From: Gammaproteobacteria bacterium
GTDB lineage: Bacteria; Pseudomonadota; Gammaproteobacteria; GCA-001735895
DNA: 52,273 nucleotides
Reading direction: 5' to 3'
Assembly: GCA_029862125.1 (NCBI GenBank)
Contig: JAOTXY010000019.1
Coordinates: 1-52,273, forward strand
Position 1 is the stretch's first letter, and each line of letters opens with the position of its first letter. Under the pieces are notes generated by a model. That model was not told the DNA's origin. It did not search any database and saw nothing but the letters and a program-made list of their open reading frames with translations. A program made the translations under genes and the position numbers. This document shows, piece by piece, positions 1-52,273 of the stretch.

Positions 1-2
1 TG

Positions 3-332
3 CTTGTGCAAAAGATTTATTCGTTTGGTAAAGAAATGGGATGCGGTGATCTTGTTGAATCGTCAAAAAAGCTGAATAAATTCTATCCTACACGTTTGTA
101 TGAAGAAGAAAGTGGTATCCATGACAATATAGATCGATATAACGACGACACTTTTTGGGATGAGTTGATTAATCGATTAGCAGAGCGTGATGCTCGTGCT
201 GACGCCGAAGCATCAAACCAAGAAATTTCTTCCGTTGAAGATTTTTTGAAATTCAGCGCACCTCACGAGTCTAGATATGCTGAAGAGTTCTCGGAAAACG
301 GACTTAGGAATTTAACCATAAATGAAACATAA
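3..332 (+). CDS. hypothetical protein, 5' end cut by window edge
   Basis: The reading frame is open to the left edge of the window, so this is probably the C-terminal part of a longer protein; a GTG at position 6 could also be a start, but no ribosome binding site is visible there. The product is acidic and hydrophilic, with a segment reading DDTFWDELINRLAERDARAD followed by a low-complexity acidic tail, and no membrane segment or signal peptide. I recognise no family. Base composition is AT-richer than the housekeeping genes further right, which fits accessory DNA. The next 180 bases to the right hold no convincing gene. Confidence 0.5.
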   Translation, partial: LVQKIYSFGKEMGCGDLVESSKKLNKFYPTRLYEEESGIHDNIDRYNDDTFWDELINRLAERDARADAEASNQEISSVEDFLKFSAPHESRYAEEFSENGLRNLTINET

Positions 333-515
333 CAAGGTGCTGCAGTCGGACAAAGTGCACGCTGCTCTGGGATTTCCCAATAGCAGACGCTTAAAAACCT
401 TTCCTGGGCTACCGAGAACGGCCATTAGCGGACTCTCACGCGACTACAAATCCCTCACGATAATCGGATTAACAGTCCAATTTTTTCTGACAGCTATTGT
501 TTCACCTATTGATTT

Positions 516-1979
516 CTACAATCGGGCCTGATGATCATAACAAATCACGGCATCATCATCGCAAGCTTCATCCGCCGCCAATGCAGGCGGCAAGGCACTA
601 TCAGCCATTTCGGCAAAGTTGCCCCATTTTATTTTAAGGCCATTGCTATCGAGCAGAAATGCGGCGCGTTGATAGAGGGGTCCGGTCCAGCCAATCTGGC
701 GCCACATAATTAAAAGACTATTGTCTGTTTCTTCAAGTACTTCGCCCACGGCATAATTCGTAGTGGCACTGGTGCTGTCAGGCATGATCCAGTTATCAAA
801 AAGTGCCCCCGAGCGAAATCGTGCTACCAAATGGTCCACTGTGCTTGAGCTATACAGTGCGGCATCATAAGCTGCTGAGGTTTTTTCTATCTTTACGATA
901 GCAAACAATTCATCGACGACAGTTCCTGATTCGGGACGTTCAGTCCAGCCTCCGACACGCCCATGAATACTGCTATAGTCCAACCAGTCGTCAGTATATA
1001 CCGGGCATAGCACACCCTCTGCACGCCATATCCATTGGCTGGCGGCATAGGGAGCAAACCGTGGCGACATGGGATCGAGCATATCGTTCTCCATAATTAG
1101 CTGGATCGCATCACTGTCGGCAGGCGCCAATAGATCATAGACACACACATCCGAACCAGCCTGATTATCTCCAATGGTAAACTCCATTTGTGCCCAGGGA
1201 ACGCCCGGCACAGTACCGCCACCAATGTAATAACCGGGTTGTGCGGTTTCGTTTGCGAATACCTGCGGTTCCGCCAGAGGTTCCCCCGTACTGAACGCAA
1301 TTGTTCCGTCAGTCACAATAGCCCCGGTAGGTCCAGTATAGACATCGGTATCGATACCGGTCGCTGCAAGTATCTTGTCTCGCAGACTTGTGCTGATCCG
1401 TGCCAGGTGACCGATGCGCATACTGAATTGTTCATTGAACTGTGTTTGAATCTCCCAATGCGGTGGGTTACCAAAATAACCGGGTCCGGGTGAAGCCAAT
1501 AATGTCACGCGCGTGAGCATCCCATCGTCCGGCGCAATATAAACCGGAATCCTTGATTCGATACGCTCACCTGAAAGACCTCCCCAAAAGGCACAACTTT
1601 CACCGCTATCACAGATACCATTATCATTGCCGCCGGTTCCGGGTAATTCCGCTAATTCGTTACGATTGTAGGCAAACAGTCCAATAAGATTTGATTTAAA
1701 ATCACCCAGCAAATCACCACTCATCGGAATGAAATGCGCACCAAATGATCCAACGCTAACATAAATTGTCTGTCCTCCGGGTGTGATAACATTCAGTGTG
1801 CGCATGCCGAAAGAATAGTTAAATGGCAGATCTGCCTCGAAGGGAACCATCGTTGAAGGGGGTGGGTCGTTACCACCACCACCGCCACTACCACCGCCGC
1901 TGGCGACGATACCAACAACACCTAATGTATATAGGCAAACTAATAGGCCATGTAAATATCTGGTGTTAATTGCACGCAT
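516..1979 (-). CDS. secreted protein with Gly-rich N-terminal linker, function unknown
   Basis: A product of 487 residues is obtained from the ATG at 1979. I prefer this to an ATG 57 bases upstream because it puts a hydrophobic signal-like segment (LLVCLYTLGVVGIVASG) at the N-terminus. A run of glycines and serines and then a proline stretch follow at about residues 25-42. This layout resembles lipoproteins with a 'CGGGGG' linker, but the lipobox cysteine is absent. A calcium-loop-like GICDSGESC motif lies near residue 125. The middle part (PVYIAPDDGMLTRV, then HWEIQ and IGHLARIS) vaguely resembles the M23/lysostaphin fold, but I see no complete metal-binding set, so no activity is assigned. 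Several cysteines suggest disulfides in an exported protein. Confidence 0.65.
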   Translation of the reverse strand: MRAINTRYLHGLLVCLYTLGVVGIVASGGGSGGGGGNDPPPSTMVPFEADLPFNYSFGMRTLNVITPGGQTIYVSVGSFGAHFIPMSGDLLGDFKSNLIGLFAYNRNELAELPGTGGNDNGICDSGESCAFWGGLSGERIESRIPVYIAPDDGMLTRVTLLASPGPGYFGNPPHWEIQTQFNEQFSMRIGHLARISTSLRDKILAATGIDTDVYTGPTGAIVTDGTIAFSTGEPLAEPQVFANETAQPGYYIGGGTVPGVPWAQMEFTIGDNQAGSDVCVYDLLAPADSDAIQLIMENDMLDPMSPRFAPYAASQWIWRAEGVLCPVYTDDWLDYSSIHGRVGGWTERPESGTVVDELFAIVKIEKTSAAYDAALYSSSTVDHLVARFRSGALFDNWIMPDSTSATTNYAVGEVLEETDNSLLIMWRQIGWTGPLYQRAAFLLDSNGLKIKWGNFAEMADSALPPALAADEACDDDAVICYDHQARL

Positions 1980-2491
1980 CACTAATTGGAAACAAATCTC
2001 ATTTGATCTCGCACCTACAAGCATCAACGATCTCAATATTGAGACTCTGGATTTATTGTGTGCTGATTTGGATCAATTGACAGTAACTTGGTTAATAAAT
2101 ACGAGAATATCTGAATCGTGATCCATTTGATCGAGAGGTTGTTAAGGGTCGGCTTTGGGTCGTAAATCGCCGCTGGGAAATCGATCCTGAGCGTCTGTTT
2201 TCTCCAAAGCAGACGCTCACAATGCTCTGGTGGGAGGCAGTCTTCGGCCAGGAACCGACCCTCAAATATTTAATTGCTTAGCCGAAAAACGGCACACCTG
2301 TCGTTGCCTTGGAATTGATTAATCGGCAAAAATGGCCTGAAAACGGTATTCGGCAGGAAGACACTCCGACGAGGCGGAACAAGTTTTCTGGTTTAACAGA
2401 GTAAAAAAAGGCCATCTCATTTGAGATGGCCTTTACTCAACTAAACTTCCAAAGCTACATTTTAGTGTAACACCGAAAATAAATTCGAGTA
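1980..2491. other. AT-rich intergenic region with hairpins
   Basis: This gap lies between two leftward genes for secreted proteins. I find no credible gene in it. It holds the motif GGGTCGGCTTTGGGTCG at 2146-2162, which recurs almost unchanged at 3613. An imperfect hairpin lies near 2191-2216 (GCGTCTG paired with CAGACGC). A strong leftward terminator lies near its right end. The promoter of the leftward gene that starts at 1979 should also lie here. Confidence 0.6.
2403..2434 (-). terminator. rho-independent terminator after the 2492-3337 gene
   Basis: A perfect 13-base-pair stem (AAAGGCCATCTCA with its complement, two-base loop) is followed, when read leftward, by an unbroken run of seven T. 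It sits 58 bases past the stop codon of the leftward secreted-protein gene, as expected for its terminator. Confidence 0.9.
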
Positions 2492-3337
2492 TTACTTATG
2501 TGGCTGGTCGTAATGTGCTTGAAGATTACCACCATCGAGACGCTGCTGAGGCACATCTAAAACAACATTGGCAGGATTGGCGGTCTCATAGACTTTAATA
2601 GCCATCTCATCCATTGTTCCCGGTTCACCTGCATCAACCAATGTGAACTCAATCGTATAACCATCCTGATTCTCATATCGACCAGTACCAACTCCAACTA
2701 AAGTATCAAGTGGTGCATCGGGTGGAAACTGCACTATCGCTGGATCATCGGAACACTGGGCTGTGATCAGATGCTCTGTCATGTGGAATTTCTTTCCTTG
2801 CCAGTTGATCTCAAGATTATTGGAAAGCAGTAAATCGCAGTGAATTGTAAGGCCTCGTGTAACACGCACGCCATCCACACGTATTTGATGACCACCTCCA
2901 GTAAACCTGCCATTAACCGGTGCGCATTCCTCATCCGGTAAAGTTACGGTGGTGGCTGCAGATTGCCCCCCCGTAGAACCATTATCCCAACTGTCCACTG
3001 CCAGAGCCATAACCGTTAATGAATCACCTCCAATTGCACCGGAGGGAGCAGGTACTGAACCTGAAAAAGCATATTCTGGATAATCGAAGCTTCCAGAGTC
3101 GACTACGACGCCATCGATAAGAATATCGATTCGGGTGTTGCCCGCACCGTTACCAGGCTCTACCCCGGGTAGCCACGTTGTAGCAATGTAGTTAATCACA
3201 AAACCAGATTCGGTTTCACAAACCGCTTCCGCAGCTATGTTGGGGTGGTGAGCTTGTGCATTAGCACTCCAACCCATTAATATCGCTCCAATATAAAGTA
3301 TTCTGATAAATGATTTTGATTTCGTTGCTATACTCAT
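2492..3337 (-). CDS. secreted protein with a GRFTGGG-type C-terminal domain
   Basis: The 281-residue product begins with a signal peptide (positive n-region, hydrophobic core, cleavage probably after NAQA near residue 29), so it is exported. Residues about 30-135 look like a beta-rich domain. From about residue 142 there is a domain starting GRFTGGGHQI, with a conserved pair of cysteines, NLEINWQGKKFHM, and GTGRYENQDGYTIEFTLVDA. I recognise this pattern as a recurrent domain in secreted bacterial proteins, often C-terminal, with no established activity. The ATG is followed by a convincing signal sequence, which supports the start. The gene is monocistronic, with its own terminator on the left. 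Its role is unknown; cell-surface or extracellular location is an inference from the signal peptide. Confidence 0.75.
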   Translation of the reverse strand: MSIATKSKSFIRILYIGAILMGWSANAQAHHPNIAAEAVCETESGFVINYIATTWLPGVEPGNGAGNTRIDILIDGVVVDSGSFDYPEYAFSGSVPAPSGAIGGDSLTVMALAVDSWDNGSTGGQSAATTVTLPDEECAPVNGRFTGGGHQIRVDGVRVTRGLTIHCDLLLSNNLEINWQGKKFHMTEHLITAQCSDDPAIVQFPPDAPLDTLVGVGTGRYENQDGYTIEFTLVDAGEPGTMDEMAIKVYETANPANVVLDVPQQRLDGGNLQAHYDQPHK

Positions 3338-3970
3338 AAATTAAATCCCCCTTGGCTTATTAATTTGTGTCTGCTGCACCTTCTTTTTTTTACGGCGCAT
3401 CAAACCATACCATTCTCTAGTAGTAGTTTTCTCAATTCAATCGCTCCAATGGGTTAAATCTCTATTAATTTTGGGGTTAATTGACCTGGGACAAGGAACC
3501 ATTATTAGCCTAGAGGATGGTATTTCCGGTTTCAAATGTCGGCAAGGCACTAAGCAGCCCTCGATATTTCAGTTCGAAGTGTCGGTTTCTGCCGCTAAAG
3601 TCTCAAATCTGAGGGTCCGCTTTGGGTCGGTAGCAGACCCCCAATTTTAATTTACCAGCGTCCGCTTTTGGGATAACCATAACTTTGGAATTGAACCACT
3701 GAAACTGCAAAAGACGGATCATGTATAGGCCATCAACCTGACTTACACCAGATGGATTGAGTAATACTGGTGCATCTAAAGTAGATTAAAGTGGGCTTTT
3801 TGTTTAACTGGACGAAGATGCCTGGGGATTGGGATTTAATGCCTTCTCGAAAGGCAATTTAAGGCTAAGGGTCGCGTTCAAAAGCAATCAAAACTCAGAG
3901 CAACCGTAACCCCAGCGTAACCCCGTATTTAAATAGAAAAGACTGATGAAATCTAAGTTATTGAAAAATA
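3338..3970. other. 633-base gap with repeat motifs, no gene seen
   Basis: This AT-rich stretch lies between the secreted-protein gene and tRNA-Met. No reading frame with a plausible start and ribosome site is visible. It contains GGGTCCGCTTTGGGTCG at 3613-3629, matching 2146-2162 at 16 of 17 bases, and a shorter relative (GCGTCCGCTTTTGGG) at 3659-3673. Near 3900 a short duplicated CGTAACCCC motif occurs. The gap presumably carries the promoter of the leftward gene beside it. Confidence 0.55.
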
Positions 3971-4047
3971 TGGTGGCTACGCCCTGATTTGAACAGGGGA
4001 CCCCATCATTATGAGTGATGTGCTCTAACCAACTGAGCTACGTAGCC
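3971..4047 (-). tRNA. tRNA-Met (CAU), elongator
   Basis: Read leftward, the sequence folds as a 77-base cloverleaf. The acceptor stem is GGCTACG/CGTAGCC, the D-loop contains AGCTCAGTTGGTTAGAGC, the anticodon is CAT in the loop CTCATAA, the T-loop is TTCAAAT, and the 3' CCA is encoded. The acceptor, D and anticodon arms closely match the E. coli elongator tRNA-Met. The initiator tRNA is excluded because the first acceptor pair is G-C. The 3' end faces the AT-rich accessory stretch on the left. Confidence 0.95.
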
Positions 4048-4191
4048 AATGTTATTCACTTATATCGAGGGCAGTTTACCAAATTTATAGCCAGTTAACT
4101 GTCCTTGAAATAAGGTGACCGGCTTGCCCGGTCATTGAGAGCGCGCGATTTTCGCTTGTACATCGAGCGCTGTCAAGCCTGTAGCAATAGG

Positions 4192-5283
4192 CTAGACGTT
4201 AAAGCGGAAATGTACGACGTCGGCCTCGCGCATAACGTAATCCTTGCCCTCGAGACGCCATTTACCGGCATCCTTTGCACCCTGCTCACCATTGCCGGCG
4301 ATGAAATCATCATATCCAACGACCTCGGCCCGAATGAAACCCTTTTCGAAATCGGTATGAATTTTCCCGGCCGCACGCGGTGCGGTATCGCCAACCCGTA
4401 TAGTCCAGGCGCGAACTTCCTGGGGACCCGCGGTGAAGTAAGTCTGCAAGTTTAACAACCGGTAGCCAGCATGGATCACGCGATCAAGGCCCGGCTCTTC
4501 AAGACCCATTTCCTGCAAAAACTCGGCCGCTTCGGCGGCGTCGAGTTCGGCTATCTCAGCTTCGATCGAGGCACAGATTGCGACCACTTCGGCACCCTCA
4601 TTCGCCGCATGAGCCGTTACCACATCGAGATAGGGATTATTATCGAATCCATCCTCGGAAACATTGGCAATATAAAGTACCGGCTTTGCGGTGATCAGAT
4701 GCAAATCTTTCATCCAGCCGCGCTGATGATCCTGCAGCTCGAAGCTGCGTGCCTGCCTGCCATCCTCGACATGCGCCTGAACCGCAAGCATGAACTCGTA
4801 TTTCGCTTTTGCCTCCTTATCATTCGACTTGGCCAGCTTGGCGGCACGCTCGGTCTGACGCGCGACTGATTCCATGTCCGCCAGCAATAATTCGGTGTTG
4901 ATCGTCTCGATGTCATTTAACGGATCGATCACATTGCTGACGTGCAAAATATCTTCATCTTCAAAACAGCGAACCACCTGTGCAATCGCGTCGGTTTCAC
5001 GAATATGTCCGAGAAACTGGTTACCAAGGCCCTCACCTTTCGAGGCGCCTGCAACCAGTCCGGCGATATCGACAAACTCCATCGTTGTTGGAATTATTTT
5101 TTTCGGTTGAACGATATCAGCGAGCTGCTGCAATCTCGAGTCAGGAACTTCGACCACTCCGACGTTTGGATCGATCGTGCAAAAGGCATAGTTTTCGGCA
5201 GCAATTCCGGCCCGGGTTAACGAGTTGAACAGGGTTGATTTACCGACGTTGGGTAATCCGACAATGCCACATTTGAATCCCAT
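4192..5283 (-). CDS. ychF: redox-regulated ATPase/GTPase YchF (OLA1 family)
   Basis: The 363-residue product has exactly the usual length of YchF, a translation-factor-class P-loop ATPase that associates with ribosomes and is linked to oxidative-stress control. The G1 loop GLPNVGKST is at residues 9-17. A DxxG-type segment ([14 protein letters not shown]) follows. NVSE stands where GTPases have NKxD, in line with the family's preference for ATP. A C-terminal TGS domain ([18 protein letters not shown]) is present. The ATG at 5283 is chosen over upstream in-frame codons because it gives the canonical start MGFKCGIVG and leaves a 13-base gap to pth, with which it forms the usual pair. A tRNA-Met lies beyond its 3' end. 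Confidence 0.97.
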
Positions 5284-5296
5284 ACTAGTGCCCTTG

Positions 5297-5881
5297 CTAG
5301 GTATGCAAGGCCTGCATCGCCTTGTCAATGCGCCCCTCGATGACCAGTGGCATAACCGCAAGCGTATCGCGGTTGGCTGCTTCGATCGCATTCAAGTCCG
5401 CTACCGATGGTTTATGTAGCACGTAATTGATGACTTCGTTGCTGTCACCGGGGTGCCCAATACCAATCCGGATTCGGAAGAAATCGCGGCTACCAAGATG
5501 GTTGACGATATCGCGCAAGCCATTATGCCCACCATGGCCACCCGCCTGCTTGATGCGATTGGTACCCGGGGATAAATCAAGCTCGTCGTGGATCACCAGA
5601 ATTTGTCCAGGCATTATCTTGAAATAACGCGCCAGCGCGGCCACCGCCTGGCCACTGCGGTTCATAAAAGCCTGCGGTTTGAGCAGGTAGATGTCCTTGT
5701 CCCCGGTCTTGAGCTTGCATTCCTCCGCGTTGTAACGCTTTTCGAACCGGAAGCTCAGACCCAGGTCTGATGCCAGAAGATCGATCAGCCAGAACCCGGC
5801 GTTATGGCGTGTATCAACGTAATCGGCCCCGGGATTACCGAGGCCGACAATCAAGCGGATATCAGCAGTTAGCGCAGCCAC
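5297..5881 (-). CDS. pth: peptidyl-tRNA hydrolase
   Basis: The 194-residue cytoplasmic enzyme hydrolyses the ester bond of peptidyl-tRNAs released prematurely from ribosomes and so recycles tRNA. The N-terminal signature IVGLGNPG is at residues 11-18. The catalytic histidine is in DTRHNAGF (about residue 26). The HDELDLSPG block, [12 protein letters not shown] and the [10 protein letters not shown] segment are all present, which covers the known active-site Asn/His/Asp set. It sits 8 bases after rplY and 13 bases before ychF, so the three genes are likely cotranscribed, as in Pseudomonas. Confidence 0.97.
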
Positions 5882-5889
5882 GCAGCGGG

Positions 5890-6618
5890 TTACTCCTTGT
5901 CGCTGGCTTCGCCTTCAGACTCACCGGCATCACCTTCAGCCACTTCGCCTTCTTCGCCTTCAGCTACTTCACCTTCTTCGCCCTCAGGTGCTTCCGGAGC
6001 TTCGTCTTCGATTATTTCTTCCTCACGTGTCTTGACTACCGACACCACGCCCAGGTCATGGTCGTCGTGCTCGGTTTCCTCGACATTCTGCATGGCTGTA
6101 AGCTCAACGCCCTCGGGCATCGTGATATCGGAGAGGTGCAGGGTTTCGCCAAGATGCAGATTTTCGACATCAACCTCGAGAGACTCGGGCAGATCTTTCG
6201 GTAACGAGATAATTTCGATTTCCGTAACCACTTGCGTAATCATGCCGCCATCCTCTCTCACGCCAACGCAGTCTTCGGCGTTGAGGACGTGAATCGGAAC
6301 CACAATCTTGATCGGCTTGTTCTTGTCGATGCGGTAAAAATCGGCGTGTATTACCTTATTTTTGTATGGATGCCGCTGCAGATCACGCAGGATGACTTCT
6401 TGGGTAAGGTCGCCGACCTGCAGCTCGATTACCTGGGTGTAGATCGTTTCGTGTTCGAGTTCATGAAAAATCTTGTTGTGCGGAATGCTGATTTGCACGG
6501 GGTCGCTATCACCACCGTATACGATTGCTGGTACCAAACCCTGATGTCTCAGGCGGCGGCTCGCACCTTTCCCCGAGTCAGAGCGTGGTTCAGCATTCAG
6601 ATGAATTGTGTCTGACAT
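5890..6618 (-). CDS. rplY: 50S ribosomal protein L25 (Ctc/TL5 type)
   Basis: The product binds 5S rRNA in the large subunit. The N-terminal L25 domain (residues about 5-95, with SGKGASRRLRHQGLVPAIVYGG) is followed by the second TL5/Ctc beta domain (about 100-190) and then a very acidic tail. The total of 242 residues makes this the long, CTC-type L25, not the ~95-residue E. coli form. The tail carries a tandem GEEGEVAE repeat, also visible as a direct repeat in the DNA, so tail length may vary between strains. A strong terminator hairpin lies only 18 bases before the ATG; see the leader entry. Confidence 0.96.
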   Translation of the reverse strand: MSDTIHLNAEPRSDSGKGASRRLRHQGLVPAIVYGGDSDPVQISIPHNKIFHELEHETIYTQVIELQVGDLTQEVILRDLQRHPYKNKVIHADFYRIDKNKPIKIVVPIHVLNAEDCVGVREDGGMITQVVTEIEIISLPKDLPESLEVDVENLHLGETLHLSDITMPEGVELTAMQNVEETEHDDHDLGVVSVVKTREEEIIEDEAPEAPEGEEGEVAEGEEGEVAEGDAGESEGEASDKE

Positions 6619-6753
6619 TGCTATACTCCAAAAATAAAAAAACCGTCTCTCGACGGAGGCCCGCCTTGCGACCAGGCAGGTTCATAAAATGCCGCCCAAG
6701 CGGCGAGACGCGCGTTTTCCGCCACTATCAAAGTGGCGAAAATCACGAGCTGG
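6619..6753 (-). promoter_or_regulatory. rplY leader with stacked hairpins (possible autoregulatory region)
   Basis: The 135 bases between prs and rplY hold, read leftward, three successive inverted repeats: CGCCACT/AGTGGCG (6720-6738), a GC-rich GCCGC/GCGGC stem near 6690-6703 followed by ATTTTAT, and the terminator at 6636-6656. In E. coli and relatives, rplY is reported to be controlled by its own product through the mRNA leader. Whether this leader does the same is inference; the sequence shows only structure directly before the start codon. Confidence 0.45.
6636..6656 (-). terminator. rho-independent terminator / possible attenuator before rplY
   Basis: Read leftward, CCGTC-GAGA-GACGG is followed by seven consecutive T. 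The T run ends 18 bases before the rplY ATG. It would end the prs transcript. If rplY is transcribed from upstream, it would act as an attenuator, because there is hardly room for a separate promoter after it. Confidence 0.85.
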
Positions 6754-7719
6754 TCAGTCCATATACAACGAACTGACCGATTCTTCAGAATGGATGCGGC
6801 GGATTGTCTCCGCCAGCAGCCCCGCCACCGATAACTGGCGGATCCGGTTACATGCCGCGGCCTCTTTCGAGAGCGGTATGGTATCGGTCACCACCATTTC
6901 ATCCATGGCTGAATTTTCCAGGTTTTTAATCGCCTTTCCCGACAATACCGGGTGAGTACAATAGGCGTGTACGCCTTTAGCACCCTCGTCCTTGAGTGCC
7001 TCTGCGGCCTGGCACAACGTGCCGGCGGTATCGACCATGTCATCAACGATGATACAGGTCTTGCCCTTGACCTCACCAATGATATTCATCACCTTGGCCA
7101 TATTCGGCTGCGGGCGACGTTTGTCGATGATCGCGAGATCAGCCTCGTCCAGCTGTTTGGCAATTGCCCTGGCACGCACCACGCCCCCGACATCGGGCGA
7201 GACCACGATCATATCCGGATACTTCTGCTTCCAGATATCGCCCATCAAAATCGGCGATGCATAAACATTATCCACTGGGCATTCGAAAAAACCCTGGATC
7301 TGGTCTGCGTGCAAATCAACCGTCAGGACCCGATCTACACCGACACTGGTGAGCATATTTGCCACTACCTTGGCGGTAATCGGAACCCGCTGCGAGCGCA
7401 CCCGCCGATCCTGGCGCGCATACCCATAATAAGGGATTACCGCCGTAACCCGGTCCGAGGAGGCCCGATTAATCGCATCGATCATCACCAGCAACTCCAT
7501 CAAGTTGTCATTGGTGGGTGCACAGGTCGGCTGGATAATAAATACATCCTTACCGCGCACGTTCTCACCGATCTCGACCGAAATTTCGCCATCGCTGAAC
7601 TCATCCACCGAGGCGATGCCAATCGGAATATCCAGGTAACGAACGATTGTTCGCGCCAATTCGGGATTGGCATTCCCGGTGAAGACCATCAAGTCGTTCG
7701 TGGCTACGCTGCCAACCAT
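6754..7719 (-). CDS. prs: ribose-phosphate pyrophosphokinase (PRPP synthetase)
   Basis: This enzyme makes 5-phosphoribosyl-1-pyrophosphate from ribose-5-phosphate and ATP for nucleotide, histidine, tryptophan and NAD synthesis. The 321 residues are close to the class I length. [12 protein letters not shown] (residues 134-145), the flexible KRRPQPN loop (200-206) and the PRPP-binding loop [10 protein letters not shown] (225-234) are all intact. The second half of the N-terminal domain carries [12 protein letters not shown]. The first ATG gives ten residues more than the common start; an internal ATG at 7689 ([11 protein letters not shown]) is an alternative. It lies between tRNA-Gln and rplY, the same order as in Pseudomonas. 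Confidence 0.97.
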
Positions 7720-7812
7720 CGGGCTTTCTCGTTTACAAAAAATTTATGGACCGGATTTCTCATCCTGCCGGATCGTGCGCTCTGCACCACCTCGACCATT
7801 GTCCGCGAAAAT

Positions 7813-7887
7813 TGGCTGGGCCGGCTGGATTCGAACCAACGAATGCCAGGATCAAAACCTGGTGCCTTACCACTTGGCGACGGCCCA
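7813..7887 (-). tRNA. tRNA-Gln (UUG)
   Basis: Read leftward, a 75-base cloverleaf begins TGGGCCG and ends GGCCCA plus an encoded CCA. The anticodon TTG lies in the loop TTTTGAT. The D-arm CGCCAAGTGGTAAGGC and T-arm TTCGAAT are standard. The sequence is closely related to E. coli tRNA-Gln. It is placed 7 bases after ispE and 93 bases before prs, as in pseudomonads, and is probably processed from the same transcript. Confidence 0.96.
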
Positions 7888-7894
7888 ATAATTC

Positions 7895-8746
7895 TCATTT
7901 CTCCAGCAGTCCCAATTGCCGGTGTACCGGGTTACGATTCATTGCCCTGGTAACGTACGCAGTCCACTGCTTCGGAACCCTCGATTTTACCGCTTCTGCC
8001 TGCTCATGGCTATCGACTGCGGCGAACACGCAAGCACCGGTACCCGACATTCTTGCCGTTGCATACTGGCTCAACCAGTCGATCGCCTCGTCTACCTGGG
8101 GGTACAGTTTTCGTACCACCGGCTCGCATACATTACTGCCCGAGCCGCGCAGAAAGGCGCGTATTGTGAGCGGATCGTTGTTGCGTGTCAATTCTTGTGC
8201 AGCAAATATTTGAGCGCTGGAAACCTCAATTTTTGGGTCGATAACAAGGTAAATTGGCTCATCTAATTCAATTGGCTCCAACATCTCGCCGATACCAGTG
8301 CCCCACGCAGCTCTGCCGCGCACAAAAACGGGCACATCCGCGCCCAGTTCGAGACCGATCTCTGACAACCGATCCAGTGACTGATCGAGTCCCCAGAGCT
8401 GATTCAGGGCCAACAGGCAGGTTGCCGCATTCGAACTGCCACCCCCCAGCCCGCCACCGATCGGGATGCGCTTTTCAATGCTGATGTTAACTCCCTTGCC
8501 TACCTGGAAACGGGATTGAAGTAACATCGCGGTCCTCAGCAGGATATCGTCCTCTGCCGCAACCGATGAATTACCAGGCAGTCGCTGCACGTCACCTTCG
8601 TCATTCACAGTAAACTGCAGATCATCATAAAGGTCGATAAATTGAAACACCGTTTCAAGCAGGTGGTAGCCGTCATCGCGACGCCCGATGATATTGAGCA
8701 TGAGATTAAGCTTTGCCGGCGAGCGCAGTAGCAGTGAATCGACCAT
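7895..8746 (-). CDS. ispE: 4-diphosphocytidyl-2-C-methyl-D-erythritol kinase
   Basis: This GHMP-family kinase phosphorylates CDP-methylerythritol in the MEP route to isoprenoids. The 283-residue product starts MVDSLLLRSPAKLN, has the substrate segment RRDDGYHLLETVFQFID and the glycine-rich ATP loop PIGGGLGGGSSNAA, and ends with the GHMP C-terminal motif around RMSGTGACVFAAV. The ATG at 8746 is chosen over one 13 codons upstream because it follows the lolB stop by a single base, the usual coupled arrangement. The gene is flanked by lolB and tRNA-Gln. Confidence 0.96.
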   Translation of the reverse strand: MVDSLLLRSPAKLNLMLNIIGRRDDGYHLLETVFQFIDLYDDLQFTVNDEGDVQRLPGNSSVAAEDDILLRTAMLLQSRFQVGKGVNISIEKRIPIGGGLGGGSSNAATCLLALNQLWGLDQSLDRLSEIGLELGADVPVFVRGRAAWGTGIGEMLEPIELDEPIYLVIDPKIEVSSAQIFAAQELTRNNDPLTIRAFLRGSGSNVCEPVVRKLYPQVDEAIDWLSQYATARMSGTGACVFAAVDSHEQAEAVKSRVPKQWTAYVTRAMNRNPVHRQLGLLEK

Positions 8747-8747
8747 G

Positions 8748-9392
8748 CTAGTTAAATTCGGGAAAAAGATCGGATCCGGAAGCACCCTGCTTAGCTGGCT
8801 GCCAACGTTCTACGACCAGCCTGACAGTAATCGTATCGTTCGCCAGTTCAATCTTACGCGGTAACCGTGAATCTTCCTGCTGCTCGAAGTAGTCGAGGTA
8901 GCTAATGTCCCACTGGTCCTGTTTAATCGACCTGGTGCGGCCATCCGTCCTCACGCGATGCGAATAATCGCTCCCGGGTCTAGGCATTCCGCGAATCCAG
9001 TAGTCGAGCCCACCGATCGGCAGTGACCAGCCAATCACGTCCTCCAGCAGTGCTTCCGCAGAAAGATTCTCGAAAATCCGCCCATCGGGCAGCTTTAATC
9101 GATAGGGCTCGCCCGGTTCAGACTCAATGCGAAAAACACCCTGTCCGAAAGGCGCTTCCAGCAGCAACATGAAACTGTCGGGATCTCGTTGCCAGCGAAA
9201 ACTGATGTTATAGGCCCCACCTTCGAATTTTATGAACGCCCTGGAATGCATATCCCAGTCGCTGTATTGCGCCACTACCTGCTGCTGACTGACCCAAAGT
9301 GCCTGCGCTTGCTGACGCTCCTCAAGGCTGGCAAATTGACTACAACCAGCGATTGCCAATACGGCGCAAGCAAAGGAGACGGGGCGCAGCAA
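8748..9392 (-). CDS. lolB: outer-membrane lipoprotein insertion protein LolB
   Basis: LolB is the outer-membrane acceptor that takes lipoproteins from the periplasmic carrier LolA. The sequence shows a lipoprotein signal (LRPVSFACAVLAIAGC) with lipobox LAIAGC. A LolB beta-barrel-like domain follows, including FRWQRDPDSFMLLLEAPFGQG and LLEDVIGWSLPIGGLDYWIRG, which are typical of the family. The start is uncertain. A TTG at 9392 gives a normal short n-region and a 214-residue product. An ATG at 9479 gives 243 residues with an atypically long N-terminus overlapping the TPR gene by 73 bases. Position between the TPR gene and ispE supports the call. Confidence 0.9.
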   Translation of the reverse strand: MLRPVSFACAVLAIAGCSQFASLEERQQAQALWVSQQQVVAQYSDWDMHSRAFIKFEGGAYNISFRWQRDPDSFMLLLEAPFGQGVFRIESEPGEPYRLKLPDGRIFENLSAEALLEDVIGWSLPIGGLDYWIRGMPRPGSDYSHRVRTDGRTRSIKQDQWDISYLDYFEQQEDSRLPRKIELANDTITVRLVVERWQPAKQGASGSDLFPEFN

Positions 9393-9406
9393 GCTGTAGA
9401 AGAATA

Positions 9407-11155
9407 TCAGGGGATAAATCGCTGCATTACTTCCTGCAGCATGGGATCGTTGGGAGATTTTTCGAGCGCCTCTTTCCATATGCTGGTCGCTTCTTCCTGG
9501 TTACCACTAACCCAGAGAACCTCACCGAGATGCGCGGCAATCTCCGCATCGTTAAAATGCGATAGCGCCTTGCGTAACAGGCCGATGGCCTTGTCATACT
9601 CGCCCAGGCGATAATGCACCCACCCCCAGCTATCGATGATGGCGGCATCGTCAGGCATTATTTCAATGGCGCGTTTGATATAACCATAGGCTTCTTGATA
9701 ACGATCGGTCTGATCGGCAAGAGTAAAACCCAGCGCGTTAAGTGCATGGGCGTTGTCCGGCTCGGTTTTCAAAATGGTCCGTATATCTGCCTCGAGCAGA
9801 TCAATACGCCCCAGTTTTTCAGCCACCAGTGCTCGCGAATACAGGAGATCGCTATTACCGGGTACGATACCAAGGGCCGTATTAAAAACCTCTAACGCCT
9901 GCTCGTAACGTCGCGCACTGCGCAACAGCTCCCCCTTGGTGATATAAATCCGCACCAGCGATCCATCTGACTGGCTGCCCTTAAGCATTGCGTCGAGATG
10001 TGCGATGGCCTCCTCGGTGCGGCCCGAGATTCCGAGCATATCTGCAATACGCAGCCGCGCGTCAAACTTATATTCTCCAACGTGCACCTCCCGGTACCAG
10101 TCGATTGCAGCCTCATATTGTTTACGATTCTCGTAAATGCGCCCAAGATAATACTGCGCTTCGCCCTCACGCTGCTTAAGCCTGACCAGCATCATCATGT
10201 ACTTTTCAGCATCGTCCAGACGCTGCGACTCGAGCGATAACAGGCCAAGCGTGAAAAGCAACTCGGCATCTTCAGGTGAGGCCTGGTGTAGTTTTTCAAA
10301 TTCTCTGCGCGCTTTTTCATACTCCTTGATATCGACCAGCAAGCGTGCGTAAGTAAGCCGTAAACCCTGATCATCGGGATTTTTTTGCACCGCCTTTTGC
10401 AGGCTTACCACGGCTTCGTCAGATCTTCCCAGCTTGAGTAAAACCCTGGCGCGGGCGGAATGCACGCCCTCTATTTCGGCCAGTGCAATCGAGCGATTGA
10501 AGTATTTAAGCGCCTCTTCCGGACGTCCATTTTGCGCGGCCAACATGCCATGCAAATACTGCGCATAGGCGCGAGATGGATTTTCTTCGGCGAGGCGTTG
10601 AGTCACGGCAAGGACCGTGTTGGCATTTTTTTCACGTGCCAACAGCCCAAGCAGCGGTGGAAATAACTGGGAGTCTTCCAATTCGCTGGTCTGAATCAAG
10701 CTATTGATATAGTTAAATGCTTCAGGAATATTGTCCTGACGGATATAGATCGCGGCAATCACCTGTCGCGATTCAACTCGTTTAGGATCCAGATCGATCC
10801 AGCGTTGAGCCGCCTCGATTGCGGCTTCAAGGTCTTGTCCGTAAACCGCGACTCGCACCGCGCGTTCGGCTATGTCGGGATTCTCCTGTGATTTCGCAAG
10901 TTCAAGATAATGCTTGATCGCAAGCTCTGTATCACCCTGGTTTAAGGCGATTTCGGCTACCATCAGTGCATACGAGGCATCGGCAACCGCGTCTTGCTGT
11001 GAGCCCAGGGTATTTATCTGAACCGCCTGGGATTCAAGCGGGGCCGGAGATTTCGATGACATCTGCGGTAATCCGGCACAAGCCGCAACCAATAGGCTCA
11101 TCAAGACAAAAACAGGGCGAATTATAAGCTTGATAAAATTCAATCCGATTTCCAC
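9407..11155 (-). CDS. tetratricopeptide-repeat lipoprotein
   Basis: The product is 582 residues from a GTG start. The N-terminus has a lipoprotein signal with a lipobox ending LVAAC (near residue 26), so an envelope location is likely. The rest is a long array of TPR units, for example AQYYLGRIYENRKQYEAAID, ALNALGFTLADQTDRYQEAY and DSWGWVHYRLGEYDKAIG. Such proteins act as scaffolds; the partner is unknown. In Pseudomonas a comparable TPR gene lies between hemA and lolB, as here, which makes an envelope or lipoprotein-trafficking role plausible but unproven. It is divergent from hemA, with about 126 bases between the two starts. Confidence 0.85.
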   Translation of the reverse strand: MEIGLNFIKLIIRPVFVLMSLLVAACAGLPQMSSKSPAPLESQAVQINTLGSQQDAVADASYALMVAEIALNQGDTELAIKHYLELAKSQENPDIAERAVRVAVYGQDLEAAIEAAQRWIDLDPKRVESRQVIAAIYIRQDNIPEAFNYINSLIQTSELEDSQLFPPLLGLLAREKNANTVLAVTQRLAEENPSRAYAQYLHGMLAAQNGRPEEALKYFNRSIALAEIEGVHSARARVLLKLGRSDEAVVSLQKAVQKNPDDQGLRLTYARLLVDIKEYEKARREFEKLHQASPEDAELLFTLGLLSLESQRLDDAEKYMMMLVRLKQREGEAQYYLGRIYENRKQYEAAIDWYREVHVGEYKFDARLRIADMLGISGRTEEAIAHLDAMLKGSQSDGSLVRIYITKGELLRSARRYEQALEVFNTALGIVPGNSDLLYSRALVAEKLGRIDLLEADIRTILKTEPDNAHALNALGFTLADQTDRYQEAYGYIKRAIEIMPDDAAIIDSWGWVHYRLGEYDKAIGLLRKALSHFNDAEIAAHLGEVLWVSGNQEEATSIWKEALEKSPNDPMLQEVMQRFIP

Positions 11156-11281
11156 AAGAGAATTTACAATGAGTGTAGCATTTCAGTATAGGATTGTATT
11201 TAGCATGATTTGTTCCACGAATGTTGTATTTGGCAGGTTTATGCCCGAAAATTGACTGTTGGCACGGAACCTTCCCTGAAC

Positions 11282-12538
11282 ATGGCCTTATTGTCGCTTG
11301 GCATTAATCATTTAACCGCACCGGTTGATATTCGAGAAAAAGTCGCATTTGCACCCGAGCAAATGCGCCATGCTTTGCACGAACTACAGGATATTCCCGC
11401 GGTAAATGAATCGGTTATTGTGTCAACCTGTAATCGCACCGAAATATATTGCGACACATCCTCGGATTGCAGCGATACCATCATGCACTGGCTCACAGCC
11501 CATCACGGCATCAACGAAAATGGCCTTGCCCCTTTTATATATCAGCATAGCGACCGGGAAGTCGCACGCCACCTGTTTCGCGTTGCATCCGGGCTTGATT
11601 CGATGGTGCTTGGCGAGCCCCAGATCCTGGGACAGCTCAAGGAATCTTATGATCAGGCACGTGGTGGCAACTCGATTAACTCGATTCTTGACCGCCTGTT
11701 CCAGCACTCGTTCAGCGTTGCCAAGCGGGTACGCACCGACACCGAGATCGGATCCAACCCGGTATCGGTTGCGTTCGCCGCGGTAAGCTTGTCGAAGCAG
11801 ATTTTCGGTAAGCTCAATGAATTACACGCCTTGCTAATCGGTGCCGGTGAAACCATAGAACTGGTTTCCCGTCATTTGAAAAGCCAGCAGATCGGTTCCA
11901 TGACGATCGCCAATCGCAGTGTAGAACGTGCACAGGTTCTAGCCGATCAGATCGGTGCCGACGCGGTGCCAATTAATACCGTCCCGGAGCAACTGGCGCG
12001 AGCCGATATCGTCATTTCCTCGACCGCAAGTCAACTACCGATTCTGGGTAAAGGCGCCACTGAGTCCGCGCTGAAGAAGCGTAAACATCGACCCATTTTT
12101 ATGGTCGATCTTGCCGTTCCGCGCGACATCGAAGCCGAGGTCGGAACGCTGCAGGACATTTATCTTTATAGCGTGGATGATTTAAAGACGGTGGTAGATG
12201 AGAATTTACGCGGACGAGAACTGGCTGCCGAGGCCGCCCTGGAAATTGTCAACCTCGAGGTCACGATGTTCGACCAGTGGCTTAAGACCCACCAGTCGGC
12301 CGACCATATCCGGCAAATGCGTGATAGCGCCGACCTGATAAAACAACAGGCAATCGAAAAGGCCCTGCAGCAACTGAAACAGGCATCCGATCCCGAGGAA
12401 GCGATTCAGCGACTCGCCAACGAAATTACCAACAAACTGATGCACAGGCCGACCCTCGAAATGCGCAAGGCACTGCAAAACGAAGATGAAGAGCGCATCG
12501 AGTTGCTCAAATCGCTGATCACACCCGACTCGCAATAA
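11282..12538 (+). CDS. hemA: glutamyl-tRNA reductase
   Basis: This enzyme reduces glutamyl-tRNA(Glu) with NADPH to glutamate-1-semialdehyde, the first committed step of C5 tetrapyrrole synthesis. The 418-residue product begins [10 protein letters not shown]. The catalytic cysteine is C50 in [24 protein letters not shown], the NADPH-binding region [11 protein letters not shown] and the C-terminal dimerisation helices with the [12 protein letters not shown] region are all present. The ATG at 11282 gives the family start; further upstream codons add an unrelated N-terminus. prfA follows after 4 bases, the classic hemA-prfA coupling. Confidence 0.97.
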
Positions 12539-12542
12539 GGTC

Positions 12543-13643
12543 ATGAAAGAATCGTTGCTTAACAAGTTGGAGGCACTGTGCGCCAGGCACGAAGAGATCG
12601 CCGGAATGCTGGCTGATATTACAGTTATCAATGACCAGGAGCAGTTTCGAAACCTGTCGATGGAATATGCGCAACTGGAAGATGTCGTAACAAACTTCAA
12701 CCGCTTGCAGCAAGCTCAGACAGAGCTTGCGTCCGCTCGTGAAATGTTGAACGAAGAGGACGTCGAGCTCAGGGAACTTGCCGAGGAGGAAATCGCCGAC
12801 AACAGCGGCAAGATCGAAGTCCTCGAAATCGAACTACAAAAGCTTTTATTGCCGAAGGATCCCAACGATAACGCCAATGTATTCCTCGAAATCCGGGCGG
12901 GCACCGGTGGCGACGAAGCCGCTATTTTCGCCGGCGACCTGTTTCGCATGTACTGCCGCTACGCCGAATCGAAAAAATGGCAACTGGAGGTACTAAACAG
13001 TAACGAGGGTGAACATGGTGGCTACAAGGAAATTATTGCACGCATTGTTGGTAATGGTGCTTACTCGCATCTGAAGTTCGAGTCCGGGGCGCACCGCGTC
13101 CAACGCGTGCCAGAAACCGAGTCACAGGGACGCGTACACACTTCTGCCGCGACCGTAGCGATTATTCCGGAAAGCGACGAAATACAGATGATTGAGATAA
13201 ACCCTGCAGATTTGCGCATCGATACTTTTCGAGCCTCGGGTGCCGGCGGCCAGCATGTCAATAAAACCGACTCGGCGATTCGGCTGACGCATATTCCCAC
13301 CGGAACCGTGGTTGAATGCCAGGATGAACGATCGCAGCACAAGAACAGGGCCCGCGCCATGTCATTATTGCAGGCTCGAATCTATGACGCCGAAAAACAA
13401 AAGCAGGATGCAGAGCAGGCCGCGGAACGCAAGTCCCTGGTCGGCGGTGGTGATCGCTCGGAACGTATTCGCACCTATAATTTCCCACAGGGCAGATTGA
13501 CCGATCACCGCATCAATCTAACCCTTTATAAACTCGATGAAATCATGCAGGGCAGCCTCGGCCAGGTCGTAGACCCGCTGATGCACGAATACCAGGCAGA
13601 ACAACTCGCCAGCCTGGGCAACGAAGACCGCGGCCTCAACTAA
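12543..13643 (+). CDS. prfA: peptide chain release factor 1
   Basis: RF1 recognises UAA and UAG stop codons and triggers release of the finished peptide. The 366-residue product has the GGQ tripeptide at residues 235-237 within [15 protein letters not shown]. The decoding PxT-type element is [15 protein letters not shown]. The long N-terminal coiled domain is also present. All family blocks are intact. The gene follows hemA by 4 bases. Its 3' side is filled by a compound repeat before prmC, whose product methylates the GGQ glutamine of this protein. Confidence 0.97.
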
Positions 13644-13735
13644 TTCGGATCGTCCCGGAAACTATTTAACACTTATCGAATGATTAATAGCGGCGTCTGC
13701 TACAAGATCCCTGCTTTCACGGCGGTCCGACGCAT

Positions 13736-14023
13736 CGGAATGACGCCTTGGGAGTGGAATATTTCTGCCGCTTCCAGTGTTGTGAGAGCAAGGCAAAAAT
13801 TCCCACAATAGCGCGAGCATACATACACGTATGCGAGCGTTTTGTGGGAATTTTTAACGCCGCTATCGGGGGAATGACGTCCTGGGTTTGGATAATTTCT
13901 GCCGCCATCAGCACCGTGAGAGCAAGGCATAAACTTCCACAATAGCGCGAGCAATACATATGAGTATGCGAGCGTTTTGTGGAAGTTTATAACGCCGCTA
14001 TCGCGGTGCTGATGGCGGCAGAA
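13736..14023. repeat. tandem 134-base units with nested palindromes (prfA-prmC gap)
   Basis: Two tandem copies start at 13736 and 13870, in register with a period of 134 and a single one-base shift in the hairpin loop. Each copy contains a hairpin: arms at about 13795-13808/13842-13855 in unit 1 and 13929-13942/13977-13990 in unit 2. The arms differ between units at three positions, and each difference is matched by the complementary change in the opposite arm. Unit 2 is also enclosed by a perfect 20-base inverted repeat (13897-13916 with 14004-14023, starting TTCTGCCGCCATC). A reversed ATAGCGGCGT motif at 13687 matches the ends of the units. No gene is seen in the 499-base gap. Confidence 0.85.
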
Positions 14024-14142
14024 AAAAAAGGCCGTCCCTGGCCACGTGATATCATCAATAGATCGGGGGAGGAGTTATTGATGTACACAGGTAACTTATA
14101 GATGATTTCCAGGATTTCCCATAGTGAACAAGTTCATATTCC

Positions 14143-15006
14143 ATGAGTGAACGAATCGACGACGCCCTCCGCTGGGGAAGAGACCTTATCTCGGCCTGCA
14201 GCGAAACAGCACGCCTGGACGCCGAGTTATTACTGGCTTATTGCCTCGATAAACCGCGCAGTTATCTTTACGGGCGACCCGAACAGGAACTAAGCCAGTC
14301 CTGCTGGCAGAAATATCAGCAACTGGTGCAAAAAAGACTCGAGCCCACCCCGGTTGCCTACCTGCTTGGCAGTCGCGAATTCTATTCGATGGAATTTACG
14401 GTGACTCCGGCGGCACTGGTACCCAGGCCGGAAACCGAGTTACTGGTTGAACTTGCTTTAGAACTGATTCCGATCGCGGCAACATATCGCGTTTGCGACC
14501 TGGGTACCGGCAGCGGGATTATCGCGATAACTTTGAAAAAACAGCGCCCCCTGGCCAGCGTTCTCGCCACCGATGTCGACCCGGGATGCCTGGTGTTGGC
14601 TCGAGATAACGCGGTTCGTCATGGTGTCGAGGTCGAATTTATCGAATCTGACTGGTACCGGCAGCTAGCGCAAGGAATGGTGTTTAATCTGATCGTTTCA
14701 AATCCACCCTATATCGCCGCAAACCATCCATTTTTGACACAGGGTGATCTACCCGCTGAACCCGGGCTGGCGTTAACCCCGGGCACCACCGGACTTGAAG
14801 CACTGGAGCAGATAGTGAGTCACGCCCCGGGCTACCTGGTTAACGGCGGATACCTGATAGTGGAGCATGGTTATGACCAGCAGGCCATGGTTGCTGAATT
14901 GCTAAAAGCACAGGGTTTCAGCGAAATTCGCTGTGTCACCGATTATAACGATCTACCGCGCACCAGCGTTGCCAAACTGGTTGAAAACCTAAATTCCGGA
15001 GCGTAG
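14143..15006 (+). CDS. prmC: protein-(glutamine-N5) methyltransferase, release-factor specific
   Basis: PrmC (HemK) methylates the glutamine of the GGQ motif in release factors 1 and 2 using S-adenosylmethionine. The 287-residue product has an N-terminal helical RF-binding domain, PVAYLLGSREFYSMEF, the SAM-binding motif DLGTGSG at residues 119-125, and the catalytic NPPY at 187-190. The ATG follows the large repeat by about 120 bases; the ribosome site is weak. The placement after hemA-prfA is the conserved arrangement. Confidence 0.96.
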   Translation: MSERIDDALRWGRDLISACSETARLDAELLLAYCLDKPRSYLYGRPEQELSQSCWQKYQQLVQKRLEPTPVAYLLGSREFYSMEFTVTPAALVPRPETELLVELALELIPIAATYRVCDLGTGSGIIAITLKKQRPLASVLATDVDPGCLVLARDNAVRHGVEVEFIESDWYRQLAQGMVFNLIVSNPPYIAANHPFLTQGDLPAEPGLALTPGTTGLEALEQIVSHAPGYLVNGGYLIVEHGYDQQAMVAELLKAQGFSEIRCVTDYNDLPRTSVAKLVENLNSGA

Positions 15007-15017
15007 TCTTTTAATCC

Positions 15018-15401
15018 ATGGAAGACGCGGACCGCTATCGATGTCGCCGCATTTACCTGAAGCAAAGCGACGATCCAGCCTGCCAGGCCAGGGCCGCTTG
15101 CGAGGTACTGATTGACATCGACGGCATTCTGCTTGCATCTCCGTTTAGCAAAAACGGTGCCCACATTATCTATTCTCTCGACAAACTGAGTTTTGAAATT
15201 GTGACAGAGTTACTTGGCGAACTCGATTTCGAGATGGATAATTCGTTGCTATTAACGCTGCGCAATAGCATATTCGGTTTTCTCGAAGAAAATGCGCGCG
15301 GCAACATGCAAATTGACGTGACCGAGTTTCAACAGGAAGATGGCGAAATTCCGCAGTTTCCGCATCAAGATACCAACAAATATTGGGATGATTACCGCTA
15401 G
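15018..15401 (+). CDS. small conserved-looking protein of unknown function
   Basis: The product is 127 residues, cytoplasmic by appearance, with no signal or membrane segment. Residues about 8-75 alternate short strands and helices (RRIYLKQSDDPACQARAACEVL, IDGILLASPFSKNGAHIIYSL, SFEIVTELLGELDFEM) in a pattern that could be a ferredoxin-like heavy-metal-associated fold. The CxxC motif of true HMA domains is missing. The tail ends in an aromatic/charged KYWDDYR. The gene starts 11 bases after prmC and its TAG stop shares one base with the GTG of the FetB-like permease, so it is translationally coupled to that gene. A role in metal handling is inference from this linkage only. Confidence 0.7.
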   Translation: MEDADRYRCRRIYLKQSDDPACQARAACEVLIDIDGILLASPFSKNGAHIIYSLDKLSFEIVTELLGELDFEMDNSLLLTLRNSIFGFLEENARGNMQIDVTEFQQEDGEIPQFPHQDTNKYWDDYR

Positions 15402-16132
15402 TGTATGAAATAACGCTGGTTGATATTACGATCGCATTCATCCCGGTTCTGGTTACCCTGGTCATCATTTTTTACTGGTCAACCAGTCTTAAAAATGCCG
15501 CTATCGCAATCCTGCGCATGCTGATACAGCTACTGCTGATCGGTTACACGCTGGAATTCATCTTCAATACCAATAATCAATGGATCATCCTGGCAGTGCT
15601 GAGCTTTATGTTACTTGCGGCAAGCTGGATCGCGCTAGGCCCACTGCCCGTGAAGCGCTCAACGCTGCTGGCTTGCAGCTTGGGCGCAATTGCCGTGGGC
15701 GGTATCTTCAACCTGGTGTTGATTAGCCAGGGAGTCCTGCATGCCGAGCCCTGGTACCAGCCTGCAATATTGATCCCACTTGCCGGGATGATTTTTTCCA
15801 ATTCGATGAATAGCGTCAGCCTGGCCGGTGAGCGTCTTTACAGCGAGCTGGAACATCATAACGACTATGCGCGGGCGCGCAGTATCGCTTTCCAGGCAGC
15901 GCTGATTCCAATTACGAATTCATTACTGGCGGTTGGCCTGGTGTCGCTACCCGGTATGATGACCGGCCAGATCCTGGCCGGGACCTCGCCCCTGGTCGCC
16001 GCGCGTTACCAGATTATCGTGATGTGTATGATTTTCAGTTCCGCCGGCATTTCGGCCGCCCTGTTCCTATGGCTGATACGCGCACAATGCAGACAACAAA
16101 CCGCTGAAACCGGAGTCGATACATGTGGATAA
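15401..16132 (+). CDS. FetB/UPF0014-family ABC permease
   Basis: The 243-residue integral membrane protein has about seven hydrophobic segments and the family signatures AGMIFSNSMNSVSLAGERL and LPGMMTGQILAGTSPLVAARYQI. In E. coli, FetB with the ATPase FetA exports iron and protects against oxidative stress. Here no FetA-type ATPase lies beside it, so the partner must be elsewhere or the function differs. The GTG start overlaps the preceding gene's stop by one base, and the next gene starts 10 bases before this one's end, indicating a tight operon. Confidence 0.85.
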   Translation: MYEITLVDITIAFIPVLVTLVIIFYWSTSLKNAAIAILRMLIQLLLIGYTLEFIFNTNNQWIILAVLSFMLLAASWIALGPLPVKRSTLLACSLGAIAVGGIFNLVLISQGVLHAEPWYQPAILIPLAGMIFSNSMNSVSLAGERLYSELEHHNDYARARSIAFQAALIPITNSLLAVGLVSLPGMMTGQILAGTSPLVAARYQIIVMCMIFSSAGISAALFLWLIRAQCRQQTAETGVDTCG

Positions 16133-17109
16133 TTCTTGGCGTTGTCGTTGCCATCCTGCTCGCTGCACTGATCTACCTCGCCACCCTTGACGGTAATTTC
16201 CAGGCCAGGCGAAGCCTCGAGATTGACGCACCGCTGGATTCGGTTTTTGCCGCAATCGTGGATTTCAAATCCTGGCCCGAATGGAGCCCCTGGTTGATGC
16301 ACGAGCCCGAAACCAAAATCACCTATAGTGAAAACTACGCGCAAGAAAACGGGTTTTACAGCTGGGACGGCAAGGTGGTCGGCGCCGGTAAGCTGACGCA
16401 CCTTGAAATAAAGCCCGGTACCGGCATCAGGCAGCAAATCGAATTTTTGCGCCCTTTCAAATCGATGAACGAGGTCAACTGGGGGTTCGAAGCCCGGGAT
16501 GGCGGCACCGTGGTAAGCTGGGAAATGAACGGAAGTATGCCGTTCCTGTTTCGATTCATGGCGCAGCGAATGGCGCCGATGATCGAGCGCGACTACGAAC
16601 TTGGCCTGGCGCTGCTGGGTGGTTACATGAATGCCGCGTCGCCACACCCCGAAGTTGAGTTTATCGGTCGCGAAGAGCTGGAGGCGTTCAATTACTGGGC
16701 TATTCCGTGCAATGGCAACCTGCGTCAACTCGAGACAGCGCGCCGATCGAGCATCGAAACTCTGCAGGCCATCGGTTCCGATAAGGTTGGCCTTGCATTA
16801 ACCCTGTATCATCAATTCGATCCCATGGCATCGCAATACCAGGCAGAGGTTGCCGTTCCGGTCGGCAATAGTACCCCGCTATCGAATTACAAGCGGCACG
16901 AGTTCAAGGGGGGGCCGTATTTTAAAATGACACTGCGCGGTGACCTCAGTTTTCTACCGCTCGGATGGTATGCATTACACAGTCATTGCCGCATGCATAA
17001 GATCAAGCTCGACAGCACGCGGCCCGCAATTGAAATATACCTCGGTGACGCAACCAGGATTACCGACGGCAACCAGTTCTCGACCGACCTTTATATTCCA
17101 GTCCAGTGA
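16123..17109 (+). CDS. SRPBCC domain plus GyrI-like effector-binding domain protein
   Basis: The 328-residue product begins with a single membrane-anchor helix (WIILGVVVAILLAALIYLAT). An SRPBCC/polyketide-cyclase-like domain follows (about residues 25-170, with DSVFAAIVDFKSWPEWSPW). A C-terminal region of about 150 residues (IPCNGNLRQLETARRSSIETL ... GGPYFKMTLRGDL ... IEIYLGD) has the outline of a GyrI-like/AraC effector-binding domain. These are ligand-binding folds, so a membrane-tethered small-molecule sensor or carrier is possible; the ligand is unknown. It overlaps the FetB-like gene by 10 bases. Its stop lies only 11 bases from that of the convergent oxidoreductase, with a short GAAGCC/GGCTTC hairpin between them. 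Confidence 0.75.
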   Translation: MWIILGVVVAILLAALIYLATLDGNFQARRSLEIDAPLDSVFAAIVDFKSWPEWSPWLMHEPETKITYSENYAQENGFYSWDGKVVGAGKLTHLEIKPGTGIRQQIEFLRPFKSMNEVNWGFEARDGGTVVSWEMNGSMPFLFRFMAQRMAPMIERDYELGLALLGGYMNAASPHPEVEFIGREELEAFNYWAIPCNGNLRQLETARRSSIETLQAIGSDKVGLALTLYHQFDPMASQYQAEVAVPVGNSTPLSNYKRHEFKGGPYFKMTLRGDLSFLPLGWYALHSHCRMHKIKLDSTRPAIEIYLGDATRITDGNQFSTDLYIPVQ

Positions 17110-17120
17110 AGCCATTGGCT

Positions 17121-18086
17121 TCAGCTTATAACGATACGCCCGGCTACCTTGCGATCTTTCAACATCTGCAGGGCTTTTGGCAGCTCTGCAAACGACCTTG
17201 TCTGGCTGACTCTTGGATTGATATGTCCGGCCTCCAGCATTTCCACCAGCAGCGGCCATTTTGCGGATATACGATCGGGATCCTTGACGCAGGTGAGCCC
17301 GAACGACGAGCCGACAAGGCTTTGATGCCTGACCAGGAAGTGATTCAGGCGGATGCTGGGTATTTTACCGGAAGCGAAACCTAGCGAAACAACCCGGCCA
17401 CCATAGCCCAGTGCCCGCAGTGATTCTTCAAAAAAAATTCCACCCACAGGATCGATGATCACGTTTACCCCATCCGGGGCGATTTCACGTAAATCGTCAT
17501 AAAGGTGCCGGGAATGGGATGAAACAATATGATCTGCCCCACAGGCCCGGGCTATTGCTTCCTTCGCATCATCGCCAACACAGGCAATTACCTCCGCACC
17601 GCGTTGCTTGGCCAGTTCTATACAAGCCGTACCAACAGCCCCCGCAGCACCCCCAATGACAACAACTTCACCGGCAGCCAATCCGGCCCTGTCAAGTGCA
17701 AGTTCCGCGGATCCATAGGAAACCGGGAAAGCAGCGGCAACCGGCAGCGGAATTGATTCGGGAATCGAAGTAACCTGGCTAACGGGTGCGACGACCTTTT
17801 CCGCGTAGCCGCCATGTTTTACGTAGGCAGCCGCCTTTTGACCGAGGCTAAACATTTCGCAATCCGGCCCTAGCCGGGTGATTCTTCCGGAAACTTCCAT
17901 GCCCGGGACAAAGGGAAGTTCGGGTCGCACCTGGAATTGCCCTGAAATCAGCAACAAGTCAGCAAAGTTTACGCCGCAGGCGTTGACCGTAATTTCTACC
18001 TGCCCGGCATCGCATTCAGGTTCAGGCACACTACCCAGCTCCAGGTAGTTTGGTCCTCCCCAGGTTACACATTTCCAGGCACGCAT
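17121..18086 (-). CDS. NADPH:quinone oxidoreductase-family (zinc-free MDR) enzyme
   Basis: The 321-residue product has the medium-chain dehydrogenase layout. The GroES-like N-terminal half includes VNACGVNFADLLLISGQF and PFVPGMEVSGRI. The Rossmann half has the nucleotide loop VIGGAAGAVGTACIELAK (about residues 143-160) and ends FAELPKALQMLKDRKVAGRIV. The zinc ligands of alcohol dehydrogenases are absent, which fits the quinone oxidoreductase/QOR group. The substrate (a quinone or an unsaturated carbonyl compound) cannot be told. It is a single leftward gene with its promoter presumably at 18090-18285. Confidence 0.9.
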   Translation of the reverse strand: MRAWKCVTWGGPNYLELGSVPEPECDAGQVEITVNACGVNFADLLLISGQFQVRPELPFVPGMEVSGRITRLGPDCEMFSLGQKAAAYVKHGGYAEKVVAPVSQVTSIPESIPLPVAAAFPVSYGSAELALDRAGLAAGEVVVIGGAAGAVGTACIELAKQRGAEVIACVGDDAKEAIARACGADHIVSSHSRHLYDDLREIAPDGVNVIIDPVGGIFFEESLRALGYGGRVVSLGFASGKIPSIRLNHFLVRHQSLVGSSFGLTCVKDPDRISAKWPLLVEMLEAGHINPRVSQTRSFAELPKALQMLKDRKVAGRIVIS

Positions 18087-18288
18087 CTTCCCCCTCCCCG
18101 GAACTAACCGTGTCTAACGTAAAACCAGGCCATGGTGACCTGAATGGGGGATTGTAACCAGTTTTTGGTAATGCGGGTTATATTCTGTTGATCGGCAGTC
18201 AACTCCATCCCCGCCACCTATAAATTTACTAGTCAGCGAAAAGTACCAGGATTACAGGTTGCGGCAAGGAATCTGTTTTGATGCGCGC

Positions 18289-18317
18289 AAAAAAAATGGC
18301 TGGTCGTGAGACCAGCC
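18289..18317 (-). terminator. rho-independent terminator, leftward
   Basis: A perfect eight-base stem GGCTGGTC-GTGA-GACCAGCC is followed, read leftward, by eight consecutive T. It insulates the quinone-oxidoreductase promoter from transcription arriving from the right. Confidence 0.85.
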
Positions 18318-18342
18318 AAAATGTCGTAATCGACAATTATAA

Positions 18343-18381
18343 CCAAAGGAGGACATCGTGAGAGAGGTTAGTTGTTCTTAA
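18343..18381 (+). other. possible leader-peptide ORF with strong Shine-Dalgarno
   Basis: A near-perfect ribosome binding site (AAAGGAGG) is followed after five bases by GTG and six more codons, then TAA (product MREVSCS if translated). A small TGTCG/CGACA hairpin lies just upstream, and an AGGTTA/TAACCT repeat overlaps the end. No rightward gene follows within 2 kb, so it is not a classical attenuator leader. It may be a chance match or part of a small RNA. Confidence 0.3.
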
Positions 18382-18673
18382 CCTTTAACACGTTTATAAA
18401 TATAGGATATATTTTACAAAATACCAGTTAAAAATCGATAAACGGCAGTAAAAACAGTGTATGTGGAGCCACTTCCTGACTTATTTACTTAATTTGTTTC
18501 CATAAATTATTGATTTTTAACACATTTATTGATTTTGAGTGATTTTAAAAAAAATTTAAAAAAATTTAAAAAAATTCGCCTCGAATAGCGCATTTCTGCC
18601 TTTGATCCCATTGACTCGACAAAAGTCACCCCCCTGATCAGTGGCTTAGCCTATTTTTAAACCAGCCAGGAAA

Positions 18674-19543
18674 TTACGGCTTACGCGTTAGCCGCCGAAT
18701 CAGGCTTGATGTATCCCAACGACCCCCACCCATCTCCTGCACCTCCCCGTAAAAATCGTTAACGATACGGGTTACCGGTAACTCGGCACCATTGTGCCCG
18801 GCTTCTTCGAGGCAAATAGCGAGATCTTTTCGCATCCAGTCGACCGCAAAGCCAAATTCAAACTCGTCATTGAGCATGGTGTTGCCGCGGTTCTCCATTT
18901 GCCAGGACCCGGCTGCGCCCTTTGAAATGACATCGACCACCTTGTGGCCATCGAGCCCTGCCTTTTGCGCGAAATTCAACCCCTCGGATAAACCCTGAAC
19001 CAGGCCGGCAATACAGATCTGGTTTACCATCTTGGTCAATTGACCGGCACCGACGCTGCCCAGCAACTCGGCGGCCCGTGCATAGCTCATGATCACCGGG
19101 CGTGCCGCATCGAAGCTTGCCTGGTCACCGCCAATCATCACCGTTAACACGCCATTTTCGGCTCCTGCCTGGCCACCTGATACGGGCGCATCGAGAAAGG
19201 CAACGTGGGATTTATCGGCGATTTCCCGCGCGACATTGGCCGATGCAGTCGTGTGGTCGATCAGGATCGAGCCCTCCTTGCACCCTGCCAGTACGCCGTC
19301 ATCTCCGTAAACCACCGAACGCAGGTCGTCATCATTACCGACGCACATAAATACAAATTCCGCGCCTTCTGCCGCCTCGCGTGGGGTCGATGCAAAATCG
19401 CCCCGGTAATCCTGGCACCATTTTTCAGCCTTGGCAGTGCTACGATTATAAACCCTGGTTTGATACCCGGCGTTGGCGAGATGCCCTGCCATCGGGTAAC
19501 CCATTACGCCAAGACCGATGAAGGCGACTTGTTGCTTACTCAT
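18674..19543 (-). CDS. NAD(P)-dependent 3-hydroxyisobutyrate-dehydrogenase-family oxidoreductase
   Basis: The 289-residue product belongs to the beta-hydroxyacid dehydrogenase family (GarR, MmsB and GLYR relatives). The dinucleotide fold is GLGVMGYPMAGHLANAG at the N-terminus. The substrate motif is DAPVSGGQAGAENG. The catalytic lysine is in GAGQLTKMVNQ. Substrate specificity (hydroxyisobutyrate, tartronate semialdehyde or succinic semialdehyde) cannot be decided. It is separated from uvrD by about 70 bases, and its 3' side opens into the long AT-rich gap. Confidence 0.9.
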   Translation of the reverse strand: MSKQQVAFIGLGVMGYPMAGHLANAGYQTRVYNRSTAKAEKWCQDYRGDFASTPREAAEGAEFVFMCVGNDDDLRSVVYGDDGVLAGCKEGSILIDHTTASANVAREIADKSHVAFLDAPVSGGQAGAENGVLTVMIGGDQASFDAARPVIMSYARAAELLGSVGAGQLTKMVNQICIAGLVQGLSEGLNFAQKAGLDGHKVVDVISKGAAGSWQMENRGNTMLNDEFEFGFAVDWMRKDLAICLEEAGHNGAELPVTRIVNDFYGEVQEMGGGRWDTSSLIRRLTRKP

Positions 19544-19615
19544 AATGTACTCCTGTTAATTTTTTGCTGCGGCGATTTTACACGAGCGCAGGGACCTGCG
19601 CTGTATTTCAGTTGC

Positions 19616-21787
19616 TCAGGCCGGTTGCAGGTTGGCCATGCTCGCAATCAGCCACTTGCTGCCGGCACCTTCAAAATTTACCTGCACCCGGGATTGTGCT
19701 CCCTGCCCCTCAAGATTCAGCACGATGCCATCGCCAAAGCGCGCATGATTAACGCGCTGGCCAACAAACAAACCCGTGTCCGCCGCGGCTCGATCAACGC
19801 CAATGCGCGGCGATGTCGGCATCACGGGACGACTGAAATTGGCCTTGGGGCGAATCTCCTGCATGAGTTCATCCGGGATTTCGCGCACGAAGCGCGACAG
19901 CATGTTATAGCTCTCACCGCCGTATAAACGTCGTACCTCGGCGCTGGTCACTACCAGCTGTTCGCGTGCACGGGTAATTCCGACGTAACACAGGCGTCGT
20001 TCTTCTTCCATGCGCCCCGGCTCTTCGCTGGAGCGCTGATGCGGAAACAGTCCCTCTTCCATGCCCACCAGGAAAACCAGGGGAAATTCAAGTCCCTTGA
20101 CCGAGTGCATGGTCATCAGTTGTATGCAATCTTCCCAGGCGTCTGCCTGGGCTTCGCCAGCTTCCAGTGCCGCGTGCGCGAGAAAAGCGTCGAGCGTGGT
20201 CATATTTTCCTCGATCAGTGCATCGTACTCAAAACTCTTACCGGCGCCGACCAGTTCCTGCAGGTTCTCGATACGTGACTGACCTTTCTCGCTGTTGTCT
20301 TTTTTGAAATGCTGATCGAGGCCGCTCATTTCGGTTCCGGTTTTGATCTGTTCACCGAGTGGCAACTCCCCCAATTCGGTGGTCATGCGGCGGATCAGGT
20401 CGACATAGGCCTGTAGCGCACTGCGCGCGCGGGCGCTCAAGCTGTCGGATTGAATCAGCTCCAGGCTAGCGTTCCACAGTGATGTCGACTGCCGGCGTGC
20501 ATGACCCCGAACCTCGTCGATGGTTTTCTGGCCGATTCCGCGTGGGGGTTGATTAACCGTGCGTTCAAAAGCGTGATCTGCGGTGGGGTTCGAAATCATG
20601 CGCAGGTAGGCAAGCATGTCCTTGATTTCAGCGCGTTCGAAAAAACGCAATCCTCCGTAAACCCGGTAGGGGACGCCTCGCGTAACCAGGGTCTCTTCAA
20701 ACTGGCGCGATTGCGCATTGGAACGGTAGAGCACCGCGACATCTTTACGACTACGCCCCTGTGCAACCCAGTTTTCGATGCGGTCGATGACGAAACGGGC
20801 TTCATCCTTTTCATTGTAGGCCGAGTAAAAAATGATCGGCTCGCCGTCATCGCTATCGGTCCACAATTCCTTACCGAGACGCGAATGGTTGTTGTCGATT
20901 AAAGCGTTCGCAGCTTTTAGTATGGTACCGGTTGAGCGGTAATTTTGTTCTAGTCGAATAACCTGGGTATTGGCAAAGTCTTTCTCGAAATGATGGATAT
21001 TTTCAATACGCGCACCACGCCAACCATATATCGACTGATCATCATCGCCGACCACGAACACCGGCGTGTCGTCACCCGCCATAAGCTGCAGCCACGCATA
21101 CTGGATCGCGTTGGTGTCCTGGAATTCGTCGACCAGGATATGCTGAAAGCGGCGCTGATAGTGGCCGCGTATATCATCATTATCACGAATTAATTCAAGT
21201 ACCCTTAACAGCAACTCGGCAAAATCAACCACGCCGGAGCGTTCGCAAAGTTCCTGGTAAAGCCGGTAGATCTCCAGCAACTGCTGCTGGATGGGATCCT
21301 GCCCCGGATCAATGTGCGCCGGTCGCAAGCCTTCGTCCTTGCTATGGTTGATAAACCATTGGGCCTGCTTCGGTGGCCAGCGGGCCTCGTCAAGATCAAG
21401 CTGCCTGACGACGCGCTTGACCATGCGCAGCTGGTCATCGCTATCGAGAATTTGAAAGCTTTGTGGTAATCGGGCAGCCTCGTAATGCAAACGTAACATG
21501 CGATGCGCAAGTCCGTGAAAAGTGCCGACCCACATCGCCGCGGCAGAAATTCCAAGCAACGATTCGACGCGCGCGCGCATTTCGGCAGCGGCCTTGTTGG
21601 TAAAAGTAACCGCGAGCACGCTGAAGGGTGATAATCCACCGACTTCGCAAACCCAGGCGACGCGATGGGTCAGCACGCGTGTCTTGCCACTGCCGGCACC
21701 GGCCAGTACCAGCAAGGGACCCGCATCGGCGCTGACCGCTTCACGCTGGCGATCATTCAGGGGATCAATTATGTGGGATACGTCCAT
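19616..21787 (-). CDS. uvrD: DNA helicase II
   Basis: UvrD is a superfamily 1A 3'-5' helicase that removes incised strands in nucleotide excision repair and mismatch repair. The 723 residues equal the E. coli length (720). Motif I LAGAGSGKT is near residue 28-36, motif II DEFQDTNAIQ near 220, followed by GDDDQSIYGWRGA, LEQNYRS, and TMHSVKGLEFPLVFLVGMEEGLFPH. The C-terminal tail has a GQRVNHARFGDGIVL segment typical of the UvrD/PcrA Tudor-like interaction domain. It is transcribed alone or with the small gene upstream. Confidence 0.97.
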   Translation of the reverse strand: MDVSHIIDPLNDRQREAVSADAGPLLVLAGAGSGKTRVLTHRVAWVCEVGGLSPFSVLAVTFTNKAAAEMRARVESLLGISAAAMWVGTFHGLAHRMLRLHYEAARLPQSFQILDSDDQLRMVKRVVRQLDLDEARWPPKQAQWFINHSKDEGLRPAHIDPGQDPIQQQLLEIYRLYQELCERSGVVDFAELLLRVLELIRDNDDIRGHYQRRFQHILVDEFQDTNAIQYAWLQLMAGDDTPVFVVGDDDQSIYGWRGARIENIHHFEKDFANTQVIRLEQNYRSTGTILKAANALIDNNHSRLGKELWTDSDDGEPIIFYSAYNEKDEARFVIDRIENWVAQGRSRKDVAVLYRSNAQSRQFEETLVTRGVPYRVYGGLRFFERAEIKDMLAYLRMISNPTADHAFERTVNQPPRGIGQKTIDEVRGHARRQSTSLWNASLELIQSDSLSARARSALQAYVDLIRRMTTELGELPLGEQIKTGTEMSGLDQHFKKDNSEKGQSRIENLQELVGAGKSFEYDALIEENMTTLDAFLAHAALEAGEAQADAWEDCIQLMTMHSVKGLEFPLVFLVGMEEGLFPHQRSSEEPGRMEEERRLCYVGITRAREQLVVTSAEVRRLYGGESYNMLSRFVREIPDELMQEIRPKANFSRPVMPTSPRIGVDRAAADTGLFVGQRVNHARFGDGIVLNLEGQGAQSRVQVNFEGAGSKWLIASMANLQPA

Positions 21788-21861
21788 TCTCGGCAGGCTT
21801 CAAGTACAAGCGGACATTGTATCAACTAGGGTTTCCCGCGACAGCAGGAATGACAGGAATA

Positions 21862-22158
21862 TCAGATAAATCCGTCCAGCAGGCGACCCATCAGCGGTGG
21901 GTCCGAGGCTACACTCTGGTAGGTATTGATCGCACGACGATTATCGGGATCGATCTGCAGGTTTAACTGGGGACGATAACGCCGGTCATCGGCGACTGCT
22001 TCGAGCAACTCACCGCGATAAACATAGGTCGACGGGGATTGTTTGCTGGCATCACGGAACTCGCTGGCGTTATCCGAGACCGAAGTCACGGGACGCATCT
22101 CCGGCCGGTCCGGATAAATCGGGAGTTGCGTTGGTTTAGCTGTGATAATGTAATTCAC
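21862..22158 (-). CDS. small hypothetical protein
   Basis: The product is 98 residues, hydrophilic, with no signal or membrane segment. The centre reads STYVYRGELLEAV, and the C-terminus AINTYQSV...GRLLDGFI resembles a class of short gammaproteobacterial proteins of unknown function that end in an LxGxDxx(I/Y) type motif. It sits about 75 bases before uvrD and about 80 bases after moaE, in the same direction. The ATG has no obvious strong ribosome site. Function unknown. Confidence 0.6.
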   Translation of the reverse strand: MNYIITAKPTQLPIYPDRPEMRPVTSVSDNASEFRDASKQSPSTYVYRGELLEAVADDRRYRPQLNLQIDPDNRRAINTYQSVASDPPLMGRLLDGFI

Positions 22159-22239
22159 GAATCATGCTCGCAGCTTGCGGTTTCAGTTAAGTTGCACAAA
22201 TTATAAGTAGCCAAAGTGCCCAAATTCTATCGATGTTGT

Positions 22240-22689
22240 TCAGTTATCCCACTTTTTTAGCGCAAATATGTCACTTTTTCTGGATTTTACCCACTTTGAA
22301 CCTTGACCGCTAACCTCTTTTTTCCAGAAAGGTGCGTCTGTTTTAAGGTAATCCATGATGAATTCACAGGCATCGAAAGCATCGGCACGATGGGCGCTCA
22401 GCACCGATACCAGCACAATTTGATCAGACGGCCTGAGTTCACCAACTCGGTGGATAATCGCCAAATCGATGATTTTCCAGCGTTCCCGGGCTTTCTCGGC
22501 AATGCCCTGAAGTGCCTTTTCAGTCATGCCCGGGTAATGCTCAAGCATCATGTGCTGCAGCGGGTCGTCTTCGAGGTCGCGTACCAGCCCGATAAAACTC
22601 GCAATTGCACCCACATCGCTGTGTCCTGCGAGCAATTCCCGGTTGACTCCGGCAATGTCGAAATCTTCATTCTGGATTCGAATTATCAT
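22240..22689 (-). CDS. moaE: molybdopterin synthase catalytic subunit
   Basis: MoaE, with the sulfur carrier MoaD, converts cyclic pyranopterin monophosphate to molybdopterin. The 149-residue product has SFIGLVRD, MMLEHYPGMTEKAL, IIHRVGELRPSDQIV and AHRADAFDACEFIMDYLK. The two catalytic lysines expected in YLKTDAPFWKKE are present (K116, K123). It lies 8 bases after moeA, but moaA, moaC and moaD are not in this window. Confidence 0.95.
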   Translation of the reverse strand: MIIRIQNEDFDIAGVNRELLAGHSDVGAIASFIGLVRDLEDDPLQHMMLEHYPGMTEKALQGIAEKARERWKIIDLAIIHRVGELRPSDQIVLVSVLSAHRADAFDACEFIMDYLKTDAPFWKKEVSGQGSKWVKSRKSDIFALKKWDN

Positions 22690-22697
22690 CGTCTACC

Positions 22698-23942
22698 TCA
22701 ACTGAAAAACCGTGCAAACGGCAGGTAATTTACAGGCTCTCCCGCCTGCACCGTTTGATTCTCGCCGATTTCGACGAAGCCGTCAGCCCATACGGTCGAG
22801 GTCAGAACGCCCGAATCCTGGTTTGGGTAAATCTGTGCCACGGTTTGGCCACTGGGATCGAGGGCAAGTCGGGCGCGCAGGAACTCACGACGGCTATCCG
22901 GCTTTGGCCAGTCAAAATCGGCGCTTACAGCCAGCGCAATCGGTTGATGCCAGTCCCGGCCCTGCATGATCTGGATCACCGGGCAAACGAACAGGCAAAA
23001 GGTCGCAAACACCGATACCGGGTTACCGGGCAGGCCGATGAACGCGGTCTCATTGATTTGCCCGTAGGCGAGCGGTTTCCCCGGTTTGATCGCGAGACGC
23101 CATAAGCGCAGTTCGCCGAGCTGTTCGATGGCGATACGCACGTGGTCTTCTTCACCGACCGATACTCCACCGGTGGTTACCACCAGGTCAGCCAGGGACG
23201 ATGCCCGCAGCATCGCTTCGCGGGTCGCCGCCAGTGTATCCCCGACCAGCCCCAGATCGACAATTTCGCAATCCATCGATTCGAGCAAGCCATGCAGGGT
23301 GTAGCGATTTGAATCGTATATTTTTCCGGCGCCAAGCTTTTGCCCCGGCTCTACCAGCTCATCGCCGGTAAAAAACATACCGACCTTGACTGGCTCGTAA
23401 ACCGGCAGGGTTTGCAGCCCAACCGATGCCGCAAGCCCTATATCCTGTGCCCTCAGGCGACAGCCCTTGTGTAAAATTATGTTGCCGCGCTGGATATCGT
23501 TGCCGGCCGGTCGAATGTTATTGCCCTTCGTCGGCCGTGAGTCGAAACGAATTCCATGGTCATCCGCATCGACCTGTTCCTGCATGATGACGGCATCGGC
23601 ACCATCGGGGATTGGCGCGCCGGTAAAAATGCGTGCCGCTGTTCCGCTAGCCAGTGTCTCACCAGCGGTACCGGCGGCAATACGCTGCGACAGCGGTAAG
23701 GACGTTTCCCCACTCGCGGCAAGATCGGTGGTATTTATCGCATACCCATCCATCGACGACATTGCGCAGCCTGGCACATCGATTTCAGATTTAATTGATT
23801 CCGCCAGAACCGCACCCCGAACCTGAAGCAAGGGTTTATCGACAACCTTGCCAACCGCCGCTACGCTGCTGGTCAATTGCTCAAGCGCTTCGTGGTAGGC
23901 CAGCAGCGGCGATGTGTCACAACGATTCATATCAGTGCTCAT
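22698..23942 (-). CDS. moeA: molybdopterin molybdotransferase
   Basis: MoeA inserts molybdate into adenylylated molybdopterin. The 414-residue product shows VPGCAMSSMDGYAI, RIFTGAPIPDGADAVIMQEQ, the MoCF-domain signature VVTTGGVSVGEEDHV, and KPGKPLAYG ... GLPGNPVSVFATF, all standard for MoeA domains I-IV. Its ATG shares one base with the TAA of the upstream kinase-like gene (TAATG), so the two are translationally coupled. An ATG four codons further in is also possible. Confidence 0.96.
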   Translation of the reverse strand: MSTDMNRCDTSPLLAYHEALEQLTSSVAAVGKVVDKPLLQVRGAVLAESIKSEIDVPGCAMSSMDGYAINTTDLAASGETSLPLSQRIAAGTAGETLASGTAARIFTGAPIPDGADAVIMQEQVDADDHGIRFDSRPTKGNNIRPAGNDIQRGNIILHKGCRLRAQDIGLAASVGLQTLPVYEPVKVGMFFTGDELVEPGQKLGAGKIYDSNRYTLHGLLESMDCEIVDLGLVGDTLAATREAMLRASSLADLVVTTGGVSVGEEDHVRIAIEQLGELRLWRLAIKPGKPLAYGQINETAFIGLPGNPVSVFATFCLFVCPVIQIMQGRDWHQPIALAVSADFDWPKPDSRREFLRARLALDPSGQTVAQIYPNQDSGVLTSTVWADGFVEIGENQTVQAGEPVNYLPFARFFS

Positions 23943-25738
23943 TACTTTAAACAGCCCATGGTATGCAGTCGTGCTTCATCAGGCAAAGGCATCGCGGGCT
24001 GTTGCTTGAACTCCCCACGACTTTCGACAAACTTCGGGACCATTGCGCTAAAAGCCGTCATTGCAGCTTCGTCATCCAGTACGCGCTTTATCATATCAGG
24101 ATCAATCCAGCTCATGTTGCCGGACTCCATGCTGGCATATATCTGCCCGCAGCCACGGTCGACAAAATTTATTCTGGGTATTTGCCGCGCGCATTTTACC
24201 AGGAATCCCGCATTTAACGCGTAATCCATCTGCTCCCCGGACGGGTAGACGCCTGCAGGGTCATGCGCATCAATATTAATTCTGGTGTAGCGCTGGATAT
24301 CGAACATGCATTTAAAATCGAGGATATTCAGTTCGCCATTAATCCCAAATGCAATGGTCCGCGGTTTATCCCCACGGGCAACGCTATTGTCGAGAAACTC
24401 GTAATAGACAATTTTGTCCTTGCGCAATGCCCAGGTAAAAAACAGCGCAGGGATACCCTTGAAGGCTTCGACATTGTGATCGAGCAAATCGTCGACAGCC
24501 TTAAAGCGGCCAACCTGGAGGCCGCGAATCCAGGCACGCTCAACCGTTGCCTCCGGGGGCGTTACCATAAACGTCAGGTAGACTGTATGACCAAAGCGAG
24601 TCAGTAAATTACTGCCCTCCTCGGTGTCTTTACCCGGGGCAAAACTGTCAAATCGAAAGCGATCGATAAGCAGGTGAGAAATCCGTCCCTGCCCGGCTTT
24701 TTGCGCGATGTAACGATCGAGTTTTTGATCGACGATCGGAATTTCATCGCCAACAAGGGTACCGGCATATTTATAGGCCTCGCCCAGGGCGTCATAGTCG
24801 AGTAGAAATTTTCGCCAGATATCGGGGCTTATCAGCGCGAAGTCATGCCAGTTAATACCCAGTTTTTCGGTAAGCTTTTTCTGTAATGGACGCATTGTGC
24901 TCTTGCCCGATGCCGAAGCGCCCTTGACGTTGATGACGATGGGTTCGGCCTGGGCTGGTAGAAGCGGAAATCCCTCGCGAGCCGCTGACTGCGCAACCAT
25001 TGGTGCAATCGCCTCACCGATTATTTCACTGCCATAGTTGTTGCAAACCAGCCCCGTAACAAGTGTCGTCAACAGGGCCTTATCCCCTCTTAAGCGACCA
25101 TGTTTGGCCACTATTGCGCGCGCGATCCTGGCAAGTTCACCAAATATCGCTGCTGCTAATCGATCTTCAGATGAATTTGCCTTTTCATTCCAGCTGGCAA
25201 TGATTCGCTGCTCGCGTTGTTCGGGGGATTCTGTCGCCACCGGCACCTTCTTTTTGGCACCGGATCCAAGCAATCGTGACAGGCTAAACCCCTTGCCCCG
25301 TTTTTCAGCGGGTGCTGATTGAATGAAAATACTGGTACTTAGCTCCTGGTCGATAATGGATCGCGCCTGCTGCGCCAATGCCAGGTGAAGATCACAGATT
25401 TCAGTCATTTCGGGTTCGATATATGCAGATAATATTCGACCGACCACGTTTCTGAAATTAATACCAAGATCTTCATAGCGGGTTCCGTCAGAGACGAAAA
25501 TATCGGCAGAAACACGCACCAGTAATTCATGTATCACCAGCCTTTCGGGCCGGAAAAATACAAGTTGTTGGATAGCAAGACCGGTAAAATCACTGAGTTC
25601 GGTGGCGGTTTCGATACTGGAGAATACGTTCTCTGGTTGAAACATGCTTGAAAGCGGCAGGTACTCTGACGGCAAGCTTGATTTTATACCGGGATGCCAG
25701 GCACCGTTGCCCTGATTCCCTGGTTGCTTTGCGCTCAT
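23942..25738 (-). CDS. large P-loop kinase-like protein, function unknown
   Basis: The 598-residue product has a unique N-terminal half (to about 265), predicted mostly helical. It is followed by a Walker A loop GASASGKST at residues 273-281. Next comes ISPDIWRKFLLDYDALGEAYK, a layout reminiscent of zeta-toxin/AAA_33-type kinases in which an aspartate and arginine follow the first P-loop helix. HLLIDRFRFDSF is a possible Walker B. The last ~150 residues (DIQRYTRINIDAHDPAGVYP onward) match nothing I know. The ATG at 25738 is preferred over an upstream TTG. Coupling to moeA by a one-base overlap hints at a role tied to molybdenum cofactor or simply shared regulation. A toxin role is unlikely without an adjacent antitoxin. 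Kinase activity is inference. Confidence 0.7.
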   Translation of the reverse strand: MSAKQPGNQGNGAWHPGIKSSLPSEYLPLSSMFQPENVFSSIETATELSDFTGLAIQQLVFFRPERLVIHELLVRVSADIFVSDGTRYEDLGINFRNVVGRILSAYIEPEMTEICDLHLALAQQARSIIDQELSTSIFIQSAPAEKRGKGFSLSRLLGSGAKKKVPVATESPEQREQRIIASWNEKANSSEDRLAAAIFGELARIARAIVAKHGRLRGDKALLTTLVTGLVCNNYGSEIIGEAIAPMVAQSAAREGFPLLPAQAEPIVINVKGASASGKSTMRPLQKKLTEKLGINWHDFALISPDIWRKFLLDYDALGEAYKYAGTLVGDEIPIVDQKLDRYIAQKAGQGRISHLLIDRFRFDSFAPGKDTEEGSNLLTRFGHTVYLTFMVTPPEATVERAWIRGLQVGRFKAVDDLLDHNVEAFKGIPALFFTWALRKDKIVYYEFLDNSVARGDKPRTIAFGINGELNILDFKCMFDIQRYTRINIDAHDPAGVYPSGEQMDYALNAGFLVKCARQIPRINFVDRGCGQIYASMESGNMSWIDPDMIKRVLDDEAAMTAFSAMVPKFVESRGEFKQQPAMPLPDEARLHTMGCLK

Positions 25739-25798
25739 CGGTCGCAACCCCGCCTGTCCCGGTTAACAGTCCTCGTTCTGTTATCGCAGAGCACTTGA

Positions 25799-27892
25799 CT
25801 ATCCCACATCGGTATAATCCTGACGTTCACCAATCCAGTTGCGCAACAGTTCGGTTCGTACCTCGGCGTTTTCGGGCAGTTGCATCAATTTTGCCAGCAC
25901 TTCAACCTGCGGGAACCATTTCTGATCGCGCATCAGGTCGGCTATTTTGAAACTCATTTCACCGGTTTGGCGAGTTCCCAGCACCTCTCCCGCGCCGCGA
26001 AGTTCAAGGTCTTTTTCAGCGATCGCAAATCCATCCTGGGTGCCGCGTATGATTTCAAGACGCGTTCGCGCCAGCTCTGAAAGGCCGCTTCTAACCAGCA
26101 GGATACAGAAGCTTTCGCGCAACCCCCGCCCGACCCGTCCACGCAACTGGTGAATTTGCGCCAGGCCCAGGCGTTCCGGGTTTTCGATAATCATGATGCT
26201 GGCATTGGGCACATCAACGCCAACCTCTATTACCGTGGTCGCGACCAGTATATTGATATCCCCATTTTTAAACCCGTTGATCGTGGCTTCTTTTTCAGCA
26301 GGTTTCATACGCCCGTGCACCAGCCCGATCGACAGTTGAGGTAGCTGTTGGCGAAGGGTTTCGTAGGTTATCTCCGCCGCCTCGCATTGCAGCGCGTCCG
26401 ATTCTTCGACCAGGGTGCAAACCCAGTAAACCTGGCCACCCTCGGCACAGGAACCGGCAACCCTTTTAATCAGGCTTTCACGCTGTTGCTCTGAGATAAT
26501 CGAAGTGGTTACCGGTTTACGTCCAGGCGGTAATTCATCGATCTGCGAGTAATCGAGATCGGCGTATATTGACATCGCCATGGTGCGCGGTATCGGTGTC
26601 GCGGTCATGATCAACTGATGTGCCATTTCGTCACCGCGGGTCTTGCGCTGCAACGCGAGCCGCTGATCGACACCAAAGCGATGTTGTTCGTCGAAGATAA
26701 TGAATCCGAGGCGATTAAACTCCACACTGGCCTGGAACAGGGCATGCGTTCCGACCACGACCTGCGCTTCCCCGGAAGCGATTAAGGCCAGCTTCTGTTG
26801 CCGCTTTTTACCCTTGTCAGCGCCGAGCAGGTTTAGCACTTTCAGGCCTAAGGGCGCCAGCCAGTGGTCAAAATTCTGAAAGTGTTGCTCGGCGAGAATT
26901 TCGGTAGGTGCCATCAATACGGCCTGGTAACCCGATTCAACAACCGGTAAACAGGCGAGCGCCGCAACCACGGTTTTACCCGAGCCGACATCACCCTGCA
27001 CCAGCCGAATCATCGGTTTGCCGGCGCCAAAATCCTGCATCAGTTCACCCAGCACACGTTGCTGCGCACCCGTTAACTCGAACGACAACGCCTGTTTCAA
27101 GCGTTGCTGCAGCTTTTCATCTGGCTGGATTGCAGGTGTTTTCCTGCTACGAATCTGTCGGCGTCGCTCGAGTAAGGCCAGGCGATGCGCTGCAAGTTCT
27201 TCGACGATAAAACGGTTTTGTGCGGGATGATTATGCTGCGCGATCAACTCGCTATCGCTTTGGTTTTCGGGACAATGCAAATCGATCATTGCCGAGGTGA
27301 AGCCCGGAAAATTGTTCTTGTCCAGCCAGGCCTGGGGTAACGTTTCAGCAATACCTTCCGACTTAAGCTTCTCGATTGCCTGCTGCAGGATGCGCTTAAT
27401 CGATATCTGGTGCAGCCCTTCGGTGGTCGGATAAATTGGGGTCAGAGTCTGTGATAATGGTGAAGGATTTTCAACGTCGATGACCTCGGTTTCCGGATGA
27501 ATCATTTCCAGCTCACCCTGGGCCGATCGGACTTCACCGAAACAGCGTAACCAGTTGCCTTTTTCGAACTGCTTCTGTTGATTAGCGCTGAAATAGAAAA
27601 AACGAACCGTTATCACCCCGGTCGTGTCCGCGAGCCTGGCAGCCAGCACGCGCCGTGATCGACCCTGGCGTCGAAAATGCACACTGGCGTGTAAAACCTC
27701 TGCTTCGATTTGACTGCGCCGTCCCGGTTGCAAAGAACCGATTGGTGAGACAAAGGTGCGATCTTCGTAGCGCAGTGGCAAATGAAACAGCAGGTCACGC
27801 TGGGTCTTTACACCCAGTTTGTGCAGCTTTTCCGCTACTTTGGGACCAACACCTTTAAGATACCGTAATCCTTGAGCTGACCAATGCTCCAT
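25799..27892 (-). CDS. recG: ATP-dependent DNA helicase RecG
   Basis: RecG remodels stalled replication forks and Holliday junctions. The 697 residues match the usual size. The N-terminal wedge domain (OB fold, RYLKGVGPKVAEKLHKLGV ... FHLPLRYEDRT) is followed by helicase motifs GDVGSGKTVVA, APTEILAEQH, DEQHRFGV, MTATPIPRT, ATTVIEVGVDVPNASIMIIE and QLRGRVGR. The gene begins 11 bases past a MITE-like element that fills the gap to ridA, so its promoter or ribosome site is next to or inside that element. Confidence 0.97.
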   Translation of the reverse strand: MEHWSAQGLRYLKGVGPKVAEKLHKLGVKTQRDLLFHLPLRYEDRTFVSPIGSLQPGRRSQIEAEVLHASVHFRRQGRSRRVLAARLADTTGVITVRFFYFSANQQKQFEKGNWLRCFGEVRSAQGELEMIHPETEVIDVENPSPLSQTLTPIYPTTEGLHQISIKRILQQAIEKLKSEGIAETLPQAWLDKNNFPGFTSAMIDLHCPENQSDSELIAQHNHPAQNRFIVEELAAHRLALLERRRQIRSRKTPAIQPDEKLQQRLKQALSFELTGAQQRVLGELMQDFGAGKPMIRLVQGDVGSGKTVVAALACLPVVESGYQAVLMAPTEILAEQHFQNFDHWLAPLGLKVLNLLGADKGKKRQQKLALIASGEAQVVVGTHALFQASVEFNRLGFIIFDEQHRFGVDQRLALQRKTRGDEMAHQLIMTATPIPRTMAMSIYADLDYSQIDELPPGRKPVTTSIISEQQRESLIKRVAGSCAEGGQVYWVCTLVEESDALQCEAAEITYETLRQQLPQLSIGLVHGRMKPAEKEATINGFKNGDINILVATTVIEVGVDVPNASIMIIENPERLGLAQIHQLRGRVGRGLRESFCILLVRSGLSELARTRLEIIRGTQDGFAIAEKDLELRGAGEVLGTRQTGEMSFKIADLMRDQKWFPQVEVLAKLMQLPENAEVRTELLRNWIGERQDYTDVG

Positions 27893-27902
27893 TCGTTTAT
27901 TG

Positions 27903-28181
27903 GTGGTCGATCTACGTAGGAATGATGAATACAGCGAGGCGTGAAGCGGTTAGTCGCGCGACGCGCCTTGCAGGCAAGGGCCGAGCCCTTGCCAAAAGGC
28001 GCAACAAAGCGAATGACTGCTTCACGCCTCGCCCGAAGGGAGTGCCCCAGATGACCCGGCACTGCGTTGCAGCCCTTGAAAAGGGCATGCCATTTCCTGC
28101 GGGCTGCGTCGGGATGCCGCACCACTTGTTCCAAGTCATCTGGGGCACTCTGTACTCCTCATTCCTACGTAGATCGACCAC
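27903..28181. mobile_element. MITE-like palindromic element between ridA and recG
   Basis: Perfect 23-base terminal inverted repeats (27903-27925 and 28159-28181, containing GATCTACGTAGGAATGA) enclose 233 bases with no gene. Inside are two hairpin domains. The first has 14-base arms 27934-27947/28019-28032 (GCGAGGCGTGAAGC) around a second long stem (27963-28002, with GGCAAGGGC/GCCCTTGCC). The other has 15-base arms 28041-28055/28135-28149 (AGTGCCCCAGATGAC) with nested GCAGCCC/GGGCTGC and GCCCTT/AAGGGC pairs. The right end shares one base with the ridA stop codon. The structure fits a non-autonomous element or a REP-derived cluster; no transposase is present in the window. Confidence 0.8.
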
Positions 28182-28564
28182 TAGTCGATAACCAGCACCG
28201 CGTCCATCTCGACGCCGACCGCCTTGGGTAACGCGGCAACACCTATCGCGGCACGGGCGGGGTAAGGCTGCTGGAAATATTGCGCCATGATTTCGTTGAC
28301 GGTTGGAAAGTTGCCCAGGTCGGTCAGGAATATGTTCAACTTGACCACGTCGGCAAGACTGCCACCCGAGGCATTGGCAACCGCCTGCAGGTTGTCGAAG
28401 ACACGGGTGATTTCGGCTTCGATACCGCCACTAACAACTTCCATACTCGCTGGATCAAGTGGTATCTGACCCGAAATATACACCGTACTATCAACCTTGA
28501 CCGCCTGTGAGTAGGTGCCAATTGCCTGGGGTGCGTCGTCGGTTTGAATGATGGTTTTGGACAT
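28181..28564 (-). CDS. ridA: RidA family enamine/imine deaminase
   Basis: RidA hydrolyses reactive 2-aminoacrylate-type enamines and imines formed by PLP enzymes. The 127-residue length is standard. The sequence contains [49 protein letters not shown] and the C-terminal [22 protein letters not shown], which holds the catalytic arginine. It sits 57 bases after spoT, in the order spoT-ridA-recG known in other gammaproteobacteria. Here the spacer to recG has been replaced by the palindromic element. Confidence 0.95.
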
Positions 28565-28621
28565 GCTATGCCTCCAGCTCAGTTGTTTGGATTATGCGGG
28601 TATTAACCGCGCTGGCAATCA

Positions 28622-30787
28622 CTATCTACGCCAGATGCGATTAACAACCACTAAGCTGCGCAGTTTTTTCATGATACGCGCCAGGTGGATACGGTCTTTA
28701 ACGGTAATCACGAACTCGATGGTCGAAATGCGGCCATCTTTTTCGGTTACGTTGACATGCTCGATGTTGGATGACATGTTGGAGATCGTCGTCGCCAAGG
28801 TTGCCAGTACACCACGCTGATTCGCAACCTGCACCCGCATATTGGCGAGATACTCGCCTTCAACATGTTCCGACCACTGCACTGACAGTTGCCTGTCACC
28901 CTTGTTGAGTTCGGTCATGTTGGGGCAACTGCGCTGATGGATTACGATGCCTTTGCCCGATGACATGAAGCCGGCGATCGCATCCCCCGGCACGGGTCGA
29001 CAACACTTGGCAAAGGAAATAACCATGCCCTCGGTACCCTTGATCGCAAGCGGCCGGCCCCGGTCATCGAAGGCGGTGGTATCTTCCTCGATGTCATACA
29101 TCGCCTTCGCGACCAGGCTTGAATTGCGATTACCCAATCCGATTTCGGCCAATAATTCCTTCTGGTCAGACATGTGATATTGCTCAAGCACCTTTTTAAA
29201 CCTGGCCTTTGGAATCGCTACTTCGCGCCCCTTGATCAGGCTGACCGACTGCTGCAACAAGCGCTGCCCGAGCGAAATCGCCTCGATCTTCTGCAGCGAC
29301 TTCAGAAAATGCCGAATATTGGTGCGTGCCTTGGCCGTAGAGACGAAATCAAGCCAGCTCGGATGCGGGCGACTGGCCTGCGAGGTAATAATCTCGACAG
29401 TCTGGCCATTGTATAATTTACTGCTTAACGGTGACATTTGATGGTCAATTCGCGCTGCAACGCAGGTATTACCCACATCGGTATGCACCGCGTAGGCAAA
29501 ATCAACAACGGTCGCGCCCCGTGGTAACTTCTTGATCGCGCCCTTGGGGGTGAATACGTAAACTTCATCGGGAAACAGATCGACCTTGACGCTTTCCAGG
29601 AACTCCTGCGAGCTACCCGATTTCTGCTGCATCTCGAGCAGGCTTTTCAACCATTCGAGCGCGCGGCCCTGGGTATTGGTGGCGTCGCTTTCACCTTCCT
29701 TGTAAATCCAGTGCGCGGCAATCCCGGACTCGGCAAAGTGGTCCATCTCGACGGTCCGAATCTGCACCTCGACGGCAACCCCGTGGGGTCCAAACAGGCT
29801 GCTGTGCAACGATTGGTAGCCGTTCGTTTTCGGAATCGCGAGGTAATCCTTGAACTTTCCCGGTAGCGGCTTGTAGAGGTTGTGCATAACGCCGAGCACG
29901 CGGTAACAGTCATCCACCGATTCGGTCATGATACGAACCCCGAAGACGTCGGTGAGCTCTTTGAAGCTAAGCTTCTTCTCCTTCATCTTGCGATAGATGC
30001 TGTGGATATTCTTCTGACGATACTTGACGGTGGCATTGATATTCGATTCTTTGAGCCGTTGGCGAATAGCGGCCTCGATGGTGTTGAATATTTCCTTGCG
30101 ATAGCCAACCACTTCCTTGCAGGCACTTTCCAGCGCCCGGTAACGCATCGGGTATGCCGCCTTGATCGACAGGTCGAGCAATTCATGGCGCATCTTGAAA
30201 ATGCCGAGCCGGTTTGCAATCGGTGCGTAGATGTCCATGGTTTCGAAGGCAATCCGACGACGCTTATCGGGGCGCATCGCATCCAGCGTACGCATATTGT
30301 GCAGACGGTCGGCGAGCTTGATAATAATGACGCGAATGTCCTTGACCATCGCCAGCATCATCTTGCGAAAATTTTCCGCCTGTGCCTCCGCCTTGTTGCG
30401 GAAGTCCATCTGCGCCAGCTTACTGACTCCATCGACCAGTTCAGCAACTTCATCGCCAAACTGGTCAGCCAGGTTTTCTTTCAGTGTGGGCGTGTCCTCG
30501 ATGACGTCATGCAGTATCGCCGCGATGATACTTTTACTGTCCATGCGCATTTCGGCGAGAATGCGCGCCACCGCAACCGGGTGACTGATGTAGGGCTCAC
30601 CTGATACCCGCCTCTGCCCCTCGTGTGCGGCCGCACCGACCAGGTAAGCACTATAAATTTCCTCGACCTGGCCGGGCTCGAGGTAGGTTTCGAGTTCGGT
30701 ACAAAGCTCGGAAATTCGGGTTTCGGAATCGCTGGCGGTAATATCCCCGGCGACAACTTCGAACAGATTGGCGTAATTCGCCCCCAT
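28622..30787 (-). CDS. spoT: bifunctional (p)ppGpp synthetase/hydrolase SpoT
   Basis: SpoT makes and degrades the alarmone (p)ppGpp. The hydrolase HD domain is intact: GEPYISHP with H69 and HDVIEDT at 93-99, so it is a SpoT-type and not a hydrolase-dead RelA-type protein. The synthetase domain (about 235-350, with YLAIPKTNGYQSLHSSLFGP and EVQIRTVEMDHFAE), TGS domain (about 385-445, VYVFTPKGAIKKLPRGATVVDFAYAVH) and C-terminal ACT domain (about 645-721) follow. The length of 721 residues is typical. The linkage gmk-rpoZ-spoT is the classic gammaproteobacterial operon. Confidence 0.97.
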   Translation of the reverse strand: MGANYANLFEVVAGDITASDSETRISELCTELETYLEPGQVEEIYSAYLVGAAAHEGQRRVSGEPYISHPVAVARILAEMRMDSKSIIAAILHDVIEDTPTLKENLADQFGDEVAELVDGVSKLAQMDFRNKAEAQAENFRKMMLAMVKDIRVIIIKLADRLHNMRTLDAMRPDKRRRIAFETMDIYAPIANRLGIFKMRHELLDLSIKAAYPMRYRALESACKEVVGYRKEIFNTIEAAIRQRLKESNINATVKYRQKNIHSIYRKMKEKKLSFKELTDVFGVRIMTESVDDCYRVLGVMHNLYKPLPGKFKDYLAIPKTNGYQSLHSSLFGPHGVAVEVQIRTVEMDHFAESGIAAHWIYKEGESDATNTQGRALEWLKSLLEMQQKSGSSQEFLESVKVDLFPDEVYVFTPKGAIKKLPRGATVVDFAYAVHTDVGNTCVAARIDHQMSPLSSKLYNGQTVEIITSQASRPHPSWLDFVSTAKARTNIRHFLKSLQKIEAISLGQRLLQQSVSLIKGREVAIPKARFKKVLEQYHMSDQKELLAEIGLGNRNSSLVAKAMYDIEEDTTAFDDRGRPLAIKGTEGMVISFAKCCRPVPGDAIAGFMSSGKGIVIHQRSCPNMTELNKGDRQLSVQWSEHVEGEYLANMRVQVANQRGVLATLATTISNMSSNIEHVNVTEKDGRISTIEFVITVKDRIHLARIMKKLRSLVVVNRIWRR

Positions 30788-30918
30788 CAGTGTTCTATCT
30801 ATACCTAAGTAACTAATGATAATGGGGTTTTATAACACATTTGCAAGGCGTAAGCCCGCGCCGTGCACGCCGCTAGCCCGGCCTGCTAATGAAAATTAAA
30901 GTGAATAAAAAGAAACGC

Positions 30919-31209
30919 TTACTCGGTTTCTTGGTTGATCAGGCTGGCCTGCGCGATTTGTCGAATCAGGTCGTCATCGGTAGATATCTTTTCGATTTCT
31001 GCCTTGGCTTCCATTTCGTCCATCGAGCTCGCGTTAATCAGGTTTTCAGCGATTTCACGCAATGCGATGACCGTAGGCTTGTCGTTTTCAGCTGGCACCA
31101 GGGGATCGGCACCTTGAGAAATTTGACGCGCGCGCCGCGACGCCAGCAATACCAGGTCAAAACGATTTTCTACGTGCTCGAGGCAGTCTTCAACGGTGAT
31201 TCGCGCCAT
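30919..31209 (-). CDS. rpoZ: DNA-directed RNA polymerase omega subunit
   Basis: Omega assists assembly of beta-prime into RNA polymerase and contributes to ppGpp binding. The 96-residue product starts [20 protein letters not shown] and contains [26 protein letters not shown] and a C-terminal acidic/charged tail, all family-typical. It lies between gmk and spoT with gaps of about 80 and 131 bases. Confidence 0.97.
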
Positions 31210-31289
31210 GCGGTTAACTCTCGGATCAAAAAGGCCGGCAATAATAGCTAAAAAAGCACCAAATCTAAAGCCTTAATCGCGAAAAAACA

Positions 31290-31916
31290 CTATTCCATTT
31301 CAGCGGGGATTGAATCCACAAGTGCCCTGTTCTTGAGCTTTTGTCGTGCCAGTGTCAGGCCCTGGGTATGAATGATCGCATCGAGATCGAATAATGCCTG
31401 TTCGAAAGCATCGTTAATCACCAGGTACTCGGCATCATGGTAGTGCGACATTTCGCGATCGGCGTCGCGCATGCGTCGCGCAATCGTGGTCTCGTCATCG
31501 GTTCCGCGGTCGCGCAGGCGTCGTTCGAGTTCCTCGCGCGACGGCGGCAGGATAAATATGCTGACGGTTTCCGGCATCTTGGCCTTGACCTGGCGCGCTC
31601 CCTGCCAGTCGATTTCGAGGATAACGTGCTTGCCGCTGGCCAGCAGCGCATCGACCGAGGCCCGTGCGGTACCGTAGCAATTATCGAAAACCTGCGCATG
31701 TTCGAGAAACTCATCGTTCGCGGTCATTTCGTCAAATACTTCCTGCGATACGAAGTGATAGGCCTTGCCATCCACTTCACCCGGGCGTATCGCCCGTGTC
31801 GAATGCGACACGCACACCGTGACGGACTCGGCGCGCTTTTCCAGTAGCGCTTTTACGAGGCTGGTCTTGCCGGCACCCGAGGGTGCCGAAATGGTAAACA
31901 GGCAGGCAGTGTTCAA
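31290..31916 (-). CDS. gmk: guanylate kinase
   Basis: This enzyme phosphorylates GMP to GDP with ATP. The 208-residue product has the P-loop SAPSGAGKTS at residues 10-19, the GMP-binding block VSHSTRAIRPGEVDGKAYHFVS, EHAQVFDNCYGT, and ILEIDWQGARQVK. The C-terminal lid helices are present. It is the first gene of the gmk-rpoZ-spoT set and is divergent from tcdA, with 103 bases between the starts where both promoters must lie. Confidence 0.97.
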   Translation of the reverse strand: MNTACLFTISAPSGAGKTSLVKALLEKRAESVTVCVSHSTRAIRPGEVDGKAYHFVSQEVFDEMTANDEFLEHAQVFDNCYGTARASVDALLASGKHVILEIDWQGARQVKAKMPETVSIFILPPSREELERRLRDRGTDDETTIARRMRDADREMSHYHDAEYLVINDAFEQALFDLDAIIHTQGLTLARQKLKNRALVDSIPAEME

Positions 31917-32019
31917 TGAAAGATCCGGGCTTGGTCCGCTCCAGGTTGCGGCGTCCTATTGTAATGACAGACGAACTATAGACCAATACACTGTCCGCAC
32001 TAAAGTTTAAAATCACTAA

Positions 32020-32832
32020 ATGTTAAGCGAAGATTACTTGCAGCGTTTTGCCGGCCTGGCACGTGTGTTTGGCGAAGCCGCGCTAGAGCCACTGCAGCAA
32101 GCGCATTTTTGTATCGTCGGTATCGGCGGGGTTGGTTCCTGGGCTGCCGAAGCTTGCGCTCGCTCGGGTGTTGGAAGTATCACGCTGATCGACCACGATG
32201 ACATCGATATCAGCAATAGCAATCGACAGCTGCACACCCTGGCCGACAGCATCGGGCGCTCCAAGGTCGAGGTGTTGCGTGAACGCATTCTGGCGATTAA
32301 CCCGGAATGCCACTGCATCGCCATCGATGACCTGGTGACCCGGGGTAACATTGAAAAATTCAACTTCGCGCAATTCGATTATGTCATCGACGCCATCGAC
32401 CATGTCAGCCACAAGCTGAGCCTGATGCATCATTGTCGCCGCAACAAGATCCGTTGCGTCTCCACTGGTGGTGCCGGTGGCCTGATCGATCCGACCCAGA
32501 TCGTGGTCATGGATTTAACTCTGAGCTTCAACGACCCCCTGCTTGCGAAAGTACGCTCGACCTTGCGCCAGCAGCTCGAATACAGCCGCAACCCGAAGCG
32601 ACGTTACGCGATGGATTGCGTATTTTCCACCGAACAGCCTCTCTACCCGGCAGCAAACGGTGAGGTCAGTTACGAAAAGCCCGAGATACCCGAGCGTACC
32701 ACGCTGGACTGCGCCACCGGGGTTGGCTCTTTCGTCGGCGTCACCGCCTGCTTCGGCTTCACCGCGGCCGCGCACGCGATCAGGAAACACCTCAAATCAC
32801 AAATTGATGTGTCATTTCCGCGCAAGTCTTAA
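32020..32832 (+). CDS. tcdA: tRNA threonylcarbamoyladenosine dehydratase
   Basis: TcdA (CsdL) is an E1-like enzyme that uses ATP to cyclise t6A37 of tRNAs to ct6A. The 270-residue product has the ThiF/MoeB-type nucleotide fold GIGGVGSWAAEACARSG (from residue 34), LIDHDDIDISNSNRQ, YVIDAIDHVSHKLSLM and the C-terminal membrane-adjacent helix VGSFVGVTACFGFTAAAHAI. The length matches E. coli TcdA. The 3' side ends in a strong palindromic element shared with the convergent hutU. Confidence 0.95.
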   Translation: MLSEDYLQRFAGLARVFGEAALEPLQQAHFCIVGIGGVGSWAAEACARSGVGSITLIDHDDIDISNSNRQLHTLADSIGRSKVEVLRERILAINPECHCIAIDDLVTRGNIEKFNFAQFDYVIDAIDHVSHKLSLMHHCRRNKIRCVSTGGAGGLIDPTQIVVMDLTLSFNDPLLAKVRSTLRQQLEYSRNPKRRYAMDCVFSTEQPLYPAANGEVSYEKPEIPERTTLDCATGVGSFVGVTACFGFTAAAHAIRKHLKSQIDVSFPRKS

Positions 32833-32855
32833 TCCTGATAACACTCTTCTTACCT

Positions 32856-33002
32856 GCAAGCTAGCGGAGGACCCACACAAAAGGCGCTCCCAACCGGCGC
32901 ACGCGCCGGTTGGTTCATCCATGGAATCGCTTGAAGCCCGATGCGTCGGACCGCGGCATCCATGCCTCACTACACTTTTGTGTGGGTCCTCCGCTAGCTT
33001 GC
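32856..33002. repeat. palindromic element between tcdA and hutU
   Basis: Perfect 28-base inverted arms (32856-32883 and 32975-33002, containing CTAGCGGAGGACCCACAC) enclose 91 bases that hold a perfect 10-base hairpin CAACCGGCGC/GCGCCGGTTG (32891-32912, two-base loop). No gene is present. It lies between two convergent genes, so it could also stop transcription from both sides, but no T run follows the arms. The architecture (long outer arms plus inner hairpins) is like the ridA-recG element, with different sequence. Confidence 0.8.
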
Positions 33003-33055
33003 GACCTGACGTTAGTTAATAATCCAGCGTACCGGTTTCGGTTGGGTAAGTTGTC

Positions 33056-34729
33056 CTACAACTCGATCGCGCCGAGATTCAGGTCATGCTCACGCGCGCA
33101 CTGTTTGGCAATGTCGTAACCGGCATCGGCATGCCGCATGACCCCGCTGGCGGGATCATTCCACAGCACACGCTTGATGCGTTTCTCGGCAGCATCGGTA
33201 CCGTCGCAACAGATCACCAGCCCCGCATGTTGCGCATAGCCCATACCGACGCCACCGCCGTGATGAAACGAAACCCAGGTCGCCCCACCCGAAGTGCTCA
33301 ACAACAGGTTTAGCAGCGCCCAGTCAGAAACCGCGTCGGAGCCGTCCAGCATCGCCTCGGTTTCACGGTTCGGACTTGCCACCGAGCCCGAATCGAGATG
33401 ATCGCGGCCGATAACAACCGGGGCTTTCAGCTCACCGGATTTGACCATGTCGTTAAACGCAACACCAAGGCGATCACGATCACCTAGCCCGACCCAGCAG
33501 ATACGCGCCGGCAAACCCTGGAAACTGATACGGCTCTGTGCCATGTCGAGCCAGTTGTGCAGGTGCGGATCGTCCGGGATCAGTTCCTTAACCCTGGCAT
33601 CGGTCTTGTAGATATCTTCCGGATCACCGGAAAGTGCGACCCAGCGAAATGGGCCGATCCCCCGGCAAAACAGGGGCCGTATGTAGGCCGGCACAAAACC
33701 GGGAAAATCAAACGCATTTTTAATGCCCTGGTCAAAAGCTTCCTGGCGGATATTGTTACCGTAGTCAACCGTTGCGATGCCCTGGTGGTGAAAATCGAGC
33801 ATTGCCTGCACGTGGACCGCCATCGATTTACGCGCTTCTGCAGCGACCAGCTCAGGGTCGGTATTACGCTTCAGCGTCCACTGCTCCATGGTCCAACCGA
33901 TTGGCAGGTAACCGTTAACCGGATCATGTGCCGAGGTCTGGTCGGTCACGATATCGGGTTTGACACCGCGCTTCACCAGCTCGGGCAGAATTTCCCCGCC
34001 GTTGCCGAGTAAGCCCACCGATAGGGCCTCGCCCCTGGCGCAGGCGTCGTCGATCAGCTGCAGTGCCTCGTCGAGAGAGTTGGCCTTTTTATCGAGATAT
34101 TTCGTGCGCAAACGAAAATCAATACGCGCCTCCTCACACTCGATACACAGTATGCTGTAACCGGCCATGGTGGCGGCAAGCGGTTGCGCTCCACCCATGC
34201 CACCGAGACCCGATGTCAGGATCCATTTGCCCTGGGTGTCGCCGTCGAAATGCTGGCGACCGGCCTCGACGAAAGTTTCATAGGTTCCCTGAACGATCCC
34301 CTGGCTGCCGATATAGATCCACGAACCCGCGGTCATCTGACCGAACATCATCAGGCCCTTGCGATCGAGTTCATTGAAATGTTCCCAGTTGGCCCAGTGC
34401 GGGACCAGGTTGGAGTTCGCGATTAACACGCGCGGCGCGTCGATATGTGTCTTGAATACACCGACCGGCTTACCCGACTGTATCAGCAGGCTTTCATCGT
34501 CATTGAGTTCGCGCAGGCACTCGAGAATTTTGTCGTAGCACTCCCAGTTACGAGCAGCGCGACCGATGCCACCGTAAACGATTAATTGCTCGGGTTTCTC
34601 CGCGACTTCCGGATCTAGATTATTCTGAATCATGCGGTAAGGCGCTTCGGTGAGCCAGCTCTTGCAGCTCAGTTCGCTACCACGCGGCGCGCGAATTTTA
34701 CGGCTGTTGTCAGTTCGATCTAAAGGCAT
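33056..34729 (-). CDS. hutU: urocanate hydratase
   Basis: Urocanase adds water to urocanate to give imidazolonepropionate, the second step of histidine breakdown, using tightly bound NAD+. The 557-residue product matches the family length and contains [52 protein letters not shown] and the C-terminal glycine-rich [23 protein letters not shown]. The ATG at 34729 has a GAGGA ribosome site and is preferred to a TTG six codons upstream. It is the last gene of the leftward hutI-hutC-hutU operon. Confidence 0.97.
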
Positions 34730-34752
34730 TTCAGTATCCTCATGCAAGGCTG

Positions 34753-35514
34753 CTAACGCAGCTGGTATTCATTAGTGGCATAGCGCGCACCGAGTTCGTG
34801 GCGGTTGCCCGGGTAGGTTAGGGTCACGTAGGTCACAACCTGATCGTCGCTCCAGGTGCGCCGGGTCAGTTGCAGGCAGGGCTCCCCGTCCTCCATCGCC
34901 AATAGTTCACGCTGTGCCCGGTCGGGCATCACCGCGCGTACCCGATGCTCCATTTCGTCGGGTTTGAATTGCTGCAACAAATAGGCGGTAGCGGTAACGC
35001 CGCTAAAGTCCTGGCCGATGAATTCGGGCATCGCTAACGGGTTCACATAGCGTGATTCGAGCTGAATCGGCAAGCCATCCTGGAGGTGCACGGCGCGCAG
35101 GTAATAGACCTGGCTACCCTCGGGCAGCTCTAACTGTGCAGCGATTTGCGGCGACGCGGCGACCGTATCGAGACTGAGCACCTGCGAACTGTGGTGCTTA
35201 CCATCCTGCTCAATTTCGAGCGCTATATCCTGTAACTCGATCAGGCTCGCGTGTCGGGGGGCTTCCGCGACAAACGAACCCAGCCCGTGTACGCGCTTGA
35301 TCAGGCCCTGCTGGGTAAGTTCACGCAGAGCCCGGTTAATTGTCATCCGGCTCACGTCGAGGGCGACCACAAGATCGTTTTCGGAAGGCAATTTCTGGCC
35401 CGCAATCCAGTCACCGCTTTCGATACGCCGCTGAATGGTTTTCTTGATCTGCTGATAAATCGGCTCGGGCGCAGCCTTGCTGATATCGTCGAAACTGTCG
35501 AGAATCGCGTTCAT
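34753..35514 (-). CDS. hutC: histidine utilization repressor (GntR/HutC family)
   Basis: HutC represses hut genes and is released by urocanate. The 253-residue product has an N-terminal GntR winged helix (about residues 18-85, [42 protein letters not shown]) and a C-terminal UTRA ligand domain ([23 protein letters not shown]). The ATG at 35514 gives a 4-base gap after hutI; an upstream in-frame codon would overlap hutI. Its likely operator is the palindrome between hutI and hutF, so it controls its own operon and the divergent hutFHG genes. Confidence 0.94.
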
Positions 35515-35518
35515 GTCG

Positions 35519-36739
35519 TCACCCGTCGCTTCGCCCGCGCCACTTGCCACCCTGCATTACCGCACGGCAGGGATTCATGCCGACGCGATAACTCAGCAGT
35601 GACGGACGCTCTACATCCCAGATCACGATATCAGCCTGCTTACCAGTTTCGAGTGAGCCGATCTCCTGCGCCATACCGAGCGCGCGGGCAGCATTCAGGG
35701 TTACTCCGCGCAAGGCTTCTGCCGGAGTCAGGTGAAACAAGGTGCAGGCCATGTTCATAATCAGCAATAACGAGTGCACCGGAGAACTGCCCGGGTTGGC
35801 ATCGCTGGCCAGCGCGATCGGAACGCCTTGCTCGCGCATCGCGGTGATCGGGGGCAGCTGTTGTTCACGTAAAAAATAGAATGCGCCCGGCAACAGAACC
35901 GCGACGCTGTTTGCCTGTGCGAGTCGTGCAACATCGTCACTGTTTAAATACTCGAGATGATCGACCGAGAGCGCACCGTGAGCGGCGGCCATGACGGCAC
36001 CGCCCAGGTCGCTGAGCTGTTCAACATGCGCCTTAACCGGTAATCCCAGTTCCTGTGCCCGTGCCAGCACGCGCTCACCCTGCGCAACACTGAACGCGAT
36101 TGATTCGATGAACACATCGACAGCATCGACCAGGCCTTCGGCATGGGCCCGCGGCAGCATTTCGTCACACACCAGCGAGATATAATCGTCACTGCGGCCT
36201 TCAAATTCGGGGGGTAGCGCGTGCGCCCCGAGAAAAGTCTTCTGGATACGCAATCCCAGCTCGGTTTCGAGCTGCCCTGCAACACGCAGCATTTTGATTT
36301 CATTGTCACCGTCGAGGCCATAGCCCGATTTAATTTCGAGGGTGGTGACACCCTCATCCATCAACTGCTTTAATCTTGGTAAAGCCTGCTCAAATAGTTC
36401 TTCGGTGCTGGCATCACGCGTTGCATTGACGGTCGAGGCGATTCCGCCACCGGAGGATGCGATTTCGGCATAACTCGCACCTTCGAGACGGCGTTCGAAT
36501 TCATCGGCACGATCGCCGCCGTAAACCAGGTGGGTGTGACAATCGATCAACCCCGGGGTCAGCAAGCGCTGCTGGCAGTCGACAATTTCGGCATCGGGCG
36601 CGGTTGGGCGCTCTGCCATCGGTCCCAGCCAGGCAATCTGGTCGTCTTCGACCAGTAGCGAGTAGTCGTCACGCAGGCCATAACCGGTATCACCGTCGAT
36701 ACAGGCGAGGGTTGCATTGGTAAACAAGGTTTGAGACAT
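35519..36739 (-). CDS. hutI: imidazolonepropionase
   Basis: HutI hydrolyses imidazolone-5-propionate to N-formimino-L-glutamate. This amidohydrolase-superfamily enzyme of 406 residues has the metal-binding DCHTHLVYGGDRADEFERRL, EIKSGYGLDGDNEIKMLR, FLGAHALPPEF, VKAHVEQLSD and ALASDANPGSSP blocks. The ATG lies just inside the divergent promoter region shared with hutF. It is the first gene of the leftward hut operon. Confidence 0.97.
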   Translation of the reverse strand: MSQTLFTNATLACIDGDTGYGLRDDYSLLVEDDQIAWLGPMAERPTAPDAEIVDCQQRLLTPGLIDCHTHLVYGGDRADEFERRLEGASYAEIASSGGGIASTVNATRDASTEELFEQALPRLKQLMDEGVTTLEIKSGYGLDGDNEIKMLRVAGQLETELGLRIQKTFLGAHALPPEFEGRSDDYISLVCDEMLPRAHAEGLVDAVDVFIESIAFSVAQGERVLARAQELGLPVKAHVEQLSDLGGAVMAAAHGALSVDHLEYLNSDDVARLAQANSVAVLLPGAFYFLREQQLPPITAMREQGVPIALASDANPGSSPVHSLLLIMNMACTLFHLTPAEALRGVTLNAARALGMAQEIGSLETGKQADIVIWDVERPSLLSYRVGMNPCRAVMQGGKWRGRSDG

Positions 36740-36756
36740 TAACGTTATCGTGCGCT

Positions 36757-36776
36757 ATACTTGTATATACAAGTAT
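36757..36776. promoter_or_regulatory. HutC operator (palindrome)
   Basis: A perfect 20-base palindrome built around CTTGTATATACAAG lies between the divergent hutI and hutF starts. CTTGTATATACAAG-like sites are the known operator type of the HutC family. The site overlaps the space needed by both promoters, so binding would repress both operons. HutC itself is encoded two genes away. Confidence 0.88.
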
Positions 36777-36816
36777 GTTACGCTGAATTTTGAACTTTTG
36801 CAAGGCAGGTTCACAT

Positions 36817-38181
36817 ATGACAGGCAAGATCTGGGCAAACTCGGCGCTGCTGGAGAGCGGCTGGGCTGACTCGGTCGAAATCAAGATTGACGCGACGGGA
36901 AATATCGCAACGATATCTCCCGACCTGCCCTATACGGATGGCGACCGGGTTGAAGTATTGATCCCGGCTATTCCGAATGTACATTCGCATGCGCATCAAC
37001 GTGCCATGGCAGGACTGGGGGAACGTGCGGGCGACACCCGGGACAGCTTCTGGACCTGGCGCAAGGTGATGTATCACTACCTGGAGCGCATCCAGCCGGA
37101 TAACCTGTTTCATATCGCGGCACAACTTTACCTGGAGATGCTCAAAGCCGGCTACAGCTGCGTCGGTGAATTCCAGTACCTGCACCATGATCTGAACGGC
37201 CAGGCATACGACAATCCTGCCGAAATGAGTTTGCAGTGCCTGCAGGCGGCAACACAGGTTGGTATCGGTTTTACCGCATTACCGGTGCTCTATCGATACG
37301 GCGGCTTTAACAGCGCCGTGGCGCTCGACGGCCAGAAGCGATTTCTCAACGATGCCGATGGTTTTATCGAGATTGTCAAAAGCTTGCAATCAACTACCAC
37401 TAACGATGCCAATTGCTCGGTTGGTATCGCGCCACATTCGCTACGTGCGATTAACCGGGAGCTGTTAGCCGAAGTTATTGCCTCACTCGAGAATCTTGCT
37501 GCGATACACGTGCACGTGGCCGAACAGGCCAGAGAAGTTGATGACTGCCTGGACTGGTCCGGGAAGCGTCCGGTCGAATGGTTGTTTGAAAATTTTGCTG
37601 TCGACCGGAAATGGTGTCTAATCCATGCCACCCATATTAATGATCAGGAAACAGCAGCTATGGCAGGCAGCGGTTGCGTCGCCGGCCTGTGCCCGACCAC
37701 CGAAGCCAATCTAGGTGACGGCTTTTTCAATGCGCGCGAATATTTTGCGCAGCGAGGTTGTTGGGCCATCGGTTCCGACAGTCACATATCGATTGATCCG
37801 GTAGAAGAGTTGCGTTGGCTGGAGTACGGTATGCGTTTGCAAACCCATGGTCGTAACGTTCTGGTATCTGACGCTAACGCAAACACCGGGCGCAACCTGC
37901 TCGATGGTGCGCTAGCCGGTGGCGCCCAGGCCTGCGGACGTAACATCGGCAGTATCGCCGAAGGTTACCGGGCTGATTTCGTGGTACTGGATGACGAGCA
38001 CCCTCGTCTGTACGGACGCAGCAGGGACGACTTGATCGATAGCTGGATTTTTTCCGGTAATTCGAACCTGGTACGCGATGTTTATATCGGCGGTAACAAG
38101 GTTATCGACAATGGTCATCACGTCGATGAAGGTACCATAGCGCGTAATTATCGAAACACTCTGGACCAGTTGGCCAACTAG
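36817..38181 (+). CDS. hutF: formimidoylglutamate deiminase
   Basis: HutF removes ammonia from N-formimino-L-glutamate to give N-formylglutamate, the branch used by Pseudomonas. The amidohydrolase of 454 residues has the metal motif [13 protein letters not shown], the substrate region [49 protein letters not shown] and the late aspartate in [15 protein letters not shown]. The ATG at 36817 is chosen because upstream TTG codons add an unrelated N-terminus. It heads the rightward hutF-hutH-hutG set. Confidence 0.96.
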
Positions 38182-38192
38182 AGAGGACTGCA

Positions 38193-39740
38193 TTGAGCAA
38201 GGCACTGACACTGACTCCTGGTAAAGCGCGCATTGCGGATTTGCGCCGCATCTACCGCAGTGACATACCGGTGCGCCTCGACGATGCCTGCAAATCCCGG
38301 GTCGATGCGGCTGCTAAAATTGTTGCCGACGCTGCCCGTGGGGACAAACCAGTTTATGGTATCAACACCGGTTTCGGCAAACTCGCGAGCACGCATATCG
38401 CGTCTGCAAAAACCGAACGATTACAGCGCAACCTGGTATTGTCGCACTGCTGTGGGGTTGGCGAGCCGTTACCGCGAGAGGTTGTGCGCCTGATCATAGC
38501 GATGAAAATGATATCGCTGGGCCGCGGGGCTTCGGGCGTCCGTTGGGACCTGATCCTGCGCCTGCAGACTTTTCTGCAACTCGACATAATTCCGGTAATT
38601 CCAGGGCAAGGATCGGTCGGTGCTTCGGGGGACCTGGCCCCGCTTGCGCACCTGGCAGCAGTGGTAATTGGTGAAGGTTTCGTGGTTTACCAGGAAAAAA
38701 CCATGCCGGCTGCCGACGCGCTTAAAGCGGTAAAACTGGAACCACTAAAGCTGGGACCTAAAGAAGGTCTTGGCATGATCAATGGTACCCAGGTATCGAC
38801 CGCGCTCGCACTCGCGGGCCTGTTCGACGCCTGGAGTCTTGCGCAAACTGCGTTGATCTCGGGCGCGCTCTCGACCGATGCGTTGATGAATTCACCCGCT
38901 CCTTTTCGACCGGAAATCCATGAGCTCAGAGGTCTACAGGGGCAGATCGATGTCGCCCATTGCCTGCGTGCTTTGCTCGAGGGATCCAAGATCAGGGAAT
39001 CTCACCGCGATGATGACGAACGCGTGCAGGATCCCTATAGCATTCGCTGTCAGCCACAGGTAATGGGCGCCTGCCTCGATCAGTTTCGGCATGTTGCGCA
39101 GATGCTCGAGATCGAAGCGAATGCGGTAACCGACAATCCGATAGTGGTGGTCGAAGACGAGTCGATTCTGTCCGGAGGTAATTTTCATGCCGAACCGGTG
39201 GCTTTCGGCGCCGATCAATGCGCACTCGCGATTGCCGAGATCGGTTCGATCACCGAGCGCCGCATCGCGATTACCGTGGACCCGGCGCAAAACTTTGGCC
39301 TGCCCGCGTTTCTTTCGCCCGATCCTGGACTCAATTCGGGGTTCATGATCGCCGAAGTCACCTCGGCCGCGTTAATGGCCGAAAACAAGCAGCGCGCCAT
39401 GCCCTGCTCGCTGGATTCAACCCCGACCAGCGCCAACCAGGAAGATCATGTTTCCATGGCTTGTCATGGCGCGCGTCGGCTCGCTGAAATGAACCACAAC
39501 CTGGCCTATATCATTGCGATCGAGCTGCTGGTCGGCGTCCAGGGCGTGGAATTTCGGGCGCCAATCGAAACCAGTGCGCGTCTGCGCCAGGTGATGAAAA
39601 AAGTTCGCGCTCACGTGGCAGCGCTTGAAGAAGATCGCTACCTGGCCGATGACATCGCTGAAATTAAGCAAATGGTTATGGATAGAAGCATCATTGCTTC
39701 TCTGGGTGAAATCGGCTTACTCCCTCAGCTCGATCCATGA
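38193..39740 (+). CDS. hutH: histidine ammonia-lyase
   Basis: HutH deaminates histidine to urocanate, the entry step of the pathway. The 515-residue product has the Ala-Ser-Gly triad (144-146, in [15 protein letters not shown]) that cyclises to the MIO cofactor, with [11 protein letters not shown] and the later [10 protein letters not shown] block intact. The start codon is TTG preceded by GAGAGG. It begins 11 bases after hutF and its stop overlaps the hutG ATG (ATGA), so the genes are cotranslated. Confidence 0.97.
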
Positions 39741-40519
39741 AGCCTGGTATCAAGACGGGCGACGGCCCGTTACTACTGGCTCAGCCCCACGGCGGTACCG
39801 TAATCCCCGATTCAATCCTGGCCCGACTTAATCACCATGGCGAGGCCAGGGCCGATACCGATTGGCACATCGGCCGCCTCTATGCAAATTTGCTCAGCGA
39901 TACCACCATCGTCAGCACTTCGATACATCGTTACGTCATCGATGCGAATCGCGACCCCACCGACGAGTCACTATACCCCGGGCAAAACACGACCAGCCTG
40001 TGCCCGACCACGACTTTTGACGGCGACGAAATATATCTCGAAGGACAGGCGCCTTCGCGGGACGAGATAAATCAACGCCAGCAGCTATATCACCAGCCTT
40101 ATCACGACGCGCTTCGTGAACAACTCGAGCGAATACACCAAAGGTTCGGCTATGCAATACTTTACGACTGCCATTCAATTCGCTCACTCGTACCCTATTT
40201 ATTCGAGGGGCAATTGCCCGACCTTAATATCGGTACCAACAACGGCAGTAGCTGTGGCGCAGTGATCGAATCCGCGGTTCGCAGCGCCTGTACTCGAGCC
40301 CCGGAATATCGCACCGTGGTGAATGGCCGCTTCAAGGGGGGCTGGACCACGCGGCATTACGGTGAACCCGGGCGCGGATTTCATGCCATCCAGATGGAGC
40401 TGGCACAATGTAATTACATGGTCGAGGCGCCGCCGTGGCATTATGTCGATGACAAGGCTGACAAACTTCGTGTTATTCTTGGTGATATCCTGAAAACCCT
40501 GGCCAAAATCCTGGAATAA
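39737..40519 (+). CDS. hutG: N-formylglutamate deformylase
   Basis: HutG releases formate from N-formyl-L-glutamate, yielding glutamate, and completes the HutF/HutG branch. The 260-residue product has QPHGG near the N-terminus, [42 protein letters not shown] and [23 protein letters not shown], the conserved set of the FGase family. The ATG overlaps the hutH stop by four bases. The presence of HutF plus this enzyme, with no formiminoglutamase, defines the pathway variant. Confidence 0.96.
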
Positions 40520-40531
40520 ATCCCTCCATCC

Positions 40532-41143
40532 ATGCTGCAGATCACCAAAGACCCAATCGGCAGGGGAAAAGAACGAGCCTGCTATGTTCACCCTGACGAC
40601 CCGCGCAAGGCAATCAAGATTTCAACCGGTGAAGTCAGTACGCATTCGCGGCGCGAGATCAAGTTTTATCACGGGTTAAAAAAGCGTGGTGGCGTGGATG
40701 AAAAACATATCCCGAAGTTTTACGGCCTCTGCGAGACCAATCTCGGGCAGGGTATCGTTGTCGACCTGATTCGCAACTACGATGGTGAGGTTTCCAGACC
40801 ACTGAACTGGTATCTCGCCCAGGGTTGTCTGATCGAGGAATTTGAGCCCTACCTGGATGAACTGAAACACTCGTTTCTACAAAACCTGATCATATTCAAT
40901 CATGACATGACCATTGGTAACCTGCTGGTACAGAAATTTTCGACGCGTAAGACGCGACTGGTTGCAATCGATGGCCTCGGCGATGTGACCGCACTCAACT
41001 GGCTGGATTTCTTTCCCTTCCTGGTGCAACGCAAAATACGGCGCCGCTGGGCTCGCTTTATGGCCCGCGTCTATCGCACCCGCGAGGTTCGCCTGCAACG
41101 TGAAGCAATGGATACCGAGTCAGCGTCAGGCAATCAGCCATAA
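40532..41143 (+). CDS. YrbL-family (PhoP regulatory network) kinase-like protein
   Basis: The 203-residue product resembles YrbL. It begins with a glycine-rich IGRGKERACYVHPDDPRKAIKI, has REIKFYHGLKKRG and IPKFYG, and then a catalytic-loop-like IIFNHDMTIGNLLVQ followed by VAIDGLGD. These match the layout of protein-kinase-like/APH folds. Its substrate is unknown; E. coli yrbL is in the PhoP network. It starts 12 bases after hutG and so is probably cotranscribed with the hut genes, which is not a usual position. Confidence 0.82.
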   Translation: MLQITKDPIGRGKERACYVHPDDPRKAIKISTGEVSTHSRREIKFYHGLKKRGGVDEKHIPKFYGLCETNLGQGIVVDLIRNYDGEVSRPLNWYLAQGCLIEEFEPYLDELKHSFLQNLIIFNHDMTIGNLLVQKFSTRKTRLVAIDGLGDVTALNWLDFFPFLVQRKIRRRWARFMARVYRTREVRLQREAMDTESASGNQP

Positions 41144-41182
41144 GACCTGGGTTAAATCTGGCATTACCTGAAAAACATTGAA

Positions 41183-42550
41183 ATGAACTCGCTATTTCAT
41201 CCCAGCCTTTATCAATTTGACCAGGCACAACCGTCGTACTGGGAGGCGACCGCGGGTAGTTCGAAATTAAAAAGCGAAACTCTTTCGGGAGCGCATAGTT
41301 GCGATGTCGCGATCATCGGCGGCGGCTATACCGGGCTTTCTGCGGCATTGCACCTGGCGCGCGATTTCAGCGTCGATGTATGCCTGCTCGAGGCTGGACA
41401 CATTGGCTGGGGCGCTTCGGGACGCAATGGTGGCTTTTGTACCATGGGTGGCACCAAGGTCTCATTGAAGTCCCAATTGAAGAGGTTCGGCGTCGAGCAA
41501 ACCCGCAGCTTCCATCAAAGCCAGGCAGAAGCGGTAAACCTCGTGCGTGCGCTAGGCGAGGATGAAAATATTGACTACCTGCCCCAGGGTGACTGCGAGT
41601 TCATCGTTGCTGACAGCCTCGCCCATTTCGTCGACCTGCAGAAACAGGCAGAACTCGAGCAGACGCTGCTAGGCCTCGACGTCACCGTCCATAGCCAGAA
41701 CGAGTTTCGCGAGATCGGCTACGACTCACCGCATCAACACGGCGCGATAGCGCTCAGGCCTTCGTTTGCACTTCACCCGTTACGCTATGCCCGTGGGCTT
41801 GCTGCTGCTGCAGAACGCAGGGGTGCTCGAATCCATGCGCACAGCGAGGTCGTGCACTGGCACAAGCAGGGGGACGGTAGCCATCTACTCGAAACCGCTA
41901 GCGGCAGCCTGCACGCCAAACAGGTTATTCTGACCGGTAACGGTTTCATGCCCGAGCACTTGCATCGCGGTGTTCAAGGCAGACCTTTACCCGTGCAAAG
42001 CGCCATCGTCGTCACCCGCCCGATGAGCGAGCCCGAGTTACAGCAAAAGGGCTGGCATACCGAAAATCCGGCGATTAACTCGAAGCACATGTTTTTCTAC
42101 TATCGCCTGCTGAGCGATAGACGCTTCATGCTCGGTGGTCGTGCCAATCACATCGGTGACCCGGCGGGAGCAGAGCAAACTTTCCGTGAACTCAAGCAAT
42201 CGATTGCGCGCATGTGGCCTCAATTTGCCGATATCGAGTACACCCATCAATGGCGCGGACTGGTTTGCTTCGCACTGAATTTGCGGCCATCGATCGGCAG
42301 GATGCCCGAGGATAAATCAGTTTTCTTTGCTTACGGCTACCATGGCAACGGGGTCAACAGCGCTACCTGGAGCGGTCGGGAACTGGCCAGATGGATGGCG
42401 GGGAAAAATTCCGGAAACAGCGTTTTGCCAGCGCACTTACCCGCCATCATTCGCGGCAGACCGCCCAGGTTTCCACTCGCGTTTTTACGCCGCCAGTATG
42501 TACGGGCCGGTTTGGGTCTTTACAGCCTGCGCGATCGCTTCAATTTTTAA
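41183..42550 (+). CDS. FAD-dependent amino-acid/amine oxidase (DAO family, PuuB-like)
   Basis: The 455-residue product has an N-terminal dinucleotide fold (CDVAIIGGGYTGLSAALHLA near residue 40), then LEAGHIGWGASGRNGGFCTMGG, a signature of the gamma-glutamylputrescine/glycine-type oxidase group. RLLSDRRFMLGGRANHIGD and the C-terminal FAYGYHGNGVNSATWSGREL FAD motif are also present. The substrate is an amine or secondary amino acid, not determinable here. It lies between the YrbL-like gene and a TauE/SafE exporter in the same direction. Confidence 0.88.
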   Translation: MNSLFHPSLYQFDQAQPSYWEATAGSSKLKSETLSGAHSCDVAIIGGGYTGLSAALHLARDFSVDVCLLEAGHIGWGASGRNGGFCTMGGTKVSLKSQLKRFGVEQTRSFHQSQAEAVNLVRALGEDENIDYLPQGDCEFIVADSLAHFVDLQKQAELEQTLLGLDVTVHSQNEFREIGYDSPHQHGAIALRPSFALHPLRYARGLAAAAERRGARIHAHSEVVHWHKQGDGSHLLETASGSLHAKQVILTGNGFMPEHLHRGVQGRPLPVQSAIVVTRPMSEPELQQKGWHTENPAINSKHMFFYYRLLSDRRFMLGGRANHIGDPAGAEQTFRELKQSIARMWPQFADIEYTHQWRGLVCFALNLRPSIGRMPEDKSVFFAYGYHGNGVNSATWSGRELARWMAGKNSGNSVLPAHLPAIIRGRPPRFPLAFLRRQYVRAGLGLYSLRDRFNF

Positions 42551-42562
42551 AGATCAAGATAC

Positions 42563-43306
42563 GTGGATTTCCCCAATATCAGTTTAAGCGGCGAGCCGGG
42601 CATGGCAATTGTAGCCATCGTCGCCTTCGGCGCCGGATTGATCCGCGGATTCACCGGTTTCGGTGGGCCCGCGTTTATCCTCGCAATTCTGACCCTGTTT
42701 TTTACACCCTATAGCATAGTGTCGAAAATCCTGGTGGTGGATTTTATTGCCAGCGTCTACCTGTTCAAGGTTGTTTACCGGGAAATCGACTGGCGCGCAA
42801 CCGCGTCGATGGTGATTCCAACCCTGCTATGTATGCCGCTCGGCCACTGGTTACTGATCGAACTTGATCCGCTGTGGATGAAGCGCGCAATGGCGCTGAT
42901 TATTGCAACTGTGTGCGTCATGATGCTGGTAGGGTTTCGCTACCGGCATCCAATGACAACCAACTGGCTGATTTTTGTCGGCGTCTGTGCCGGTATCGTT
43001 TTTGGTGGTAGCTACATCGCGCTGGTCGCGGTCGTGTTTATCCTGCTCGGGCCTTATGACAAGCACCAGGGGCGCACCCTGATCATCTCCTGGTCGTTTT
43101 TCGCAGTGCTCGGCTTCGCCCTGATTTCTGCGCTCAGTGGCACCACCGGTGTCGATGATGTAATCGCCGCCGCGCCCGGTGCAGCAACCTATCTACTGGG
43201 CACCTGGATGGGTTCACATGGGTTTCACAAATCGAGTGAAAAAGTTTTCCGTCGTGCTGCAATCGCGGTACTTTTATGCCTTGCGATATTTAACCTGGTT
43301 ATTTAG
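42563..43306 (+). CDS. TauE/SafE (TSUP) family membrane transporter
   Basis: The 247-residue integral membrane protein has about eight hydrophobic segments, with GLIRGFTGFGGPAFILAIL near the N-terminus, the conserved motif of the TSUP family (sulfite, sulfonate or organic-anion export). A second related half begins at about residue 130 (GVCAGIVFGGSYIALVAVVFI). The start is GTG, 12 bases after the oxidase gene, so the two are probably cotranscribed. The substrate is unknown. Confidence 0.88.
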   Translation: MDFPNISLSGEPGMAIVAIVAFGAGLIRGFTGFGGPAFILAILTLFFTPYSIVSKILVVDFIASVYLFKVVYREIDWRATASMVIPTLLCMPLGHWLLIELDPLWMKRAMALIIATVCVMMLVGFRYRHPMTTNWLIFVGVCAGIVFGGSYIALVAVVFILLGPYDKHQGRTLIISWSFFAVLGFALISALSGTTGVDDVIAAAPGAATYLLGTWMGSHGFHKSSEKVFRRAAIAVLLCLAIFNLVI

Positions 43307-43366
43307 TCAAGCGCCGACATTTTAATCCCCGATCGGGTAGAATCGCGCCCCTACCCGGATTTCCAC

Positions 43367-45541
43367 ATGCAAATTGAACTCAACTCCCAGCCCCGGCCCC
43401 TGAATCATTACCCGCTGTACTGGGCGGAATGCTTTGGTACGGCCCCGTTTTTGCCGATGTCGCGAACGGAAATGGAGCAACTCGGTTGGGATAGTTGCGA
43501 CATCATTGTCGTAACCGGCGATGCTTACGTCGATCATCCGAGTTTCGGCATGGCGATCATCGGGCGCCTGCTCGAAGCACAGGGGTATCGCGTCGGCATT
43601 ATCGCGCAGCCTGACTGGCATTCTGCCGAACCGTTTAAAGCGCTTGGCAAGCCCAACCTGTTTTTTGGCGTGACCGCGGGCAACATGGATTCGATGATTA
43701 ATCGCTATACCGCGGATCGAAAAATCCGTAGCGACGATGCTTACTCGCCGGACGATATCGGTGGCAAGCGTCCCGATCGCTGCTCGATTGTTTACGCACA
43801 ACGCTGCCGCGAAGCCTTCACCGACACGCCCATTGTAATCGGCGGCATCGAAGCCTCGCTGCGCCGGATTGCGCACTACGATTACTGGCAGGACAAGGTA
43901 AGACGCTCTATCCTGGCCGACGCCAGGGCCGATATTCTGCTCTATGGCAATGCCGAGCGTGCCATCGTCGAGATTGCGCATCGCCTGGCCAACGGCGAAA
44001 CAGTTGATCAAATCACCGATGTGCGCGGGACTGCATTTTTCGTCAAGGACTTGCCAGCCGACTGGACCGTGATCGATTCGACCAACGTCGATAAACCCGG
44101 GCGGGTGGAAAATCCGCAAAATCCTTACGCAATCATCGATCAATCGGTTTGCGATGCAAGCCCGGACAATGACCAGGCGCCTGCCGCCGAGGTCAAACTC
44201 GAGGGTAAGCTTGCACGCGTGCAGCAGAAACTCGAACAACGCTTTAAAACTGTGGTACGCCTGCCCTCTTTTAACGATGTCAGTCGCGACCCGGTACTTT
44301 ATGCACACGCGAGTCGCGTACTCCATCTCGAAACCAATCCCGGCAATGCACGTGCACTGGTGCAAAACCAGGGTGGGCAGAAGATCTGGTTCAATCCACC
44401 ACCGATTCCACTTAGCACCGAAGAAATGGATTATGTATTCGGTTTCGATTACGCGCGCCTGCCACACCCGGTTTACGGCGACGCGCGCATACCCGCTTAC
44501 GAAATGATCCGCTTCTCGGTCAATATCATGCGTGGCTGTTTCGGCGGCTGTACCTTTTGCTCGATTACCGAACACGAGGGTCGCATCATCCAGAACCGCT
44601 CGCAGGAGTCGATCCTGCGTGAAATCGAAGTCATGCGAGACAAAGTCCCGGGGTTTACCGGGGTGGTATCCGATCTCGGCGGGCCGACCGCCAACATGTA
44701 CCGGATCGCCTGCAAGTCAAAGGCGATCGAAACAGCCTGCCGTCGCCCCTCCTGCGTCTACCCGGGAATCTGTGAAAACCTCAATACCGATCATTCGGCC
44801 CTGATCGAACTTTACCGTGGCGCGCGCGCCATCGATGGCGTGAAAAAGGTTTTGATCAGTTCCGGGCTGCGCTATGACCTCGCCGTGGAGTCGCCGAAAT
44901 ACGTCGAAGAGCTGGTCACCCATCACGTCGGCGGTTATTTGAAAATTGCACCAGAGCATACCGAGCAGGGTCCACTGTCAAAGATGATGAAACCGGGAAT
45001 GGGTAGCTACGATCGCTTCAAAAGGCTGTTTGAAAAATACTCCAGAAAGGCGGGCAAGGAACAGTATCTTATCCCCTACTTCATCGCCGCCCACCCCGGC
45101 ACCACCGATGAAGACATGTTGAACCTTGCTCTCTGGCTCAAGCAAAACGGCTTTCGCGCGGACCAGGTACAAAATTTTTACCCCTCCCCGATGGCAACCG
45201 CAACCGCGATGTACCACAGCGGTAAGAATCCGCTAAAACGAATCCGCCGCGATAGCGAGGAAGTCAACACTGCCAAGGGAGAAAAACAACGACGCCTGCA
45301 CAAGGCTTTTCTGCGCTACCATGACCCGGCCAACTGGCCCATGCTACGCTCGGCGTTAAAGGATATGGGCAGGGAGGAAATGATCGGCAACGGCAAGCAT
45401 CAACTGGTCCCGACCTACCAGCCTCGCGATACCGGCAGTTACCACAGCCCGCGACGTAAAAACAGTTACCAGGCCCGATCCGGAAGAGTTAAAAAGGGAA
45501 GCCTGTTAACACAACATACCGGTTTGCCACCGCGCAAGTAG
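43367..45541 (+). CDS. YgiQ family radical SAM protein
   Basis: The 724-residue product carries a radical SAM cluster motif C391-x3-C395-x2-C398 in [14 protein letters not shown]. The YgiQ N-terminal domain ([31 protein letters not shown]) and the C-terminal block with [20 protein letters not shown] and [17 protein letters not shown] are also present. The catalytic reaction of the family is not established. The gene starts about 60 bases after the TSUP gene, enough for its own promoter. Its stop is four bases from that of the convergent DUF3833 gene. Confidence 0.95.
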
Positions 45542-45545
45542 AGGC

Positions 45546-46079
45546 TTATTCCTTTTCGATCACGAGGGTAATCTGGCCAACCTTAAAACCCCACTTGGTC
45601 ATGACTGATTCGTTTAACAACACTCGCTCCGACACCAGGTACATGCGGTCGTCGATACGCAAGTCAATCGTGCTGTCGTCATAGGGGATACGCAATACGT
45701 AATCCAGGAACAGACTGTTACCTGCCGCTATCATTTTGCCTTCCCCGATAACATCACCAGCAGTCGCAACATAACTGCCGTCTGATTGTGGTTTCAACTT
45801 CCAGACGCGGGATTGTTGTTCGCCGTCATCAAATACAAAGCTTTCGTCAAGGGTGCCGATGCCATCGACCCAGTAGGCTTTAATTTTTGCGCTGAAGTAG
45901 CGAATAACCTGCCCACCGTGATCCTTGACAATGCCATGGGCGCTGAGCTGGCCATCAAAAAATTTCTCCGGCACCAGTAGCGGTTTGTTATCGGCGTATT
46001 CATCGATCGTTATCGATGAACAGGCGTTGACGACCGTCAGGGCGAAAGCGACCAGCGTGGCTTTGAAAATCAGTTTCAT
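45546..46079 (-). CDS. DUF3833 family lipoprotein
   Basis: The 177-residue product begins MKLIFKATLVAFALTVVNACSS, a lipoprotein signal with the cysteine at about residue 20. The remainder is a beta-rich domain (FFDGQLSAHGIVKDHGGQVIR, FVFDDGEQQSRVWKLKP, IRIDDRMYLVSERVLLNES-like) typical of DUF3833. It is the last gene of the leftward stress/lipid operon, overlapping the previous stop by four bases (ATGA). The family is found in RpoE/ChrR-linked operons. A lipocalin-like lipid-binding role is inference. Confidence 0.87.
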   Translation of the reverse strand: MKLIFKATLVAFALTVVNACSSITIDEYADNKPLLVPEKFFDGQLSAHGIVKDHGGQVIRYFSAKIKAYWVDGIGTLDESFVFDDGEQQSRVWKLKPQSDGSYVATAGDVIGEGKMIAAGNSLFLDYVLRIPYDDSTIDLRIDDRMYLVSERVLLNESVMTKWGFKVGQITLVIEKE

Positions 46080-46909
46080 AGCGCCAATTGCCGGCTATCG
46101 AAGGCCGACACCTTCCGCTCAACCGCTTTTCCAGTTAATTTCATATCGTTGACACTGCAGGCCTTGGCGGGGACATCCTGGTAGTTGTAACGGATATCGA
46201 CCACGAGCCCTTCACCTTTGCCATCGCCGATATTTGAAAGCCCACGGTAACGGGTAAGACGTTTAAGTTTGGCGTCATATCCAAGTTCAATCGGCGCCAC
46301 CAGCATCCGCAGGAACCAGTTATTCATTTCCAGCCTGAAGCATTGATCAGATTCGGTGTCATAGGTACAGCTGGTCGGCTTGATGCGCAGCTTAACCAGG
46401 CTTTCGCGGGCAGCAAACGGAAACTGGAAACTCTTGTTCTCGCCGGCTAACAGGCTATCCCAGTTACCCGTTACAAATGCATCGAAACCGGCATCTATCA
46501 CGACCGGTAAATTTGCGCTGGGCCGGGTCGAGATAACCTTCCCGGGTCCGGAACTGTTTTCATCCTTTACCGTCATGGTGACTTCATCCTGTTTCAGTTC
46601 AACCTCGATCGATTCCTGCGAATAGAAATTATGCTGCACAAAAGATGGTGTCGTTGGTCCCGTGTTGTAGCTCAATATTTTATGTGCAATCAGCTGACCC
46701 TCGACGTTGCGATATATCACCTCGCGTGCGAGCGCATCACCGCTGAGACAATGAGTTTCGCTATACAGGGGTTCATCGCTTTTCAGGTCATAGGCCTCGC
46801 CAATGGTCTGGGCGACGATGTCGTTGGCATAGGCGGCCGGCATCATCACGCCTAATAACAGCGCGATAACAACCATAGGGCAGCTTTTGTTTCGGGTTCC
46901 GGTATTCAT
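46076..46909 (-). CDS. periplasmic protein of unknown function in the DUF2878/DUF3833 operon
   Basis: The 277-residue product from the ATG at 46909 starts with a signal peptide (MVVIALLLGVMMPAAYA near residues 12-28) and so is exported. The mature part is beta-rich (SETHCLSGDALAREVIYRN, FDAFVTGNWDSLLAGENKSF, LEMNNWFLRMLVAPIELGYD), reminiscent of a periplasmic lipid-binding barrel, but I cannot name a family. It overlaps both neighbours by ATGA junctions. An upstream extension of the frame would run far into the DUF2878 gene and is rejected. Confidence 0.78.
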   Translation of the reverse strand: MNTGTRNKSCPMVVIALLLGVMMPAAYANDIVAQTIGEAYDLKSDEPLYSETHCLSGDALAREVIYRNVEGQLIAHKILSYNTGPTTPSFVQHNFYSQESIEVELKQDEVTMTVKDENSSGPGKVISTRPSANLPVVIDAGFDAFVTGNWDSLLAGENKSFQFPFAARESLVKLRIKPTSCTYDTESDQCFRLEMNNWFLRMLVAPIELGYDAKLKRLTRYRGLSNIGDGKGEGLVVDIRYNYQDVPAKACSVNDMKLTGKAVERKVSAFDSRQLAL

Positions 46910-47409
46910 GATTTCAGTCTTCCCGCGTAGTAGATTCCAAATGGAAATAACAGCGCCCAACCGATGGCCATGATCAACATTGATGTCATCAGTGGCAATC
47001 CAAGTTCGGCGTCTGTCAAATTGCTTCCCAGCCAGTAGCTGGCCGGTCCAAGCACCGCCGCAAATATGACTGCCAGCAGGAGATGTCGATTCATCCAGAA
47101 CAGGCCGTGCATGAAAGTGGTGGCAAACAATACCCACAGGCATACCAGCCAAAGCGGGATTCCGAGCACCAGGGTATCACCGTATTGAATGACCCCGGTT
47201 TGCGCCATCAGCATATCCCACAGGCAGCCGACGACTACCACGATTCCGATTAACTTCCACTCGACAAAATTGCTGAGAACCAGCCAGTTATGGATAAACA
47301 ACGCCGCAATTGTAAAAATCACGGCATAGATATCGCCACCCATGACACAAACGAACCAGCCAATCTGGAATAGTGCCAGGTTGATCAGTATCTTCTTCAC
47401 GCCCAACAT
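46906..47409 (-). CDS. DUF2878 family membrane protein
   Basis: The 167-residue product has five or so hydrophobic helices (ILINLALFQIGWFVCVMGG, VEWKLIGIVVVVGCLWDML, LGIPLWLVCLWVLFATTFMH, LLLAVIFAAVLGPASYWLG, MTSMLIMAIGWALLFPFGIY). This pattern, including the ASYWLG segment, is that of DUF2878 proteins, which recur next to CFA-like methyltransferases in ChrR-linked operons. No enzymatic residues can be named. It starts 10 bases after the methyltransferase gene. Confidence 0.85.
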   Translation of the reverse strand: MLGVKKILINLALFQIGWFVCVMGGDIYAVIFTIAALFIHNWLVLSNFVEWKLIGIVVVVGCLWDMLMAQTGVIQYGDTLVLGIPLWLVCLWVLFATTFMHGLFWMNRHLLLAVIFAAVLGPASYWLGSNLTDAELGLPLMTSMLIMAIGWALLFPFGIYYAGRLKS

Positions 47410-47419
47410 TTCCGTTCGA

Positions 47420-48679
47420 TCAAGACTGGCCGGTTCTGCGCCAATCAGGTTTTGCGAACAGAATTTGCGAGGTGCCTATAATACGCTCCTCGAACCCGCC
47501 CTGGCAGTAGCACAGGTAGTAATTCCACATGCGGATGAAATAGTCATCGAATCCCAGTGCCTTGACTTCATCCAGCTTCGCCAAAAAACGCTCACGCCAT
47601 ACTTCGAGTGTCCTGGCGTAGTCTTCTCCGATCTCCTGCATCCCGACCATCAGCAGGTCGGTGTTCGACCTGACCGACGAAATAATCGCTTCATGGCTCG
47701 GCAATGAGCCACCCGGGAAAATGTAGCGCTGGATAAAATCAACCGACTTTCGCGCGTACTGGTAGCGTTGATCCGGTATCGTAATCGCCTGCAGTAGCAT
47801 CAGGCCGTCATCCTTCAGCAACGCCGCACAGCCGCTGAAATACTGCTTGTAGAACTCGTGACCCACCGCTTCGATCATTTCCACCGAGACCAGCTTATCG
47901 TAACGCCCGCTCAGGTTTCGATAATCCTCGAATAGAACCGTGATCTTCCCGTCGAGGCCTTCTTCCTGCACTCGCCGGGTTGCAGTATCGTACTGTTCTC
48001 GTGAAATCGTTGTGGTCGTTACCCGGCAGCCATAATGCCGGGCCGCATAAATCGCCAGACCACCCCATCCGGTTCCAATTTCAAGCAGGTGATCACTGGG
48101 CTTGAGCTCGAGTTTACGGCAGATAACCTCGAGCTTGTGCAGCGCTGCTTCATCGAGATCGGCGTCCACACTTGGAAAGATTGCCGCCGAGTACATCATT
48201 TCCGGATCGAGAAACAATTCGAAAAAGTCGTTGCTCAAATCATAATGCCGCGAAATATTGTCACGCGCCTGCTTTTCGGTGTTGCGGTTGAGCAGGTGAA
48301 GAACCTTGTCCCCGGCACGTTGAATCACTGATTTTGAATCATCCATTTCGTTCAGAAAATCGATATTGACCGACATCAGACGCACAACGTCGACGAGGTT
48401 CGGTGTGGTCCACTTACCCAGCATATAGGCCTCTGCGCCGCCGATGGAGCCACCAAAGGCGATATCCCTGTAGGTACCGGGATCCTGGATCACGATCTTT
48501 GCCTTGACATCGATCTCGTCAGCCGGATTTCCAAAACCGTGTAACTCGTCGCCATCTTCAATCAACAGGTATCCACGCGGCATCTGTTGCAGGCGCTTGA
48601 GGAGCTGATGCTTGGCAAAACCATTTATAAGGCCTGGTTTTTCGGGCACTTTAACTACGGAGGGATTTACAGTATTCAT
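47420..48679 (-). CDS. cyclopropane-fatty-acid-synthase-like SAM methyltransferase
   Basis: The 419-residue product has the CFA N-terminal lipid-binding domain (about 30-130) and a methyltransferase domain with LLEIGTGWGGLAIYAARHYG and TTTISREQ. The catalytic-domain segments EMIEAVGHEFYKQYF and QRYIFPGGSLPSHE are also present. Relatives in RpoE/ChrR operons act on phospholipid acyl chains, either cyclopropanating or methylating them; in Rhodobacter such enzymes are linked to furan fatty acids. Which reaction occurs here cannot be told. The ATG at 48679 overlaps the DUF1365 stop as ATGA, which favours it over an upstream ATG. Confidence 0.9.
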   Translation of the reverse strand: MNTVNPSVVKVPEKPGLINGFAKHQLLKRLQQMPRGYLLIEDGDELHGFGNPADEIDVKAKIVIQDPGTYRDIAFGGSIGGAEAYMLGKWTTPNLVDVVRLMSVNIDFLNEMDDSKSVIQRAGDKVLHLLNRNTEKQARDNISRHYDLSNDFFELFLDPEMMYSAAIFPSVDADLDEAALHKLEVICRKLELKPSDHLLEIGTGWGGLAIYAARHYGCRVTTTTISREQYDTATRRVQEEGLDGKITVLFEDYRNLSGRYDKLVSVEMIEAVGHEFYKQYFSGCAALLKDDGLMLLQAITIPDQRYQYARKSVDFIQRYIFPGGSLPSHEAIISSVRSNTDLLMVGMQEIGEDYARTLEVWRERFLAKLDEVKALGFDDYFIRMWNYYLCYCQGGFEERIIGTSQILFAKPDWRRTGQS

Positions 48680-49467
48680 GTCTTTGTCTTCAGTCTGGTT
48701 ATTGTTGATTGATTTTGGTGGTCCCAATTCTGGGGTTTGGGGTGATCATAAAACGGATTGCGCTTGATCCAGAGTTTTAAAGCCTGCCAGTAAATGGTCA
48801 ATGCGACCTTGGCCGTCATCCACGGATGTCGTAGCAAAATTCGCGCGAGAGACGCGCCATTGATATCCTGTCTTTTTAACGCCATGGTCGCATCCATATC
48901 GATTTCCCCATCGCGCTCGGTTTCGAGATTGAGGCTTAAGACCTGCTGCGGATTGTTGCTACACCAGTGATACATCATGTTCATCGGATTGAATGGTGAA
49001 ACGTGCATTAATTTTTTAAACTGGCTGCGCTGAAAGCGCTGTTTCGGATCGCATTTGATCACGTAACTCTGGCGTTCGTTCCACGGTGTGTTGGTGACTT
49101 CGACAACGATAAACTGCAGCACTTGCTGTGCATCGAAGCAGTAGTAACAGCTTATAGGATTGATGTTGAAACCGAAGTAACGCAGGTTCGCCAGCATTCG
49201 AATCGGGCCTTCATGCCAATGCCCGGTTTCGTCGTGGATTCTTTTCTGCACCGCCTGTTTCAAAGGTACTGCGGGGTCACCCAGAAAATCGCTGCGCTCG
49301 AAGCGTGCCGGACGCCACGGTTTGCGCGACCAGAAAGGCGACTGGGCGAGGACTTTGTCTAATTCGTCAAGGTCCAGGTACATCATGAAAACCTGGTAGC
49401 TGAAACGGTGCGCATGCGGCGTAAAGCGACGGTGACGCAAGTAACCCTGGTAGATCGCGCTATGCAT
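48676..49467 (-). CDS. DUF1365 family protein
   Basis: The 263-residue product starts MHSAIYQGYLRHRRFTPHAH, the usual DUF1365 N-terminus, and has FMMYLDLDELDKVLAQSPFWS, NLRYFGFNINPISCYYCFD, EVTNTPWNERQSYV and KKLMHVSPFNPMNMMYHW. The role is unknown, but the family occurs with the FAD amine oxidase and CFA-like enzyme of lipid-modifying stress operons. The ATG at 49467 gives the family start and overlaps the oxidase gene by 8 bases. A longer upstream frame has no supporting family sequence. Confidence 0.92.
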   Translation of the reverse strand: MHSAIYQGYLRHRRFTPHAHRFSYQVFMMYLDLDELDKVLAQSPFWSRKPWRPARFERSDFLGDPAVPLKQAVQKRIHDETGHWHEGPIRMLANLRYFGFNINPISCYYCFDAQQVLQFIVVEVTNTPWNERQSYVIKCDPKQRFQRSQFKKLMHVSPFNPMNMMYHWCSNNPQQVLSLNLETERDGEIDMDATMALKRQDINGASLARILLRHPWMTAKVALTIYWQALKLWIKRNPFYDHPKPQNWDHQNQSTITRLKTKT

Positions 49468-50758
49468 AAGCGACCTCGTCGAATGAGCCCATATCCACTG
49501 GCATCGAGGGCACAAGCTGGTTAATTGCATCGGCAACGCGGCGTCCACTGACAACACCATCTTCATGAAATCCATTACCCAGGTAGGCGCCTGCAAACCA
49601 GGTACGATTAAGCCCGTTAAAGTCCTGGATCTTTCGCGCCGCCGCTACCGATTCCAGCGAAAACACCGGGTGGCTATAGTCGAAGCTATCGATAATTTTT
49701 GCGGGCGATATCGACTCGGTCGCATTGAGCGTAACGCAGAAAGTGGTGTCCGATTTCAAGCCCTGCAATATGTTCATATTGTAATTCAACACCGCTCGCT
49801 GCTGTTGTCGCTCACGTAACCAGTAGTTCCAGCTCGACCATGCCGCACGATGACGCGGTAACAGACTTTCATCGGTATGCAATACCACCTGGTTGGACTG
49901 GTAAGGAATCGCTTCGAGCGCGTCACGCTCGTCCCTGGATGCATCTCCCAGCAATCCGAGCGCCTGGTCGCTGTGACAGGCGAAAACGACCTGGTCGTAT
50001 TTAACTGTGAGCCCGTTTGCCATGACCAGTTCTACTGCTGCCTGACGTCGGCGCACTGTAGAGATTTTGGCGTCCAGCCTGATAGCACCGCTAAACTCCC
50101 TGATCAAAGGCTCGAGGTAACGCCTTGATCCACCCTTGATGACATGCCATTGCGGGCGATCGTTAACGCTCAACAGACCATGATTCTTAAAAAACCGGAT
50201 GAAAAAGAGCAGTGGAAAATCGACCATGCGCTCGGTGGAGGCAGACCAGATAGCGCATCCCATTGGCAGCAGGTACTGGTATATGAATGCGTCGCCATAG
50301 CGATTAGCGACAAGATACTCGCCGAGCGTGGTTGTCGCGGATATGCGTCCGCTTTCGAGATCAGCAATCGCCTCGCGGTTGAAGCGCAGAATATCGCGCA
50401 ACATTCGATGGAATGAAGGTCGCAGCAGGTTACGACGCTGCGCAAACAAGGTATTCAGATTATTACCGCCATACTCGAGACCGCTCTCATCGCAACGCAC
50501 ACTGAAACTCATTTCGGTAGGCTGGGTTTCAACCCCGAGTTCCTGCATCAACTCGATAAAATTCGGATAGGTCCAGTCATTGTAAACAATGAACCCGGTG
50601 TCGATCGCGTAATGCCGGCCTTTGTGCTCGACGTCGATGGTTGCGGTATGCCCACCAATTCGGGGCGCCGCTTCGTAGACGGTAATATTATGCTTGTGAC
50701 GCAGGTAGTAGGCTGCCGTTAAGCCGGAAATCCCGGCACCGATTATCGCAATATTCAT
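49460..50758 (-). CDS. FAD/NAD(P)-dependent amine-oxidase-like protein
   Basis: The 432-residue product begins MNIAIIGAGISGLTAAYYL, a dinucleotide-binding fold, and has YDQVVFACHSDQALGLLGD and a C-terminal FAGAYLGNGFHEDGV FAD motif. It belongs to the group of flavin amine-oxidase/desaturase-like proteins that accompany DUF1365 and CFA-like genes. The substrate is probably a lipid acyl chain, by association only. The ATG at 50758 overlaps the SDR stop (ATGA); upstream codons would lengthen the N-terminus ahead of the nucleotide fold. Confidence 0.9.
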   Translation of the reverse strand: MNIAIIGAGISGLTAAYYLRHKHNITVYEAAPRIGGHTATIDVEHKGRHYAIDTGFIVYNDWTYPNFIELMQELGVETQPTEMSFSVRCDESGLEYGGNNLNTLFAQRRNLLRPSFHRMLRDILRFNREAIADLESGRISATTTLGEYLVANRYGDAFIYQYLLPMGCAIWSASTERMVDFPLLFFIRFFKNHGLLSVNDRPQWHVIKGGSRRYLEPLIREFSGAIRLDAKISTVRRRQAAVELVMANGLTVKYDQVVFACHSDQALGLLGDASRDERDALEAIPYQSNQVVLHTDESLLPRHRAAWSSWNYWLRERQQQRAVLNYNMNILQGLKSDTTFCVTLNATESISPAKIIDSFDYSHPVFSLESVAAARKIQDFNGLNRTWFAGAYLGNGFHEDGVVSGRRVADAINQLVPSMPVDMGSFDEVAYA

Positions 50759-51546
50759 TTGCTCACACCTTCCCCGGAATCCTGTTCCGGTGTAGCAGTG
50801 CCGGGAGTTACCATTTTTTGCCATACCCCCGGTAAAATTTTTGACAGCGACAACAGGACTGAGAGTCGCAGCGGAAAGCTATATTGCCTGGGCCTTGCTG
50901 CAATTTTTTTAACGATGCGCTCTGCCGCCTCATCCACCTGCATCAGGAACGGCATCGGGAAATCATTCTTGCGCGTCAGCGGGGTATCGACAAAGCCGGG
51001 ATTAACCACTGTCACATCGATGTCATCGGCCGCCAGGTCCATGCGCAAACTGTCGAAGAAATAACGCATCGCAGCCTTCGAAGCTCCGTAGGCCTCGGCC
51101 CTTGGGAGCGGCGCGGCAGTGACCTGCGAAACGATTGCTACCACGTGGGGGCGATGGCTGTTGCTTTTACGTAATAACGGCAATGCAAGCTTGACGCAGT
51201 TAACCGTGCCAAAAAAGTTTACCTCCATGACACGTCGCACAGCCGACCAGTCGGGATCAGGAAAATCGAGGTACTCACAGTTTCCGGCGTTTAGTATCAC
51301 CTGGTCGAGTGCCGGTGAGATTTCCTCGATGCGCGAGCGCAACGATTGCATTGCTTCTTCATCGGTAATATCGCAAGGCAAGGCGACAATGTTTGCGTCG
51401 AGCGCAGCGAGTTCCTCGAGCGCTTCCTGGTTGCGCGCAGAAGCGATTACGCGATTGCCCTGGCCGGCCAACTGCAACGCCAGACTTCTGCCGAGGCCAC
51501 TACTGGCACCGGTAATCCAGATCACCTTTGGAGATTTGCCAACCAT
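50755..51546 (-). CDS. short-chain dehydrogenase/reductase
   Basis: The 263-residue product has the SDR cofactor motif TGASSGLGRSLAL (residues 13-25), the NAG structural motif in VILNAGN, and the active-site YxxxK as YGASK within AEAYGASKAAMRYF. The specific substrate is unknown. It is the second gene of the leftward operon, starting 4 bases after the NTF2-like gene. An SDR at this point of the ChrR/RpoE-linked operon is the usual arrangement. Confidence 0.92.
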   Translation of the reverse strand: MVGKSPKVIWITGASSGLGRSLALQLAGQGNRVIASARNQEALEELAALDANIVALPCDITDEEAMQSLRSRIEEISPALDQVILNAGNCEYLDFPDPDWSAVRRVMEVNFFGTVNCVKLALPLLRKSNSHRPHVVAIVSQVTAAPLPRAEAYGASKAAMRYFFDSLRMDLAADDIDVTVVNPGFVDTPLTRKNDFPMPFLMQVDEAAERIVKKIAARPRQYSFPLRLSVLLSLSKILPGVWQKMVTPGTATPEQDSGEGVSK

Positions 51547-51550
51547 GACG

Positions 51551-51979
51551 CTAGCTCACCAGGCGCAATTTGAGCCAGCGCGTGACGTTACCAAGCAAGG
51601 GCAGTTGCTCGTAGAGCATGGCACCCATGTCATAGAAATCCTCGTGGAAATCGATTTTGTCACTGATCTGAAGATGGCTGACGCCGCGCACACTGATGAG
51701 GCGGTTGCCCAGTTTCGGATGTTTGAAATGCATCATCCACTTGATGTAGGCAACGCTGTCATTGGTGAGCTCGTCGAGGTATTCGAAGCGGCAATCGCTG
51801 AGATCGGCGCACATCGAAGTGAAGTAGTCCTCGAGTTCAACCAGGCCCCTGATTTCATGAACCGGATCCTTAAATACAATGCGGTCGGAATAGAGTTCGC
51901 GCAATTGGCTCAGGTCGGACTCGTGCAGGGTCCGGAAATAGTCTTTGAAACGCTCAACTATAGGAGTGTCAGTATTCAT
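51551..51979 (-). CDS. nuclear transport factor 2-like (SnoaL-type) protein
   Basis: The 142-residue product has the small alpha+beta barrel layout of the NTF2-like superfamily (ERFKDYFRTLHESDLSQLRELYS at the N-terminus, VFKDPVHEIRGLVELEDYF, and a beta-rich end). No catalytic residues can be named. It is the promoter-proximal gene of the leftward operon. The ATG at 51979 is chosen because the predicted -10 element at 52022-52027 excludes the upstream ATG at 52036. An ATG at 52000 is also possible. Confidence 0.85.
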   Translation of the reverse strand: MNTDTPIVERFKDYFRTLHESDLSQLRELYSDRIVFKDPVHEIRGLVELEDYFTSMCADLSDCRFEYLDELTNDSVAYIKWMMHFKHPKLGNRLISVRGVSHLQISDKIDFHEDFYDMGAMLYEQLPLLGNVTRWLKLRLVS

Positions 51980-52021
51980 TCGATTTATTTGCTCTCGCAT
52001 TAGGTAAAGGGTGTTGGGGGA

Positions 52022-52051
52022 CTTATACGCCTGCAATAAAGAAATGGATCA
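52022..52051 (-). promoter_or_regulatory. ECF-type promoter for the leftward stress operon
   Basis: Read leftward, TGATCC (52051-52046), an 18-base spacer and TATAAG (52027-52022) form a site like the ECF11/RpoE-ChrR consensus TGATCC-N18-TAAGA known from Rhodobacter. Transcription would start near 52014, about 35 bases before the NTF2-like ATG. Confidence 0.75.
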
Positions 52052-52056
52052 ATCGG

Positions 52057-52086
52057 TGATCCAGTATCTTCGCTGTTACGTAATAA
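52057..52086 (+). promoter_or_regulatory. ECF-type promoter for the sigma-factor gene
   Basis: TGATCC (52057-52062), an 18-base spacer and TAATAA (52081-52086) form a site matching the ECF11 type. It points toward the sigma-factor start and faces away from its mirror-image partner. The two -35 hexamers, GGATCA-N5-TGATCC, make a near-symmetric centre. Autoregulation of the sigma factor is the inference. Confidence 0.75.
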
Positions 52087-52115
52087 GCCTATAACCCGGA
52101 TATTGAGCGTATATA

Positions 52116-52273
52116 ATGGCCCTCATGGCAAACACGACAGCAAAAAGTGACCAGCTTGCGCACTTGAGCGCATGCATCAATCGCGTTGCTGAAAACCGAG
52201 ACAAATCGGCATTCGCCGAGCTGTTTGATCACTACACGCCTCTCATCCGCGCTTACAGTCTCGCGCGTGAACC
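52116..52273 (+). CDS. ECF RNA polymerase sigma factor (RpoE/ChrR-type), 3' end cut by window edge
   Basis: Only the first 52 codons are in the window. The frame is MALMANTTAKSDQLAHLSAC, then AFAELFDHYTPLIRAYSLAR. The phrase FAELFDHYTPLIRAYSLA is typical of the sigma-2 region start of ECF sigma factors. A start at the second ATG (52125) is equally possible. Its divergent neighbours are the classic RpoE/ChrR lipid-modification genes, so an ECF11-type sigma with a downstream ChrR zinc anti-sigma gene is expected beyond the edge; this part cannot be checked here. Confidence 0.85.
   Translation, partial: MALMANTTAKSDQLAHLSACINRVAENRDKSAFAELFDHYTPLIRAYSLARE

Follow-up and report, generated by a model that had tools for sequence, protein, structure and literature searches.

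Mirror-image ECF11-type promoters, predicted from sequence, between an rpoE-chrR operon and a divergent lipid operon in a gammaproteobacterial genus

Where a sigma factor gene and a set of lipid-modifying genes diverge from a common intergenic region, does the DNA between them hold one regulatory site or two, and which genes would be served? The question is raised by a contig of 52,273 nucleotides from a gammaproteobacterium (termed the window, meaning the whole stretch of DNA that was analysed), in which eight tightly packed minus-strand genes lie to the left of a mirror-image pair of sites and a sigma factor gene lies to the right. What the sequence establishes is the presence of the sites and their conservation, the layout of the genes, and the membership of the sigma factor and its partner ChrR. 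It is highly probable, in our judgement, that the sites form a mirrored pair of ECF11 promoters serving both the rpoE operon and the lipid operon, with self-activation and feedback; the membrane-lipid operon is very probably controlled by the adjoining light-stress sigma factor. The features are as follows.

45546..46079, minus strand: DUF3833 protein, encoded last in the presumed operon
46076..46909, minus strand: protein matching no Pfam or NCBIfam family, its N-terminus resembling a signal peptide by eye
46906..47409, minus strand: DUF2878 protein
47420..48679, minus strand: CFA-synthase-like methyltransferase (CMAS family), UfaM-type or CFA
48676..49467, minus strand: DUF1365 protein, with a presumed UfaO-type (RSP_1090-like) role
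49460..50758, minus strand: FAD amine-oxidase family protein, with a presumed UfaD-type (RSP_1091-like) role
50755..51546, minus strand: short-chain dehydrogenase/reductase (SDR)
51551..51979, minus strand: SnoaL/NTF2-like protein, encoded first in the divergent operon
52026..52051, minus strand: putative operon-side ECF11-type promoter; TGATCC −35 element at 52051-52046, N16, CGTA −10 core at 52029-52026, then TAAG
52046..52062, no strand: mirror centre GGATCA-N5-TGATCC, with the 5-bp gap at 52052-52056
52057..52082, plus strand: putative sigma-side ECF11-type promoter; TGATCC at 52057-52062, N16, CGTA at 52079-52082, then ATAAG
52125..52273, plus strand: 5′ part of the ECF11-like sigma gene rpoE, with an in-frame ATG at either 52116 or 52125; truncated at the window end

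The whole core is 57 bp long, positions 52026-52082 reading TACG-N16-GGATCA-ATCGG-TGATCC-N16-CGTA. The preliminary description had placed a minus-strand TGATCC-N18-TATAAG ending at 52022 and a plus-strand TGATCC-N18-TAATAA ending at 52086 around the same centre, and its letters and coordinates, including those of the centre, are right. Its reading as two sites stands, but its assignment of the −10 elements does not: the published core is CGTA after 16 bp, and the N18 elements arise when these sites are read 2 bp beyond it. Both promoters match the published motif, one facing the lipid operon and the other the sigma gene as had been proposed, such that TGATCC-N16-CGTA precedes both rpoE-chrR and the core target operon.

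The window ends at the contig end, inside the sigma gene, which continues on a second contig of the same genome (C128). This contig overlaps the last 127 bp of the window (letter-for-letter comparison extended to 59 bp) and carries, in one direction, the genes for the sigma factor, ChrR, a 2-thiouracil-desulfurase/DUF1722 (YbgA-like) protein and a photolyase; the join depends on the 127-bp overlap, and in relatives this order is seen within one contig. The sigma factor scores above the Pfam cut-offs for Sigma70_r2 and r4_2 (Group IV regions 2 and 4), and its best match among solved chains is Rhodobacter sphaeroides RpoE (2q1z_A, 6e-29; runner-up 1e-13). ChrR, encoded directly 3′ of it (locus L013), scores 188 bits against TIGR02451 (cut-off 124.5), matches the ChrR structures 2z2s/2q1z (2z2s_B, 7e-32) and has a C-terminal cupin-like domain (PF12973, 57.3 bits, cut-off 27). 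The HLEHCQSC seen by eye in its sequence fits HX3CX2C, which we take to be the zinc motif of the ChrR anti-sigma domain. By these sequence comparisons, the truncated sigma factor and ChrR are members of the ECF11, or RpoE-ChrR, system. The families of the ECF11 core regulon, listed in PMC5507510 and described also in section 16 of PMC6852236 after Dufour et al. 2008, are all present (cfa-like, FAD oxidoreductase, DUF1365, SDR and photolyase). The earlier transfer of the RpoE/ChrR (ECF11) reading to the present species is thus supported by the sigma factor, ChrR and the published motif; the reading is not new, the R. sphaeroides case having been published already.

On the other side of the core, the eight-gene operon likely includes furan-fatty-acid (Ufa) genes, judging from protein families. 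The methylated furan fatty acid pathway acts on vaccenate through UfaD, UfaO (DUF1365) and UfaM, and the family domains of such enzymes are present here; the CFA-like protein, which could be UfaM or CFA synthase, matches 12 NCBIfam families, below the cut-off in every one. The next long open reading frame (ORF) downstream of the DUF3833 gene, at 43367-45541, is convergent. The protein at 46076-46909 also has tblastn matches in the mirrored-core loci L053, L094, L096, L119 and L124.

In the mechanism that we propose, singlet oxygen or an organic peroxide would free the sigma factor from ChrR, and the RNA polymerase-sigma holoenzyme would bind either TGATCC-N16-CGTA site. The rightward transcript would be rpoE-chrR-ybgA-photolyase, yielding more sigma factor, ChrR and repair enzymes, while the leftward transcript would be the eight-gene operon, yielding enzymes of lipid modification, with possible feedback on ChrR; self-activation and positive feedback would both issue from a single 57-bp core. 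Two holoenzymes would probably never be on the core together, and the two operons would share polymerase by competition. The footprint of polymerase is about −55 to +20; with −35 elements 5 bp apart, footprints should overlap and competition between the promoters is therefore likely. Promoter activity, the signal, operon structure, feedback and mutual exclusion are what we infer from the sites and their setting.

How readily could such a pair arise by chance? The exact motif TGATCC-N16-CGTA occurs twice in the window, both times in the mirrored core; with up to one mismatch it occurs four times against 2.9 expected, which is not above chance. The 3.7-Mb genome has 21 exact matches at spacer 16 (the mirrored two included), against off-spacer counts of 19 for spacers 13-15 summed and 15 for spacers 17-19 summed, a background of 5.7 per spacer length (Poisson P 6e-7 for the spacer-16 excess). 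At the background rate, about 7e-5 mirrored pairs with a gap of 0-30 bp would be expected per genome. Off-spacer counts replaced a backwards-pattern control (94 matches versus 244 for the true pattern, with up to one mismatch), which was dropped because reversed TGATCC contains CTAG, a sequence scarce in many genomes. An exact match by itself is weak evidence, since 14 of the 19 other exact sites fall within mechanical ORFs of at least 70 amino acids on either strand, and intergenic promoters alone leave the genome-wide spacer-16 excess unexplained. The ORF-internal sites are those of L015, L017-L023, L026, L028, L029 and L031-L033, all in genome G000. The looser TGATCC-N17-19-TA, with 6 matches in the window versus 3.69 expected, is no scarcer than chance predicts, and rarity therefore depends on CGTA and the pairing. 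The spacing first described was accordingly rejected as a functional unit, being at chance level in the window. TGATCC-N16-20-TAWTAAG, also tried, matches the sigma-side site and one other in the genome, the latter inside an ORF of L001.

The family set comprised 41 genomes, the window's own included, and in 19 of them the sigma factor is matched at E ≤ 1e-40; 19 sigma loci from outside the window's own were compared, one genome having two. The exact mirrored core is found at 17 of these 19 related loci, with a gap of 3 (four loci), 4 (three), 5 (five), 6 (four) or 7 bp (one); once the window's own core is added, the genus has 18 exact cores with gaps of 3-7 bp, six of them with a gap of 5. 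Each site is exact at 18 of the 19: the operon-side site is absent from L166, and the sigma-side site of L178 reads TGGTCC. With this single-mismatch case counted, the pair is present at all 18 related loci where a divergent operon gene adjoins the sigma gene. L166 has the sigma-side site alone, with no operon match within 1.5 kb upstream of the sigma gene and DUF1365 on another contig; L174 keeps the core, and its divergent neighbour is a CFA-like match at 29% identity. A check suggested earlier, for close relatives that keep the operon without TGATCC, was run through this comparison and left the reading unrefuted. TGATCC and CGTA are invariant in the 18 exact cores since the search pattern demands both, and the informative figure is the mean pairwise identity of the 16-bp spacers: this is only 37% on the sigma side and 42% on the operon side, and the boxes are therefore not retained through close kinship alone.

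Within the genus, DUF1365 goes with the sigma factor. Of the 30 genomes compared besides the window's own, 18 are sigma-positive and 16 of these have a DUF1365 match at the E 1e-20 threshold, as against none of the 12 that are sigma-negative; without correction for relatedness, Fisher P is 1e-6. In the two sigma-positive genomes that gave no DUF1365 match (G016 and G018), FAD, SDR and NTF2 matches adjoin the core on short contigs. Outside the genus, six of 10 genomes of the family have DUF1365 (36-47% identity), with no sigma match at E 1e-40. One assembly, G026 (62% complete), holds two copies of the sigma locus (L164 and L180), each mirrored at gap 5; either the locus is duplicated or the bin is mixed.

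A pattern scan of GTDB contigs for the mirrored core with a gap of 0-30 bp gave at least 118 loci. Among the matches listed, a sigma match starts within 250 bp in 100 of 118 cores, a match that alone does not establish group ECF11; 94 of the 118 listed have the sigma gene on one side and, on the other, a divergent operon gene as the nearest of 12 query proteins. The remaining 18 of the 118 listed, without a sigma match so placed, may be contig ends, other loci or chance. These counts among the matches listed come from a scan that selected for the mirrored motif, and thus show association, not frequency. The contigs listed bear alpha-, gamma- and some betaproteobacterial titles, and the mirrored arrangement recurs in many proteobacteria. 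An even class sample of 369 genomes gave, by a motif-only count, the pair at gap 0-30 in five and at gap 31-61 in two. For plasmids, 22 loci from 62 matching records were searched over 800 bp each, one mismatch at most being allowed in either site: the pair is present at 10 of 10 loci where a divergent FAD gene is annotated (two of these with one mismatch; gaps 5, 25-28, 49, 71 and 72), at one of seven annotated loci without such a gene and, over the same span and tolerance, at none of the five unannotated loci. One contig (L159) on which sigma and ChrR matches adjoin a mirrored core is titled a Klebsiella pneumoniae MAG and is probably a mislabelled bin.

Could the core be something other than a promoter pair? 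GGATCA-N5-TGATCC is a perfect inverted repeat in the middle of a divergent intergenic region, and a dimeric transcription factor might use it as an operator to control both operons, whose promoters would then be housekeeping ones. Its gap, however, takes every value from 3 to 7 bp in relatives, ranges over 2-30 in the listed contig set and reaches 72 on plasmids, which is so variable that a rigid dimer would not fit; each half is moreover tied to CGTA at exactly 16 bp, a motif given for ECF11 sigma factors in published passages. We give the operator next to no credence. That one site alone is a working promoter, the other being a relic or a chance GATC-rich repeat, draws some support from the mismatched sigma-side −35 element of L178, but both halves stay exact at 17 of 19 related loci while the spacers drift, and the operon-side site is missing at L166, where no operon gene lies by the sigma gene (1.5 kb); a single working promoter is therefore very unlikely, and two ECF11 promoters remain the preferred reading.

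The competition step alone faces a further rival, in which the promoters fire independently, with no mutual exclusion, and the short gap reflects a compact intergenic region. Gaps differ widely across taxa, up to 72 bp, and proximity is therefore not essential to the ECF11 promoter-pair system; the plasmid gaps of 49-72 bp likewise mean that tight abutment is not needed everywhere. Against this, the gap within the genus stays at 3-7 bp in 18 cores, and footprints of the size given above would overlap at such distances. Independent firing is a serious contender, a little short of an even chance. Competition has also a more elaborate form, in which selection maintains the mirrored core as a bipolar switch with its −35 elements in helical register, where one holoenzyme at a time picks the direction and competition sets the ratio of sensor and sigma factor to lipid operon; this we consider unlikely. 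Helical phasing was spotted post hoc. In the GTDB contig loci listed, gaps run from 2 to 30 bp (30 being the upper bound of the pattern) and cluster near 4-6, 11-16 and 22-28 bp; over the 100 sigma-adjacent loci among the matches listed, period 10.5 gives R 0.31 and P 8.5e-5. After the listed loci are thinned by sigma identity, P is 6.6e-5 (92 clusters), 2.8e-4 (81), 4.5e-3 (56) and 0.055 (39), and periods 9 to 12 score nearly equally on the listed loci. With titles of the listed loci sorted by hand, the phase is 3.86 in alphaproteobacteria (69 loci), 4.01 in gamma- and betaproteobacteria (22) and 3.86 in unclear cases (9); on these listed loci, gamma/beta alone gives P 0.16, and alpha scores higher at periods 9, 11 and 12 than at 10.5. 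Plasmid gaps include six of 25-28 (related rhizobial genera), one of 5 and one of 2 (with one mismatch), while the Azospirillum gaps of 49, 71 and 72 are off the phasing. A literature search on this geometry, most subscription journals being outside it, found no discussion of abutting mirrored promoters.

Elsewhere in the genome, an exact TGATCC-N16-CGTA lies on the minus strand at L014 1501-1526 (G000:C6:9369-9394), 147 bp before the ATG of rpoH, the only gene in the genome above the RpoH cut-off (TIGR02392, 380 bits). Across the genus, 16 sigma-positive genomes (own included) could be assessed for this site: 12 carry an exact copy whose start lies 172-177 bp ahead of the start codon, three have one mismatch and G020 has no site. 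Among sigma-negative genomes it is exact in one of 10 (G017), with one mismatch in one more (G011). Compared with sigma presence, and without correction for relatedness, exact sites give Fisher P 0.004, and sites with at most one mismatch give 0.0002. G019 (contig end) was left out of the count, and at E 1e-60 rpoH had no match in G001 and G014 (sigma-positive) or in G006 and G025 (sigma-negative). The motif upstream of rpoH is a probable ECF11 site, and suggests an ECF11-to-RpoH cascade in the genus. An RpoE-to-RpoHII link is known from R. sphaeroides, and the rpoH site, if ECF11-driven, would carry it over to the present genus. Three proposals would be new here: the abutting geometry, the tentative helical phasing and the probable ECF11 site upstream of the only rpoH. 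A further exact ECF11-like site, at L027 1501-1526 (G000:C88:2972-2997), lies between Hpf-like and PtsN-like genes (named by eye), 57 bp before the PtsN-like gene.

The locus has clear counterparts. In R. sphaeroides, according to the portions of PMC3818230 cited here, the rpoE-chrR operon and the RSP_1091-1087 operon each have an RpoE-dependent promoter, and RSP_1091-type genes are often adjacent to rpoE-chrR in alphaproteobacteria; both operons being already reported as RpoE-dependent, the present locus is a known type of system. RSP1091 is UfaD, RSP1090 (DUF1365) is UfaO and RSP2144 is UfaM in the corresponding part of PMC7380195, and RSP_1091/1090 promote ChrR breakdown in R. sphaeroides (PMC3818230; PMC7380195, in part). 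As far as these passages go, rpoE-chrR adjoining an operon for a flavin enzyme and DUF1365 is common to both organisms, whereas the operon described here adds the SnoaL-like, CFA-like, DUF2878, unnamed and DUF3833 proteins and the sigma operon runs on into ybgA and photolyase. The RpoE2-ChrR system of Shewanella oneidensis MR-1 shares the promoter motif (TGATCC with CGTATT/CGTAAT, starts being mapped for rpoE2 and pgpD) and the targets cfa, phrB and ybgA; it differs in that the cfa/phrB operon (SO_3386-3374) lies away from rpoE2-chrR (SO_1986-1985), and the rpoE2 neighbour SO_1987 (a Lon domain protein) is also a listed target (PMC4336711, sections cited). PSPTO_1043/1042 of Pseudomonas syringae DC3000 has the same consensus, TGATCC-N16-CGTA, and a PSPTO_1043 regulon with phrB, cfa, amine oxidase and RSP_1090 homologues, but there the homologues of the core genes are spread over three separate loci (PMC5507510, sections cited). 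In the present gammaproteobacterial genus, the ECF11 core genes form two predicted divergent operons flanking one 57-bp core, in which both polymerase competition between promoters and a helical constraint on their spacing now become testable.
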